Of a DNA stretch of 64,000 bases, positions 1 to 64,000 are shown piece after piece; the first letter of the stretch is position 1; each line of letters starts with the position of its first letter. The stretch is from contig NZ_ATXE01000001.1 of the NCBI RefSeq assembly GCF_000421525.1, forward strand, positions 558,001-622,000. Direction: 5' to 3'. A model generated the notes under the pieces. It was not told the origin of the DNA. It worked only from the letters and a program-made list of their open reading frames with translations, and searched no databases. A program made the position numbers and the translations under genes. The stretch is from Aestuariimicrobium kwangyangense DSM 21549. Lineage in GTDB: Bacteria; Actinomycetota; Actinomycetes; Propionibacteriales; Propionibacteriaceae.

Positions 1-675
1 GCGCCCGGCCCACTGCAGCATCTCGAGGTCGTTGAACCCGTCACCGATGGCGAGCACGTCTGCGCGGTCGACACCCAGGTCGTCGGCCACCTGCGCCAGG
101 CCCGAGGCCTTGTTGACGCCCAGCGGCGCGATGTCGAGCCAGGTCGACCAGCCGATGGCGTAGCTGACCCCGTGCAGGCCCACGTGTTGGGCCAACTCCT
201 CGAACTCCTCGATGGGGGCATCGGGGTCGCGGATCACCACGCGGCTGGCGGGCTCGGCGCACAGCTGCTCCACCGACTCGATGATCATCTCGCCCTGCAG
301 GTCCCCGTCGGGAAAGGGCTTGGTGATGCGGTAACCGGTGCCGATCACCTCGACGGCGATGGCCGCGTTGGGCGCCAGTTCGTTGACCCGCCGGATCACG
401 GGCCCCGGGTCGAAGGTCTGCACGACGCGCAGGTCGAAGGGTGGGTAGTGCACGACCACCGCCCCGTTGGAACTGACGTGGACGCCGCGGGGGAGCCCGA
501 GTTGGTGGACGACCGGCTCGGTCGAGAACCAGCCTCGTCCGGTGGCGAGCACGACGGGAACGCCGGCGTCGACCACGCGCCCGACCGCCTCCCTGACCGG
601 GTCGGGCAGCACACCGTCATGGGACAGCAGGGTGCCGTCGATGTCGAGGGCGACAAGGCGGGGGCGGAAGCTCAT
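1..675 (-). CDS. HAD-superfamily (Cof-type) phosphatase, partial
   Basis: The 225 visible codons begin at ATG 675 and run off the left edge, so the C-terminus is missing. Residues 11-15 read DIDGT, the HAD motif I with the aspartate nucleophile and acid/base, and close to the edge there is GDGFND, the motif IV that binds Mg2+. The Cof/YidA-type cap between them fits sugar-phosphate or cofactor phosphatases acting in the cytoplasm, but the substrate cannot be read from sequence. The start is supported by a -10-like CAGGCT six bases upstream of ATG, suggesting a leaderless mRNA. It lies 97 bp beyond the end of the carboxylase gene on the same strand. I see no terminator in that gap. Confidence 0.88.
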   Translation of the reverse strand, partial: MSFRPRLVALDIDGTLLSHDGVLPDPVREAVGRVVDAGVPVVLATGRGWFSTEPVVHQLGLPRGVHVSSNGAVVVHYPPFDLRVVQTFDPGPVIRRVNELAPNAAIAVEVIGTGYRITKPFPDGDLQGEMIIESVEQLCAEPASRVVIRDPDAPIEEFEELAQHVGLHGVSYAIGWSTWLDIAPLGVNKASGLAQVADDLGVDRADVLAIGDGFNDLEMLQWAGR

Positions 676-772
676 GGACCCAGCCTGCCAGTCGTTGCGG
701 CATGCACCACATCGGCCCGTGTGGCCCGGACCCGAACTTTCGGTGACACGCCCATGTCAACGCTCCGCGCGA

Positions 773-6328
<5,556 letters not shown>

Positions 6329-6418
6329 GGGTACGTCCTGAGGATGGGCGAATGGGTCACCCTGACGCTACGGCCAAGTGGGTGTCGGGGGTGGGATGCT
6401 CGCTCAGGACTTCACCGA

Positions 6419-6446
6419 CGGATTTTGTGGGGTTCCCACAAATCCG
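6419..6446 (-). terminator. Hairpin downstream of the WhiB-like gene
   Basis: An inverted repeat pairing CGGATTTTGTGGG with CCCACAAATCCG, with one bulged T and a very short loop, starts just past the WhiB stop codon. It has no T-run, as is common for terminators in GC-rich actinobacteria. The rest of the 124-bp gap shows nothing further. Confidence 0.5.
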
Positions 6447-6452
6447 GCTCGG

Positions 6453-7016
6453 TCAGGCGGCGGATCGCTCGCGCCGGTTCGAGCGCTCCACGACGTCACG
6501 GTGGGCTTGGAGCACCTGCTCGACCGAGGGCCTCACCGACTGCAGCGTGGCTGTCGGCTCGGGCGCGTCGGCGGCGCGAGCCTTGCGCAGGTGCCGCTTG
6601 ACCGTGGAGAGCGAGCAGCCGAGTCGACGCGCGATCGAGTCGAGCGATTCGTACGGGTTGGCATTGCGGAGCCGGATGACCTCTTCGTGGTCGATCTGCC
6701 GATTGGGGGTGGTGACGCCGGCCAGGGTGTCGAGGTCCTGGGCTGCCACTCGGACGCCGAGTCGGGCACGGATCTCTGCCCGCTGCCGTTGGGTGGTGCC
6801 GGCGACGAACCCGGCCACATCGTGGTCGACGACTGCTGTGTAGAGGCAGTCGGCCATCAGGGGGCAAGCCGCGCAGGCACGTTCCGCCCGGCGGATCAGC
6901 AGGTTCTGCTGCTTGCGGGCCTCGGCCCCGGTGACGGTCCCGTCCTCGAGGAGGGGGTGCTGGAAGACCTTGGGCATGGTCGCGCAGGCGGGGGCGGTGA
7001 TCGCGGTGGTGCTCAT
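6453..7016 (-). CDS. WhiB-like iron-sulfur protein with C-terminal HTH
   Basis: 187 residues. Cysteines at 11, 48, 51 and 57 give C-x36-C-x2-C-x5-C, the WhiB-type [4Fe-4S] ligand set with an unusually long first spacing. The family's G-[VI]-W-G-G turn is replaced by GFVAGT (after residue 65). Residues ~108-145 form a second module that reads as a sigma-region-4/LuxR-like helix-turn-helix (HEEVIRLR, SLDSIARRLGCSLSTVKRHL). Classical WhiB proteins are 80-130 residues, bind sigma factor region 4 and lack such an HTH, so this may be a DNA-binding redox or NO sensor that acts on its own. It stands between the carboxylase gene and a long non-coding stretch. The role is inferred from family only. Confidence 0.82.
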   Translation of the reverse strand: MSTTAITAPACATMPKVFQHPLLEDGTVTGAEARKQQNLLIRRAERACAACPLMADCLYTAVVDHDVAGFVAGTTQRQRAEIRARLGVRVAAQDLDTLAGVTTPNRQIDHEEVIRLRNANPYESLDSIARRLGCSLSTVKRHLRKARAADAPEPTATLQSVRPSVEQVLQAHRDVVERSNRRERSAA

Positions 7017-7748
7017 CAGTGGTCCAACTTTCTTTCCCTGACCTGACCCCAGCGTGGGCGATGCTCAGTGGGACAGATCCTTCTTCCATGGGCGTTCAAT
7101 GCCTCGTGTGACGAATCCATTGGCCCTCCGGTTCCCCCGGAAAGTGCCCGGGTTCAACCCTTGCAGAGGGCGCCCGAACCGGCCATGGCTAGCGGTGACG
7201 TGCGTGACTCAACTTCTCTGTGCGCCCTTGCCCAGACCGTCTGAGTAGGTGCACAAGTGGCACTGAGTACCGCTACCTATATTGCTTCAATGCTGAATTC
7301 TGCAGCCGTGAACCAATGGCGTGGAGGTGCGGCCAGGACTCGGTCGGCATGAATGCTGCATGAACGGACGGCTCTGTTTGATCGCGTTGAACGACTGCCC
7401 TTCTGCTACGTCTTGTCGTAGACGTCTGACGCGCGACACGATTCAGGGCCAGACCTCCATGTTCGTGGGCTTTGACGGGCGGCGGACGGCCCCGGCATGG
7501 GCTCGGACGTGCTGCCCACGGGCAGTTCTTCCCCATCGCTTGACAGTCCCCGCGGTGCGGGTGAGGGTGAGGGAATGCATTCCCAACAATGAACTGGCGT
7601 GGAAATCTCGGTTCCGTTCAGAATCGCGCGGATCGTCGAGACCCATACCGTCATTGTGTCCTTGGGGGGAGGGTCTGACGCCGTCGTCGTGTGCTCCTCT
7701 GCCGCGGTGGCGACCTCTGGATGCTGGTCGGCGACGTCGCCGAGGGGC
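7017..7748. other. Long intergenic region without a convincing gene
   Basis: About 730 bp lies between the divergent WhiB-like and GxGYxYP genes. Open frames here have no recognisable protein signatures, poor third-position GC bias and no good ribosome sites. Base composition is less GC-rich around 7250-7450. TATATT at 7278-7283 could be a -10 element but no good -35 accompanies it. A GC-rich self-complementary GGCGACGTCGCC sits at 7730-7741. Confidence 0.5.
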
Positions 7749-7770
7749 GACGTCACACCGATGTGATGTC
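7749..7770. promoter_or_regulatory. Inverted repeat, candidate operator of the GxGYxYP gene
   Basis: GACGTCACA, a 4-base spacer CCGA, then TGTGATGTC: nine-base arms with one mismatch, 37 bases before the start codon at 7808 and just upstream of its ribosome site. The size fits a dimeric HTH regulator such as a LacI or GntR family member. No regulator gene is adjacent, so the assignment is a guess from structure and position. Confidence 0.4.
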
Positions 7771-7807
7771 AACCACGGACCATCCCACCACCACAGGAGA
7801 AACATCC

Positions 7808-9925
7808 ATGCAGGTTCATCGCCGCTCCATTCTTTCCGCGGGAATTGGTGCCACAGCACTGTCGCTCGCCGGTCACATTGCCGGTGCCCCACCCGCCCAT
7901 GCGGGTCCACAGCCGTCCACCGGCATCAGCTGGCCGCAGGGTCAGGTGTTCCCCACCTTCGCCAAGGCGAAGAAGGTCGTGATCGCAGACGCCACCAGAC
8001 TGGACGGGTTCGACCGGTTGCTGCTGACGAGCCTGCAGGGGGTCATCAACGCCCGGGTACCCGAGATCTACCTGATCGTCGACCCGGTGGACCGCACCTG
8101 GGTGGCGAACCTGCCCGTGACCACGTCCTCCGTCGCTGATCCCATGTCACTGGTGTCCCGCTACCGCGACCGGGTGAACGGTGCGATCGTGTACGACCTC
8201 GCTGCTCCGGACACCATCAACCTCGCCACCACCATGGCTGGACTCAAGGGTTGCGTGGTGGCGTCGGCGGCACAGGCAGAGGCCCACCAGTTGCCGATCG
8301 TCACCGACCTGCGGGGTCAGTTCGCCGATGACCCAGCGGCCATCCATGAGTGGCAGATGGCCAATCTGTGGCCGCAGTGCACCCACCGCGTCCTGGTCGG
8401 GTTGCCGCCCGCCACCACCGTTGAGGTCGCCGATGTCACCTGGACGGAGGTGGCGCGGGAGGGAAACGAAGTGCGCGACTCCTCGAATCGGAAGGTGTAC
8501 ACGTTCGACCTCTCTGCCCATTTGTCGGGCAGTGAACTGTTCGTGAAGTTCTCGGACTCGTTCCCGACAGACGGATGGGGAGCCTCCGTCCACAGTGTGA
8601 CAGCGCTCGCGAACGGCGCCACCATCGCATCCTTCACCCCCGGGTCGGATGAGGAGGCGAGTCATCTCTTCGATGGTGCGCACAGCCAACTGGGGGGCAG
8701 CAGCAATCGCTTTGCCGATGGCAACAATTACTTCATCTACCGATTCGCGATTCCTGCCGGCACGACGTCGTTCGTTCTCGAGGTCGACCTCGAGAACGAG
8801 TACGTCGTCTCCACCACGGCGACAGCGCCGACCCGACTCGAGCCGTTCGCGCAGTTCCGCGACTTCGCCGTCGCCACCAAGGCCCTGGTGTCGTGGCTGC
8901 CACCGTCGGGCGACAGTGGTTCACAGTTCGCGGACCTGCTCAACCGCGTCGAGCCCGGCAGTGCCTACGCGGGGTGGTTCTCCAACGACGTCTCGGGCGA
9001 GTGGTCGGGAGTCCAACTCTGCAGTGAGCACGGCGTCGTCGTGGTGGCAGCGGACTTCTATGCCAACGCCAGCGTGCTGTCAGGAATCCAGGTCAGCACG
9101 AAGGCGTCCCCGTCCAGGCGCACCACCCCGTCGGTGCGCAACACCACCTATCTGACGCTCACCATCGGGGAGGGCGACAACGTCCAGTACTGCCAGCGCC
9201 GCATGCGTGACCTTTGGGACGACCCGGGGCGCGGTCGCGCGCCCATGAACTGGACGGTCTCACCCCTGTTGGCCGAGATCGGTCCGGCCCTGCTCCGCCA
9301 CTACCAGCAGACGGCGACGACCAGTGACCTGCTGGTGTGTGGCCCCTCCGGGGCCGGCTACACCTACGGTGACTCGTGGCCACAGGACGCGCTGGACACC
9401 TACACGACCATGTCGGGACGCTCCATGGCGGCGACCGGGCTCGACATCGTCTACGCCTACTCCACGCCGAACTCGTCGGGCTTCCCGAAGCTGCCCGACT
9501 GGGTCGTCCAGTCCTATGCGCGCAACACCAACCTGCGCGGAATCATCCAGACCGACGAGCACGGCCGCTACAGCGAGCCGGGCGCGTCCGTGCCCCTGAT
9601 CGGCACCCTGTGGCCGCAGGGGAGCCCCGCCGACTACAAGCAGGGGCTGCTGGACCATATCTCGGCCATGGGCGGCACCAGCGATCAACCCCTGTTCATC
9701 GCGGGCCTGGTCAACGCCTGGCAGTGGACGCCCTACGACATCTGGACCCTCGTGCGGTCGCTGCCCTCGTCCATCGAGGTCGTGCTCGCCGACCGCTTCT
9801 TCGACCTGTTCGCCCAGACCCGCCAGCGGGCGACCACTCCGGCCGCCCAGAAGGTGACGGTGACCTCGTCGGCCAAACCCCACGGCTCGTCCAGCGCGGC
9901 GCCGACACCCGGCCCCAAGCGCTGA
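7808..9925 (+). CDS. Tat-exported GxGYxYP-family protein (putative glycoside hydrolase)
   Basis: 705 residues. The start ATG 7808 is preceded by AGGAGA at seven-base spacing and gives a classic signal: HRRSILSAGIG then a hydrophobic stretch ending ...PAHA-GP, i.e. a twin-arginine (Tat) signal. An in-frame ATG 117 bp upstream would bury this signal and is rejected. The mature N-terminus has LTSLQGVINARVPEIYLIV, typical of the GxGYxYP N-terminal domain, and residues ~513-527 hold the name-giving motif as GAGYTYGDSWP. Residues ~200-350 insert a beta-rich, carbohydrate-binding-like segment. Family members are thought to act on polysaccharides, but biochemical data are sparse. It stands alone with no transporter or other hydrolase beside it, so the substrate is unknown. 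Confidence 0.8.
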   Translation: MQVHRRSILSAGIGATALSLAGHIAGAPPAHAGPQPSTGISWPQGQVFPTFAKAKKVVIADATRLDGFDRLLLTSLQGVINARVPEIYLIVDPVDRTWVANLPVTTSSVADPMSLVSRYRDRVNGAIVYDLAAPDTINLATTMAGLKGCVVASAAQAEAHQLPIVTDLRGQFADDPAAIHEWQMANLWPQCTHRVLVGLPPATTVEVADVTWTEVAREGNEVRDSSNRKVYTFDLSAHLSGSELFVKFSDSFPTDGWGASVHSVTALANGATIASFTPGSDEEASHLFDGAHSQLGGSSNRFADGNNYFIYRFAIPAGTTSFVLEVDLENEYVVSTTATAPTRLEPFAQFRDFAVATKALVSWLPPSGDSGSQFADLLNRVEPGSAYAGWFSNDVSGEWSGVQLCSEHGVVVVAADFYANASVLSGIQVSTKASPSRRTTPSVRNTTYLTLTIGEGDNVQYCQRRMRDLWDDPGRGRAPMNWTVSPLLAEIGPALLRHYQQTATTSDLLVCGPSGAGYTYGDSWPQDALDTYTTMSGRSMAATGLDIVYAYSTPNSSGFPKLPDWVVQSYARNTNLRGIIQTDEHGRYSEPGASVPLIGTLWPQGSPADYKQGLLDHISAMGGTSDQPLFIAGLVNAWQWTPYDIWTLVRSLPSSIEVVLADRFFDLFAQTRQRATTPAAQKVTVTSSAKPHGSSSAAPTPGPKR

Positions 9926-9954
9926 GGAAGTCGGCACCGCATCGACGACCCATC

Positions 9955-9988
9955 GCGGCCGGTGGCTGCCAGCTTCGCCACCGGCCGC
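9955..9988 (+). terminator. Strong stem-loop after the GxGYxYP gene
   Basis: A perfect 12-bp stem (GCGGCCGGTGGC with GCCACCGGCCGC) and 10-base loop 30 bp past the stop codon. No T-run follows, which is common at actinobacterial terminators. Confidence 0.65.
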
Positions 9989-10011
9989 ACTGGGGCCGTC
10001 ACCCCCACCGA

Positions 10012-10037
10012 AAACCGGTTTAGTGGGAGGTCCTCCC
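10012..10037 (+). promoter_or_regulatory. Two adjacent palindromes before the ABC exporter
   Basis: AAACCGGTTT (10012-10021) is a perfect 10-bp palindrome, followed immediately by GGGAGGTCCTCCC (10025-10037), symmetric about a central T. A TAGGCT hexamer at 10043-10048 is a plausible -10 for the gene starting at 10059. The palindromes therefore lie in the -35/operator zone and could bind a repressor. No regulator gene is adjacent. Confidence 0.4.
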
Positions 10038-10058
10038 GCCCTTAGGCTTGACCCCGTC

Positions 10059-12032
10059 ATGGAGACCTTCCCGCCGCGGATTCACGCGTATGGGCTGCCC
10101 TCGGTCGCAGCCAACCCCACCCCTCGTCCCCTTCCCACAGCGGATGAGCGCCCCGACGTCCGCTCACCCCTGCGATTCCTGCTCTGGTTCCTGGGCAGGC
10201 AGTGGAAGATCCTCGTCCTGTCGGCGCTCAGCTCGGTGCTGTGGTTCGGTTCGTCCGCCATCACCCCGTGGATGTTCGGACGAGCCGTCGACACCGGTAT
10301 CGGCCAGCGTGACCTCCCAGCTGCGCTCGGCTGGGCAGGCTGGATGCTGCTGGCCGTCTCGATCGGCGTGTTCTTCGGTGTCTTCGGGCACACCATCGTG
10401 GTGGCTGGTTGGGTCGTGTCCATCTACCGCACCGTCGGGCTGATCAGCCGACGTGCACTGTCGATGGGTCACGTGCTGCCCCGGCGCACCCCCACCGGGG
10501 AGGTGCTCTCGGTGGCCGGCGGTGACGCCGACACCTTCGGTGCCACCCAGGAAGTGCTCACCCGCGCCATCGGGGCAGTCTCCGCCTTCATCTTCGTGAC
10601 CGTGCTGGTGTTGGGGGAGTCCCCCAAGCTGGGTCTGGTCGTGCTGGTCGCAGCGCCGCTGCTGGTGGGCGCCGCAGCACCCTTCCTGCGCCCCCTGCAG
10701 GCGGCCCGCACCAAGGAGCGCACCCGCTCGTCGGAGCTCACCGGCATGGCCACCGACATCGTCGCGGGACTGCGCATCCTGCGCGGTATCGGCGGCGAGA
10801 AGACCTTCGGCGACAACTACGTGCGCCAGTCGCAGCACGTGCGTCGGGCCGGCGTCGAGGCCGGCGCCTGGCAGTCGGCCGTCGACGCGCTGGCCACCCT
10901 GCTGGGTGGACTGCTGCTGGTGCTGTTGACCTGGCTGGGCGTGCGGGAGGTGCTGGCCGGAGCGTTGTCGGTGGGCCAGCTGATCAGCTTCTTCGGCTAC
11001 GCCGTCTATCTCGTGTGGCCCGTCTACACCATGTACGAGTTCGTGCAGAAGTGGGTACAGGGTCTGGTCGCTGCCAAGAAGACCGTCGTGGTGCTCGGCC
11101 AGAGCGCCCCGTGGAAGGCAGGCACCGACACCGTCGAACTGCCCCGCGATGCGGTCATCAAGGACGAACAGTCGACCTTCCTGGCCCAGCCGGGACAGTT
11201 GACCGTGGTCGTCTCGTCGCTGCCCGACGACTCCGCTGCCCTGGCCGACCGGATCGGTCGCTACCTCACCGGCAGTGAGGACCCCGTCAGCCACGAGATC
11301 GACGAGAACCTCAAGGGACGAGCCGCCAAGCGCGCCCGGGCCGAGAAGGCCGCCGAACTGGCGGCCCTTGCCCAGGCCGACGAGGAGCGGGCCAATCGTC
11401 CGTGGGGAGTGACCTACGACGGCATCGACGTCTCGCGCTTCGACCTCGCCGAGTTCCGCCGCCGCGTGTTGGTGAGCGACACCTCCGCGATGATCTTCGC
11501 CGGCACCCTGCAGCAACTGGTCGACCCGCTGGGGCGAGCGACCCGCGAGCAGGCGGAGGAAGCCCTGCGCGTGGCATCGGCCGAGGACGTCTACGACCTG
11601 GTTCCCGGCGGCTGGCAGGGCCGCATCGACGAGCGGGGACGAGGCCTCTCCGGTGGCCAGCGCCAGCGGCTGGTGCTGGCCCGCGCACTGCTCGCCGACC
11701 CCGAGGTGCTCGTGATGGTCGAGCCCACCTCGGCCGTCGACGCGCACACCGAGGCCCGGATCGCCACCCGCCTGGCAGAGGCCCGCCGCGGTCGCACCAC
11801 GATCATCACCACGGTGTCGCCGCTGGTGCTGCACGTGGCCGACGAGGTGGTCTTCATGGTGGACGGGGTCTGTGTCGAACGTGGCACCCACCACGACCTG
11901 ATGCAGCACTCCCCGGCCTACCGCAGCGTCGTCGAGCGGGGCATCGACGACGACCCGGCCGCCATCGAGCACCCCCTCCGCGACCACGCCCTTCTCCCGA
12001 CCCCTTCCGGGGCAGTGCAGGACCACTCATGA
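10059..12032 (+). CDS. ABC exporter half-transporter with degenerate nucleotide-binding domain
   Basis: 657 residues: an ABCB-type six-helix membrane domain (residues ~40-325) and a C-terminal nucleotide-binding domain. The domain is badly degraded on one face. No GxxGxGK[ST] P-loop is present; the region where it belongs reads GQLTVVVSSLPDDSAALADR. The Walker B is VLVMVEPTSAVDA, with Val in place of the Mg-binding Asp before the Glu, and the switch histidine is replaced (TTVSPL instead of a typical AHRL). The signature LSGGQRQR (~530-537) is intact. A charged Ala/Lys/Glu-rich insertion follows the former P-loop region. It overlaps the next gene by 4 bp. ATG 10059 is chosen over an upstream in-frame start because the palindromes and -10 lie between them. 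Substrate unknown. Confidence 0.87.
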   Translation: METFPPRIHAYGLPSVAANPTPRPLPTADERPDVRSPLRFLLWFLGRQWKILVLSALSSVLWFGSSAITPWMFGRAVDTGIGQRDLPAALGWAGWMLLAVSIGVFFGVFGHTIVVAGWVVSIYRTVGLISRRALSMGHVLPRRTPTGEVLSVAGGDADTFGATQEVLTRAIGAVSAFIFVTVLVLGESPKLGLVVLVAAPLLVGAAAPFLRPLQAARTKERTRSSELTGMATDIVAGLRILRGIGGEKTFGDNYVRQSQHVRRAGVEAGAWQSAVDALATLLGGLLLVLLTWLGVREVLAGALSVGQLISFFGYAVYLVWPVYTMYEFVQKWVQGLVAAKKTVVVLGQSAPWKAGTDTVELPRDAVIKDEQSTFLAQPGQLTVVVSSLPDDSAALADRIGRYLTGSEDPVSHEIDENLKGRAAKRARAEKAAELAALAQADEERANRPWGVTYDGIDVSRFDLAEFRRRVLVSDTSAMIFAGTLQQLVDPLGRATREQAEEALRVASAEDVYDLVPGGWQGRIDERGRGLSGGQRQRLVLARALLADPEVLVMVEPTSAVDAHTEARIATRLAEARRGRTTIITTVSPLVLHVADEVVFMVDGVCVERGTHHDLMQHSPAYRSVVERGIDDDPAAIEHPLRDHALLPTPSGAVQDHS

Positions 12033-13993
12033 CCGCCACCGACAACCTCGTGATCGAGGGCCTCGCCGTGACCACCTTGGTCGACTCCGCAGAGACCTGG
12101 CTCGACCACACCGGCGACGACACCCGGGTCGACCCCTCACTCGACACCGACCACCGCGGGGCCGCGGTCGAGCGGTTGACGGCCTGGCGTGCCCGCCACC
12201 GGATGCGTCGCCAGTTGGCCGAGGCGGTGCTGGCCCGCCAGCGCAACCCCGAGCGCGGCCTGCCCGTGGCCAGCAACGAGCGGGTCTTCGCCTTCCTGCG
12301 CACCCTGGTCGCCAGCCGCAGACGGACGATCATCGCCCTGATCACGTTCTCCCTGCTCGCCGCAGTGGCCGGGCTGATCGTCCCCCGCATCCTGGGTGGT
12401 GTGGTCGACCGTGTCACCGGCGGCGACCCGACCCTGGCCTCGTCCCTGAACGGCATCTGCCTGGCGGCTGCCGGAGTCGTGCTCGTGCAGGGAGTGCTCA
12501 CCTACCTCACTCGCCTGATCACCACCGTGTTCGGCCAGGACCTGCTCTCGTCGGCCCGCGAGGAGGTCGTGCGCACCGTGCTCCGCCTGCCGTTGTCGCG
12601 CGTGGAGACCGCCGGCACCGGTGACCTGGTCACCCGAGTCACCCGGGACGTGTCGGCGATGGCCTCGGCGGCGCAGTGGGCCCTTCCGCAGTTCGTGACC
12701 ACCGTCGGCCTGGTCGGACTGACCCTGGTCGCCCTGTTCCTGAACTCACCGTTGCTGACCATCCCCACCCTGCTGGGCATGGCCCTGCTGTTCTTCACGG
12801 TGCGCACCTACCTCAAGCACGCCCTGGCGGGCTACATCGCCGAGGGCGACTCGTACTCGACCATCAACTCCACCCTCACCGAGTCGGTGGAGGGCGCGCG
12901 GACGGCCGAGGCTCTGGGCCTGCAGCGTCAGCGTGCCCGCCAGACCGACCTCGACGTCGAGGTATCGGCGCAGACCGAGCGCTACACCATGAGCCTGCGC
13001 AACCTGATGTTCCTCACCATGGACTATGCCTTCCAGGGTCCGCTCATCCTGGTCGTCGTGCTCGGCGCCGTCGGCTACACCCAGGGCTGGGTGACGCTGG
13101 GGCAGGTGACGGTGGCCGCCCTCTACCTGCAGCAACTGATCGGGCCCATGGACGTGCTGGTGCAGACCCTCGACCGGGCCCAGGTGGGCATGGCCTCGAC
13201 CACCCGACTGCTGGGCATCGCGGAGGTGCCGCAGGACCGCACCCCCTCCGGTGAGGAACCTCGTGACTCCCACCTGGTGGGCCGCGACCTGCGGTTCGCC
13301 TACCGCGAGGGTCATGACGTGTTGCACGGTGTCGACCTCGATCTGGTGCCCGGTGAACGGCTCGCGATCGTCGGGCCGTCCGGGTCGGGGAAGTCAACGT
13401 TGGGACGACTGCTGGCCGGCATCAACGGACCGCGCACCGGCGAGGTGACCGTGGGTGGGGCGAGCCTGATGGGGCTGCCGCTCGACCGGTTGCGCACCGA
13501 GGTGGCCCTGGTCACCCAGGAGCACCACGTCTTCGTCGGGACGATTCGCGACAACATCGTGCTGGCCCGCGAGACCACCGCCACCGAGGACGAGGTGCGC
13601 GAGGCGCTCGCTGCCGTCGACGCCCTCGAATGGGTGGAGCGGATGCCCCTCGGCATCACCACCAAGGTGGGGTCGGGCAACACCAGGCTCACCCCGGCCC
13701 AGGCCCAGCAGGTGGCGTTGGCCCGCCTGGTGATCGCCGACCCGCACACGCTGGTGCTCGACGAGGCCACCTCGCTGATCGACCCCCAGACCGCTCGTCA
13801 CCTCGAGGGTTCGATGTCCTCGCTGCTGACCGGACGAACCGTGGTCGCCATCGCCCACCGTCTGCACACCGCACACGACGCCGATCGGATCGCGGTGGTC
13901 ATCGACGGGAACATTGCCGAACTGGGTTCCCATGATGAGTTGATGGCCCTGGACGGGGAGTACGCCAAGCTCTGGCGGGCGTGGACGAGTTGA
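12029..13993 (+). CDS. ABC exporter half-transporter, catalytic partner
   Basis: 654 residues, starting at an ATGA overlap with the previous gene. After an ~80-residue cytoplasmic N-terminus comes a six-helix membrane domain and an intact ATP site: Walker A GPSGSGKST at 449-457, Walker B LVLDEATS near 574-580, and switch histidine in IAHRLH. The signature is degenerate, L554-T-P-A-Q instead of LSGGQ. This is exactly complementary to the partner: this subunit's Walker A/B should pair with the partner's LSGGQ to make the one working ATP site, while the other site is dead. Such asymmetric pairs are known in heterodimeric exporters (for example the TM287/288 and BmrCD type) for drugs, lipids or peptides. 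Cargo is not predictable. Confidence 0.9.
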   Translation: MTATDNLVIEGLAVTTLVDSAETWLDHTGDDTRVDPSLDTDHRGAAVERLTAWRARHRMRRQLAEAVLARQRNPERGLPVASNERVFAFLRTLVASRRRTIIALITFSLLAAVAGLIVPRILGGVVDRVTGGDPTLASSLNGICLAAAGVVLVQGVLTYLTRLITTVFGQDLLSSAREEVVRTVLRLPLSRVETAGTGDLVTRVTRDVSAMASAAQWALPQFVTTVGLVGLTLVALFLNSPLLTIPTLLGMALLFFTVRTYLKHALAGYIAEGDSYSTINSTLTESVEGARTAEALGLQRQRARQTDLDVEVSAQTERYTMSLRNLMFLTMDYAFQGPLILVVVLGAVGYTQGWVTLGQVTVAALYLQQLIGPMDVLVQTLDRAQVGMASTTRLLGIAEVPQDRTPSGEEPRDSHLVGRDLRFAYREGHDVLHGVDLDLVPGERLAIVGPSGSGKSTLGRLLAGINGPRTGEVTVGGASLMGLPLDRLRTEVALVTQEHHVFVGTIRDNIVLARETTATEDEVREALAAVDALEWVERMPLGITTKVGSGNTRLTPAQAQQVALARLVIADPHTLVLDEATSLIDPQTARHLEGSMSSLLTGRTVVAIAHRLHTAHDADRIAVVIDGNIAELGSHDELMALDGEYAKLWRAWTS

Positions 13994-14985
13994 GCTCGCC
14001 GGCCATGATCGAGGTCGACGCGCTGGTCAAGGAGTTCCGGACCGCCGGCAGCGTCGACGGTCGTCTCGCCGGGCTCAGACGCCTGTGGGCGCCCAGTCGG
14101 CTCGTCCGCGCCGTCGACGGCGTCTCGTTCACGATCCAGCGGGGTGAGGTGGTCGGCTACCTGGGCGCGAACGGTGCCGGGAAGTCGACCACGATCAAGA
14201 TGCTGACCGGGATCGTGCGTCCCACCTCGGGCACGGTGCGGGTGAACGGAGTCGTGCCGTGGCAGAACCGGCGGGCCCATGCCCACAACATCGGGGTCGT
14301 CTTCGGCCAGAAGTCGCAACTCTGGTACGACCTGCCCCTTCGGGTGTCGCTGGAGACGATCCGTGACCTCTACCGGGTCGAGGACCGCGACTACCGTGCC
14401 CGGCTGGCCGAGTTCGACGAGGTGCTGGGTGTGCGCGACTTCCTGGACACCCCGATCAGGTCGCTGTCGTTGGGTCAGCGCATGCGCGGCGACTTGGTCG
14501 GGGCGATGCTCTACCGGCCCGAGGTCTTGTACCTCGACGAACCCACCGTCGGTCTCGACGTGGTGGCGAAGCAGGCGCTCCGGGAGTTCATCGCCGCCCA
14601 GAACCAGCAGTACGGCACCACCGTGGTGATCACCACCCACGACATGGACGACATCGAACAGTTGTGCCGCAGGATCGTCATGATCGACCACGGATCGGTC
14701 GTCTACGACGGGGACCTGCCGGTGCTCAAGAAGCGCTACCTTCCGTTCAGGGATGTGGTGATCACGCCCGCGGACGACTCCGATGCGGCCCTGATCCGCG
14801 CCGACCACAGCGAACGGATCGAGGGCGAGGACGGCACCATCACCCTGCGCTTCGACCCCGACGTCACCACGGCGCCAGCGGTGATCGCCCAGGCTGCGTC
14901 CGCCACCGGGATCGACGACCTGAAGGTGATCGAGCCCGACCTGGAGGACGTCGTCAGGCTGATCTACGCGGAGGCGGGCCGGTGA
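13981..14985 (+). CDS. ABC-2 type exporter ATP-binding protein
   Basis: 334 residues. Walker A GANGAGKST at 62-70, Q-loop VFGQKSQLWYDLP, signature-like SLGQRMR, Walker B VLYLDEPTVGLDV and switch His in ITTHDMDD. It belongs to the ABC-2 export ATPases (NatA/YadG-like) and has a C-terminal regulatory extension of ~100 residues. The GTG at 13981 overlaps the preceding exporter gene by 13 bp; ATG at 14005 (residue 9) is an equally possible start. It overlaps the next permease gene by 4 bp, so all five transport genes from 10059 to 16614 form one translationally coupled run. The two following permeases are its partners. Confidence 0.88.
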   Translation: MDELSSPAMIEVDALVKEFRTAGSVDGRLAGLRRLWAPSRLVRAVDGVSFTIQRGEVVGYLGANGAGKSTTIKMLTGIVRPTSGTVRVNGVVPWQNRRAHAHNIGVVFGQKSQLWYDLPLRVSLETIRDLYRVEDRDYRARLAEFDEVLGVRDFLDTPIRSLSLGQRMRGDLVGAMLYRPEVLYLDEPTVGLDVVAKQALREFIAAQNQQYGTTVVITTHDMDDIEQLCRRIVMIDHGSVVYDGDLPVLKKRYLPFRDVVITPADDSDAALIRADHSERIEGEDGTITLRFDPDVTTAPAVIAQAASATGIDDLKVIEPDLEDVVRLIYAEAGR

Positions 14986-15818
14986 CCGCAGGAGCCCGGC
15001 CGTCGGGCGCCCGTGGTGTGCATGACACCGTGGGCAGGGCATGGGCGATGGTGCGCCTGGGTGCCGCCAACGCGCTCGTGTTCCGGGCCAACGTGGTGGT
15101 CTCGATGCTCAGCGTCGCCCTGCAGACAGTGCTGCTGGTCACCGTCTGGAGGGCCGTCTACTCGGGTCGCCATTCCGTCGCCGGCGTGACCGGTGATCGT
15201 GCGGTCTCGTACGCGGTGCTGGGGCTGGTGCTCGGGCACCTGGCCCTTCCGTGGCGGCTCTCGTCCCTGCCCGAACGGGTGCGTGAAGGGACGGTCGCCA
15301 CCGACATCATCCGCCCCGTGGGAGTGGTGGGGCAGAGTCTGCTGCAGTCCATCGGTGCTGCCGTCGGTGCCCTCCCGGGGGTGGCCACGGCGCTGCTGCT
15401 CGGCGCACTCCTGGGAGGGCTGACCATGCCCGCCACCGTGTCGGCCGCGTTCGGCTTCATGCTGACAGCCGCCCTCGGCTGGCTGATCGCGACCCTGCTG
15501 AACCTGATGGTGTCGATGGTCGCCTTCTGGACGACCGACACCAGAGGCCCCTTCTATGTCTACCGCGCCGTCGCCAGCTTCGCCTCGGGAGCCCTGGTGC
15601 CGTTGTGGTTCATGCCCGACTGGCTGCGCCCCACGCTCGAGGCGCTCCCGTTCGCGCTGCAGGTCTTCGCACCGCTCCAACTGTGGTTCTCGGAGCAGCC
15701 CCTGGGCGGGGTCGGGGGAGTGGTGCTGGCACAGGTGGGATGGCTGGTGGTGGCCGCGCTGCTCACCGCCCTCGTGTCGTGGCGTGCCCTGCGAACGGTG
15801 GTGATCAACGGTGGTTGA
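14982..15818 (+). CDS. ABC-2 family permease
   Basis: 278 residues from GTG 14982, which overlaps the ATPase stop codon as GTGA. About six hydrophobic segments follow a short basic/polar N-terminus, with the pattern of the permeases (DUF990/ABC-2 family) that pair with the adjacent ATPase type. It shares the motif RVREGTVATDIIRPV, matching the partner's THTGEFDRYLLRPV-like loop after the second helices. It should form a heterodimeric channel with the next gene product. Substrate unknown. Longer upstream in-frame extensions would run antisense-like through the ATPase gene and are rejected. Confidence 0.85.
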   Translation: MTAGARPSGARGVHDTVGRAWAMVRLGAANALVFRANVVVSMLSVALQTVLLVTVWRAVYSGRHSVAGVTGDRAVSYAVLGLVLGHLALPWRLSSLPERVREGTVATDIIRPVGVVGQSLLQSIGAAVGALPGVATALLLGALLGGLTMPATVSAAFGFMLTAALGWLIATLLNLMVSMVAFWTTDTRGPFYVYRAVASFASGALVPLWFMPDWLRPTLEALPFALQVFAPLQLWFSEQPLGGVGGVVLAQVGWLVVAALLTALVSWRALRTVVINGG

Positions 15819-16614
15819 GCTGGCCAAGGACTTCCGGACCCTGCTGCGGGTGGCCTGGCTGACCGAGATGGAGTACCGGGCGAACTTCCTGATCTCCATC
15901 GTCGGTGCGCTCGCCTACAACGCCAGCCAGTTGCTGTTCATCTCGGTGTTGTTGCACGCCTTCGGAGGGGTCGCGGGCTGGACGGGCCCCCAGGTCTTCG
16001 TCCTGTTCGGCATCCGCATGGCCAGCCACAGTGTCTGCGCCTTCTTCTTCCGCCGGATGACCGACCTCGACACCGTGGTGCACACCGGCGAGTTCGACCG
16101 CTACCTGCTCCGTCCGGTCAGCCTGTTCCTGCAGTTGTTGATGCGTCGGTTCAACCTGCAGCAGTTCGGCGACGTCGTGATCGCCGCCGCCGTCCTCGGC
16201 TTCGCGCTGCCCCGGGCAGCCATCGACTGGACACCGGCCAAGGCCCTGTGGCTGGTCGCTGCGGTGGCGGCCGGGGGCATGTTGGAGGCAGGGCTCCAAC
16301 TCGTCCGGGGGGCGCTCAGTTTCCGGTGGACGAACACCGAGTCGATGACGGGACTGATCGAGACCGTCTTCGGCACCTTCGGGAACTTCCCCCTGCAGGT
16401 GTTCGGCGGGGTGGGTGCCGTCTTCTTCACCCTGGTGCTGCCGCTCGCCTTCGTCGGCTGGATTCCCGCCGCCATGTTGCTGGGTCGGCAGGACTCCTTG
16501 TGGTTCCCCGGCTGGCTCGGCTGGTGGAGTCCCCTGGTGGGGGTCGGCTGCTTCGCTCTGGCCATCGTGTTCTTCGGCCGCCAGTCGCGCCACTACGCGA
16601 GCCCCGGCAGCTGA
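15811..16614 (+). CDS. ABC-2 family permease, second subunit
   Basis: 267 residues from GTG 15811, overlapping the previous gene by 8 bp. Around six membrane helices; N-terminus VAWLTEMEYRANFLISIVG resembles the family of paired ABC-2 permeases (COG3694/COG4587 type). With the preceding permease and ATPase it makes a complete exporter. The gene ends the operon; 174 bp of non-coding DNA follow, in which I see no clear terminator. Confidence 0.85.
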   Translation: MVELAKDFRTLLRVAWLTEMEYRANFLISIVGALAYNASQLLFISVLLHAFGGVAGWTGPQVFVLFGIRMASHSVCAFFFRRMTDLDTVVHTGEFDRYLLRPVSLFLQLLMRRFNLQQFGDVVIAAAVLGFALPRAAIDWTPAKALWLVAAVAAGGMLEAGLQLVRGALSFRWTNTESMTGLIETVFGTFGNFPLQVFGGVGAVFFTLVLPLAFVGWIPAAMLLGRQDSLWFPGWLGWWSPLVGVGCFALAIVFFGRQSRHYASPGS

Positions 16615-16788
16615 CGCGGTGGGGTCGGGGCGCCGACTCCTCTCAGGTCTCGCCGGCGGGCATCGGGATCCGGCGGGATGGGCTGCAACTCGGGGCGCCC
16701 CCGCCCATGGATTTCGCTCACTCGCCCCCTATCCATTCGGGCGAAACCATGCTCTGATGGGTCCGTCGAGCTGACGGGGGGAGGCACG

Positions 16789-18021
16789 ATGCGACGCCGC
16801 GCCGTGTACGGGCACAGGTACGCCACCATCGTGGTGGCGTCGCTCGGGTTGGTCGCGTTCGTGGGCGCCCATGCCGCCTCCCTGGGTGGAGGCACGGCCT
16901 ACTTGGCGGTGCCGGTGGAGGAGCCATCGTCCGTCGTCCTGCAGGCAGTCACCCGGTCGGCACCATCCCAGCGACCCGAGGGTGGTGCCGTGCTTCGCGT
17001 GGACGAGGAGGCGCTGCCCTGGGTTTCGCTGCCCACCGACCCTGGCCATCTCGTGGACGAGGGGGTCGCAGTCGACCTGAAGCCGCCGCGGGTGATTCCC
17101 ACCCGCGTGGCTCCGGCGGTGGTCTCCACGACCGGTGCCTTGCTGTCGCGGCCGGTGATGGGGCCGATCACGTCGCCGTTCGGCATGCGGGTGCACCCGA
17201 TCACGCACATCTACAAGTTGCACACGGGCACCGACTTCGGGGTCCCGTACGGCACCCCGGTCGGTGCCGCCGCCGCCGGAACCGTGCTGTCGGCCGGCTG
17301 GGGCGGTGCCTACGGCATCCGGGTCACCATCGACCACGGCATGCTCGCTGGCCACCGGGTGGTGACCACCTACAACCACCTGTCCTCCTTGGCGGTGCGC
17401 GCCGGTGATCGGGTGAGTGTGCACCAGGGGGTCGGGCGAGTCGGCAGCACCGGTTACTCGACCGCGGCCCACCTGCACTTCGAGGTGATCGCGGACGGGC
17501 AGTTCACGGACCCGGTGCCGTGGCTGGACGGTCGTCCCGTGGTCGTCGACCTGAATGCGGCGGAGTATCGGACGGGTGGTCTGACACCTGTGCGCCCTCC
17601 CGCAGGGGCGCTGGCTTCCAGTCCTTCGGCCACCAGTTCGCCGCAGCCCACCCCCACGCCGAGCCCAACACTCACGCCGAGCCCAACACCCACCGTGGCC
17701 CTGACCCCCACGCCGAGCCCGACACCCACGGGCGGGGCATCGCCCGAGGCCAGCCCCGACCCGACCGGCTCGCACTCGCCGACCGCGTCTCCCACGCCCA
17801 CGCCGACTCCCAGCCCCACTCCCACGCCGAGCCCGACACCGACGCCGAGCCCGACACCGACGCCGAGCCCGATGCGCACGCCGAGCGCGATGCCGAGCGC
17901 CACGCAGCCACCCCCCGAACCCAGCCCGGTGCCGACCAGTCCGGCCGCGTCCAGCCCAGTCCCGACCAGCCCAGTCCCGACCACTCCGGTCCCGACCACT
18001 CCACTCCCGACCACTGGGTGA
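16789..18021 (+). CDS. M23 peptidase (LytM domain) with Pro/Ser/Thr-rich tail
   Basis: 410 residues. The ATG at 16789 follows a strong GGGGGGAGG ribosome site. An N-terminal hydrophobic helix (residues ~12-35) should be a signal or anchor. The M23 metalloendopeptidase domain spans ~125-255 with zinc ligands H145 and D149 (HTGTDFG) and H230 of HLHFEV. Such enzymes cut peptide cross-bridges in peptidoglycan, or activate amidases, outside the membrane. Residues ~283-410 are an extended tail of PTPTPS repeats, likely a flexible wall-spanning or glycosylated linker; no LPxTG sorting signal is seen. Convergent with the next gene, only 10 bp apart. The tail is encoded by near-repeats liable to slippage, so its length may vary between strains. 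Confidence 0.88.
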   Translation: MRRRAVYGHRYATIVVASLGLVAFVGAHAASLGGGTAYLAVPVEEPSSVVLQAVTRSAPSQRPEGGAVLRVDEEALPWVSLPTDPGHLVDEGVAVDLKPPRVIPTRVAPAVVSTTGALLSRPVMGPITSPFGMRVHPITHIYKLHTGTDFGVPYGTPVGAAAAGTVLSAGWGGAYGIRVTIDHGMLAGHRVVTTYNHLSSLAVRAGDRVSVHQGVGRVGSTGYSTAAHLHFEVIADGQFTDPVPWLDGRPVVVDLNAAEYRTGGLTPVRPPAGALASSPSATSSPQPTPTPSPTLTPSPTPTVALTPTPSPTPTGGASPEASPDPTGSHSPTASPTPTPTPSPTPTPSPTPTPSPTPTPSPMRTPSAMPSATQPPPEPSPVPTSPAASSPVPTSPVPTTPVPTTPLPTTG

Positions 18022-18031
18022 TCGTCCGCGG

Positions 18032-19771
18032 TCAGTCCTGAGCCCTCAGCCTCACCCTGACGACGATCCACTCCCCGGCGGCCACCTCGAACTCGACGCC
18101 CGCCACCGTGACCGCCGCAGCCATGGGCTGATCGGCGTGGGTGGCGACCACCCGGCGCCGCACCTGCCCGCGCACCGGGTCGATGGTTGTCTCGAGGTCG
18201 GGGCCGACGGCCCAGCCGCTGAGGGTCACGAGCCCGGGTCGGTCGAGGCGGACGGCGCGCAGTTCACCTCCGTCGACGACGGTGGCCAGCGCCGTCACCA
18301 CGGGGGCGTCGGCGGCTGTGCCAGTGCGGTTGCCCGTGCTCCAGCGGCTGAGGGCGACCGGTCGTCCGCGTCGGGTGTGCCGCATGTCGCAGTCGGTGAG
18401 CAGTCGCTGTGACCAACGGCGACCTGCGGCGTCGACGACCGCCACCTGGTTGTCGACGAGCGATTCGGGGTCGTCGGTCTCGACGGGGGCGGTGGCGGTC
18501 GAGTAGGCCAGCCGGTCGTAGAGCGGGTCGCTGGTGCCACTCGGCGAGGCGTGGTCGACACCGTGGTTGAGCACGCGGACGATGCCGTCATCACCGGGGT
18601 CGATGATCCAGCCAACTGCGCCCACAGCCATGGGCTCCGACGGGTGGTCGGCGGGACCAAGGGGCGGCAGGGTTCGGTCGATGTGGGCCGGGTCGGGGGT
18701 TGGCGTGGTCGTCCACACCGGATGGTCGACGGGCAGCGCCAGACCGGCGAACCCGTGCAGGGCCCAGTACGGCGAGCCGGGCCCTGAGTAGGGCTGCCGG
18801 AGGCGCTCGTGGGCACCGAACCAGCCCAGGCTCAACAGTCCGTCGGGCTCGGTGAAGCAGCCATGGCCCACGAAATGCTGCATCGTCCGCCCGGCGATCC
18901 TGCGCACACGGGCCGGATCGGGGCCCACACCGCTGGCCGCCGCGTCCCACAGGCCGGCCAGCACGCCGAATCGGTAGGTGAGCGACCGGCCCTGGTGGAG
19001 GGGGGCGCCGTCGTCCCCGAAGAGATGGACGGCCTGTTCGGCCCAGTCCCCCAGGCGCTGCTTCCACAGGGGAGCGAGGCGTGCGGTGGTCGGCTGGTCG
19101 GGGGCCATACTCGCCTGGTGGTGGAACAGGTGATGGATGACCCAGGAGTTGTACCAGTCGACCTGGGGTCGTCCGGCGTCGAGGGCGGCGTCGGAGTACC
19201 AACCGTCCCCGAGGTGACAGGAGGTCATGAACTCCAGGTGCTCGGCCACCCGGCCGTCGTCGCCCCCGGCACCCACCGAGGCGAGGAAGGCCTGGGTGAC
19301 GGTGTGGAAGAGCACCCAGTTGCAGCGCGGGTAGTCCACGGAAGCCGAGTCGGCCAACCAGTCGACCAGGTGTTGCTGGGTGCGCCCGGGCAGCCGCTCC
19401 CAGATCTGGTCGCGGGTCTGGTGCAGGGCGACCGCCAGTGCGGCAGCCTCCACCCGGGGCTGCCCCTGCTCGGTCAAGGTCGGCCAGCGCTCGGGGGATG
19501 CTGGATCGACCCCCGCCGAGATGCCCGCGGCATACCACTCGGCGAACCCGTCCGGGTCGTCCGCCTGCCCGGCGAGCAGGTTGCCGACCCCGATGAACGA
19601 GCGGGCGAAGGCCTCGAGCGCGTCGGAGTCACGGCCCGATGAGGAGGTGGGACCGGGCAGGTCGAACCGTGCCCGGCCAGGCGAGGCGAACGGACGAAGC
19701 GCCAGCAGCGCTCGGGTGAGGACCTGTGCGTGCTCGGCTCGTCCCCAGCCGGGCTCAGACTCGGCGTGCAC
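18032..19771 (-). CDS. DUF2264 family protein
   Basis: 579 residues from GTG 19771. The N-terminal ~370 residues match DUF2264, an all-helical toroid related to polysaccharide-acting enzymes, seen in segments such as FARSFIGVGNLLAG, CNWVLFHTVTQAFLASVG, GDGWYSDA and VDWYNSWVIHHLFHHQ. The C-terminal part is beta-rich. No signal peptide is visible, so a cytoplasmic role on imported oligosaccharides is likely; the reaction is not established for this family. It starts 12 bases after the argG stop codon with no clear ribosome site, so it is probably co-transcribed with argG although no functional link is evident. Confidence 0.8.
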   Translation of the reverse strand: MHAESEPGWGRAEHAQVLTRALLALRPFASPGRARFDLPGPTSSSGRDSDALEAFARSFIGVGNLLAGQADDPDGFAEWYAAGISAGVDPASPERWPTLTEQGQPRVEAAALAVALHQTRDQIWERLPGRTQQHLVDWLADSASVDYPRCNWVLFHTVTQAFLASVGAGGDDGRVAEHLEFMTSCHLGDGWYSDAALDAGRPQVDWYNSWVIHHLFHHQASMAPDQPTTARLAPLWKQRLGDWAEQAVHLFGDDGAPLHQGRSLTYRFGVLAGLWDAAASGVGPDPARVRRIAGRTMQHFVGHGCFTEPDGLLSLGWFGAHERLRQPYSGPGSPYWALHGFAGLALPVDHPVWTTTPTPDPAHIDRTLPPLGPADHPSEPMAVGAVGWIIDPGDDGIVRVLNHGVDHASPSGTSDPLYDRLAYSTATAPVETDDPESLVDNQVAVVDAAGRRWSQRLLTDCDMRHTRRGRPVALSRWSTGNRTGTAADAPVVTALATVVDGGELRAVRLDRPGLVTLSGWAVGPDLETTIDPVRGQVRRRVVATHADQPMAAAVTVAGVEFEVAAGEWIVVRVRLRAQD

Positions 19772-19783
19772 GGTGGCGGCGGA

Positions 19784-21295
<1,512 letters not shown>

Positions 21296-22495
21296 TCAGG
21301 GGGTCGGTGCCGCCAGTCGTCGACGGCGCAGGCCTTGGAGGGCCATCAGTGCCAGAGCGAGGACAAGACCGACCCCGCCCGCGAGGATGAAGCCGGCGTG
21401 CCATCCGCGCAGGTCCATCGCCAGACCGACGGCGGGTGGGGCGAGGGTGTTGCCGGCGGTCATGAAGGATCCCTGCCAGCCGAGCAGCTGGCCACGCTCG
21501 CGCGGGGAGACGATCTGCTGGAGTTGGTCCTGGGCAGCAACCAGGGTGGGAGCGCAGAAGGCCCCGGCGACCAACAGCAGCAGGTTGAGGGTGAACACAC
21601 CCGTGGCCAACGAGACCAGGGCGGTCGACGCACCCAGTCCCAGCACCAGCCAGACGACGGGGACTGCCCGGTGGAGGCCGCCGTAGGCCAGACCCGCGAC
21701 CGCCGACCCCAGCCCCCACACGGCCAGGGTGAGTCCGATCAGTTGCGGGGCCCCCAGTTGGCGCAGGGCAGCCACGACACCGATGTCGGTGCCGGCGAGG
21801 ATGAACCCCGCCACTGCGCTGGCAGCGAGGATTCCCAACACCTGCGGGGTCGCCCAAGTGAGTCGGCGGCGGCCGGGCTCGGGCTCCTCCGAGCGGTGAC
21901 CTGCCTCGTCCGGGCTGACGATCGCGACATTCACGAGGGTGAGAACCAGGGCGCCCAGGACGGTCATCATGCCGAAGATCAGCAGCGCCCAGGTGGTGCT
22001 CCACATGGTGCCGATCCAGATTCCGAGGGCGGGGCCGACCATGAAGCAGACCTCGACGATGGTCGAGTCGAGCGAGATTGACGTCCGTCGCATGGCCGGC
22101 GGGGTCGCGGCCAGTACCGCCTGCCGGATGACCGAGAACGAGGGGAACATGACCAGGCCGAGGACGGCCGCCAGCACCAGCAGCAACCAGTACTGGCGCA
22201 CGAAGGGCAACAGGATGAACACCGGGGTGAGCACCACGAGCGAGGGCACCATGGTGCGACGCAAGCCGATGCGGTCGAGCAGGGATCCCCGCCAAGGGGC
22301 GCTGATGGCCAGGCCGATCGTCCACACCGCCGAGACGATGCCGGCTCGCGAGTAGGGCAGGTGCAGGGCCTCGACCAGATGCACCGTCAGCAACACTCCG
22401 AAGCCGAACTGCCCGATCCGGGAGATGGTGCCGAGGATGATGATGGTTCGCACGCTCGCCAGGGCCAACACTTCTCGATACGCGCCGAACTTCAC
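21296..22495 (-). CDS. MFS transporter, drug-exporter type
   Basis: 399 residues from GTG 22495, giving ~12 membrane helices. The loop SAPWRGSLLDRIGLRRTMV corresponds to the MFS motif-A region between helices 2 and 3. Substrate cannot be told. The start is fixed by a TATGAT element and six-base spacing before GTG; a further 69 in-frame codons upstream are Pro/Arg-rich, run through an intergenic repeat array and are rejected. It ends 46 bp before the argG ARG boxes on the same strand. Confidence 0.82.
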   Translation of the reverse strand: MKFGAYREVLALASVRTIIILGTISRIGQFGFGVLLTVHLVEALHLPYSRAGIVSAVWTIGLAISAPWRGSLLDRIGLRRTMVPSLVVLTPVFILLPFVRQYWLLLVLAAVLGLVMFPSFSVIRQAVLAATPPAMRRTSISLDSTIVEVCFMVGPALGIWIGTMWSTTWALLIFGMMTVLGALVLTLVNVAIVSPDEAGHRSEEPEPGRRRLTWATPQVLGILAASAVAGFILAGTDIGVVAALRQLGAPQLIGLTLAVWGLGSAVAGLAYGGLHRAVPVVWLVLGLGASTALVSLATGVFTLNLLLLVAGAFCAPTLVAAQDQLQQIVSPRERGQLLGWQGSFMTAGNTLAPPAVGLAMDLRGWHAGFILAGGVGLVLALALMALQGLRRRRLAAPTP

Positions 22496-22501
22496 CGGAC
22501 G

Positions 22502-22507
22502 ATCATA
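22502..22507 (-). promoter_or_regulatory. Leaderless -10 element of the MFS gene
   Basis: TATGAT followed by six bases and GTG 22495. The position leaves no room for a ribosome site, so translation should start at the 5' end of the mRNA. Confidence 0.6.
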
Positions 22508-22570
22508 GGGCCCGGGCCGGGTGGGGCTCCGGGGGGTTTCGCCGGGGTTGCCGGGATCGGTTGGGTGCCT

Positions 22571-22777
22571 CTGCCGATGCCTGGTTGGGCGCGGTTGCCC
22601 TTGTTCAGCGCGGATGCCCGCGTGAGGAGCACTTGCCCTCGTTCCTGCCCAGTTGCCCTCGTGAGGCGCACTTGCCCTGCCCCTGACCGGGGGCAACTGC
22701 ACCGGACGAGGGCAGGTGGTGCGTTACGAGGGCAGGTGCGAGCGGGACGTGGGCAGGTGCGAGCCGACGCCGCCCCC
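22571..22777. repeat. Intergenic inverted array of ~19-20 bp GGGCAA units, copy 1
   Basis: A run of units built on GGGCA(A/G)-(G/C)TGC, each starting 19-21 bp after the last. On the minus strand GGGCA cores lie near 22600, 22619, 22638, 22658 and 22677; on the plus strand they start at 22691, 22710, 22730 and 22751. The two halves face each other around 22678-22690, making a large, imperfect inverted structure. It fills nearly all the gap between the NagD-like and MFS genes. The same organisation recurs at 62778-62918. Neither copy encodes a plausible protein. Confidence 0.72.
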
Positions 22778-22781
22778 AACC

Positions 22782-23561
22782 TCAGAGCATGTCGCGCAAC
22801 TCGGCGACCGACTCCACCACCAGGCTGGGCTGGTAGGGGAAACGCTCGAGGTCGTCCCGGCTGGTGATGCCGGTCAGCACCAGCACCGTGAACAGCCCTG
22901 CCTCCATGCCAGCAACGATGTCGGTGTCCATCCGGTCGCCGATCATCGCGGTGGTCTCGGAGTGGGCCTCGATCTTGTTGAGGGCCGAGCGGAACATCAT
23001 CGGGTTGGGCTTGCCCACGATGTAGGGACGACGGTTGGTCGCCGTGGTTATCATGGCCGCCACGGCGCCGGTCGCCGGCAGCAGTCCCTCGGGGCTGGGG
23101 CCGGTGGCGTCCGGGTTGGTGCAGATGAACTTCGCACCCTTCGAGATCAACCGGACGGCGGTGGTGATCTGCTCGAAGGAATAGGTGCGCGTCTCGCCGA
23201 GCACGACGTAGTCGACGTCCACCTCGGTGAGGATGAATCCCGCCGAGTGCAGGGCGGTGGTGAGACCAGCCTCACCGATGGCGTAGAGGCGGGCCCCCGG
23301 GTGTTGGTCGCGCAGGAAGGCGGCGGTGGCCAGGGCGGAGGTCCACAGTGTCTCCTCCGGCACCGACAAGCCGCTCCGCTCCAGCCGCGCGGCCAGGTCG
23401 CGCGGGGTGAAGATGGAGTTGTTGGTGAGCACCAGGAACCGGTGCGAGGTGTCGACCCACAGTCTCAACAGGTCGGCCGCCCCTGGGATGGCGGCGTTCT
23501 CGTGCACGAGCACGCCATCCATGTCGGTCAACCAGCATTCGATGTCGCGAGGTGTGCGCAT
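22782..23561 (-). CDS. HAD-IIA family (NagD-like) phosphatase
   Basis: 259 residues. The N-terminal DMDGVLVHENAAIPGA is the HAD motif I in the form used by NagD/pNPPase-type (subfamily IIA) enzymes; FLVLTNNS is motif II, GKPNP carries the motif III lysine and GDRMDTDI is motif IV. These enzymes dephosphorylate small sugar or nucleotide phosphates in the cytoplasm; the exact substrate is not predictable. ATG 23561 is six bases after a TACACT -10 element. The gene is divergent from the DUF2461 gene, and the 3' end abuts the repeat array. Confidence 0.88.
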   Translation of the reverse strand: MRTPRDIECWLTDMDGVLVHENAAIPGAADLLRLWVDTSHRFLVLTNNSIFTPRDLAARLERSGLSVPEETLWTSALATAAFLRDQHPGARLYAIGEAGLTTALHSAGFILTEVDVDYVVLGETRTYSFEQITTAVRLISKGAKFICTNPDATGPSPEGLLPATGAVAAMITTATNRRPYIVGKPNPMMFRSALNKIEAHSETTAMIGDRMDTDIVAGMEAGLFTVLVLTGITSRDDLERFPYQPSLVVESVAELRDML

Positions 23562-23567
23562 GTCGGC

Positions 23568-23573
23568 AGTGTA
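23568..23573 (-). promoter_or_regulatory. Leaderless -10 element of the NagD-like gene
   Basis: TACACT, then six bases, then ATG 23561. It shares the 88-bp divergent region with the promoter of the DUF2461 gene. Confidence 0.6.
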
Positions 23574-23636
23574 GGCGGGCCATGTTGCGCTCCGATGACA
23601 GCTCCGATGACAGGGGTCGACGCGGCGATCCCGACC

Positions 23637-23642
23637 TAGAAT
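23637..23642 (+). promoter_or_regulatory. Leaderless -10 element of the DUF2461 gene
   Basis: TAGAAT followed by seven bases and GTG 23650, the spacing typical of actinobacterial leaderless transcripts. Confidence 0.65.
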
Positions 23643-23649
23643 CGGACGG

Positions 23650-24255
23650 GTGAGCTTCTCGCAGGCGACCTTCGACTTCTACCGCGACCTCGAGGTCGAC
23701 AACTCCCGGGAGTTCTGGACGGCCCGCCGCCAGGACTGGGAGGAACACGTGCGCCAACCGATGCTCGAACTGGTCGAAGCGCTCGCCGGTGAGTTCGGGG
23801 AGGCCAAGATCTTTCGTCCCAACCGCGACGTGCGGTTCGCCAAGGACAAGTCGCCCTACAAGACGCACCAGGGCGCTTGGGTGCCGGTAGGACCTGCGAT
23901 GGGCTGGTACGTGCAGGTCTCGGCCGACGGCCTGATGACCGGCGGAGGCTTCTACCACGCCGAACCGGCGGTGCTGAAGAGCTTCAGGGAGGCCGTCAAC
24001 GGCGACGGCGGCACCTTGCAGAGGCGGCTGGACGAACTACCGCGGGCCTTCGAGGTGGCGGGGGACCGGCTGGTGCGCGTCCCGAGGGGTTACGACCCTG
24101 AGCACCCCCGGGCCGAGCTGTTGCGGCACACCACGCTGACGGTCGGCAGGCGCTACCCGACCCTTCCGGCCAACGTCGTCTCCCAGGTCCGTCGCGACTG
24201 GCGTGCCCTGCTTCCGGTGATCGACTGGCTGGACGAGGCGCTGGCCGACGTCTGA
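23650..24255 (+). CDS. DUF2461 family protein
   Basis: 201 residues from GTG 23650. Recognised as DUF2461/TIGR02453 by DFYRDLEVDNSREFW, the conserved RPNRDVRFAKDKSPYKTH block and the following GWYVQVSADGLMTGGGFY. No signal peptide or membrane helix, so it is cytoplasmic. Family function is unknown; the invariant Arg/Lys/Asp cluster suggests a nucleic-acid or phosphate-binding site, but that is a guess. It is a single-gene unit convergent with the oxidoreductase gene; two 14-bp copies of GGCCTTCGGATGC fall in the 68-bp gap (24277-24304). Confidence 0.88.
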   Translation: MSFSQATFDFYRDLEVDNSREFWTARRQDWEEHVRQPMLELVEALAGEFGEAKIFRPNRDVRFAKDKSPYKTHQGAWVPVGPAMGWYVQVSADGLMTGGGFYHAEPAVLKSFREAVNGDGGTLQRRLDELPRAFEVAGDRLVRVPRGYDPEHPRAELLRHTTLTVGRRYPTLPANVVSQVRRDWRALLPVIDWLDEALADV

Positions 24256-24323
24256 GCGATGGCTCGGCCGTTTACGGGCCTTCGGATGCCGGCCTTCGGA
24301 TGCGGGCCATGGACCAGGGGCCG

Positions 24324-25340
24324 TCAGTGCACCAGCACGAGCTTGCCGCTGACCTCACCCGACTCGAGCCGGGCATGCGCGGCGGCGACCTCGGTGATCG
24401 GGAACCGCTCCACGGGAGCGGGACGGATCGCACCCGATTCGACCAGGGGCCAGACCACTTCTGCGACGCGCCTGCAGATGGCCGACTTCTGTTCCACCGG
24501 CCGGAAGCGCAGGGAGGTCGCCGTCACCGTTGCCCGCTTGGCCAGCAACGAGGCGATGTCGAGGGTGCCCTTGGTGCCTCCCTGCATGCCGATGATGACG
24601 CAGCGGCCATCGGTCGCCAGGGCCTCGACGTTCTGCTCGAGGTACTTGGCGCCCATGATGTCGAGGACGACGTCGGCACCGTGGCCGTCGGTGGCCTCCT
24701 TCAGCCCGGCCAGCCAGTCGTCGTGGTAGTCGAGCGCGATGTCGGCGCCCAGGTCACGGCAGTACTGCAGCTTCGCTTCGCTGCCTGCGGTGACGGCGAC
24801 CCGGCAGCCGAGGTGCTTGGCGTACTGGATCGCGAACGAACCGATGCCGCCCGCGCCGCCGTGCACGAGGAACGTCTCCCCGTCGGCGAGGTGCACGTGA
24901 TCGGCGTTGGAGACCACGGTGGCCGCCACCTCCATCAGCGTCCCTGCTGTGACCAGGTCGACACCCGCCGGTGCCCGCACCACCTGACCGGCCGGCACCA
25001 CGAAGAACTCGCCGTATCCGCCACCCGACAGCAACGCCACCACCTCGTCGCCCACCGACCAGCCCCCGACCTCCGAGCCCACCTGTGCGACCACGCCGCT
25101 GGCCTCGAGGCCGATGACATCGGTGATCCCGGGCGGCGGCGGGTACAAGCCCTGGCGTTGCAGCAGATCGGCTCGGTTCACCCCCGAGGCGACGGTGCGC
25201 ACCAGCAGTTCGTCCGATGCAGGGGTGGGTCGGTCGACCTCCACCAGCCGAAGCCGGTCGGCGCGCGGACGGACGGGTCGTCCCTTCTGGTCGAGGGGTG
25301 CCTCACCGGCGGGGTAGGGCTCAACGCTCACGGCTCGCAT
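24324..25340 (-). CDS. NAD(P)H:quinone oxidoreductase, zinc-less MDR family
   Basis: 338 residues. A GroES-like N-terminal half with GVNRADLLQRQGLYPPPPGITDVIGLEASGVV, matching the PIG3/quinone reductase branch, and a Rossmann half with VHGGAGGIGSFAIQYAKHLG for NADPH binding. The catalytic-zinc Cys/His ligands of alcohol dehydrogenases are absent. It should reduce quinones or alpha,beta-unsaturated ketones in the cytoplasm. Start ATG 25340 is preceded at six bases by CAGGCT, a slightly off-consensus -10. The 5' end lies 54 bp from the divergent tRNA-Ser gene. Confidence 0.88.
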   Translation of the reverse strand: MRAVSVEPYPAGEAPLDQKGRPVRPRADRLRLVEVDRPTPASDELLVRTVASGVNRADLLQRQGLYPPPPGITDVIGLEASGVVAQVGSEVGGWSVGDEVVALLSGGGYGEFFVVPAGQVVRAPAGVDLVTAGTLMEVAATVVSNADHVHLADGETFLVHGGAGGIGSFAIQYAKHLGCRVAVTAGSEAKLQYCRDLGADIALDYHDDWLAGLKEATDGHGADVVLDIMGAKYLEQNVEALATDGRCVIIGMQGGTKGTLDIASLLAKRATVTATSLRFRPVEQKSAICRRVAEVVWPLVESGAIRPAPVERFPITEVAAAHARLESGEVSGKLVLVH

Positions 25341-25394
25341 GCCCCCAGCCTGCCATGGACGCTACGATGACGCTCGAGCAGGGCAACCTGCTCT

Positions 25395-25477
25395 GGCGAG
25401 GTCGCATAGTGGACTAGTGCAGCCGCCTTGAAAGCGGCCGAGGGCAACCTCCGTGGGTTCGAATCCCACCCTCGCCG
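25395..25477 (+). tRNA. tRNA-Ser(UGA)
   Basis: A complete cloverleaf: acceptor GGCGAGG pairs with CCTCGCC, anticodon stem GCCGC/GCGGC encloses CTTGAAA (anticodon TGA), a class II variable arm GAGG-GCAA-CCTC, and T-arm GTGGG-TTCGAAT-CCCAC. The 3' CCA is not encoded. TACGAT at 25363-25368 is the likely -10. No terminator hairpin is obvious before the next gene. Confidence 0.95.
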
Positions 25478-25564
25478 CGTACCCAACAATGGCCAGCTCC
25501 GGGACTCGCCGGCACTCTGTGTCGCAGGCGCCAGGTGTTGCCGGGACCAGGCAGGGAGGCCACC

Positions 25565-26032
25565 GTGGCGGAATACGTGCTCCGACCCCGTCCGGCGATC
25601 CGCGCGTTCGCCGTGGCGGCCGCGCTGAGTGTCATCGGCGCCGTCATGGTGGTGGGCGGCCAACTGGCGAGCGCGACGACCTGGGTGACCGTCACCGGTG
25701 TGGTCGTGCTGGTTCTCGCCGTGGCCTTGGTGGCGCTTGCATGGCTCGCGAGCCGGACGAACGCGGTCACCGTGCAGCTCGACGCCGATGGTTATCGCGT
25801 GCTCGGGCCGAAGCTCTCGCGGGGCGGCGGTGGGGACAGGCACGGACGGTGGTCGGAGGTGACCAAGGTCGGGGCCTCCGAGGACGGCTCGCACCTGGTG
25901 ATCAGCCACGGCGAGGTCGAGCGGGTGCACATCTGGTCACCCTTGGGCGGCTCCGACCCGCAGATGCTGGGGCTGCAGGCCGAGATCGTCGAACGGCTCG
26001 ACGCCGACCGCGGTTACACCCACTTCGGCTGA
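25565..26032 (+). CDS. Small two-helix membrane protein of unknown function
   Basis: 155 residues from GTG 25565, chosen for the AGGGAGG ribosome site 5-11 bases upstream. Two adjacent hydrophobic segments (~15-37 and ~43-63) are followed by a ~90-residue soluble domain with alternating beta-strand character (VTVQLDADGYRVLGPKL, HLVISHGEVERVHIW) that looks like a small PH-like barrel, with the basic loop GGGGDRHGR. I do not recognise the family. It follows tRNA-Ser and is convergent with the LCP gene. The topology suggests a membrane-anchored cytoplasmic domain. Confidence 0.75.
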   Translation: MAEYVLRPRPAIRAFAVAAALSVIGAVMVVGGQLASATTWVTVTGVVVLVLAVALVALAWLASRTNAVTVQLDADGYRVLGPKLSRGGGGDRHGRWSEVTKVGASEDGSHLVISHGEVERVHIWSPLGGSDPQMLGLQAEIVERLDADRGYTHFG

Positions 26033-26147
26033 GGCTCGTCCCGCGCTCGGACGTTGGGTCGAGCGGTGAGCGAAAAGACCGTCTCGGGTCCGGGTCTGGA
26101 CACGGGGCTCGTTCCACGTCCCTGCTCGATCGCCGAGTGGGGGCAGA

Positions 26148-28106
26148 TCAGCGACGAGGGGTGGCCGACGGACTCGCCGTCGAAGTCGGGTCCCAGGCGC
26201 AGGCGTCGACCAGGCTCTCGGCCGGTGCCGGCGTCGCCGAGGTCGATCCGGCGGGGGCGCTGGGCGTGGCCGAACTCGCTGGTCCGCTGGGAGTGACCGA
26301 GCTCGGCACGGCGCTGGGAGTACCGGACGGCTGCTCGTCCACGGCCTTGATCGCGGCGGCGACCCGGGCGCGCATCATCGCGTAGTCGGGGTCGTAGGTG
26401 ATGAATCCGTCCTTCTGATGGACGAAGAGCACCCGCGCCTGCCGGCCGTTCTTCACGCGCACGGCCAATTCCAGCAGTGCCGGCAACAGGTCTTGCGGGA
26501 TGTCGGTCTCGACCATCTTCTCGGACGCCTTGGCGATCGCCTCGTAGCGGGTGAGCATGGTGGCCGGGTCAGCCTGGTCGAGCACTCCCTTGATCACGCA
26601 GGTCTGGCGGCCCATGCGTGAGAAGTCGCCGCCGTCGAGACCGTGCCGGGCCCGGGCGTACCACATGGCGTAATAGCCGTTCAGCAGCTTGTTCTGGCCG
26701 GGCTCGATGTAGCCGACCGGGCCGCGGACGTCATTGCCGCCGATCGGGATGCGCTGGTTGACGTTGAGGCGGACGCCGCCCATGGCGTCGATCAGGGCCA
26801 TCAGCCCGTCGATGTTGAGGGCGACGAAGTAGTCGATCTTGAGGCCCAGGGCACCCTCGAGCCCGTACTTGAGGGCGTCGGCACCCGGGTAGTCGGTGTT
26901 CTTGAACAGATCGGGCTGCTCAGCGGGCAGGTGGCCCCAGATGGCGTTGGCGAAGTAGTTGGAGTTGTCGGCGTTCTTGCCGTCGTACCAGCCACGCGGG
27001 TACCGCTTCGACAGCTCACTGCCGGTCGGGAAGGGGACCCGGGCCATGTTCCGCGGTACCTGGGTGATCACCATGTTCCCCGTGGAGGTCTCGATCGAGG
27101 CAACCATCATGGTGTCGGTCGAGACGTCGACGTCGGAGTAGTGGCGTGCCGCGGTGTTGTCGAGACCCACGAGCAGGATGTTCAGACGGGGCTTCTTCGC
27201 CCACACGTCCGCGGCCTTGCCCTTCGTGTCGATGGTGGGGCGGGTCTGCGACTTCTTCTGGTCGCTGCTCGAGAAGACACCCTCGACCAGACCGGCCTGG
27301 GTGGCGGAGTAACGGCTGGCGACTGCCATCGGTGCCGCGATGGCGAAACTCAGGCCGCCCACCACGAGCGCCCCAACGATCGACTGGGCCCGGGTGCGGT
27401 GCGCCGGACGGGTGATCAGGTGCGTGCCCACGATGACGACCACCCACAGCAGTGCCACCACGACCAGGACGATCGACAAGGGGTGCAGCACGGAGGGCTT
27501 GACGGCGGTGGCGGCGGCCGCCACCGGGTCGCTGAGGGCCCATCCGCCGATCACGATCACGGCGAGCAGCACGGCCCCGGTCAGCGTGACGCCCAGCCAA
27601 CGTGCCCGGGAACGGATCAGGCCCAGCCCCGGGATGACGGCCGAGGCCAAGGTCTTGACCAACGAGCGGGTGAACGGGTGGTGCCGGTCGAACTCACCCA
27701 CCTGGGGACCTCCCGGCGACTCCTCCGGCGGCTGGTCGGGGCGCGGCGCACCGGCCGCGAAGGCCTGGTCCCAAGAGGCGGGGAAGTCAGAGGCGGGGAA
27801 GTCAGAGGCAGGGACGTCAGAGGCAGGGAAGTCAGAGGCAGGGACGTCGGAGGCCGGGGAGGGACCGAACGCGTCGACCCGTTTGGGGCTGTAGCCACCC
27901 GTCTGGGGGTTCACCACCGCCTCGGGGTGTCCGTCGTCGGGAGCCGCCCGTCGCCGGCTGCGCCGGAAGAGGGTGTCGTCGGTGAGCTCGTCCCCGAACT
28001 TCGAGACCGGACGAGTCCACATGCCCTCGCCCTCGGTGCCGCCACGGAACAGCCCGTCGGGCAGGCGCGAGCCATCGTCGGGCTCTCCCGACTGGTCGTC
28101 GCTCAT
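26148..28106 (-). CDS. LytR-CpsA-Psr (LCP) family cell-wall ligase
   Basis: 652 residues. The catalytic LCP domain is in the C-terminal half (about residues 305-560): LNILLVGLDNTAARHYSDVDVSTDTMMVAS, ITQVPRNMARVPFP, and the DAMGGVRLNVN and YAMWYARARHG blocks, which hold the acidic and arginine residues that bind Mg2+ and polyprenyl-pyrophosphate. These proteins attach glycopolymers to peptidoglycan on the outer membrane face. Ahead of it are ~190 cytoplasmic residues and three membrane helices, more than the single helix usual for the family. The N-terminal segment contains five-residue repeats of PASD(F/V) near residues 85-109. The tail is Ser/Thr/Pro/Ala-rich. Start ATG 28106 has GGAG at suitable spacing; longer in-frame starts lack support. 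Confidence 0.9.
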   Translation of the reverse strand: MSDDQSGEPDDGSRLPDGLFRGGTEGEGMWTRPVSKFGDELTDDTLFRRSRRRAAPDDGHPEAVVNPQTGGYSPKRVDAFGPSPASDVPASDFPASDVPASDFPASDFPASWDQAFAAGAPRPDQPPEESPGGPQVGEFDRHHPFTRSLVKTLASAVIPGLGLIRSRARWLGVTLTGAVLLAVIVIGGWALSDPVAAAATAVKPSVLHPLSIVLVVVALLWVVVIVGTHLITRPAHRTRAQSIVGALVVGGLSFAIAAPMAVASRYSATQAGLVEGVFSSSDQKKSQTRPTIDTKGKAADVWAKKPRLNILLVGLDNTAARHYSDVDVSTDTMMVASIETSTGNMVITQVPRNMARVPFPTGSELSKRYPRGWYDGKNADNSNYFANAIWGHLPAEQPDLFKNTDYPGADALKYGLEGALGLKIDYFVALNIDGLMALIDAMGGVRLNVNQRIPIGGNDVRGPVGYIEPGQNKLLNGYYAMWYARARHGLDGGDFSRMGRQTCVIKGVLDQADPATMLTRYEAIAKASEKMVETDIPQDLLPALLELAVRVKNGRQARVLFVHQKDGFITYDPDYAMMRARVAAAIKAVDEQPSGTPSAVPSSVTPSGPASSATPSAPAGSTSATPAPAESLVDACAWDPTSTASPSATPRR

Positions 28107-28174
28107 CCTGCTCCCTCCGCAGCGCTGCCAAGCAATCATAGGCACGCCGATCCATCGCAGCGGAGTCGCCTGCG

Positions 28175-28204
28175 TTGGCGGCATGCTCGGGCGTCGGATA
28201 GTCT
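28175..28204 (+). promoter_or_regulatory. Promoter of tRNA-Ser(GCU)
   Basis: TTGGCG (28175-28180), an 18-base spacer and TAGTCT (28199-28204), 53 bases before the tRNA. The tRNA-Arg gene has the same -35 sequence and spacer length. Confidence 0.6.
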
Positions 28205-28257
28205 GAGCCGTCGATGCCAGCCACGTGCTGGTGTCATGGAGCCCCACGGGGCACCAC

Positions 28258-28350
28258 GGAGGCGTCGCCTAGTCCGGTCTATGGCGCCCGCCTGCTAAGC
28301 GGGAGCGGTCTACAAGCCGCACGCGGGTTCAAATCCCGCCGCCTCCGCCA
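28258..28350 (+). tRNA. tRNA-Ser(GCU)
   Basis: Acceptor GGAGGCG pairs with CGCCTCC; anticodon stem CCCGC/GCGGG with loop CTGCTAA gives anticodon GCT; a long variable arm (GCGG...CCGC) confirms serine class II; T-arm GCGGG-TTCAAAT-CCCGC. The CCA end is encoded, unlike in the two other tRNAs here. Confidence 0.96.
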
Positions 28351-28362
28351 GACCGGACAGGA

Positions 28363-28386
28363 CCCCCGGCCCACCAGGGCCGGGGG
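28363..28386. terminator. Bidirectional hairpin between tRNA-Ser(GCU) and pckG
   Basis: CCCCCGGCCC pairs perfectly with GGGCCGGGGG around an ACCA loop. It lies 13 bp after the tRNA and 12 bp from the pckG stop codon, so it can serve both convergent genes. Confidence 0.75.
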
Positions 28387-28397
28387 TGCTGTCGTCC

Positions 28398-30311
28398 TCA
28401 ACCGAGACGTGCCTCGACCTCGTCGACCTGTCGGTGCAGTGCCGCCGGCACTCGCTCACCCAAGGACGCGAGCCAGGCCCGGATGCGCGGCACCTCGGCC
28501 CGCCACTCGTCCGGGTCGACCCTGAGCGCCTCGCTCACCTGTTCCACGGCTAGCTCGAGCCCGGTCAGGTCGAGCGCGTCCACCGTCGGGACGACCCCGA
28601 TCGGGGTCTCAATGCCGGTGGCGGTGCCCTCGAGGCGGCCGATCATCCACGCCAGTACCCGGCTGTTGTCGCCGAACCCCGGCCACAGGAAGCCGTCCTG
28701 GTTGCGTCGGAACCAGTTCACCTGGAAGATCCGCGGCAGCTGGCGTCCCGGGGCGTCCTGCGCGAGCCAGTGGGCGAAGTAGTCGGCCACGTGGTAGCCG
28801 ATGAACGGCAGCATGGCCATCGGGTCTCGGCGCAGCACGCCCACCTCGCCGGCTGCCGCGGCCGTGGTCTCCGACGAGAGCGTCGCTCCCAGGAAGACCC
28901 CGTGCGTCCAGTCACGTGCCTCACTGACCAGTGGCACGGTGGTCGCCCGTCGTCCGCCGAAGATGATCAGGTCGACCGGCACCCCGGCAGGGTCGTCCCA
29001 GTCGGGATGCAGCGTCGGGCACTGTTCGAGCGGGGTGCAGAAGCGACTGTTGGGGTGGGCCGCCTTCTCGGGTGAGTCGGGGGTCCAGTCACGTCCGCGC
29101 CAGTCGATCAGGTGCCCGGGACGGTCTGGGGTCATGCCCTCCCACCAGACGTCACCGTCATCGGTCAGGGCCACATTCGTGAACAGCGACTGCCCGGGCT
29201 CGAGGGTGCGCATGGCAATCGGGTTGGTCGCCATCCCGGTGCCCGGTGCCACCCCGAAGAACCCGAACTCGGGGTTGATCGCCCTCAGCCGCCCCTGGTC
29301 GTCCCAGCGCAGCCAGGCGATGTCGTCGCCCAGGGTCTGCACCGTCCAACCGGGCAGCGTCGGTTCGAGCATGGCCAGGTTCGTCTTGCCACAGGCCGAG
29401 GGGAACGCGGCGATGGCGTGGTGGGAGCGTCCCTCCGGGCTGGTGAGACGGATCACCAGCATGTGCTCTGCGAGCCATCCCTCGTCTCGTCCCATCACCG
29501 AGGCGATGCGCAGGGCGTAGCACTTCTTGCCGAGCAGGGAGTTGCCGCCGTAGCCCGATCCGAAGCTCCAGACGCTGCGTTCCTCGGGGAAGTGCGCGAT
29601 CCAGATGTCGGGGTTGCAGGGCCAGGCGACATCGTCGGAGCCCGGCTCGAGTGGGGAGCCGACCGAGTGCAGGCATTCGACGAACTCGACCTGATGGGCA
29701 TCCATCACCTGCTGCACGGCGGAGCCCATCCGGGTCATCACCCGCATCGACAGCACCACATAGGCCGAGTCGGAGACCTCGACACCGAACTTGGCCCCGG
29801 GGGTCACAGGGCCCATGCAGAACGGCATCACGTACATCGTCCGGCCGCGCATCGACCCCCGGAAGAGGGGACGCAGGTGCTCCTTCATGAGGTTCGGGGC
29901 CATCCAGTTGTTGGTGGGCCCGGCGTCGGCCTCGTCCACGGAGCAGATGAAGGTGCGGTCCTCGACCCGGGCGACGTCGCGAGGGTCGGTGCGCGCGAGG
30001 TAGGAGTTCGGACGACGGCGCTCGTCCAGCCTGATGAAGGTGCCCACGTCGACGAGATGGTCGGCGAGGCGATCTGCCTCCTGCCGGGATCCGTCGCAGA
30101 AGTGCACGGCGGCCGGTTCGACGAGTTGGACGACCTCGCGCAACCAGGCCAGCATGCGGGTGTGCGTCGGCAGGGCTCCGGTGGCGGGGACACCCTCGAA
30201 CAGGTCGTCGGTCGCCTTCTGCTGCGTATCGGCGAGGGGTTCGGTGGCGGGGGGTATGGCGGCGCGGGGCTCGGTGGCCAGGTCGGTGTGGGAACGGTCG
30301 GTGAGGGTCAT
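28398..30311 (-). CDS. pckG: Phosphoenolpyruvate carboxykinase (GTP)
   Basis: 637 residues. Interconverts oxaloacetate and PEP using GTP, for gluconeogenesis or anaplerotic carbon flow. Hallmarks of the GTP enzyme are FPSACGKTN (P-loop, near residue 303-311) with its reactive cysteine, [40 protein letters not shown] and the C-terminal [21 protein letters not shown] block. The first ~35 residues are poorly conserved. ATG 30311 follows AGGAGA at the right distance; upstream in-frame extension is rejected. The 245-bp region upstream to tRNA-Arg holds the shared divergent promoters; a GTACGGCGGTGTAC inverted repeat at 30325-30338 might be an operator. Confidence 0.97.
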
Positions 30312-30490
30312 GACACGGTCTCCTGTACGGCGGTGTACAACAGCGAATCGGATGGCCACCGACGGTGGTGGGCTGGGCGGACCTCGTCGTCCGGCAGTTC
30401 CGCGACATCGTCGGCAACCTGTCTGATGTCCACGGTACGAAGCTGGAGGGCGCGGACGAAATCGCCGCACGCGGTGTGGGGTGCTTCGGT

Positions 30491-30520
30491 TTGGCGACTC
30501 GCGCGCGGCTGGTCTAGAGT
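30491..30520 (+). promoter_or_regulatory. Promoter of tRNA-Arg(ACG)
   Basis: TTGGCG, 18-base spacer, TAGAGT; 36 bases before the tRNA. Matches the tRNA-Ser(GCU) promoter in -35 sequence and spacing. Confidence 0.65.
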
Positions 30521-30556
30521 GGGGGACTGCCCAACGATGTTCCGCATCGGGGCAAA

Positions 30557-30629
30557 GCGCTCGTGGCTCAACGGATAGAGCATCTGACTACGGATCAGAA
30601 GGTTGGGGGTTCGAATCCCTCCGAGCGCG
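30557..30629 (+). tRNA. tRNA-Arg(ACG)
   Basis: Acceptor GCGCTCG with CGAGCGC, D-arm GCTC...GAGC, anticodon stem TCTGA/TCAGA with loop CTACGGA (anticodon ACG, read as ICG), T-arm GGGGG-TTCGAAT-CCCTC. CCA is not encoded. Confidence 0.97.
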
Positions 30630-30634
30630 CAGCT

Positions 30635-30660
30635 GGCCCCGCAGAGAGATCTGCGGGGCC
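30635..30660 (+). terminator. Terminator of tRNA-Arg
   Basis: GGCCCCGCAG and CTGCGGGGCC form a perfect 10-bp stem with a six-base loop, followed by GTTTGCGTT, a modest T-containing tail. Confidence 0.8.
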
Positions 30661-30787
30661 GTTTGCGTTCCATAGCCGAGCGCTGAGTGGTCGTTCAGTA
30701 CGAACGGGCTGGTGGGAGCGCGATTCCTCTCGGGGATGTGGGATGAATCACACCGGACGCAGGGCCCGACCCGACCCTGCGGTTACC

Positions 30788-30793
30788 TACCAT
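30788..30793 (+). promoter_or_regulatory. Leaderless -10 element of the 81-residue membrane protein gene
   Basis: TACCAT followed by six bases and ATG 30800; there is no ribosome site, which fits a leaderless mRNA. Confidence 0.5.
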
Positions 30794-30799
30794 CGACCC

Positions 30800-31045
30800 A
30801 TGGCTGGAACGGGATTGTTGGTGCTGGCGCTGCTCGCCGGCCTCGGGGTACTGCTGGTACTCGGTGTGGTGCTGGGGGTGGTGACCCTGACCCGTCGGCG
30901 GGAGCCCGAGTCGTACGGGGAGCCGAGCACGTACGAGGACGTTGCGGCCCACCCGCAGCCCCCGTCATACGGCGATCAGGCTGGCATTTCCGGCGAACCG
31001 GGGGCGACCCGTCAGAACCTGATGGATGACCCCACCGAGCGCTGA
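30800..31045 (+). CDS. Small single-helix membrane protein
   Basis: 81 residues: MAGTG then a strongly hydrophobic helix (residues 6-30, LLVLALLAGLGVLLVLGVVLGVV), a basic stop TRRRE, and an acidic, Pro/Tyr-rich cytoplasmic tail. No family recognised. Support for coding: TACCAT-N6-ATG promoter/start arrangement, and typical third-base GC. The reading frame is open further upstream through the tRNA gene, but that part cannot be coding. A possible function as a small regulator or membrane partner cannot be told from sequence. Confidence 0.6.
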   Translation: MAGTGLLVLALLAGLGVLLVLGVVLGVVTLTRRREPESYGEPSTYEDVAAHPQPPSYGDQAGISGEPGATRQNLMDDPTER

Positions 31046-31296
31046 GGCCTTTCGCACATTCTGCGTGGAGTTCCAGCGGGTTGGCCCCAGGGGTGGGTGG
31101 ATGTGGATGGCGCGAAGTGATGGGTCACCGGTCCGGCGCACCCGCGACCAGGCGACGGGGGCCATGGCCCCAATACGCTTGGAGTCCCGGCGTCTCTTCA
31201 TCCGGTGAAAGCCGTTCGACCTGATGGTTGATGACGAGGGTCATCCTCGTGCAACGAATAGCACCCACCTGCCTGTTCGGCGGAGGGGGCACGCGA
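31046..31296. other. Intergenic region
   Basis: About 250 bp with no supported gene. It contains a perfect 14-bp palindrome GGGGCCATGGCCCC (31158-31171) and a small hairpin around GACGAGGGTCATCCTCGTG near 31231. Either could be a terminator or operator; composition is less GC-rich than the neighbourhood. Confidence 0.4.
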
Positions 31297-31302
31297 TAGC
31301 GT
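31297..31302 (+). promoter_or_regulatory. Leaderless -10 element of the DUF4190-like gene
   Basis: TAGCGT followed by six bases and ATG 31309. Confidence 0.55.
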
Positions 31303-31308
31303 TCGGTC

Positions 31309-31890
31309 ATGCCCCAGTTTCCGGTGAATGACGAGGGACCGCGTCCCCCGCTGAATGAGCCACTTGGCGACCCTTTCCCCGCCCCTCAGGGGTCCGGTGT
31401 TCAGAGCGCGCCGCCCGGTTACGGGTGGGGGTACGGGCAGGGGCAACAGACTTGGCCGGAGCCCGGGCCGTCTGCTCCCCCTGGTCCCACAGTGGCCGGA
31501 TGGGCCAATCAGCGGTATGCAAGTGCCGGTCCGGGTCCTTATCCCCCGCAGGGGCAAGCTCCTGGGCAGTTCACACCTGGCGTCTACGTCCTTCCACAGG
31601 GATTCGCACCGGTTCCCATCGAGATCGGCCGCGCCAATGGGCGGGCGCTCACGTCGCTGATCCTAGGCATCGTCTCTGTTGTCACGTTCCTCATCCCGTG
31701 GCTGTACCTGATCACGTCGTTGGTCGGCGGCATCGTGGCGATCGTGCTGGGCAATGACGCGGCGAACTCGCTAGAGCGTGCTCCAGCGCCCAACCGTCGC
31801 AGCATGGCCGTGGCAGGCAGGATTCTTGGAATCATTGGCACATCCTTGGCGGTGTTGAGCGCAATTGTCGGAATGCTTCTCTACAGCTGA
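31309..31890 (+). CDS. DUF4190-like proline-rich membrane protein
   Basis: 193 residues. The first ~105 residues are a Pro/Gly/Gln/Tyr-rich, probably disordered cytoplasmic region. Two hydrophobic segments follow: LTSLILGIVSVVTFLIPWLYLITSLVGGIVAIVLG and MAVAGRILGIIGTSLAVLSAIVGMLLYS, each with the G-x-x-[SAL]-I-x-[GS] pattern of DUF4190. Family function is unknown; such proteins are common small membrane proteins in actinobacteria. Third codon positions are less GC-rich than in neighbouring genes, which hints at recent acquisition or weak selection. ATG 31309 is set by its leaderless -10. Confidence 0.75.
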   Translation: MPQFPVNDEGPRPPLNEPLGDPFPAPQGSGVQSAPPGYGWGYGQGQQTWPEPGPSAPPGPTVAGWANQRYASAGPGPYPPQGQAPGQFTPGVYVLPQGFAPVPIEIGRANGRALTSLILGIVSVVTFLIPWLYLITSLVGGIVAIVLGNDAANSLERAPAPNRRSMAVAGRILGIIGTSLAVLSAIVGMLLYS

Positions 31891-32038
31891 GTCCGCGATT
31901 CGCTCTCCCCGGGCATTCGGCACCCGGTGGGTGATCTCGCCACCATCAGGATCGACCACAACACGCGACGGCATCCCGAATGAATACCCGACGGTGCCGA
32001 TCTGGACAATGAGGCTCCGATCGTCGGAGTCCTCCATC

Positions 32039-32045
32039 GAAGGAG
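32039..32045 (+). promoter_or_regulatory. Strong ribosome-binding site of the 72-residue protein
   Basis: AAGGAGG, a full Shine-Dalgarno sequence, seven bases before ATG 32053. It is the best site in the window and is the main evidence that this small frame is a gene. A hairpin (CTCCGA-TCG-TCGGAG, 32015-32029) lies just upstream. Confidence 0.7.
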
Positions 32046-32052
32046 GTTTGCT

Positions 32053-32271
32053 ATGGGTCTGGGTCTTCCTGAACTTCTGATCCTTCTGGTCGTTCTGGGC
32101 GTCGTCGCCGTGCCGGTTGTAGCGGTCGTGCTGATCGTGATGTTCGCGAAGAAGGCGAAGGCGACCCCCCAGTACGTACAGCCTCCTCCGGTCGGGCCGC
32201 CATCATTCCGGGGGCAGAACGCCGGCCCTCATCCCGATGGCTTCAGCGACCAGATCCATCGCAACGGGTGA
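32053..32271 (+). CDS. Small membrane protein, TatA-like N-terminus only
   Basis: 72 residues. MGLGLPELLILLVVLGVV resembles the start of TatA/MttA proteins, but the hydrophobic stretch runs on for ~28 residues to FAKKAK and the amphipathic helix and FG hinge of TatA are missing, so it is not called TatA. The remainder is Pro-rich and ends polar. The 162 bp before it (31891-32052) hold no gene. Together with the two genes upstream it forms a cluster of small membrane proteins with Pro-rich soluble parts. Confidence 0.68.
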   Translation: MGLGLPELLILLVVLGVVAVPVVAVVLIVMFAKKAKATPQYVQPPPVGPPSFRGQNAGPHPDGFSDQIHRNG

Positions 32272-32355
32272 CGACTGATTCTCGGCAGCAGGGTGGTCGG
32301 GCGCCGAGGAGGGCGAGTGTCTCGCAGGGCCAGTCCTGGGGGCAGCGCTGACGGG

Positions 32356-32361
32356 TAACGT
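32356..32361 (+). promoter_or_regulatory. Leaderless -10 element of the glycerophosphodiesterase gene
   Basis: TAACGT followed by seven bases and ATG 32369. Confidence 0.6.
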
Positions 32362-32368
32362 CAGGACC

Positions 32369-33091
32369 ATGACGAAGATCCTCGCGCATCGAGGCGCCAG
32401 CGCCTACGCACCCGAGAACACCATGCCCGCCTTCGAACTCGCCCTCGAGCAGGGAGCGGACGGCTTCGAGCTCGATGTGCACCTCACCAAGGACGGCCAG
32501 ATCGTCGTCATCCACGACGAGACCGTCGAGCGCACGAGCAATGGCGAGGGCCGCATCGTCGACCTGACCCTTGAGGAGCTGCGCGCGTTCGACTTCTCGG
32601 CGGGGATGGGTGGCTATGCCAACTCGACGATTCCCACCCTGCGTGAGGTGCTCGACCTCGTGGTCGGTACAGACGCCCTGGTCAACATCGAGCTGAAGAA
32701 CACCATCGAGCCCTACCCCGACCTGGCCCAGGACCTCGACGCGTTGGTCGCCGGCATGAACCTCGCGGGTCAGGTGATCTACTCCACGTTCAACCACTAC
32801 TCGGTGCGCGACATGATCGCAGCGGGCACCCCGGTGCCGGTGGGGGTGCTGCACTCCGACATGCTCGTGGAGCCGTGGGACTACGCCGTCTCACTCGGCG
32901 CGCAGGCCCTGCACCCGCACTACGGGCTTGTCGCGGTCAACGGCGACTACGTCCCCAACGCCCACGAGGCCGGACTGCGGGTCAACGTGTGGACGGTCAA
33001 CGACCCCGGACCCATGGCGATGATGCTGCGCGACGAGGTCGACGCCATCATCACCAACCACCCCGACGTGGCGGTTGCGCTGCGCGGCTGA
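32369..33091 (+). CDS. Glycerophosphodiester phosphodiesterase
   Basis: 240 residues; hydrolyses glycerophosphodiesters to glycerol-3-phosphate and an alcohol. The TIM-barrel signature is near the N-terminus: HRGASAYAPENTMPAF with catalytic His7, followed by GFELDVHLTKDGQIVVIHDETVERT, providing the metal-binding Glu/Asp and second catalytic His. The C-terminus has VNVWTVND, with the strand typical of bacterial UgpQ-type enzymes. No signal peptide, so cytoplasmic. Single-gene transcription unit, convergent with the M3 peptidase gene across a long inverted repeat. Confidence 0.95.
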   Translation: MTKILAHRGASAYAPENTMPAFELALEQGADGFELDVHLTKDGQIVVIHDETVERTSNGEGRIVDLTLEELRAFDFSAGMGGYANSTIPTLREVLDLVVGTDALVNIELKNTIEPYPDLAQDLDALVAGMNLAGQVIYSTFNHYSVRDMIAAGTPVPVGVLHSDMLVEPWDYAVSLGAQALHPHYGLVAVNGDYVPNAHEAGLRVNVWTVNDPGPMAMMLRDEVDAIITNHPDVAVALRG

Positions 33092-33154
33092 GGATCGTCC
33101 GGTTTCATCTCGCCATTCCGGACGACACCGGAACCCCAGCTCCACCGGATCCCC

Positions 33155-33224
33155 GCACACTCTCACCGTTCGGGCAAACTCTCGCGCCAGAGCGCGAGAG
33201 TTTGCCCCGAAGGTGAGAGTGTGC
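33155..33224. repeat. 33-bp near-perfect inverted repeat between convergent genes
   Basis: Arms 33155-33187 and 33192-33224 pair at 30 of 33 positions with a 4-base loop; the three consecutive-region mismatches fall in the middle (GTTC against TTCG). It lies 63 bp after the glycerophosphodiesterase stop and 21 bp beyond the M3 peptidase stop. It could terminate both, but the stem is about three times longer than needed. Confidence 0.8.
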
Positions 33225-33245
33225 GCAGGGGGCGGGGTCGGCGGG

Positions 33246-35306
33246 TCAGGCGTCCAGACCCAACCGGGCGAGCAGGTGGCGCACGTCCGGGTCGGAGCCG
33301 CGGAACCGTCGGTACGACTCCTTGGCCTCGATGGAGCCACCGCGTCCGAGCAGTTCCCGGCGGAACCGATCACCGGCGGCGCGGGTCATGCCGCCGGGCT
33401 GCTGGTCGTCGGCTTGCTCCCGGAACCAGGCGACGGTGTCGGCGTCCATCACCTCCGACCACAGGTAGGAGTAGTAGCCGGCCGCGTAACCACCGCCGAA
33501 GATGTGGCTGAAGTAGGACGACCGGTAGCGCGGCGGGACGAGGCGCGACCAGGCGCCGGTCCGTTCCAGGGCCGCGCGCTCGAACTCCTCGACACCTTCA
33601 CCGCTGGCGGGCAGTTCGTCCACCGAGGCCTGGTGCCAGGCCTGGTCGAGCAGCATCGCGGCCAGGAGTTCGAAGGTGTGATAGCCCGACTCCTGCCGGT
33701 TGGCGACCAGCTGGTCGATCCATTCCTGGGGCACCGGCTCACCCGTCTCGTGGTGGCGCGCATAGCGGGCGATCAACGCCGGCTCCCAGGCCCAGATCTC
33801 ATTGACCTGGCTGGGGAACTCCACGAAGTCGCGCGGGACGGCCGTGCCGGCCTTCGACGGATAGCGCACCTTCGACAGCAACCCGTGCAGGTCGTGGCCG
33901 AACTCGTGGAACAGGGTGATCACGTTGTCCCAGCTCATCAGGCTGGGTGACCCCGTCGCGGGCGGTGGCACATTGCAGGTGTTGGTCACCACCGGCAGGT
34001 CGCCGAGCAGGTCGGACTGGTCGACGATCGAGGTCATCCAGGCACCGCCCTTCTTGGTGGGCCGGGTGTAGGGGTCGAGCACCACGGCGCCCAGAGCACT
34101 GCCGTCGCTCTCACGCACCTCGAAGACCCGCGCTTGGTCGGTGTACCCCACCAGCTCGGGACGCTCCACGAAGGTGATGCCGTACAGAGCGGTGGCCGCA
34201 GCGAACACACCCTCGTGCAGCACCCGCTCGAACTCGAGGTAGGGCTTCAACTGGTCGGTGTCGAAGGCTGTCTCGGCCGCCTGCTGGGTCGCCAGGAACT
34301 GCCAGTCCCAAGGCTCCAGTGTTGCTCCCGGTTCGATCGCGTGCAGACGTTCCTGCAGCTGGTCGGCTTCCCGCTCCACGATGCTGGCGACCCCCGGCGT
34401 GAGCTGGGCGAGGATCTGGTTGACGGTCGCGGTGTCGCCCGCGCACGTGACCTCGTGGGCCCACGAGGCATGGTGGGGGTGGCCGAGCAGTTGGGCACGT
34501 TCGGCCCTCAGCCGGGCGATCCGCACGAGCGTCTCGCGGGAGTCGTGCTCCCCCGACAGGTTGCGGGTGACGGAGGCCTCGTGGACGCGACGGCGCAGTT
34601 CTCGGTTCTCGAGGGAGTCGAGCACCGGCTGCCCCGAGGTGTTGACGATCGGGATGAGCCACCCCTCCAGGCCGCGGGCGGCCGCATTCTCGGCGAGGGC
34701 TTGACGTTCCGCGTCGTCCAACCCGGCCAGTTCCGCCTCGTCGGTGACGTGCACGGCCGCCTCGTTGCGCCCGGCAGTCAGCTGGGTGTCGAACGTGGTC
34801 GACAGGCTCGCCAGTTCGGAGTTGAGCGCACGCAGCCGGTCCTGCTGGTCGGCCGGCAGTCCGATGCCCGAGCGGTCATAGTCACGCAACCGATCGGTGA
34901 GCAGCCACCTGTCCTGCTCGTCAGCCTCGACCTCACCGTCATCCACACGCGCCTGCAGGGCCAGCAGGCGCTGGTGCAGGCGGGAGTCGAGGGCGATGGT
35001 GTCGCTGTGCGCGGCCAGCAGCGGCGATGCCCAGGCCATCAGTTCGTCCCGATCGGGGGTGGAGTGCGCCGACCGCGCCACCCAGAAGGCGTTCAGCGAA
35101 CGCTCCAGGGTGGCCCCCGAGCGCTCCCAGGTGGCCAGCACGTTGTCGAGGGTGGCGGGTGTCTCGTCAGTCGCCACCTGCTCGAGTGCGGCCAACTGCT
35201 CGGCCATGCCGACCTCGATGCCCTCCCGGTACTGCTCGGTGGTCAGGGTGGCGTAGTCGGGCAGCTTGAACGGCAGCGTCGAGGGGGAGAGCAGGGGATT
35301 GGTCAT
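33246..35306 (-). CDS. M3 family metallopeptidase (peptidyl-dipeptidase/oligopeptidase A type)
   Basis: 686 residues, cytoplasmic. The zinc site FHEFGHDLHGLL lies near residues 464-475, and the third ligand region is FVEFPSQVNEIW a short way downstream, as in Dcp and OpdA. These thimet-type enzymes cut short peptides in protein turnover or peptide use. The C-terminal YRSSYFSHIFGGGYAAGYYSYLWSEV block is typical of the substrate-binding lobe. ATG 35306 is preceded by AGGA at eight bases, and its ATG overlaps the stop codon of the last of four repeat-encoded mini-ORFs. The gene is downstream of the S9 peptidase gene on the same strand, 108 bp apart. Confidence 0.95.
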   Translation of the reverse strand: MTNPLLSPSTLPFKLPDYATLTTEQYREGIEVGMAEQLAALEQVATDETPATLDNVLATWERSGATLERSLNAFWVARSAHSTPDRDELMAWASPLLAAHSDTIALDSRLHQRLLALQARVDDGEVEADEQDRWLLTDRLRDYDRSGIGLPADQQDRLRALNSELASLSTTFDTQLTAGRNEAAVHVTDEAELAGLDDAERQALAENAAARGLEGWLIPIVNTSGQPVLDSLENRELRRRVHEASVTRNLSGEHDSRETLVRIARLRAERAQLLGHPHHASWAHEVTCAGDTATVNQILAQLTPGVASIVEREADQLQERLHAIEPGATLEPWDWQFLATQQAAETAFDTDQLKPYLEFERVLHEGVFAAATALYGITFVERPELVGYTDQARVFEVRESDGSALGAVVLDPYTRPTKKGGAWMTSIVDQSDLLGDLPVVTNTCNVPPPATGSPSLMSWDNVITLFHEFGHDLHGLLSKVRYPSKAGTAVPRDFVEFPSQVNEIWAWEPALIARYARHHETGEPVPQEWIDQLVANRQESGYHTFELLAAMLLDQAWHQASVDELPASGEGVEEFERAALERTGAWSRLVPPRYRSSYFSHIFGGGYAAGYYSYLWSEVMDADTVAWFREQADDQQPGGMTRAAGDRFRRELLGRGGSIEAKESYRRFRGSDPDVRHLLARLGLDA

Positions 35307-35388
35307 GGGTGTCCTGTCGTCATGGTTGCTGGGTCGTCATCGTTGCTGGGTCGTCATGGTTGTTGGGTCGTCATGGTTGCTGGGTCGT
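35303..35388 (-). repeat. 17-bp tandem repeat forming chained hexapeptide mini-ORFs
   Basis: About five copies of a 17-bp unit, ATGACGACCCAGCAACC on the minus strand. Starts at 35374, 35357, 35340 and 35323 each open ATG plus five codons and TGA (MTTQQP, MTTQQR, MTTQQP, MTTGHP), with each TGA overlapping the next ATG as ATGA. The last TGA overlaps the ATG of the M3 peptidase gene. No strong ribosome site precedes the mini-ORFs except AGGA before the final start. Confidence 0.7.
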
Positions 35389-35414
35389 GAGGGGCGAGGC
35401 GCTGCGTTCGGGAG

Positions 35415-37457
35415 TCAGGCCTTGACGGGGAGGTGCCTGCCCCAGAACTCCAGGATCTTCTCGAAGCGCTGGCGACGGTGCCACGGGCTGCCCGACCGGG
35501 TCAGTTCGTGGTTCTCGCCCGGGAAGACCAGCAACTCGGCGTCAACCCCCGCCTGCTTCAGTCGTCCGTAGTAGTTCAGGCCCTGCGCGATCGGGCAGCG
35601 CAGGTCGAGTTCGGAGTGCAACACCAGTGTCGGGGTGGTCACCTGGTCGGTGAGCCACATCGGTGACTGGCGGTTCATCTCCTCGGCTGAATGGCCTTGG
35701 TACTCGCCGGCGAAGAACCAGCCGATGTCGGACGATCCCACGAAGGTCGCCCCGTCGAGGAAGCCGCGTTCCACGATGGCACCGGCCCAGCGGTGGTCGT
35801 GACCGATGATCCAAGCCGTCATGTAGCCGCCGTAGGAGCCACCCATGATGCCGACCCGGTCGGCGTCCAGGTCGGGGTTGGCTGCCAGCGCCCCGTCGAG
35901 GAAGGTGAGGATGTCAGCCATGTCGAGATTCCCGAAGTCGCCCTTGATGGCCTGACCGTGCTCGGCTCCGTAACCCATCGCACCGCGGGGGTTGCAGGCG
36001 ACCACGGCGTACCCGGCCTCGAGGTAGGCCTGGAACTCGTCGAAATAGGTCTCGTGGTAAGCGGCATAGGGCCCGCCATGGATGTTGAGCAGGACCGGGG
36101 TGCGTCCCTTGCCCCGGCGGGTCGGCTTCAGCACCCAGCCGTGCACGGGGTAGCCGTCGGCACCGGTGGTCTCGAACTCGATGGGGTCGACGATGCTCGT
36201 CTGCTGCTGCAGGGCCGCCGAGAAGTCGGTCAGCACCGTGACCGATCCGTCGCGGACGAGGGCGACCTCGCCCATCGTCCGTGAACCGGCCACGGTCGCG
36301 ACCACGGTGTCACCCACTGCGGCGGCGGCCTGGGCCATCAGCGCACCGTCGAAGACCACCTCGACCTTGCCCTTCGCTGTGGCCGTGAGGACCCGTCCCG
36401 ACCCTCGGTGGTCGTCGGTGAAGATGACCCCGTCGGCCCCGAAGGGTCGGGGCTGGCTGGCCACGGTGATGGAGGCATCGGTGACGATGGTGGGCTTGCC
36501 CTTGACGCCCTTCTCGGTCGTGGCAGGCAGCACGTACACCTGCGCGTGGTGCCCGATGAAGTCGAGACCCGTCTCACCCAGGGGCTGCCCCACGAAGAAG
36601 AGGTGCTTGCCGTCGGACGAGTGCACCGGGGCAGCGGCGCCGATCCACTGCTTGGGCTTGCCGGTGTTGGTGAGCCGGGTGAGCTGGCCGGACCTCTTGC
36701 CCTGCAGTTCGAGGCGGTAGAGATCGTCAACCAGGTCGTTCTCGCGGCCGTCATGGGCCTCACCGGAGACGATCAACGCAGCACCGTCGGGAGTGAAGGT
36801 GGGGTTGGACCAGTCGACCTGGTCGTCGGTGACCCGGGTCGCCCTCGGAACCAGCGTGACGGCCTCGGGGTCGTCCTTCTCGCCCGAGGGCGCCGGCTTG
36901 GCCCGCCCGATGGGCTTCAGTGTCGGTTCGCCATCCAGGGCCGGCACCGCCAGGGTGAATACCTGCAGCGGCCGACCGTTGAGCCAGCCCAAGCCGTTCA
37001 TCTGCAGCTTGTTGCCGGTGAAGTGGCGGGGGTCCTCAAGGGCGGCGGGAATGTCGTCGTCGGTGCCGTAACGCCCCGCCTCGGGCACACGGGCGGTGAA
37101 GGCGATGGTTGAGCCGTCGGGTGAGAAGCAGAACTCACGCACCCCCAACTTCTGGTCGGTCACGGCCAACGGCTCCCCGCCGGTTGCCTCCATCAGGTGC
37201 AGTTGGGGTTTGCCGTCGACGGCGCGCAGGAAGGCCAGCACCGTGCCATCAGGGCTGAACCGGGCGCCGGAGTCGGCTCGTCCGCGGGTGATCCGCCGGG
37301 GCTGGCCCGACCCGTCGAGAGGGATGCGCCACAACTGGCCGACGTACCCGTCGACCTCGAAGCTGGGGCGGCTGGTCGAGACGACGGCCCAGGTCGCGGA
37401 GGGGTGGATCTCGGGTTCCGAGACGGTGGTCAGCAGGTCAAGTTGGTCGGGGCGCAT
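35415..37457 (-). CDS. S9 family peptidase (acylaminoacyl-peptidase/prolyl oligopeptidase type)
   Basis: 680 residues. The N-terminal ~420 residues are a beta-propeller (repeats like SFEVDGYVGQLWRIP, FSPDGTVLAFLR, FSPDGSTIAFTAR), and the C-terminal alpha/beta-hydrolase has the nucleophile in GGSYGG, Ser541. Catalytic Asp and His lie near ELDLRCP and GENHEL. It cuts short or N-acylated peptides, probably in the cytoplasm since no signal is seen. ATG 37457 is six bases after TAAGTT, so it has its own leaderless promoter inside the end of modC, from which it is separated by 9 bp. Same-strand neighbour of the M3 peptidase, so both may feed peptide use. Confidence 0.94.
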   Translation of the reverse strand: MRPDQLDLLTTVSEPEIHPSATWAVVSTSRPSFEVDGYVGQLWRIPLDGSGQPRRITRGRADSGARFSPDGTVLAFLRAVDGKPQLHLMEATGGEPLAVTDQKLGVREFCFSPDGSTIAFTARVPEAGRYGTDDDIPAALEDPRHFTGNKLQMNGLGWLNGRPLQVFTLAVPALDGEPTLKPIGRAKPAPSGEKDDPEAVTLVPRATRVTDDQVDWSNPTFTPDGAALIVSGEAHDGRENDLVDDLYRLELQGKRSGQLTRLTNTGKPKQWIGAAAPVHSSDGKHLFFVGQPLGETGLDFIGHHAQVYVLPATTEKGVKGKPTIVTDASITVASQPRPFGADGVIFTDDHRGSGRVLTATAKGKVEVVFDGALMAQAAAAVGDTVVATVAGSRTMGEVALVRDGSVTVLTDFSAALQQQTSIVDPIEFETTGADGYPVHGWVLKPTRRGKGRTPVLLNIHGGPYAAYHETYFDEFQAYLEAGYAVVACNPRGAMGYGAEHGQAIKGDFGNLDMADILTFLDGALAANPDLDADRVGIMGGSYGGYMTAWIIGHDHRWAGAIVERGFLDGATFVGSSDIGWFFAGEYQGHSAEEMNRQSPMWLTDQVTTPTLVLHSELDLRCPIAQGLNYYGRLKQAGVDAELLVFPGENHELTRSGSPWHRRQRFEKILEFWGRHLPVKA

Positions 37458-37463
37458 GGGCCC

Positions 37464-37469
37464 AACTTA
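37464..37469 (-). promoter_or_regulatory. Leaderless -10 element of the S9 peptidase gene
   Basis: TAAGTT followed by six bases and ATG 37457. It overlaps the modC stop codon, so the peptidase can be expressed apart from the molybdate operon. Confidence 0.55.
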
Positions 37470-38153
37470 CCCAGCCGAGAAGTCACGCATGAATGAGGTG
37501 GCCTCGGTCGCCACCCTGCCGTCGGCCAGTTCGAGCAGGTGGTGCGCGAGCACCCGGACGTCCTCGGGGTCGTGCGTCACGAGCACTGCCGTGCAGCTGG
37601 CCAGACGTGCCCGGAGCACCGATCTCAGCTCCGGCAGAGCGGTGGCGTCGACGCCGGCGAAGGGCTCGTCGAGGAGCACCAGTCTCGGGTCGACGGCCAG
37701 CGCCCGGGCGATCGCCACCCGCTTGGCCTCGCCCCCACTCAACTGCCGGGGACGACGGTCGGCCAGACCGGACAAGCCGAGCGAGTCGAGTTCGGCCCTG
37801 GCCCGGTCGCGGGCGAACCGTCGGGAATGTCGGTGGGCGAGGGGGCCGTAGGCGACGTTGTCGAGCACTGAGAGGTGGGGGAACAGTCCTGTCGTCTGGC
37901 CCACCACCGCACAGCCCCGACGTTCGGGGGGCACCCACAGTCGTCGTCCCTGACCGATGCGCACCCAGCGACGCTCACCGAGCGCGATCTCCCCCTCGTC
38001 GGGCACGACCGAGCCCTGCAACAACTGCACGAGGGTCGACTTGCCGGCCCCATTGGGCCCGACCACGGCGGTGGTGAGCCCCGCCGGCAGGGTGAGGTCG
38101 AGCGCGACCCCTCGTGCGTTCACCACGGCCCGCACCCGCGCCGCGTCAGCCAC
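37467..38153 (-). CDS. modC: Molybdate ABC transporter ATP-binding protein
   Basis: 228 residues from GTG 38153, overlapping modB by 8 bp. Walker A GPNGAGKST, Q-loop VVGQTTGLFPHLSVLDNVAYG, signature LSGGEAKR, Walker B LVLLDEPFAGVD, switch His in VTHDPED. It powers molybdate import together with ModA and ModB. At 228 residues it lacks the C-terminal TOBE (MOP) regulatory domain of the ~350-residue E. coli ModC; a TOBE domain is instead found on the HTH protein at the head of the operon. A 32-codon upstream extension read from modB is rejected. Confidence 0.9.
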   Translation of the reverse strand: MADAARVRAVVNARGVALDLTLPAGLTTAVVGPNGAGKSTLVQLLQGSVVPDEGEIALGERRWVRIGQGRRLWVPPERRGCAVVGQTTGLFPHLSVLDNVAYGPLAHRHSRRFARDRARAELDSLGLSGLADRRPRQLSGGEAKRVAIARALAVDPRLVLLDEPFAGVDATALPELRSVLRARLASCTAVLVTHDPEDVRVLAHHLLELADGRVATEATSFMRDFSAG

Positions 38154-38937
38154 GGTTCCCGCTCCAGCGGGAGGTGGCGACCACCAGCACCGCGGCCACG
38201 ACCAGCAGCACCAGCGAGAGGGCAAGGGAGAGATCGGAATCGGACTCACGGAGCAGGTAGATCTCCAGCGGCAGGGTGCGGGTGACCCCCGGCAGGGAAC
38301 CGGCGAAGGTGAGCGTGGCGCCGAACTCTCCCAGGGCGCGGGCGAAGGCCAGTGCCGCCGCGGCGCCGATGGAGGGGGCAGCCATCGGCACCGTGACCGT
38401 CAGGAACACCCGGAGGGGATTAGCTCCCAGACCCGCAGCCACGACCTCGTGGTGGGTGCCGGACGTCCGGAGCGCCGCCTCGAGCGAACCGATCATGAAC
38501 GGCAGCGAGACGAACACCTGCGAGATGACCACTGCCGTGGTGGTGAACCCGATCTCGATCCCTGCGTGGGAGAGCGGACGGCCCACCACGCCCCAGCGGC
38601 CGAAGGTGGCCAGCAGGGCGAGTCCGGCGACCACCGGCGGCAGCACCATCGGCAGGCTGAAGAGGGTACGGGCCACCTGCACCCAGCGCCCGGTGGATCG
38701 GGCCAGCACCAGCGAGGTCGGTACTCCCAGCACCACCACGACCGCGGTGCTGACCAGGCAGGTGCCCAGACTCAGCCCGAGCGCCTGCTGTGCCTCGTGA
38801 CCGGCCAGCAGTGAGGGCAGGCGCGCCCACGGGGCACGCACCACGAGCCCCAGCAGGGGCAGCCCGATCAGGGCAGCCGCGAGGCTGAACGCCAGCCAGG
38901 CGGTGCGGGGTGGTGGGGTGACGAGCGGTTCAGCCAC
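38146..38937 (-). CDS. modB: Molybdate ABC transporter permease
   Basis: 263 residues with about five to six membrane helices. The cytoplasmic EAA loop appears as AAGLGANPLRVFLTVTVPMAAPSIGAAAALAFARALGEFGATLTFAG, whose ALGEFGATLTFAG ending is typical of ModB/CysT-type permeases. It overlaps modA by 8 bp upstream and modC by 8 bp downstream, so the three are translationally coupled. Confidence 0.93.
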   Translation of the reverse strand: MAEPLVTPPPRTAWLAFSLAAALIGLPLLGLVVRAPWARLPSLLAGHEAQQALGLSLGTCLVSTAVVVVLGVPTSLVLARSTGRWVQVARTLFSLPMVLPPVVAGLALLATFGRWGVVGRPLSHAGIEIGFTTTAVVISQVFVSLPFMIGSLEAALRTSGTHHEVVAAGLGANPLRVFLTVTVPMAAPSIGAAAALAFARALGEFGATLTFAGSLPGVTRTLPLEIYLLRESDSDLSLALSLVLLVVAAVLVVATSRWSGNRG

Positions 38938-39772
38938 CAGTGCCGAACCCCCGTTGGCGCAGCAGGGTCTGGCCCGTCGTGCCGGTGACGGCGGAGATGA
39001 ACGCGTCCGCGACCGCAGGGTGGGGGGAGTCGGTGACGACGGCGATCCACAGGGTGGTGAGGTGTCGTTCCGCGCCGGGCAGGGGGACGACGCTCACCCG
39101 GTCGGTGCCGTCGGTGGTGTAGGCCAGCCCGGCATCGGCCTCGCCGGAGGCGACCTTGCCGACCACGTCGGCCACCTTGAGTTCCTGGGAGACGGGGCGG
39201 AGCGGGATCGACCGGTCGGCGGCGATCTGGGCGGCGGCTCGTCCGCAGGGAACCTCGGGCGCGCAGACGACGAGTTTGCGTCCCGTCAGGTCGGTGAGGT
39301 CCGTGATGGACAGGGGGTTGCCGCGGGCGACCACGATGGCCAACCGGTTGGTGGCGAACTGACGGGGTGTGCCGACCAGACCAGCCTTGACCGCGCGATC
39401 CATGGTGGTGCGGTCGGCCGTCGCGAGCACGTCGGCCGGGGCCCCGCCGGCGAGTTGGTCGACCAGACCCGAGGATCCGTCGAAGCTGAAGGTCGCGGGG
39501 GCCTGGGCTGCGTCCGAGATCTGCGGGAAGACGGTGGCCAACGACGACGCCGCGAAGACCGTGGCGGTGTTGGTCGTGGTAATGCCGCACCCCGCCAGGG
39601 TGACCGTGGCCAGCGCGAGCGCCGCCAGCACTGCGCCGCCCCTGCTGGTGTGGCGTGGTGCACGCGATCCAGAACCGTTCCGGGGCGAGGAATGCTGCCC
39701 ACCCCGGGCAACATCGGCGTCCAGGGAGCGGCTTTGGATCGCCACGCCCGGCGCGCGGTCGGGGCGACTCAC
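38930..39772 (-). CDS. modA: Molybdate-binding lipoprotein
   Basis: 280 residues from GTG 39772, which overlaps the regulator's stop codon as GTGA. After ~35 polar, Arg-rich residues comes a lipoprotein signal, AALALATVTLAGCG, so the mature protein is lipid-anchored outside the membrane. VFAASSLATVFPQI, FSFDGSSGLVDQLAGGAPADVLATAD and AIVVARGNPL are the ligand-binding segments of molybdate/tungstate ModA proteins (Ser and Thr/Asp contacts). The long n-region before the signal is unusual; a GTG at 39745 would shorten it by nine residues. It captures molybdate for ModBC, feeding the cofactor genes beside it. Confidence 0.9.
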   Translation of the reverse strand: MSRPDRAPGVAIQSRSLDADVARGGQHSSPRNGSGSRAPRHTSRGGAVLAALALATVTLAGCGITTTNTATVFAASSLATVFPQISDAAQAPATFSFDGSSGLVDQLAGGAPADVLATADRTTMDRAVKAGLVGTPRQFATNRLAIVVARGNPLSITDLTDLTGRKLVVCAPEVPCGRAAAQIAADRSIPLRPVSQELKVADVVGKVASGEADAGLAYTTDGTDRVSVVPLPGAERHLTTLWIAVVTDSPHPAVADAFISAVTGTTGQTLLRQRGFGTGG

Positions 39773-40179
39773 TCCGGTGCTCCTTCGAGCCCGACGTTGG
39801 TGGCCTTGATGACGGCGGTGGCGACGGACCCGACCTGCAGACCCAACTCTTTGACGGCCTCGGTCGAGATCAGGGAGACCACCCGGTTGGCGCCACACTG
39901 CAGTTCGACCTGGCTCATGACGGGGTCGCTCACCACCCGGGTGACGATCCCGGTGAGGTGGTTGCGGGCGGACCGCCGGTGGCTACCCGGGTCGAGGCCG
40001 TCCCGATCGAGGTCGGCAGCCAGGTCCTGGGCCAGTCGCGCCACGTCCGCCCCGTCGGCGACCAGTCGATTGGCCTCGTCGCGGTGGGCAGGCAGGCGGT
40101 CCTGGTCGACCCAGCGACGCACCGTGTCATCGCTGACGCCCAGCAGCGTCGCCACCTGTGAGATCCGAAGGTGCGGCAT
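39769..40179 (-). CDS. HTH-TOBE molybdate-responsive regulator (ModE-like)
   Basis: 136 residues. The N-terminal ~55 residues are a MerR/excisionase-type HTH (LRISQVATLLGVSDDTVRRWVDQDRLPAHRD), and residues ~68-132 a TOBE/Mop domain (ARNHLTGIVTRVVSDPVMSQVELQCG, VVSLISTEAVKELGLQVGSVATAVIKATNVGL), which binds molybdate oxyanion. It is analogous to E. coli ModE but built from a different, much shorter HTH, as in actinobacterial small molbindin regulators. As first gene of the overlapping mod operon it likely represses its own operon when molybdate is plentiful; repression is an inference. Start ATG 40179 is six bases after TACCTT. Confidence 0.85.
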   Translation of the reverse strand: MPHLRISQVATLLGVSDDTVRRWVDQDRLPAHRDEANRLVADGADVARLAQDLAADLDRDGLDPGSHRRSARNHLTGIVTRVVSDPVMSQVELQCGANRVVSLISTEAVKELGLQVGSVATAVIKATNVGLEGAPE

Positions 40180-40185
40180 GAATGA

Positions 40186-40191
40186 AAGGTA
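40186..40191 (-). promoter_or_regulatory. Leaderless -10 element of the mod operon
   Basis: TACCTT followed by six bases and ATG 40179. The 131-bp divergent region shared with mog also holds the mog promoter. Confidence 0.6.
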
Positions 40192-40298
40192 CCAGCCGCA
40201 CCTGCGGAGGGAATGCGCGCCGCAAGCTGATCCGGCCGAGCCGCGGGTGGAGCCGGTGACCGCGCCTCCCTGCCCCGTGGCCGGTGCTGGCTCATCAC

Positions 40299-40304
40299 TA
40301 GGAT
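40299..40304 (+). promoter_or_regulatory. Leaderless -10 element of mog
   Basis: TAGGAT followed by six bases and ATG 40311. Confidence 0.65.
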
Positions 40305-40310
40305 GAGTCC

Positions 40311-40814
40311 ATGAGTCGAGCCCTCGTGATCACCTGCTCCGACCGCGCCCATGCCCAGGTCTACGAGGACAGGTCGGGGCCGATCCTGCGCGACGGGTTG
40401 CTCGGCCTGGGGTTCGAGGTCGACGCGGCGGTGATCGTGCCTGACGAGGTCGAGGCGATCAGGCAGGCCATCATCGACGGTGTCGAGTCCGGCGCCCGCG
40501 TGGTGATCACGACCGGAGGCACCGGCGTGGGACCGCGTGACGTGACGGTGCGGGCCACGCGCGACCTGCTCGACCAGGAGATCCCCGGTATCAGCGAGGC
40601 GATTCGCGCCGCCGGTGCCCACAAGACCCCGCAGGCGTGGTTGTCGAGCGGTCTGGCCGGAGTGGCTCGACGAGAGGGACGAGCGCCGGCGCTGGTGGTC
40701 AACGTTCCCGGCAGCCGGGGTGGTGCCCGTGATGCACTGACCGTGCTCGGTCCACTGCTGGGCCACGTGGTCGACCAACTCGACGGCGGCGACCACCCAG
40801 TGGACCCCGTCTGA
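40311..40814 (+). CDS. mog: Molybdopterin adenylyltransferase (MogA/MoaB family)
   Basis: 167 residues. Activates molybdopterin by adenylylation before MoeA inserts molybdenum. Diagnostic motif VVITTGGTGVGPRDVT (residues ~63-78), preceded by VIVPDE and followed by the ISEAIRAAG helix; the C-terminal VVNVPGSRGGARDAL is typical. MogA and MoaB are hard to separate by sequence; since no other adenylyltransferase is seen in the cofactor cluster, it probably does this step. The gene reads opposite to the moa/nar operon and is convergent with moaC. The last four codons and stop lie in the first copy of a 17-bp tandem repeat. Confidence 0.93.
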   Translation: MSRALVITCSDRAHAQVYEDRSGPILRDGLLGLGFEVDAAVIVPDEVEAIRQAIIDGVESGARVVITTGGTGVGPRDVTVRATRDLLDQEIPGISEAIRAAGAHKTPQAWLSSGLAGVARREGRAPALVVNVPGSRGGARDALTVLGPLLGHVVDQLDGGDHPVDPV

Positions 40815-40848
40815 CAGTGGACCCCGTCTGACAGTGGACCCCGTCTGA
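40798..40848 (+). repeat. Three perfect 17-bp tandem copies at the end of mog
   Basis: CAGTGGACCCCGTCTGA occurs at 40798-40814, 40815-40831 and 40832-40848 without a mismatch. The mog stop codon is the TGA of copy 1, so the copies extend the 3' untranslated region. The identity of copies suggests recent slippage. A gap of 38 bp then leads to the moaC stop. Confidence 0.9.
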
Positions 40849-40886
40849 CCCGGAACCGCTCTGGCGCAACCCGTCCCGTCGGCCCG

Positions 40887-41372
40887 CTACTGGGAGGACG
40901 TGGCCGGTCGCTCCCAGTCGCCTGACTTGCCACCGGTCTTGGCGACCACCATCGCCCCGGTGATCTCGGTGAACCTGTCGACGCCCTTGACCATGTCGAC
41001 CACCGCCAGCGCGGCCACCGTGGCGGCCGTGAGGGCCTCCATCTCGACGCCCGTGCGATCGGCCGTGCGCACGGTCGACCGCACCGACACGCCCTCGTCG
41101 GTCACCTCGAGGTCGACCACCACCCCGTGCACACCGATGACGTGGGCGAGCGGCAGCAGGTCGGGCACCCGCTTGGCGGCGGCGATCCCGGCCACGCGGG
41201 CCACGGCGAGCACGTCGCCCTTCGGAACCGTGCCGTCACGCAGGGCTGCCACCACTGCGGGCGAGGTGCGGACGAAGGCGACAGCCGTGGCGCTGCGCAC
41301 GGTCGGTTGCTTGCCCGTGACGTCGACCATGCGCGCCTGGCCGCTGGCGTCGAGGTGGCTGAACTCGCTCAT
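40887..41372 (-). CDS. moaC: Cyclic pyranopterin monophosphate synthase
   Basis: 161 residues. Converts the MoaA product to cyclic pyranopterin monophosphate, the first stable cofactor intermediate. Family marks: N-terminal FSHLDASGQARMVDVTGKQPTVRSATA, the LLPLAHVIGVHGVVVDLEV block and EMEALTAATVAALAVVDMVKGVD, the last with the conserved Glu-Met-Glu-Ala-Leu and Asp-Met. ATG 41372 overlaps the moeA stop as ATGA. It is the last gene of the 13-gene run that begins at moaA. Confidence 0.97.
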   Translation of the reverse strand: MSEFSHLDASGQARMVDVTGKQPTVRSATAVAFVRTSPAVVAALRDGTVPKGDVLAVARVAGIAAAKRVPDLLPLAHVIGVHGVVVDLEVTDEGVSVRSTVRTADRTGVEMEALTAATVAALAVVDMVKGVDRFTEITGAMVVAKTGGKSGDWERPATSSQ

Positions 41373-42631
41373 GGGCCCACCCTAGGACCGTGCAGAGGGA
41401 GCACCCCGACCAGGTCGCCGGCCTTCACCTCGGTCACCTGCTCGTCGACCACAACCAAGCAGTCTGCCAGGGCGAGGGAGGCCACCAGGTGCGACCCGGA
41501 GCCCAACCGGTGCACCGGCTCCACGCCCGAGTTGACGCGTCGGGCCGGCAGGTACTGGCGGCGGCCCGGTGGGCTGCGCCAGCCCTCGCTCGCCGGTAGG
41601 TCCACCCCGGGACGATCCCGCAGCCCGTCACCGGGCCAATCCGCAGGCCACCCACCGAGCTTGGCCACCAGGGGGCGGACGAACAACCAACTCGACACGA
41701 ACACACTCACCGGGTTCCCGGGAAGACCGAGGAGGGGGACGCGTCGTCCGTCCGGCGCGGTGACCAGGCCGCAGGCCTGCGGCTTGCCCGGTTGCATGGC
41801 CACTCCGGTGAACGTGACCTCACCCTCGACCACCTGTCGGACCACCTCGAAGGCGCCCACGGAGACCCCGCCCGTGGTGACGACCAGGTCGCTGGCGGCG
41901 GTCGCCTCTGCCAGCGCGGCCCGCAGGGCCTGTGGGTCGTCGCCCACCCGCAGGACGGGGCCGAGGTCGGCGCCGAACGACGACAGCAGACCGGCGACCA
42001 GCGAGCTGTTGGAGTCCGGGATCTGCCCCGGGCCGAGGCGGTGGCCGGGTGCGACCAGCTCCGACCCGGTGGCGATGACCGACACCCGTGGGCGGGCCAC
42101 CAGCCGAACCTGGCCATGACCCAGCGAGGCCGCGGACGAGGCTGCGCCGGGGGTCCAGCGCAGGCCGGCGGGGAGCACCACCTCGTTGACCTCGACGTCC
42201 TCTCCTCGCTGGCGCACGTGGCGGCCGGCGGGGACCGTCTCGTGCACGACGACGAAGGCCGGCAACGCCACATCACCCCAGGGCTGGTCGGTGAGTTCGA
42301 CCGGCACCACGCAGTCGGCGCCGGGGGGCATCGGCGCACCGGTCATGATTCGTGCGGCCTCTCCCGGCCCGATCGACGACCACGACGTGGCCCCGGCGGG
42401 AATGTCACCCACCACCCTCAGCCGGGCTCCGGTGACCAGGTCGCACGAACGGACCGCGAAACCGTCCATCGCCGAGTTGTCGAAGGGAGGAACGGCCACC
42501 CGGGCCGAGACGTCATCGGCGAGCACCCGTCCCAGACCCTCGTCGATGGGGCACCACTGGGGAGGTAGCCGTTGGCCGAGGGCGAGCACCTGCTCGAGGT
42601 GGTCCTCGACGCTGAGCAGGGGGCTGCTCAA
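41369..42631 (-). CDS. moeA: Molybdopterin molybdotransferase
   Basis: 420 residues. Inserts molybdate into adenylylated molybdopterin. Starts with SVEDHLEQVLALGQRL and carries the conserved VPPFDNSAMDGFAVRS, IMTGAPMPPGADCVVPVE and GDDPQALRAALAEA...VVTTGGVSVGAFEVVRQV blocks of the four-domain fold, then FGLPGNPVSVFVS-like LLGLPGNPVSVFVSSW. Both ends overlap neighbours as ATGA: moeB ends inside its start, and moaC starts inside its stop. Confidence 0.97.
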   Translation of the reverse strand: MSSPLLSVEDHLEQVLALGQRLPPQWCPIDEGLGRVLADDVSARVAVPPFDNSAMDGFAVRSCDLVTGARLRVVGDIPAGATSWSSIGPGEAARIMTGAPMPPGADCVVPVELTDQPWGDVALPAFVVVHETVPAGRHVRQRGEDVEVNEVVLPAGLRWTPGAASSAASLGHGQVRLVARPRVSVIATGSELVAPGHRLGPGQIPDSNSSLVAGLLSSFGADLGPVLRVGDDPQALRAALAEATAASDLVVTTGGVSVGAFEVVRQVVEGEVTFTGVAMQPGKPQACGLVTAPDGRRVPLLGLPGNPVSVFVSSWLFVRPLVAKLGGWPADWPGDGLRDRPGVDLPASEGWRSPPGRRQYLPARRVNSGVEPVHRLGSGSHLVASLALADCLVVVDEQVTEVKAGDLVGVLPLHGPRVGP

Positions 42632-43392
42632 CGCTGTCCCCTCGAGCGGAGCGGCAGTACGGACCAGCGGGCCGTCAATGCGTCGAGCACCATCACCCTC
42701 CCGACGAGCGGCTGGCCGACCCCGGCGAGCAGTTTGATCGCCTCGGTGGCCTGCAGTGACCCGATCTGGCCGACCATGGCGCCCAGCACGCCGATCTCGG
42801 TGGCGCGAGGGTAGTCGTCGGGGTGTGGCTCCTCGGGAATCAGGTCACGCAACCACAGCCGGTCGCCGTGCCTGTCGGGCACCCCGAACACCGAGCACTG
42901 GCCCTGCATGCCCACGGCGGTCGCCCAGACCAGCGGCCGACCCGCCCGGCGACAGGCATCGCTGATCATGAACTTGGCGTCGAAGGTGTCGCAGCAGTCG
43001 ACCACCAGGTCGTAGCCGGCGAACAGGTCGGGGGCCTGATCGGCGCTCAGGTACTGCTCGAGCGCCTCGACCCGCACGTCGGGGTTCAGCAGTCGCAGCC
43101 GCTCGGCGGCCGATTCCGCCTTGTTGCGTCCCAGGTCGGTGTGCAGCACCTGCCGCTGCATGTTCTTGAGTTCGACGACGTCCCCGTCGACGATGCCGAT
43201 CCGGCCCACGCCGGCGGCCGCGAGGTAGGGGAGGGCCGCCGAGCCCAGTCCTCCGGCGCCGATCACCAGGACGGACGAGGCCAACAGTCGCAGTTGCCCC
43301 GGCTCGCCGAGCCCGACCACTGAGGTGTTGCGCAGGTAACGCTCCCGCTGCACCTCGTCCAGCCCCGCCACCGGCGCCCCGTTCACGGGCAT
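42628..43392 (-). CDS. moeB: Molybdopterin-synthase adenylyltransferase
   Basis: 254 residues from ATG 43392. An E1-like enzyme that adenylates the C-terminal Gly-Gly of MoaD so that sulfur can be loaded. The nucleotide-binding loop is VLVIGAGGLGSAALPYLAAAGVG; DGDVVELKNMQRQVLH has the acidic residue and RQ finger, and the zinc-binding cysteine pairs of larger family members are absent apart from VDCCDTF. There is no C-terminal rhodanese domain, so sulfur must come from elsewhere. The start is uncertain: GTG 43401, ATG 43392 and GTG 43386 all overlap the end of moaE, and the last would give the GTGA overlap common in this operon. Confidence 0.93.
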   Translation of the reverse strand: MPVNGAPVAGLDEVQRERYLRNTSVVGLGEPGQLRLLASSVLVIGAGGLGSAALPYLAAAGVGRIGIVDGDVVELKNMQRQVLHTDLGRNKAESAAERLRLLNPDVRVEALEQYLSADQAPDLFAGYDLVVDCCDTFDAKFMISDACRRAGRPLVWATAVGMQGQCSVFGVPDRHGDRLWLRDLIPEEPHPDDYPRATEIGVLGAMVGQIGSLQATEAIKLLAGVGQPLVGRVMVLDALTARWSVLPLRSRGQR

Positions 43393-43823
43393 TCGGACCA
43401 CTCGTGGCTACCGTCGGCCAGGTACTGCTTCTTCCAGATCGGCAGCCGGGCCTTCACCTCGTCGACCAGTTCACTGACCGCGGCGAACGCCTGCCCGCGG
43501 TGGGAGGCGGCGACGGCCACGTAGAGCGCCACGTCGCCCACCACCAGCGAACCCACGCGGTGCTCGGCCGAGATGGCGTGCACCCCTTGGCGACCGGCGA
43601 ACTCGGCGACCACCTGGGCCATCACGTCGGACGCGGTGGGGTGGCCCAGGTAGTCGATCGAGGTGACGGCTCGTCCGTGGTCGTGGTTGCGGACGATGCC
43701 CGCGAACGTGGCCACCGCGCCCGCAGCCGGGTCGTCCACCTCGGCCAGCAGCCGGGCGGTGTCGATGGGGTGGTCGGTGACGCCGGACGAGCCGATGCGT
43801 GCCGTGGTGGGGGCCGCTGCCAT
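43383..43823 (-). CDS. moaE: Molybdopterin synthase large subunit
   Basis: 146 residues from ATG 43823, sharing one base with the narK stop codon (TGATG). Pairs with MoaD to put the dithiolene sulfurs into cyclic pyranopterin monophosphate. Diagnostic segments are GAVATFAGIVRNHDHGRAVTSIDYLGHPTA, HRVGSLVVGDVALYVAVAASHRGQAF and the C-terminal VKARLPIWKKQYLADGSHEW with catalytic lysines. The frame stays open far upstream through narK, but that extension has no MoaE homology and is only an alternate frame. Confidence 0.95.
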   Translation of the reverse strand: MAAAPTTARIGSSGVTDHPIDTARLLAEVDDPAAGAVATFAGIVRNHDHGRAVTSIDYLGHPTASDVMAQVVAEFAGRQGVHAISAEHRVGSLVVGDVALYVAVAASHRGQAFAAVSELVDEVKARLPIWKKQYLADGSHEWSECP

Positions 43824-45223
43824 CAGCTCGGCTTCGGGGCGTGCTTGCGGGCGTAGCGCCACCACGTGATCCCGATGCAGGCAACGGCCCAGCAGGCGCC
43901 GATGACGTAGAAGGCGGTGGCAGACATGATCGTCAAACCTACCCCGAACAGGAAGGGGCCGAACGCTGCGATCGCGGCGGTCCAGCCGATCACCCCGCCG
44001 GCCTGCCGGCGCTCGAAGATCATCGGCATCTGCTTGAAGGTCGAGGCGTTGCCGATGCCCGCGAACAGGAAGATGGCCAGCATGCCGCCCAGGAACAGGT
44101 TGAACCCGCTCTGCAGGCTCGCGGCCGACGAGGTGTCGGGGGTGAGGGAGGGAATGGTGACGATGATCGACACCAGGATTCCCAGTCCCGAGATGAGCGT
44201 CCAGATGGCACCGCCCATGCGGTCGGTGAGGGGTGAGAAGATCACGCGGGCGGCGGCACCGACCAGTGGCCCGAGGAAGACGAACTTCACGGGGTCGGGC
44301 ACGTGGTAGCCCTCGATCAGCACCCGGGCGGCCGCGCCGGTTCCCTGGACGATGGCGGAGTTGCCACTGCCGTAGAGGTTGGCCATCAGCAGTCCGAACT
44401 GGGCCGACAGGCCCGAGAAGGTGCCGAAGGTCATGATGTAGAGCACCGTCATCCACCAGGTGTCCTGGTTGCGGAAGATGTCGAACTGCTGGCGGATGCT
44501 GGCCTTCACCGGCACGGACCGCAGCACGATCCACGCCCAGATGGCCACGCACACGATCAGCGGCACGTAGAAGAAGGCTGCGTTCTGGTACCAGACGTCG
44601 ACCGGCTGTTGGCCGGGGCGCTTCATCGCCTGCGAGGCACCCAGGAAGCCGACCATCGAGAAGCCGATCATCCACGGGGTCAGCAGCTGCACGAGCGAGA
44701 CACCGAAGTTGCCGATCCCGGCCTGCAGGCCCAGGGCGGTGCCCTGCATGCGCCGCGGGAAGAAGAACGAGGTCGAGGGCATGAATCCCGAGAAGGCGCC
44801 ACCGCCGATACCGGCGAGGAAGCTCAGCGCGAGGAACTTCCAGTAGGGGGTCTGTCCGATGTGCTGCACCTCGACTCCCCAGCCCAGCATCGGCAGCAAC
44901 AGCAGCAGGGTGGTGGCGGCCACCATCTTGCGGGTGCCGATCTTGGGTGGCAGCACCATCCAGAACAGGCGCAGCAGACCGGCCGACAGTCCCGGCATCG
45001 AGGCGAGCCAGTAGAGCTGTGACTTGGTGAACCCGAAGCCCAGCGCGTTCAGCTTCGGGATGATGGCGCTCGGCAGGAACCAGGCGACGAAGCAGAGGGT
45101 GAGGCTGACGGTGGTGACGATCAGGGTCTGCCAGGCGAGCGGCTTGTTCCAGCGCTGCTCGTCCTCCGGGTCCCAACTGGTCAGCCAGTCCCCCTGGGTG
45201 GCGGGTCGTGTGGTGGTGGTCAT
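43823..45223 (-). CDS. narK: Nitrate/nitrite MFS transporter, second copy
   Basis: 466 residues from ATG 45223 with GAGGA at nine bases; ~12 membrane helices. Belongs to the nitrate/nitrite porter (NNP) family: GFGFTKSQLYWLASMPGLSAGLLRLFW, GIGGGAFSGFMPSTSFFFPRRMQGTALGLQAGIGNFGVSLVQ (the conserved F-P-x-R-x-x-G and G-x-G-N-F-G nitrate signature) and the second signature near WTAAIAAFGPF. It probably exports nitrite or exchanges it for nitrate. Closer in form to NarK2-like antiporters than the gene before it, but the type split is a guess. It lies 34 bp downstream of the other narK. Confidence 0.92.
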   Translation of the reverse strand: MTTTTRPATQGDWLTSWDPEDEQRWNKPLAWQTLIVTTVSLTLCFVAWFLPSAIIPKLNALGFGFTKSQLYWLASMPGLSAGLLRLFWMVLPPKIGTRKMVAATTLLLLLPMLGWGVEVQHIGQTPYWKFLALSFLAGIGGGAFSGFMPSTSFFFPRRMQGTALGLQAGIGNFGVSLVQLLTPWMIGFSMVGFLGASQAMKRPGQQPVDVWYQNAAFFYVPLIVCVAIWAWIVLRSVPVKASIRQQFDIFRNQDTWWMTVLYIMTFGTFSGLSAQFGLLMANLYGSGNSAIVQGTGAAARVLIEGYHVPDPVKFVFLGPLVGAAARVIFSPLTDRMGGAIWTLISGLGILVSIIVTIPSLTPDTSSAASLQSGFNLFLGGMLAIFLFAGIGNASTFKQMPMIFERRQAGGVIGWTAAIAAFGPFLFGVGLTIMSATAFYVIGACWAVACIGITWWRYARKHAPKPS

Positions 45224-45257
45224 GGTGATGTCCTCGATTGTTCTCGTGAGGGGTTTC

Positions 45258-46568
45258 TCAGGTGGGTTCGATCTGGCCGGCAAGTTCGGGGGCTGCCCGG
45301 TGCAACATGCCGTGGATCGTCCACTGCATCCAGGCGCCGCAGCTCACGACCAGCACGAAGATGCAGAAGAAGGTGGACGAGGGAAAGCCTGACCACTGCT
45401 TGGAGTAGGCGAACAGGGGCGGCAGCACGAACCCGCCCAGGCCGCCGAGCATGCCGACCAGCCCTCCGACCGAGCCGACGTTGTCGGGGAAGTACTCGGG
45501 GATGTGCTTGAACACCGCCGCCTTGCCCAGACCCATCGCGCAGCCGAGCACGAAGACCAGGGCCACGAACGCCGGCAGCGCCATCCGGTAGGCGAGGTGT
45601 TCGGTCTGGGTGCCGTCGGGGTGGGCGATCACGATGTGCCCGTTCGGCATCATCAGGATCCCGGAGGTGATCGCCATCAGCACGAAGGTCAGGTACATCA
45701 CGCGTCTGGCCCCGAAGCGGTCGGACAGCCACCCGCCGACCGGACGCAGCAGGCTGGCGGGGAAGATGAAGGTGGCGCTCAACAGTCCGGCGACGGTGAG
45801 CGACACGTCGAAGTTGTCGACGTAGTACTTCGGGAGCCAGGCCGACAGGGCGACGTAGACCCCGAACACGGCCACGTAGTAGAGGCTGAACCGCCACACC
45901 CGCACGTGCCTGAGCGGTTGCAGCATCTCGCGCACCGGCTTCGATCGGCCGGGCACGTGGTCGTGACGGGGCACGACCAGCAGGGTGATGATCCCGACGA
46001 CGACCAGCAGCCCGGAGTAGATCACCGGCACCAGCCGCCAACCACCCTGGATGCCGAAGGCGAAGGTGGTGCCGGCGGTCGCGAGGATGAGCGGGGGTCC
46101 GATGAACTTGGTCACCGACGCGCCGACATTGCCGGCCCCGAAGACGCCCAGGGCCAGTCCCTTGCGCTCCTTGCCGAACCAGGCGGAGTTCCACGCGGTG
46201 CCGACCGAGAACAGGTTGCCGGCGAAGCCGACCAGGAAGGCGAGGACGAGCACGGCCCCGTAGCTCTCTGCCCGCGACACCAGGAAGGCCGGGACGGCGG
46301 TGGCGAAGATCAGCACCAGCGTGACCACGCGTCCGCCGAAGCGGTCGGCGAGGATGCCGGCTGGCAGTCGCCACAGCGAGCCGTTGAGCACGGCCAACGC
46401 AGAGATCCAGCTCAGTTGTTCGTCCGAGAGGCCCAGTTCCTTCTGGATGGGGATGCCGAGGATGCCGAACATCAGCCAGACGGCGAACATCAGCGTGAAC
46501 GCGATGCTCGACATGGCCAGCACGCGGCCGGCCCCCCGCTGGGTGGGGACCACGGTTGCCTCGCTCAT
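45258..46568 (-). CDS. narK: Nitrate/nitrite MFS transporter, first copy
   Basis: 436 residues from ATG 46568, one base after the narI stop. ~12 helices with NNP-family signatures: WISALAVLNGSLWRLPAGILADRFGGR, GFAGNLFSVGTAWNSAWFGKERKGLALGVFGAGNVGASVTKFIGPP and, in the second half, FKHIPEYFPDNVGSVGGLVGMLGGLGGFVLPPLF. It is divergent in sequence from the other narK copy, so the pair likely differs in mechanism (nitrate/proton symport versus nitrate/nitrite antiport), as described for fused or paired NarK1/NarK2 systems. Confidence 0.92.
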   Translation of the reverse strand: MSEATVVPTQRGAGRVLAMSSIAFTLMFAVWLMFGILGIPIQKELGLSDEQLSWISALAVLNGSLWRLPAGILADRFGGRVVTLVLIFATAVPAFLVSRAESYGAVLVLAFLVGFAGNLFSVGTAWNSAWFGKERKGLALGVFGAGNVGASVTKFIGPPLILATAGTTFAFGIQGGWRLVPVIYSGLLVVVGIITLLVVPRHDHVPGRSKPVREMLQPLRHVRVWRFSLYYVAVFGVYVALSAWLPKYYVDNFDVSLTVAGLLSATFIFPASLLRPVGGWLSDRFGARRVMYLTFVLMAITSGILMMPNGHIVIAHPDGTQTEHLAYRMALPAFVALVFVLGCAMGLGKAAVFKHIPEYFPDNVGSVGGLVGMLGGLGGFVLPPLFAYSKQWSGFPSSTFFCIFVLVVSCGAWMQWTIHGMLHRAAPELAGQIEPT

Positions 46569-46569
46569 G

Positions 46570-47325
46570 TCAGCGGCGACGGTTGTCGGGCGTGCCGATC
46601 GGGTCCCAGCCACGGCCCTTGACGGTGGCCGACCGGCGGGCGCCGACCGCGTCACGGGAGCGGTAGACGATGTAGGGCCTGAACAGGTAGTGCACCGGGG
46701 CCGAGAAGGCGTGCACCAGCCGGGTGAACGGGATGCCCGCGATCAGCAGCAGGGCGATCACGACGTGAGCCTGGAACTGCCACGTCGAGGCGGCCATGGC
46801 GTCGACGTCAGGCTGGAAGGTGAACAGCGAGCGGAACCACACCGAGACGGTCTCGCGGTAGTTGTGCTCGGCTCCCGAGGGGGTGCGGCCACCGGTCAGG
46901 GTCGCGAACAGTCCGAGCCCGACGACCAGCGCCAGCACCAGGTACATGATCTTGTCGTTCCAGGTGGTGGCCCGGAACACGGCCGGCGTGCGGCGTCGCC
47001 GCCAGACGAGCAGCGCGAGGCCGAGCACCAGGCCCAGACCCGCCAGGCCGCCGCCGTAGAGGGCCCCGGCGTGGTAGTTGTGCTGGCTCAGCCCGATCCA
47101 GTCGGTGAACGACTTGGGCACCATCAACCCGACGACGTGTCCGCCGAAGACGGCCAGCAGTGAGAAGTGGAAGACGGGTGAGGCGATGCGCAGCAACTTC
47201 GACTCGTACAACTGGGACGACCGGGTCGTCCAGCCGAAGGCGTCGTACTGGCGCCTCCAGATGAGACCACCGACGAGCATCAGCAGCGTCAGGTAGGGCA
47301 GCACGCCCCACAGCAGCACCTTCAC
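46570..47325 (-). CDS. narI: Respiratory nitrate reductase gamma subunit
   Basis: 251 residues with five predicted membrane helices. Di-haem b quinol oxidase subunit that anchors NarGH and takes electrons from menaquinol. Haem-ligand histidines are in SPVFHFSLLAVFGGHVVGL and in the later WQFQAHVVIALLLIAGIPFTRLVHAFS helix. The C-terminal PVHYLFRPYIVYRSRD matches the family. Starts 3 bp after the narJ stop. With MenB in the window, menaquinone as electron donor is plausible. Confidence 0.96.
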   Translation of the reverse strand: MKVLLWGVLPYLTLLMLVGGLIWRRQYDAFGWTTRSSQLYESKLLRIASPVFHFSLLAVFGGHVVGLMVPKSFTDWIGLSQHNYHAGALYGGGLAGLGLVLGLALLVWRRRRTPAVFRATTWNDKIMYLVLALVVGLGLFATLTGGRTPSGAEHNYRETVSVWFRSLFTFQPDVDAMAASTWQFQAHVVIALLLIAGIPFTRLVHAFSAPVHYLFRPYIVYRSRDAVGARRSATVKGRGWDPIGTPDNRRR

Positions 47326-47328
47326 GGA

Positions 47329-47979
47329 TCAGCTCCTCACGCTGGGATAGGGCAACAGCACGGGTTCGACGCCGACGCTCTCGGCGGGGGGCCCGGCCAT
47401 CAGGGTGCGAACCTGCTCGCGGGTCTGCGGCGACTCCCCGCCGAGCTCATGGCAGATGGCGGCCACCAGGCCGGCGTGGGGGAGGGAGTCCTTCTCGAGG
47501 CCGATGCGCAGCAGTTCGAGACTGGCGCGGTAGCGGTTGAGGATGGCCCGTCCCAGCTCGGGGTGTCCGGTGGCGGCGAACTCCAGCACCATCGGCAGGT
47601 GGTCGGGGAGTTCACCGTCGAGGTCGACCAGCAGTCCGGAGTCGCGGTAGGTCTGCTTGATGCTGGCCAACACCTCGCCGCGGCGACGGGTGTCCCCGTC
47701 GGTCCAGTAGGTCAGGTGCAGGGCGTGACGGCGGGAGAGGTCGAACTCCTGCACGTGCCACGACTGCAGTTCCATCAGCGGCAGCCGACGCAGGTGGGCC
47801 AGCGTCTCGGCGAAGAACTCGCGTGCCCCCACCTCGGTGACCGCCTCGTCGATCAGGTCGAGGTTGTCGATCATGGCCTGGTCGGGGTAGTCGAGCAGCA
47901 GGCCAGCGGCCCGGAACACGACAGCGCTGCGGCGTTGGGCGTCGATGGGTGAGTGCTGGCTCGTGGCGGACTTCGCCAT
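47329..47979 (-). CDS. narJ: Nitrate reductase assembly chaperone
   Basis: 216 residues from ATG 47979, which shares one base with the narH stop (TGATG). A cytoplasmic all-helical chaperone that holds NarGH until the molybdenum cofactor is inserted. Family marks: AAGLLLDYPDQAMIDNL, the conserved YVxxFDLSRRHALHLTYWTDGDTRRRGEVL-type segment (here VQEFDLSRRHALHLTYW) and DLDGELPDHLPMVLEF. Not part of the mature enzyme. Confidence 0.95.
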   Translation of the reverse strand: MAKSATSQHSPIDAQRRSAVVFRAAGLLLDYPDQAMIDNLDLIDEAVTEVGAREFFAETLAHLRRLPLMELQSWHVQEFDLSRRHALHLTYWTDGDTRRRGEVLASIKQTYRDSGLLVDLDGELPDHLPMVLEFAATGHPELGRAILNRYRASLELLRIGLEKDSLPHAGLVAAICHELGGESPQTREQVRTLMAGPPAESVGVEPVLLPYPSVRS

Positions 47980-49562
47980 CACGCCCCGCTCTCGTCGCGC
48001 TGGCGCGCCTTGGCGTCGGCGTACGACTCGATCGCGACCGGCACCACCCGACCGGACGAGGACCCGAACGGCCCCTCACCACCCGAACCGGGACCGCCCT
48101 CGAAGTCGAGCGAGCAGCCCATCTCCTCGAGGTTGTGGGCCTGTTCGCGGTGGGCCTTGGGAATGACGTAACGGTCCTCGTACTTGGCGATGGCCAGCAG
48201 TCGGTACATCTGTTCCATGGCAGCGGGCTCCATGCCCACGGCCCGCGCCAGTTCCGGCTGGCGATCACGCCCGAGGGTGACGTCGCGCATGTAGGAACGC
48301 ATCGCCGCCAACTTCTGCAGCACCCCGCGGACGACCTCGACGTCACCGGCCGAGAACAGTTCGGCCAGGTACTCCAGCGGGATCCGCAACGAATCGATGG
48401 CCCCGAACAAGTTGCCCCCGGCCTCGGAGTCGTGACCCTGCGCCTTCAGCAGGTCGACGACCGGCGACAGCGGCGGCACGTACCAGACCATCGGCATCGT
48501 CCGGTACTCGGGGTGCAGCGGGAGGGCGACCTTGAAGTGCTTGATCAGTGCGTAGACCGGGGAGCGCTGGGCGGCCCGGATCCAGTCCGTGGGCACGTCG
48601 TTGGCCTGGGCGTCGGCGATCACCTGCGGGTCGTTGGGGTCGAGCATCAGCTCGAGTTGTGCCTCGTAGAGGTCCTTGTCGTCGGCCAGGGCGGCCTCGG
48701 TGACGCGGTCGGCGTCGTAGAGGATGATGCCGATGTAACGCAGTCGTCCCACGCAGGTCTCGGAACAGACCGTCGGCAGACCCACCTCGAGGCGGGGGTA
48801 GCAGAAGGTGCACTTCTCTGCCTTGCCCGAGCGGTGGTTGAAGTAGATCTTCTTGTAGGGGCAGCCGGTGATGCACTGGCGCCAACCGCGGCACTTGTCC
48901 TGGTCGACGAGCACGATGCCGTCCTCGGCGCGCTTGTAGATGGCGCCCGAGGGGCAGGAGGCCATGCACGAGGGGTTGAGGCAGTGCTCGCAGATGCGCG
49001 GCACGTAGAACATGAAGGTCTTCTCGTACTCGAGCTTGATCTGCAGGTTCGCCTCGTCGCGAAGCTTCCTCAGGATCGGGTCGGACTCGGCGGTGGCGCC
49101 GACGCCGCCCAGCGCGTCGTCCCAGTTTGCCGAGGCCTTGATCTGCAGGTCGTCGCCGGTGATCAACGACTTGGGACGGGCCACCGGGAAGTCGTCGCCC
49201 AGCGGTGCCTGCACCAGGTTCTCGTAGTCGTAGGTCCACGGCTCGTAGTAGTCACTGATCTCGGGCTGCACCGGTGAGGCGAAGATGCTGATCAGCTTCT
49301 TGAACCGCCCTCCGGAGCGCAGCTTGAGGCGTCCCGAGCGGGTCCGGACCCAGCCCCCCTGCCACTTGTCCTGGTCCTCGTAGCTGCGCGGATACCCCTG
49401 CCCGGGTCGGGTCTCGACGTTGTTGAACCAGACGTACTCGGTGCCGGCCCGGTTCGTCCAGGCCTGCTTGCAGGTGACCGAGCAGGTGTGGCACCCGATG
49501 CACTTGTCGAGGTTCATCACCATGGCCACCTGGGCCATCACGCGACGTGGCTTGGTCGCCAT
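47979..49562 (-). CDS. narH: Respiratory nitrate reductase beta subunit
   Basis: 527 residues from ATG 49562, overlapping the narG stop by one base. Electron-transfer subunit with four Fe-S clusters: the first cysteine set starts CIGCHTCSVTC (C21, C24, C27, C31), the second lies in CEHCLNPSCMASCP, and CRGWRQCITGCPYKK has the tryptophan-containing 3Fe-4S signature typical of NarH. The C-terminal half has PLHPEYRTMPMVWYVPPLSP and a Gly-rich end. It passes electrons from NarI haems to NarG on the cytoplasmic face. A long in-frame extension into narG is an alternate frame. Confidence 0.97.
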   Translation of the reverse strand: MATKPRRVMAQVAMVMNLDKCIGCHTCSVTCKQAWTNRAGTEYVWFNNVETRPGQGYPRSYEDQDKWQGGWVRTRSGRLKLRSGGRFKKLISIFASPVQPEISDYYEPWTYDYENLVQAPLGDDFPVARPKSLITGDDLQIKASANWDDALGGVGATAESDPILRKLRDEANLQIKLEYEKTFMFYVPRICEHCLNPSCMASCPSGAIYKRAEDGIVLVDQDKCRGWRQCITGCPYKKIYFNHRSGKAEKCTFCYPRLEVGLPTVCSETCVGRLRYIGIILYDADRVTEAALADDKDLYEAQLELMLDPNDPQVIADAQANDVPTDWIRAAQRSPVYALIKHFKVALPLHPEYRTMPMVWYVPPLSPVVDLLKAQGHDSEAGGNLFGAIDSLRIPLEYLAELFSAGDVEVVRGVLQKLAAMRSYMRDVTLGRDRQPELARAVGMEPAAMEQMYRLLAIAKYEDRYVIPKAHREQAHNLEEMGCSLDFEGGPGSGGEGPFGSSSGRVVPVAIESYADAKARQRDESGA

Positions 49563-52500
49563 CAGTACTGAACCTCCTGGGAGCGGCGGCGCACGGTCGA
49601 GACGATGTCTCGCTGCACGCCGGTGGGGCCGATGTAGTTGAAGGCATAGGCCTGGTGGGCGTAGCCGCCGATGAGGTGGGTGGGCTTGAGCAGGATGCGG
49701 GTCACCGAGTTGTGGATGCCCCCGCGTCGGCCCGTCGCCTCGGACTTGGGCACGTCGATCGTCCGCTCCTGGGCGTGTTGCACGTAGCAGATGCCGTCGG
49801 GCAGTTTCGAGGTGACGACCGCGCGGGCGACGAACACGCCGTTGGCATTGGTGAGCTCGATCCAGTCGTTGTCGGCCACCCCGATCGAGGCGGCGTCGGC
49901 GACGCTCAGCCACGCCTGGGGGCCCCCTCGTCCGAGGCTCAGCATGAACAGGTTGTCCTGGTACTCGGAGTGGATCGACCACTTGTTGTGCACCGTCAGG
50001 TAACGCACGGTGATCGCCTTCTCACCGGTCGGGCCCAGCTCGGGTTCCCCGTAGGCCCGCCGCATGTCCAGGGGTGGACGGAAGATCGGCAACTGTTCGC
50101 CTGCGTCGATCATCCAGTCGTGGTCGAGGAAGAAGTGCATCCGGCCCGACAGGGTGTGCCACGGCTTGAGCCGCTCGGTGTTGATGGTGAAGGCGGCGTA
50201 GCGGCGTCCACCGGTCTCCGACCCCGACCACTCCGGTGAGGTGATCACCGGCTGGGGGCTGGCCTGGGTCTGGGCGAAGGTGATCAGCTTCTCCTCCGAG
50301 CCCGCGGCCAGGTCGACCAGGGATCGTCCGGTCTTGTGTTCGAGGGTGCGGAACCCCTGGGTGGCCAGTTCGCCGTTGGTGGTGCCCGAGAAGGTCAGGA
50401 TGGCCTCGGCCAGCCGCTGGTCGGTGTTGATGGCCGGACGACCCGCCGCAGGTCCCGACGGGTACACGCCGTGGAGCTTGCCCAGTCGCTGCACCTGGTG
50501 GGTGACGTCGTAGGTGATGTTCTTGGTGGTGAACCCGAGCTTCTCGGCCAGCGGTCCGACCGTGAGCAGCTTGTCGGCGATCGCGGTGTAGTCACGTTCG
50601 ACGACCTGCAGCACCGGCAGGTTCTTCCCGGGGACGGCCGGCAGGTCGGTGTCGAGCCATTCGGGCACCCGACCGCCGGGTTGGGCGATCTGGCCGGGGG
50701 TGTCGTGCTGCAGTGCGACCGCCACCAGGTCGCGGCGGGTGTCGAGCCGTCCCTTGGCCAGTTCGGACAGCTTGAGGGCCAGTTCGGTGAAGACGTCGAA
50801 GTCGCTCTTGGTCTCCCACGGCGGGTCGATGGCCGGGGTGAAGGCGTGCACGAACGGGTGCATGTCGGTCGACGAGAGGTCGTGCTTCTCGTACCAGGTG
50901 GCGGCCGGCAACACGATGTCGCTGAGCAGGGTCGAGCTGGTCATGCGGAAGTCGGCGGTGATCAGCAGGTCGAGCTTGCCCTCGGGCGCCTCGTCGTGCC
51001 AGACGACGTGCTCGGGTCGCAGGTCTGCTCCGTAACCGTTCTCCATCACGTTGTTGTGGGTGCCGAGCAGGTGCTTGAGGAAGTACTCGTTGCCCTTGGC
51101 CGAGCTGCCGAACAGGTTCGAGCGCCACAGGATCATGGTGCGTGGCCAGTTCTGGGGGGCGTCCACGTCCTCGACCGAACTGCGCAGCGTTCGGTTCTTC
51201 AGCTGTGCGGCCACCCACGCCTGCGGGGTCTCTGCCTCGCCGCGTTCGACGGCCGCGGCGGCCTCGTCGGCGAGGTCGAGGGGGTTGCGGTCGAACTGGG
51301 GGTAGAAGGGCATCCATCCCAGCCGGTGCGACAGCGCCACGGCATCGGCGGTGTGCAGCCCGTCGAGCTTGCCGGTCGACAACGGCGACTTCACCGAGTC
51401 GGACGAGAACCCGTCGGTGCGCCACTGGTCGGTGTGCATGTACCAGTAGGCGGTGCCGATCATGGTGCGCGGGGGCCTGCTCCAGTCGAGTGCGTTGGCC
51501 ATGTTGAACCAGCCGGTCATGGGTCGGCACTTCTCCTGGCCGACGTAGTGGGCCCAGCCGCCACCGTTGCGACCGATGCAGCCGGTCATCATCAACAGGG
51601 CGATGATGGCCCGGTAGGTGACGTCGGCGTGGAACCAGTGGCAGATGCCCGCACCGATGATGATCATGGTGCGCCCCTTCGACTCGGCCGAGTTGGCGGC
51701 GAACTCGCGGGCGATGCGCAGGCAGGCCTCGGCGGGCACCGAGGTGATCTCGGCCTGCCAGGCCGGGGTGTAGGGCACCGATGCGTCGTCGTAGTCGGCG
51801 GGCCAGACACCGGGAAGGCCGGGGCGTCCCACCCCGTACTGGGCGAGCATCAGGTCGAACACGGTCGTGACCAACTGGCCGTCGATGACGGTGGCGGGCA
51901 CCCCACGACGGATGATCGTGCCCTCACCCTTGGCGTCCTCGAAACAGGGCAGGGCGATCTCGACGGCGCGTGTGTCGGGTTGGTCGATCAGGCTGAGGGC
52001 CGGCTGCAGGTCGCCGAGCTCGAGGTTCCACTGGCCCGCACCGTCCTCGGAGTAGCGGTCGCCCATGGTGCCGTTCGGCACCACCGGTGAGTGGCGGGCG
52101 GTGTCGTACATGACCGTGCGGAAGGAGGCATCGCTGCGGTGTGCCTCGGCGGGCAGGTCGGCAGCGGTCAGGAACTTGCCGGCCGTCAGCCCATGGCCCT
52201 CGGGGTGTTCGACGAGGGTCACCAGCATGCCGAGGTCGGTGTACTGCTTGACGTAGTCGGTGAAGTAGTCGACCGACCCGTCGACGAAGTTCTCCTTGAG
52301 GATGACGTGCCCCATGGCCATCGCCAGGGCCGCGTCGGTACCGGCCTGGGCGGGCAGCCACTCGTCGGCGAACTTCACGTTGTCGGCGTAGTCGGGGCTG
52401 ACGGCGACCACCTTGGTGCCGCGGTAGCGCACCTCGGCCATCCAGTGGGCGTCGGGCGTGCGCGTGACCGGGACGTTGGAGCCCCACATCATCAGGTAGG

Positions 52501-53272
52501 TGGCGTCCCACCAGTCACCCGACTCGGGTACGTCGGTCTGGTCACCGAAGACCTGCGGGCTGGCCACCGGAAGGTCGGCGTACCAGTCGTAGAAGCTGGT
52601 CATGGCCCCACCGATCAGGTGGGTGAAGCGGGTGCCGATGGCGTGGCTGACCATGCTCATGGCCGGGATCGGCGAGAACGAGACGCAGCGGTCGGGTCCG
52701 TAGTTCTTGATGGTGTTGACATAGCTTGCGGCCGCGATCTCGACGGCCTCCTGCCAGCTGATGCGCACCAGTCCGCCCTTGCCGCGGGCTCGCTGGTAGC
52801 GGCGACGCTTCTCGGGGTCGGTCGAGACCTCGCGGAAGGCCTCGACGGGGTCGCCGAGGCGGGCCTTCGCCTCGCGGTACATCTCGATCAGCACCCCGCG
52901 GCCGTAGGGGTAGCGCACCCGGGTCGGGGAGTAGGTGTACCACGAGAAGGCGGCCCCGCGGGGGCAGCCGCGGGGCTCGTACTCGGGACGATCGGGACCG
53001 TTGGTGGGGTAGTCGGTCTGCTGCGACTCCCAGGTGATGATCCCGTCCTTGACGTAGACCTTCCAGGAGCATGATCCGGTGCAGTTCACCCCGTGGGTCG
53101 AGCGGACCACCTTGTCGTGGCTCCACCGGTCGCGGTAGAAGACGTCACCGGCTCGGCCGCCCTCGCGGAAGACGGCCCGACCGTCGTCCGTCTCGTCCCA
53201 ACGACTGAAGAACCTGCCCAGTTTCAGCAGGGCATCCGAGGCAGGTCCGTCGATCCGGGCGGGTGAACTCAT
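49562..53272 (-). CDS. narG: Respiratory nitrate reductase alpha subunit
   Basis: 1236 residues from ATG 53272. Catalytic subunit, reducing nitrate to nitrite on the bis-MGD molybdenum cofactor. The FS0 cluster ligands are H60-x3-C64-x3-C68-x34-C103, the same spacing as E. coli NarG. The sections YFTDYVKQYTDLGMLVTL, GTAYWYMHTDQWRTDGF and ADFRMTSSTLLSDIVLPAATWYEKHDLSSTDMHPF are conserved. There is no Tat signal, so the enzyme faces the cytoplasm, with nitrate brought in by NarK. A TTG four codons upstream is possible but less likely. The gene is 53 bp after mobA, which makes the guanine-dinucleotide cofactor it needs. Confidence 0.98.
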   Translation of the reverse strand: MSSPARIDGPASDALLKLGRFFSRWDETDDGRAVFREGGRAGDVFYRDRWSHDKVVRSTHGVNCTGSCSWKVYVKDGIITWESQQTDYPTNGPDRPEYEPRGCPRGAAFSWYTYSPTRVRYPYGRGVLIEMYREAKARLGDPVEAFREVSTDPEKRRRYQRARGKGGLVRISWQEAVEIAAASYVNTIKNYGPDRCVSFSPIPAMSMVSHAIGTRFTHLIGGAMTSFYDWYADLPVASPQVFGDQTDVPESGDWWDATYLMMWGSNVPVTRTPDAHWMAEVRYRGTKVVAVSPDYADNVKFADEWLPAQAGTDAALAMAMGHVILKENFVDGSVDYFTDYVKQYTDLGMLVTLVEHPEGHGLTAGKFLTAADLPAEAHRSDASFRTVMYDTARHSPVVPNGTMGDRYSEDGAGQWNLELGDLQPALSLIDQPDTRAVEIALPCFEDAKGEGTIIRRGVPATVIDGQLVTTVFDLMLAQYGVGRPGLPGVWPADYDDASVPYTPAWQAEITSVPAEACLRIAREFAANSAESKGRTMIIIGAGICHWFHADVTYRAIIALLMMTGCIGRNGGGWAHYVGQEKCRPMTGWFNMANALDWSRPPRTMIGTAYWYMHTDQWRTDGFSSDSVKSPLSTGKLDGLHTADAVALSHRLGWMPFYPQFDRNPLDLADEAAAAVERGEAETPQAWVAAQLKNRTLRSSVEDVDAPQNWPRTMILWRSNLFGSSAKGNEYFLKHLLGTHNNVMENGYGADLRPEHVVWHDEAPEGKLDLLITADFRMTSSTLLSDIVLPAATWYEKHDLSSTDMHPFVHAFTPAIDPPWETKSDFDVFTELALKLSELAKGRLDTRRDLVAVALQHDTPGQIAQPGGRVPEWLDTDLPAVPGKNLPVLQVVERDYTAIADKLLTVGPLAEKLGFTTKNITYDVTHQVQRLGKLHGVYPSGPAAGRPAINTDQRLAEAILTFSGTTNGELATQGFRTLEHKTGRSLVDLAAGSEEKLITFAQTQASPQPVITSPEWSGSETGGRRYAAFTINTERLKPWHTLSGRMHFFLDHDWMIDAGEQLPIFRPPLDMRRAYGEPELGPTGEKAITVRYLTVHNKWSIHSEYQDNLFMLSLGRGGPQAWLSVADAASIGVADNDWIELTNANGVFVARAVVTSKLPDGICYVQHAQERTIDVPKSEATGRRGGIHNSVTRILLKPTHLIGGYAHQAYAFNYIGPTGVQRDIVSTVRRRSQEVQY

Positions 53273-53325
53273 GCCGAGATTCAAGCATGCCCGCTCAGGT
53301 TTCCACCGGCGGAGGGGGTAAATTC

Positions 53326-53928
53326 CTACAACGTGTCGTAGACCCCTGCCTCACGAGCCTGCTCGGGCGTGTCGAGATCGGCGACCGCGCTCGTCGGGGC
53401 GGGAATCAGCCTGAGGCGCAGTGGCTGCAGTGCCCGGTGCACGCCGCGGTTGCGGGCATGCTCCGGGGTCCCGACCAGGGCCGCGAGCGGTCGCCGCAGG
53501 TAGCGCGCCGCGAGGAACTGCGTGAATCCCTCCGCATCGACAAGGGCCGCACCGTCGAGAGGCGGCTCACCGGGGTTGGGCAGAGGGTCGGTCAGCAGGT
53601 CGACGGTCTCGTCAGGATGGGCCAGGTCTGCGGCCAGTACCAGCACCTGGTCGACCTTTGGCGGCAGGACAGCGAGCGCCGCAGCCAGACCGGCCAGGGG
53701 TCCGCCCAGGGGAGGGTCCTCGGCGACGAAACCGACCGACCGCCCCAACCCTTCGCGGGACGGCCCCGCCACCAGGACCTGATCGCTCACCCGCTGGGCG
53801 GCGTCAACCGCGCGCTGCAGCAGGCTTCGGCCCTCGAGGGTGAGGGCCAGTTTGTCGGTGCCCATCCGTTGCGAGGTGCCCCCGGCCAGGATGATCGCCG
53901 CGGTGGTGGAGCGGTCGACCGGGGCCAT
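53326..53928 (-). CDS. mobA: Molybdenum cofactor guanylyltransferase
   Basis: 200 residues. Adds GMP to Mo-molybdopterin to form MGD, the cofactor form used by NarG. The signature IILAGGTSQRMGTDKLAL binds GTP, followed by DPPLGGPLAGLAAAL and an ADLAHPDETVD metal-binding aspartate in place of the more usual DxPxL. The C-terminus has HALRNRGVHRAL-type HARNRGVHRALQPLRLRLIP. It is 3 bp after moaD. The final bases, CTACGACACGTTGTAG, are an imperfect palindrome spanning the stop codon (minus strand, 53326-53341). Confidence 0.92.
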   Translation of the reverse strand: MAPVDRSTTAAIILAGGTSQRMGTDKLALTLEGRSLLQRAVDAAQRVSDQVLVAGPSREGLGRSVGFVAEDPPLGGPLAGLAAALAVLPPKVDQVLVLAADLAHPDETVDLLTDPLPNPGEPPLDGAALVDAEGFTQFLAARYLRRPLAALVGTPEHARNRGVHRALQPLRLRLIPAPTSAVADLDTPEQAREAGVYDTL

Positions 53929-53931
53929 CTG

Positions 53932-54186
53932 TCAGCCCCCGGCGAAGGGCGGCAGCACGTCGAGTTGGGCCACCCCGCGCAACGAGAGGGACGGGTCGTC
54001 CACCCTCACCCCGTCGGCCAGCAGACTGCTCACGCGCAGCACCTTGGCGAGTCGTTCGGGGTCGTGGTCGGGCAGGTGGGCGGGCAGTTCGCTGAGCAGC
54101 CCCGTCACCGTGAGGTCGTCGGCCAGCAAGCGGGTCTCCTCGGTGCCGGCAGCCTCGGCGGCACCGGCGAAGAAGCGGATCAGCAT
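53932..54186 (-). CDS. moaD: Molybdopterin synthase sulfur carrier
   Basis: 84 residues, ubiquitin-like. Ends in VLPPFAGG, the Gly-Gly that MoeB adenylates and that carries the thiocarboxylate sulfur to MoaE. The N-terminus MLIRFFAGAAEAAG is typical. Start ATG 54186 is preceded by CCAGGAGG, a strong ribosome site. Lies 23 bp after moaA and 3 bp before mobA. Confidence 0.95.
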   Translation of the reverse strand: MLIRFFAGAAEAAGTEETRLLADDLTVTGLLSELPAHLPDHDPERLAKVLRVSSLLADGVRVDDPSLSLRGVAQLDVLPPFAGG

Positions 54187-54209
54187 GGTCCTCCTGGGCT
54201 CGGGCGGCG

Positions 54210-55235
54210 TCAGCCGCCGATGGCGCTCATGGTACGCAACGGGGGCAGGAAGGTGGGCTCATCGATGCCGTGGCCGGCGGGCTTGGAGGCGTGGGCGCCG
54301 ACCCACGCCGCGGCCAGGTCGTCGTCGGATCCTCCCGAGCGCAGGATCGTCCTCAAGTCGGTCTCGGTGCGGCTGAACAGGCAGGTGCGCACCTGCCCGT
54401 CGGCGGTGATGCGGGAGCGGTCGCAGGCCGCGCAGAAGGGGTGGGTCACCGAGGCGATCACCCCGATGGTTCCCCCGGCGTGCGCGATGCCCGGGCGGGT
54501 GTCGGGCTCGACCCGCCACAGTTCGGCCGGGGCATGGCCGCGTGGCTCGTCGACGGGGGTCAGGGTGTGGTGCTGGTGGAGCACGTCGAGGATCTCGGCC
54601 TGGGTGACCATCGCGGAGCGCACCCATTCGTGGCGCGGACCCAGGGGCATCTGTTCGATGAAGCGCAGCTGCAGGCCGCGCTCGAGGCAGAACTGGGCCA
54701 ACGGGGCGATCGCCTGTTCGTTCTCGCCGCGCATGATGACCGCGTTGATCTTGATCGGACGAAGCGGTGAGGCGATCACCGCGTCGATCGCGGTGAGCAC
54801 GTCGGGCAGGCGGTCGCGTCGACTGAGCCGGGCGTAGGTGGCGCGGTCGAGGGAGTCGAGGGAGATGTTGACCCGGTCGAGGCCCGCGGCCACCAGGTCG
54901 TCCAGCCGCTTGTCGAGACCCAGTCCGTTGGTGGTCAGCGAGGTCTCGGGGGGTCGGCCGTCGGCGGTTCGCAGTTCCTTCGAGGCGGCGATGATGCGGG
55001 CAAGTCCTGGCCTGAGCAGGGGCTCGCCGCCGGTGAATCGCAGCTTGGTGATTCCCAGACGTTCGACGGCGACCGTCAGGACGCGTACCACCTCGGCGTC
55101 GGTGAGTGCCTCCTCGCTGGGCAGCCACGGCAGGCCATCGGCGGGCATGCAGTAGGTGCAGCGCAGGTTGCAGCGGTCGGTCAGCGAGACCCTCAGGTCC
55201 GTGGCCACCCGGCCGTGGCGATCGCCCAGTTGCAT
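54210..55235 (-). CDS. moaA: GTP 3',8-cyclase
   Basis: 341 residues; a radical SAM enzyme that starts cofactor synthesis from GTP. The SAM cluster is C22-x3-C26-x2-C29 (DRCNLRCTYC) and the second, C-terminal 4Fe-4S cluster that binds GTP is in CAACDRSRITADGQVRTCLF. The RFTGGEPLLRPGL motif and C-terminal Gly-Gly (MSAIGG) needed for activity are present. First gene of the 13-gene moa-nar operon; ATG 55235 sits six bases after TAGTCT. Divergent from the HTH regulator gene. Confidence 0.97.
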   Translation of the reverse strand: MQLGDRHGRVATDLRVSLTDRCNLRCTYCMPADGLPWLPSEEALTDAEVVRVLTVAVERLGITKLRFTGGEPLLRPGLARIIAASKELRTADGRPPETSLTTNGLGLDKRLDDLVAAGLDRVNISLDSLDRATYARLSRRDRLPDVLTAIDAVIASPLRPIKINAVIMRGENEQAIAPLAQFCLERGLQLRFIEQMPLGPRHEWVRSAMVTQAEILDVLHQHHTLTPVDEPRGHAPAELWRVEPDTRPGIAHAGGTIGVIASVTHPFCAACDRSRITADGQVRTCLFSRTETDLRTILRSGGSDDDLAAAWVGAHASKPAGHGIDEPTFLPPLRTMSAIGG

Positions 55236-55241
55236 GGGGCG

Positions 55242-55247
55242 AGACTA
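55242..55247 (-). promoter_or_regulatory. Leaderless -10 element of the moa-nar operon
   Basis: TAGTCT followed by six bases and ATG 55235. The -35 zone includes CCACAATGG (55267-55275), which resembles the core of the palindrome before the divergent regulator gene. Confidence 0.6.
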
Positions 55248-55323
55248 CGCGGACGCCCCCCGGTCACCACAATGGCCCGGGCGCCGAGAGGCCGCCCCAG
55301 GGACGGCCCCGCGGGGTGCGAGT

Positions 55324-55336
55324 GGCACAATGTGCC
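55324..55336. promoter_or_regulatory. Palindrome GGCACAATGTGCC, candidate autoregulatory operator
   Basis: A perfect 13-base palindrome (GGCACA, central A, TGTGCC) that ends one base before GTG 55338 and covers the CACAAT hexamer at the -10 position. A related CACAATG core recurs at 55269-55275 in the moaA promoter. The regulator encoded here is the natural candidate to bind both; this is inferred from position. Confidence 0.5.
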
Positions 55337-55337
55337 C

Positions 55338-55970
55338 GTGACCGGTGAGCGTGCCCCCCTCGGGGCAACCCGCAGCGAGGTGCTGCGCGTGGTGCAGTCC
55401 GCTGGGTCGCCCGTGGGAGTGTCCTGGGTGGCCAGCGTCCTCGACCTGCACACCAACTCGGCCCGCAACCACCTCGAAGAACTGGTGGCCGCCGGGTTCC
55501 TCCATCGGGCCGTTCAGCCCAGCGGTGCGCATGGTCGTCCCCCCGCCGTCTACGCCGCCACCGCCGACGCTCCCACGCTGGGGCAGACCCATCTGGTCGA
55601 ACTCGCACAGGTGCTGATCGACGCCTTCGTGCTCCCGCTGGACGGATCGGAGCAGCGGTTGGTCGAAGCGGGCCGTGCCTGGGGACGAGGAGCAGAGCCG
55701 CAGGTCGACTCGGGAGACGACCTCACGGCCGTGGCTCGCATCTTCGGTGAACGCGGGTTCTCGGCCCTGGCGGGCGATCGGCTGGTCACCTTCGTCAAGT
55801 GCCCGTTCCGTGAGGTGCTGGACGGGTCCCAGTTGCCTGCCGCCTGTGCCCTGCACCGCGGGTTCATCGACGGGGTGCTCGAGCGACGCGGCAGCCGGGA
55901 TCGGCTGGCCACCCTCCACGTGGGGGAGCGGGAGTGCCTGGCCCGGGTCGAGGACGTCCCCGCCCTCTGA
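55338..55970 (+). CDS. COG2345/SufR-like HTH regulator, possible iron-sulfur sensor
   Basis: 210 residues from GTG 55338. An N-terminal winged HTH (residues ~8-75: EVLRVVQSAGSPVGVSWVASVLDLHTNSARNHLEELVAAGFL) and a C-terminal domain with CPFREVLDGSQLPAACALHRGFIDGVLE and a late cysteine in VGEREC. The CPF...C..H...C pattern is that of COG2345 regulators, where SufR ligates a 4Fe-4S cluster through similar cysteines. It is divergent from moaA with a 102-bp shared region. A redox- or nitric-oxide-sensing role controlling the nitrate operon would fit but is not shown. The frame extends 41 codons further upstream across the moaA promoter, which is rejected. Confidence 0.8.
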   Translation: MTGERAPLGATRSEVLRVVQSAGSPVGVSWVASVLDLHTNSARNHLEELVAAGFLHRAVQPSGAHGRPPAVYAATADAPTLGQTHLVELAQVLIDAFVLPLDGSEQRLVEAGRAWGRGAEPQVDSGDDLTAVARIFGERGFSALAGDRLVTFVKCPFREVLDGSQLPAACALHRGFIDGVLERRGSRDRLATLHVGERECLARVEDVPAL

Positions 55971-56037
55971 GGGTCGGGCCCGTTGAGGTTGCCCGTGAGG
56001 TTCGGCTCCGTGCTGTTCGGTCTGTCAGGGTTGACCC

Positions 56038-56562
56038 GTGAATGAGTGGCCCGGGCATGCGGTGTTGCAGGTGCCGTGCCCGCCGCTTGAGTCATGGGTG
56101 CGGGCGCGCTACCGGCACTACGACGCCAGCTTGGTCTCGTCCGATCCGCGGCACGTGCACGCCCATGTCACCCTGCTGGGTCCGGTACCGGCCGAGTTGA
56201 GTTCTGCGCAGTCGGCCGCGGTGGAGTCGATCTGCAGCAGGCATGACAGGTTCGAGGTGGGACTCGACCGGGTGGCGACCTTCCCCAACGGGGTGGTGCA
56301 CGTCGTCCCCGAGCCGCTCGACCCGTTCCGCCGCATGACGGACGAACTGGTCGCCGCCTTCCCCGACTGGCCCGCCTACGGCGGCACGTTCACGCCCACC
56401 CCGCACATCACCCTCGATGCCCTCTCGGAGCAGGTCAGCGAGTCGTCCGTGGCGGCGGAGGTGGCGCACCTGATGGGGCGACCGTGGCGACCCGATCGGG
56501 TGGACCTGGTCTGGTACCGCGCCCACGAGGTGAGGGTGTTGCGCACCTGGCCGCTCGGCTGA
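56038..56562 (+). CDS. 2H phosphoesterase / 2'-5' RNA ligase-like protein
   Basis: 174 residues from GTG 56038. Two H-x-T motifs define the 2H superfamily: H43-V-T45 (HAHVTLLGPV) and PHITLDAL near residue 122, separated by ~77 residues. These catalyse cyclic phosphodiester chemistry on RNA ends or nucleotides. Sequence identity to LigT/ThpR proper seems low; the protein is closer to the general 2'-5' RNA ligase family. CAGGGT-N6-GTG precedes the start. Monocistronic and convergent, 21 bp apart, with the GH13 gene. Confidence 0.78.
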   Translation: MNEWPGHAVLQVPCPPLESWVRARYRHYDASLVSSDPRHVHAHVTLLGPVPAELSSAQSAAVESICSRHDRFEVGLDRVATFPNGVVHVVPEPLDPFRRMTDELVAAFPDWPAYGGTFTPTPHITLDALSEQVSESSVAAEVAHLMGRPWRPDRVDLVWYRAHEVRVLRTWPLG

Positions 56563-56583
56563 GTCAACCGGTGCAGCGGGCGC

Positions 56584-58584
56584 TCAGGCCCGTCCGAACA
56601 CCAGCACCGAGTAGGCGCCGATCGAGATGGCCGCCGACGCCGGCTGGCCGTCCTGGTCGACGGAGTCGTCGGCCGTCACGTCGGTGGCCGGCTGGTCACC
56701 GAACGTGTCGGAGTAGATCTTGGCATCGGAGTTGAGCAGCAACTTCCACTCGCCGGCGGCGGGGAAGCCGATGCGGTACTCGTCCCACGCGTGGTTGCGC
56801 AGGTTCACCACGACCACCACGTCATCGCCGGGACCACCGTTCATGGACCGGTGATAGGCGAACACCTTGTTCTCGTCGTTGGCGTGCATCACAGCCGTGT
56901 GCTGGCCCATCAGACCCAGTGAGGTGCCGTGCGCGTTGAGCCGCAGCCGAACCAGGTCGCGGTAGAGGCGAGCGATGCCGACGAAATCGTCGAGCAGGTC
57001 CCAGTCGAGCGGGATGTCGTCGGAGAACCAACCACCCTGCAGGAACTCCTGCCCCTGGAACAGCATGGGCACGCCCGGGCTGGTCAGGGTGAGGGCCGCC
57101 CCGAGGGTTGACCGCTTGGTGGCGAACCAGCCCTGCGGATCGTCGGGATCGACCTCCTGGTTCACCCGGGCCTTGCCGTTGGCGACCTCGTCGTGGCTCT
57201 CGGTGTAGATGGTCCGCTCGTAGGCGTCGCCGTAGCTGAAGGTGACCGCGTTGGCGACGGCGGCGATCGAACGGGAGTTGTCGTCCAAGGTGGTGAGCTG
57301 GGCGCGCACGGGGTGCACGAAGTGCTGGTCCCACTGCGAATGGAAGCCGGCGCCGCCGTCCTCGATGGAGGTCACGTCGGCCTCGCCGTGCAGGTCCTCG
57401 GCGATGGTGATGGCGCCCGGGTGCAGGCGGCGAACCTCGTCATTGATGAACCGGCAGACGTCCCAACCCTCGGGGATCGCCCGGTCGAAGCCGGAGACCG
57501 AACGCATGTACGGGGTCATGTCGAAGCGCAGGCCCTGCAGGTGGTAGTCCCTCAGCCACATCAGCGCGTTGTCGCGCAGGAACTGGCGCACCTCCGGTCG
57601 TCCGTAGTCGGGGCGGGTGTCGCCCCACGGGGTCTCCGAGCGCCAGTCGTTGAAGAAGTAGATGCCGCCCTTGTCGTTCTCGCTCCACCCGTCGAACTGC
57701 CACAGGTCGAGGTCGGAGGGTCCGAAGTGGTTGTAGACCACGTCGACCAGCACCGAGATGCCGCGCTTGTGCGCCTCGCGGACGAAGACCTTGAGGGCGT
57801 TGGGGCCGCCGTAGCTCGACTCGACGGCGAAGATGTGGGCGGGGTTGTAGCCCCAGGACTGGTCGCCGGCGAACTCCATCAGGGGCATCAACTCGATGCA
57901 GTTGATGCCGAGCCGGTCGAGGTGGTCGAGCTGCTTGGTGACGGCCTGCAGGTCACCGGTGCCGTCGGGTCCCTGGGCGAACGAGCCCACGTGCATCTCG
58001 TAGATGACCAGGTTGTTCAGGTGGGGGGTCTCGAAGGTGTCGCCCTGCCAGTCGAAGCTCGAGTGGTCGACGATGACGCCGTTGCCGACCGAGTTCGTGA
58101 CCTCGTATGCGTACGGGTCGATCCTCCACAGTTCCTGGTCGCCGTTGCGGAGCACGAACTGGTACTCCTGGCCGGCCTTGGCGCCGGGCACGTCGGTGTA
58201 CCAGTACCCGTCCTGTTCGTGGTCGAGCGGGTGGGCGTCCTTGTCCCAGTCGTTGAACTGACCCACCACGGTGACGCTCTGGGCGTTGGGTGCCCACACG
58301 CGGAAGGCCACCCCTCCGTCGTGGACGATGGCGCCCATCCCGGTCTGCACCTCGGGCTCGCTGCGTCGGGCGGGGACGGAGGGTGCCTCGTCCGGTTCGT
58401 CATCGGTGTCGGCAGGGACGACGGTGGTCTGGTTCGCGCGCCGGGGGGCACCGGCCGGGGTCACCTCGGCGTCGTCCCACCGGGCGTCGTCGTTGTCCGA
58501 CGGGAAAGGCGTCGAAGTGGGCAAGGTGACCTCCGTCTTCCGTCCCGAGATGGAGTCGCGAATGCGGGACCACACATTGTTCAT
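56584..58584 (-). CDS. GH13 alpha-amylase/branching-enzyme family protein with CBM48
   Basis: 666 residues. The first ~80 residues are polar and Asp/Thr-rich, followed by a CBM48 (GVAFRVWAPNAQSVTVVGQFNDWD, DGYWYTDVPGAKAGQEYQF) and a GH13 barrel: LVDVVYNHFGPSD (region I), GLRFDMTPYM with the nucleophile Asp (near residue 357), ITIAEDLHG with the acid Glu, and TESHDEV with the stabilising Asp. Region I with VVYNHFGP and the preceding GYNPAHIFAVESSYG resemble branching enzyme/malto-oligosyltrehalose hydrolase-type proteins. It would act on alpha-glucans such as glycogen in the cytoplasm. TESHDEVANGKARV in place of branching-enzyme LSHDEVVHGKGSL makes GlgB proper likely but not certain. Start is leaderless (TACTGT-N6-ATG). 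Confidence 0.85.
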   Translation of the reverse strand: MNNVWSRIRDSISGRKTEVTLPTSTPFPSDNDDARWDDAEVTPAGAPRRANQTTVVPADTDDEPDEAPSVPARRSEPEVQTGMGAIVHDGGVAFRVWAPNAQSVTVVGQFNDWDKDAHPLDHEQDGYWYTDVPGAKAGQEYQFVLRNGDQELWRIDPYAYEVTNSVGNGVIVDHSSFDWQGDTFETPHLNNLVIYEMHVGSFAQGPDGTGDLQAVTKQLDHLDRLGINCIELMPLMEFAGDQSWGYNPAHIFAVESSYGGPNALKVFVREAHKRGISVLVDVVYNHFGPSDLDLWQFDGWSENDKGGIYFFNDWRSETPWGDTRPDYGRPEVRQFLRDNALMWLRDYHLQGLRFDMTPYMRSVSGFDRAIPEGWDVCRFINDEVRRLHPGAITIAEDLHGEADVTSIEDGGAGFHSQWDQHFVHPVRAQLTTLDDNSRSIAAVANAVTFSYGDAYERTIYTESHDEVANGKARVNQEVDPDDPQGWFATKRSTLGAALTLTSPGVPMLFQGQEFLQGGWFSDDIPLDWDLLDDFVGIARLYRDLVRLRLNAHGTSLGLMGQHTAVMHANDENKVFAYHRSMNGGPGDDVVVVVNLRNHAWDEYRIGFPAAGEWKLLLNSDAKIYSDTFGDQPATDVTADDSVDQDGQPASAAISIGAYSVLVFGRA

Positions 58585-58590
58585 GGGGCC

Positions 58591-58596
58591 ACAGTA
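58591..58596 (-). promoter_or_regulatory. Leaderless -10 element of the GH13 gene
   Basis: TACTGT followed by six bases and ATG 58584. It lies in a 56-bp divergent region with the glyQS promoter, so the two -10 elements are only 32 bp apart and their polymerases would compete. Confidence 0.6.
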
Positions 58597-58628
58597 TCGG
58601 CCGGTCGGTAGGCGCCCGGCCGCAGCAC

Positions 58629-58634
58629 TAGGCT
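58629..58634 (+). promoter_or_regulatory. Leaderless -10 element of glyQS
   Basis: TAGGCT followed by six bases and GTG 58641. Same hexamer as at argG. Confidence 0.65.
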
Positions 58635-58640
58635 GGCCCG

Positions 58641-61676
<3,036 letters not shown>

Positions 61677-61683
61677 GTCCGAT

Positions 61684-61753
61684 CGTCGGTTGAGCAGCGA
61701 GGAATGATCCGGCCAACGTCGGTTGAGTAGCGAGGAACGAGCGTGTCGAAACC
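61684..61753 (+). repeat. Intergenic GGTTGAGTAGCGAGGA repeat, plus-strand copies before menB
   Basis: CGTCGGTTGAGCAGCGAGGA starts at 61684 and a second copy (GAGTAG in place of GAGCAG) at 61717, 33 bp apart. The second extends through GCGTGTCGAAACC to 61753. GAGGA and the GTG start codon of menB are both within the repeat. Confidence 0.8.
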
Positions 61754-62678
61754 ATCCCAGCCCTTCAACCCCGACCTGTGGGACGAGATCACCGGCGACC
61801 AGGTCGACGGGGGCGCCGCCTTCACCGACATCACCTACCACCGCGCCAAGCGGGTGCCGGCGGTCAGGATCGCCATCGACCGGCCCGAGGTGCGCAACGC
61901 CTTTCGTCCGCACACCGTGGACGAGCTGTACCGCGCCCTCGACCACGCCCGCCGTTCGGCCGATGTGGGCTGCGTGCTGCTGACCGGCAACGGGCCGTCC
62001 GAGAAGGATGGCGGGTGGGCCTTCTGCTCCGGTGGTGACCAGCGCATTCGCGGACGATCCGGTTACCAGTACGCCGAGGGTGAGACCGCCTCGACCGTCG
62101 ACGCCAGGCGAGCGGCCGCCGAGGGAGGACGGCTGCACATCCTCGAGGTGCAGCGGTTGATCCGGTTCATGCCGAAGGTGGTGATCGCGCTCGTCAACGG
62201 ATGGGCCGCCGGTGGCGGTCACTCGCTGCACGTGGTCTGCGACCTGACCCTTGCCTCGGCCGAGCACGCCCGCTTCAAGCAGACCGATGCCGATGTCGGC
62301 TCGTTCGATGCCGGGTTCGGCTCGGCGTACCTCGCGCGGCAGGTGGGGCAGAAGGTCGCTCGCGAGATCTTCTTCCTGGGTGAGACCTACGACGCGCAGC
62401 GGGCCTACGAGATGGGCACGGTCAACAAGGTGGTGCCGCACGACGGCCTCGAGACGGTCGGTCTGGAGTGGGCGGCGAAGGTGTGCGGCAAGTCGCCGAC
62501 TGCCCAGCGGATGTTGAAGTTCGCGTTCAACGCCATCGATGACGGGCTGATCGGGCAGCAGGTGTTCGCGGGGGAGACCACGCGGTTGGCGTACATGACG
62601 GACGAGGCGGTGGAGGGGCGGGACTCGTTCCTGGAGAAGCGTCCGCCGGACTGGTCGGCCTTCCCGTACTACTACTGA
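61743..62678 (+). CDS. menB: 1,4-dihydroxy-2-naphthoyl-CoA synthase
   Basis: 311 residues from GTG 61743. A crotonase-fold enzyme that closes the naphthoquinone ring in menaquinone synthesis. Diagnostic segments: VRIAIDRPEVRNAFRPHTVDELYRAL, GGWAFCSGGDQRIRG, GWAAGGGHSLHVVCDLTLAS (oxyanion hole) and TDADVGSFDAGFGSAYLARQVG with the catalytic Asp/Ser; the C-terminal FLEKRPPDWSAFPYYY is typical. Length is slightly over the E. coli enzyme (285). No other men gene is adjacent. Start and ribosome site lie in a dispersed repeat (61717-61753), whose inverted copy follows the gene at 62701. Confidence 0.97.
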   Translation: MSKPSQPFNPDLWDEITGDQVDGGAAFTDITYHRAKRVPAVRIAIDRPEVRNAFRPHTVDELYRALDHARRSADVGCVLLTGNGPSEKDGGWAFCSGGDQRIRGRSGYQYAEGETASTVDARRAAAEGGRLHILEVQRLIRFMPKVVIALVNGWAAGGGHSLHVVCDLTLASAEHARFKQTDADVGSFDAGFGSAYLARQVGQKVAREIFFLGETYDAQRAYEMGTVNKVVPHDGLETVGLEWAAKVCGKSPTAQRMLKFAFNAIDDGLIGQQVFAGETTRLAYMTDEAVEGRDSFLEKRPPDWSAFPYYY

Positions 62679-62700
62679 CGGGCGATCGGGCGCCGCTCGC

Positions 62701-62736
62701 GGTTTCGACACGGTCGCTTCGCTCCCCACTCAACCG
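62701..62736 (-). repeat. Inverted copy of the menB-flanking repeat
   Basis: Reads GGTTTCGACACGG...CACTCAACCG on the plus strand, the reverse complement of the element at 61719-61753 apart from changes in the middle. The two copies thus enclose menB as inverted repeats, 22 bp past its stop. Similar TTTCGACA...CTCAACC elements are widespread between genes in actinobacteria (recalled, not searched). Confidence 0.75.
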
Positions 62737-62775
62737 GGGGAACTCGGGTCGCTCGTGCTCGAGATTGGTGGTCCC

Positions 62776-62945
62776 ACCTGCCCGCGTTGCGTCCCACCTG
62801 CCCGCCTTCGGAGCACCTGCCCTCTCCCTGTCCATGGGCAACTGCGCCGAACGTGGGCAACCGCCCCCGTACGCGGGCAAATGCGCCGGTCGCGGGCAAC
62901 TGCGCCGGACGAGGGCAACCGCCCCCGTCCGCCCTTGGTTCCTGC
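62776..62945. repeat. Intergenic inverted array of ~19-20 bp GGGCAA units, copy 2
   Basis: CTGCCC cores at 62778, 62798 and 62818 (minus-strand units, 20-bp period), then GGGCAA cores at 62836, 62855, 62875, 62894 and 62913 (19-20 bp period), e.g. GGGCAACTGCGCCGAACG and GGGCAACTGCGCCGGACG. The turning point at 62824-62835 resembles that of copy 1 (CCCTGTCC, compare CCCTGACC). Same structure and motif as 22571-22777, 40 kb away. It fills the gap between menB and the molybdoenzyme gene. Confidence 0.72.
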
Positions 62946-62969
62946 CCGCGACGAGGGGACGATGGGGAT

Positions 62970-64000
62970 GTGAACTCCGTCACCAGCCCTGCGGACGCTG
63001 CCGCTGATCCGTCCGGCCATCAGCCGCCGCCGAAACAGGCCAGGACACCGCCGCCTCGTCCGGCCACCTCGCCGCGGCTGGCGGGGTTGTGCGGCGTGGT
63101 GGCGACCGGAACGGGGTTGGCCGCGGCCGCGCTGGTCGCGCAGGCGACCGGTCCCGGGTCGGCGCCCGTGACCGCCATCGGGAATCGGCTGATCGACCTG
63201 ATGCCAGCCCCGCTCGTCAACTGGGGCAAGGAGACACTCGGCCACGCCGACAAGCCCGTGTTGCTCGTGATCGTCACCTTGGTCGCGCTGGCCCTCGGCG
63301 CCCTGGCCGGTCTCCTGGCGGCCAGACGAAGACACCTCGGCTGGGTCGTGATCGCCCCCTTGGCCGCGCTGTCCCTGCTCGCGGCTTCAACCGACCCGGC
63401 TGCCTCCTTCCCGTCCTCGCTCGTCCCCACCCTGGTGGCACTGGTGGTGGCGGTACCGCTGCTGTCGGCCCTGGTCGAGAGAGCGCACTCACGCACCTTC
63501 GCCGACGGCACTCCCGACACCGAGGCACGCCGCCGGTTCTTGACCCTGCTCGGGGGAGCGACCACCGCTGCCGTGGTCGGAGTCGGTGCCGAGCGCGTGA
63601 TCGACGCCCGCGTGGGAGCGGGCTCCGACGCCGGACTGCCCCCACTGCCGACCCCCTCAGCGACCGAGGCCGTACCCGCCGGCGCAGAGTTGGGCATCGC
63701 CGGGCTCAGTCCCTACGTGACCCCGGCCAAGGACTTCTACCGCATCGACACAGCCCTGGTGGTTCCCCGCGTCTCCGCCACGAAGTGGACGCTCTCGATC
63801 GTCGGCCAGGTGCGCAAGCCCGTCACCATCGACTACGCCACCCTGCTGTCGCGCGGTCTCGTGGAGCACGTGACCACCCTGACCTGCGTGTCGAACGAGG
63901 TCGGCGGCAACCTCGCCGGGAACGCCGTGTGGCTGGGCCTGCCGGTGCGCGAACTGCTGGCCGAGGCCGAGCCCCTCCCTGGTGCCGACATGGTGCTCTC
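62970..64000 (+). CDS. Molybdopterin-dependent oxidoreductase (sulfite oxidase family), membrane-anchored, partial
   Basis: The gene opens at GTG 62970 and runs off the right edge after 343 codons. Following a Pro/Ala-rich cytoplasmic start there are about four hydrophobic segments (~33-55, 85-108, ~113-130 and ~140-160) and then, after DTEARRRFLTLLGGATTAAVVGVG, a soluble domain. That domain, from ~235, starts the sulfite-oxidase fold: WTLSIVGQVRKPVTIDYATLLSRG and LTCVSNEVGGNLAGNAVWLGLPVRELL, where the cysteine is the expected molybdenum ligand. The RRRFLTLLGG stretch looks like a Tat-type second signal within the protein, suggesting that the Mo domain is outside the membrane. It uses Mo-molybdopterin of the kind built by the cofactor genes 7-20 kb away. 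C-terminus not visible. Confidence 0.85.
   Translation, partial: MNSVTSPADAAADPSGHQPPPKQARTPPPRPATSPRLAGLCGVVATGTGLAAAALVAQATGPGSAPVTAIGNRLIDLMPAPLVNWGKETLGHADKPVLLVIVTLVALALGALAGLLAARRRHLGWVVIAPLAALSLLAASTDPAASFPSSLVPTLVALVVAVPLLSALVERAHSRTFADGTPDTEARRRFLTLLGGATTAAVVGVGAERVIDARVGAGSDAGLPPLPTPSATEAVPAGAELGIAGLSPYVTPAKDFYRIDTALVVPRVSATKWTLSIVGQVRKPVTIDYATLLSRGLVEHVTTLTCVSNEVGGNLAGNAVWLGLPVRELLAEAEPLPGADMVL

Follow-up and report, generated by a model that had tools for sequence, protein, structure and literature searches.

Mirrored intergenic arrays in Aestuariimicrobium kwangyangense and a bracketed AbiEi-like gene as their candidate nuclease partner

The closest described systems to the arrays reported here are the REP, BIME and REPIN elements with their RAYT partners, with which they have in common short, palindromic intergenic elements in many copies, often mirrored or arrayed, a dedicated gene on the chromosome with copies on either side, and an element sequence that is lineage-specific. 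The enzyme and the anatomy differ. The REP/RAYT partner is a Y1_Tnp protein, an HUH transposase, whereas the candidate partner here combines an AbiEi-type winged helix-turn-helix (wHTH) with a D...ExDGxxK motif. REP elements are palindromes of 20-40 bp with a GTAG/CGTC tag, whereas the present elements span 60-200 bp, are built from cores repeated every 19/20 bp, and have a consensus from which the tag is absent. A RAYT was also rejected as the partner, because the genome gave no match to the Y1_Tnp/HUH transposase domain (PF01797; controls positive in 5 of 14 known genomes) and the bracketed gene is not a RAYT. The system therefore resembles REP/RAYT in how it works but falls outside that group.

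Three further systems resemble parts of this one. The inverted repeats to which AbiEi monomers bind are 23 bp long (PMC7319586). The type IV toxin-antitoxin system AbiE and Rv2827c share the AbiEi-type N-terminal winged helix with our protein; here, however, no AbiEii toxin gene adjoins the gene in the loci read, the C-terminal domain is nuclease-like, and palindromes lie on both sides of the gene as well as genome-wide. DUF559/Vsr-like endonucleases share the order of the C-terminal motif, and weak DUF559 matches occur in 2 of 30 members, but most members are unmatched, the domain is fused to an AbiEi-like wHTH, and a search of PDB sequences returned no homologue. BldC-type head-to-tail oligomers bind a variable number of direct repeats cooperatively, a likeness that serves as a lead only: here the units are mirrored about a centre and the protein family is unrelated. 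We consider it rather probable that the arrays belong to a two-part system, as intergenic elements that are scattered through the genome and recognised by a protein. The system would pair an AbiEi-like wHTH nuclease with a lineage-specific palindrome, an arrangement like that of REP/RAYT but built on an unrelated enzyme.

The window, a 64-kb stretch of the A. kwangyangense genome, contains two arrays, whose cores, GGGCA(A/G), are oriented outward from a 13-bp centre.

22591..22760, no single strand: array 1, five minus-strand and four plus-strand units, between an MFS transporter gene (21296-22495, minus strand) and a HAD hydrolase gene (22782-23522, minus strand)
22595..22677, minus strand: left arm of array 1, cores at 22595, 22614, 22633, 22653 and 22672
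22678..22690, no single strand: centre of array 1, 13 bp, TGCCCCTGACCGG (family consensus TRYCCCTGGACGG)
22691..22760, plus strand: right arm of array 1, cores at 22691, 22710, 22730 and 22751
62774..62922, no single strand: array 2, three minus-strand and five plus-strand units, between an enoyl-CoA hydratase gene (61743-62678, plus strand) and a molybdopterin-domain oxidoreductase gene (from 63096, plus strand)
62778..62822, minus strand: left arm of array 2, cores at 62778, 62798 and 62817
62823..62835, no single strand: centre of array 2, 13 bp, TCTCCCTGTCCAT
62836..62922, plus strand: right arm of array 2, cores at 62836, 62855, 62875, 62894 and 62913

The core at 22614, on the minus strand of array 1, is the variant ATGCCC, and a CTGCCC at 62942 is out of register with array 2. 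No further chain of at least three cores occurs in the window. A preliminary description of this DNA had placed two such arrays at these loci, with the left half on the minus strand and the right half on the plus strand, and this layout is confirmed, far above chance. Its count of nine units holds for array 1; array 2 has eight, making 9+8 instead of 9+9. It was also right to set a CRISPR aside, as the units are contiguous, degenerate and mirrored, without near-identical repeats split by unique spacers. In an Rfam scan of the window the arrays were unmatched, and three tRNAs alone (25395-25477, 28258-28347 and 30557-30629) scored above gathering.

Pattern and profile searches of the whole genome (2.99 Mb in five contigs) place the two arrays within a family of about 26, so that they are not the isolated pair that would have refuted the preliminary description. 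A three-core pattern matched 50 times (against one match for the reversed control), and a four-core mirror pattern was found at 23 places in the genome, against none for the reversed pattern; this mirror pattern was absent from 198 other genomes of the family and from 394 of the class. The complete-genome profile scan that had been proposed, run with a sequence-only profile (R1, built from 25 loci), recovered 26 full arrays. Among the 25 arrays, the step from the first to the second unit is 19 bp in 50 of 50 arms and that from the second to the third is 20 bp in 47 of 50; beyond the third unit the steps vary, and the arms are unequal (3/8, 7/3 or 9/5, for example), with three to nine units each and 6-14 units per array. 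The 13-bp centre is fixed by the construction of the detector in this set, and an independent pattern that permitted centres of 11-14 bp returned 13 bp alone. Mirror symmetry with kept spacing, described at first from two loci, is thus a constant 13/19/20-bp geometry across the genome's arrays, and a spacing-conserved, mirrored array is consistent with the cooperative protein binding suggested at that time. The accompanying idea that a period of about two helical turns sets the cores on one DNA face does not hold exactly, since 19-20 bp is less than two turns of B-DNA (21 bp) and the cores are not exactly aligned.

All 25 arrays are intergenic in a sequence of which about 86% is coding. Their neighbouring genes are co-directional in 13 cases, convergent in seven and divergent in five, and a stop codon is often only tens of bases from the array. 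Since the arrays are often near stop codons while 5 of 25 lie between divergent genes, promoters are seemingly avoided and termination is not required. The distribution is uneven, with 19 of 25 arrays on contig C1. One match of the two-core pattern (G000:C2:669973, locus L011) was rejected, as it looks like a coding tandem repeat in a GQ/P-rich protein, unrelated to the intergenic arrays.

Comparison of 108 array-flanking proteins from three lineages revealed a single recurring type, encoded in each lineage by a gene between two arrays.

Locus L044, 4507-5427: bracketed gene of A. kwangyangense (protein also placed at G000:C4:204506-205420)
Locus L132, 4570-5502: bracketed gene of the sister species (G001), 54% identity, E=2.6e-97
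Locus L053, 5705-6733: bracketed gene of an Arthrobacter MAG, about 27% identity, E=6.5e-13

This AbiEi-like, nuclease-like partner gene, located outside the window, is the main point, and the preliminary description is incomplete in this respect. The A. kwangyangense protein begins with an AbiEi_4 winged helix (PF13338, E=5.2e-9), a domain detected in 19 of 30 family members. The C-terminal motif is D-x10-E-x-D-G-x-x-K, and D222, E233, D235, G236, K239, Y240, E257 and R260 are invariant in 30 aligned members. Four of these (D222, E233, D235 and K239) are the conserved residues of the D...(D/E)xK type, and the order and spacing of the motif, together with the weak DUF559 matches of two members, point to a putative PD-(D/E)XK-type nuclease. 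The partner is a single-gene protein. Judged by their sequences, its neighbours in A. kwangyangense resemble BipA and a protein that is not like AbiEii, and no AbiEii toxin gene adjoins the partner gene in annotated Tsukamurella neighbourhoods. A phage search gave no match, and plasmids gave two records. One named example, WP_074851054.1 of Tsukamurella tyrosinosolvens, is annotated as an AbiEi-family antitoxin domain (type IV) protein; its gene has tatB on one side and an Mrp-family gene on the other, and matching repeats of about 78 bp flank it at both ends. A. kwangyangense also has a second paralogue (C1:1391048), which is bracketed by a different palindrome with a AGCCACGT core and a 19-bp step, present in four copies, namely the bracketing pair and two more. 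Two paralogues, each with its own element, are what cognate pairing of protein and element predicts.

The association of gene and flanking palindromes extends across the class. The partner protein was found in 42 of 58 relatives and in 145 of 198 sampled class genomes, often as several diverse copies in one genome. The 300-bp flanks on the two sides of the gene align with each other (score at least 25) in 51% of 43 genes, against 0.9% of 107 neighbour genes (p=1.8e-9). The flank palindromes have cores that vary by lineage (CATGCA, GGCGCT, TTGCCAAGC, TGCGAGAACC and TGTTGGGTGA), and of the 71 arms scored, 58 have an internal lag of 19/20 bp; after shuffling the figure is 2 of 28. In an out-of-sample set of 40 further genes from other class genomes, with 400-bp flanks, flank similarity of at least 18 was reached by 89% of 38 targets and by none of 43 controls (p=1.6e-13); palindromes were present in 38 of 80 flanks against 0 of 40 gene bodies, and the 19/20-bp lag in 33 of 43 arms against 2 of 17 shuffled arms. 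About half of the genes at the strict cut-off (at least 25), and about 10% at the looser one (at least 18), are without a detectable palindrome pair. Genes of this type are therefore usually bracketed by palindromes across the class; the palindrome sequence is lineage-specific, and the 19/20-bp internal repeat is constant. In a limited search of the open-access literature we found this gene-palindrome association unreported, which is not proof of novelty.

Elements in relatives show how far sequence and position have changed. The sister species carries about a dozen elements of similar style, with a 19-bp step, one to three units per arm and a 14-bp palindromic centre, CTGCTTCGAAGCAG. The nuclease-like gene alone flanks arrays in both species; since no other flanking gene is common to the two, array positions have turned over between the genomes. 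The sister copy of the HAD gene that adjoins array 1 of the window is without an array, and its other neighbour differs too. Scanning GTDB species genomes with the mirror pattern gave matches in the Arthrobacter MAG and in Galactobacter valiniphilus. The MAG contains 22 distinct elements of 2+2 GGGCAAA(G) cores at 20 bp, which display a slight excess of within-locus complementarity (p=0.002). Ancestry as the source of the GGGCAA core shared with Galactobacter and Arthrobacter was rejected: because the search pattern itself selects this core, the shared letters may be chance, and the evidence across these lineages is the shared geometry and gene. The remaining matches (Treponema, Meiothermus, Serinicoccus and others) look sporadic, like chance or coding sequence. 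In another genus (G004), about 15 sites hold the palindrome that brackets the gene, and 13 aligned copies share the same 68-bp limits within unrelated flanks. These are true palindromes, with covariation between the two arms of one locus (29.0 versus 27.1 of 32, p<0.0002), and the gene-bracketing pair are the most alike copies (65/68).

The main rival to a two-part mobile system is autoregulation, in which the bracketing palindromes would be operators through which an AbiEi-like protein represses its own gene and the dispersed copies would form a regulon, without any mobility. Both AbiEi from S. agalactiae and Rv2827c from M. tuberculosis bind to inverted repeats within the promoters of the genes that encode them, and AbiEi-type autoregulation would account for the upstream palindrome (PMC7319586); the wHTH domain of the partner fits this too. 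However, an element copy lies on each side of the gene, the dispersed copies occupy convergent, divergent and co-directional gaps and are mostly near stop codons, and repression has no need of a conserved nuclease-like domain. We regard this explanation on its own as unlikely, and autoregulation may coexist with the mechanism proposed below.

It is less probable still, and in our view improbable, that the arrays are chromosome-organising sites under selection, coated by a domesticated DNA-binding protein that structures the nucleoid. The number of units per array, the concentration on contig C1 and the retention of cores and spacing while the remainder has diverged would all suit such a role, but positions differ in the sister species, paralogues of one genome have from 4 to 26 element copies, and genera differ in core sequence.

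The arrays could also be read as RNA hairpins or bidirectional transcription terminators at gene ends. Their predicted stems are strong (z about -4.5), they often lie directly past stop codons, and convergent gaps are common, accounting for 10 of the 19 Arthrobacter MAG gaps with both neighbours called. The large RNA stem that the preliminary description allowed for is nevertheless unsupported in the A. kwangyangense genome. Within the first 45 positions, two arms agree at 30.2 if they belong to one locus and at 31.1 if they come from separate loci (permutation p=0.99), an outcome that is unchanged when G-U pairs are counted, and RNAalifold found compensatory change in 0 of 18 pairs. Conservation is limited to the core, a TG at unit positions 8-9 and the spacing; as detection required inner GGGCA cores on both sides, the invariance of these is partly built in, and the other columns are unselected. 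Because arms are no more complementary within a locus than between loci, the conserved entity in this genome is a lattice of GGGCA(A/G) cores and not a hairpin, and the lattice may well be protein-bound. With divergent positions, unequal arms and no T-tract standing against it as well, termination was rejected as a very improbable explanation. Least probable of all, to the point of being negligible, is a defence module in which the nuclease attacks foreign DNA and the host arrays are self marks, decoys or a storage platform: PADLOC AbiEi models match 30 of 30 members and genomes hold several diverse gene copies, but the matches in the A. kwangyangense protein are confined to its AbiEi part, annotated Tsukamurella neighbourhoods lack a toxin partner, and known self marks are all unlike the arrays.

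Returning to the two-part system, we propose that the protein binds the elements and probably once spread them. An element would consist of at least two copies of a short core per arm, 19 (20) bp apart and mirrored about a short centre, with two element copies bracketing the gene and more dispersed in intergenic DNA. The wHTH would read and bind each core, and adjacent monomers would touch each other and across the dyad, giving the rigid 19/20-bp step. The putative nuclease domain would then act on the bound palindrome, so that the element is copied or mobilised; in G004 the palindromes are nearly perfect and their arms covary, which suggests copying via a hairpin or from arm to arm. The A. 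kwangyangense arrays would be older, expanded descendants, grown from 2+2 cores to 3-9 per arm, which have lost arm-to-arm complementarity and kept cores and spacing, with protein contacts alone retained. Mobility is what we infer here; neither an exact empty site nor a target duplication was demonstrated. More tentatively, and with the balance slightly against it, the same description may apply class-wide, to a hitherto undescribed family of actinobacterial mobile intergenic palindromes. In each lineage, cores spaced 19-20 bp apart would identify the element to a cognate AbiEi-winged-helix nuclease, which the element brackets and which would propagate it, in a system unrelated to HUH/RAYT, DDE and recombinase-based elements. 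The constant 19/20-bp geometry on unrelated cores provides a probable DNA target for the family and a predicted binding site for each member, which makes a large protein family testable. If the nuclease moves palindromes, it would be a new enzyme class among the few able to seed REP-like repeats; if there is no movement, it would represent a repressor or chromosome-coating protein of a new type, whose specificity can be read.

Several minor observations concern the placement and variety of arrays. In A. kwangyangense, array pairs about 1 kb apart also bracket a DUF72 gene (L035:2880-4285) and a methyltransferase gene (L040:4619-5867); three bracketing pairs among 25 arrays exceed the expectation for random placement, and these two are perhaps chance double occupation. 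The Arthrobacter MAG has three elements within 4 kb (L069:2353-6319) and about nine on the 288-kb contig JAITLQ010000013.1. Mirrored intergenic arrays with a 22-bp unit, ACGAACCGTGGGCAATGGCACC, and units pointing inward occur in G026, of the same order as A. kwangyangense (L016:1500-1800 and L025:1390-1700), and are possibly another version of the system. Direct intergenic arrays containing GGGCA(A/G) were seen with 21-bp units in G021 (L021:1500-1570), 18-bp units in G028 (L013:1500-1580) and 19-bp units in G006 (L141:4460-4540). The last of these, another genus, also has dispersed arrays with a 20-bp unit, CACGTTGCCCCGCCTACGAG, and an CCCCGTCTATAG-type centre (L136-L139), and its AbiEi-nuclease gene (L146) is flanked by palindromes similar to these dispersed arrays.
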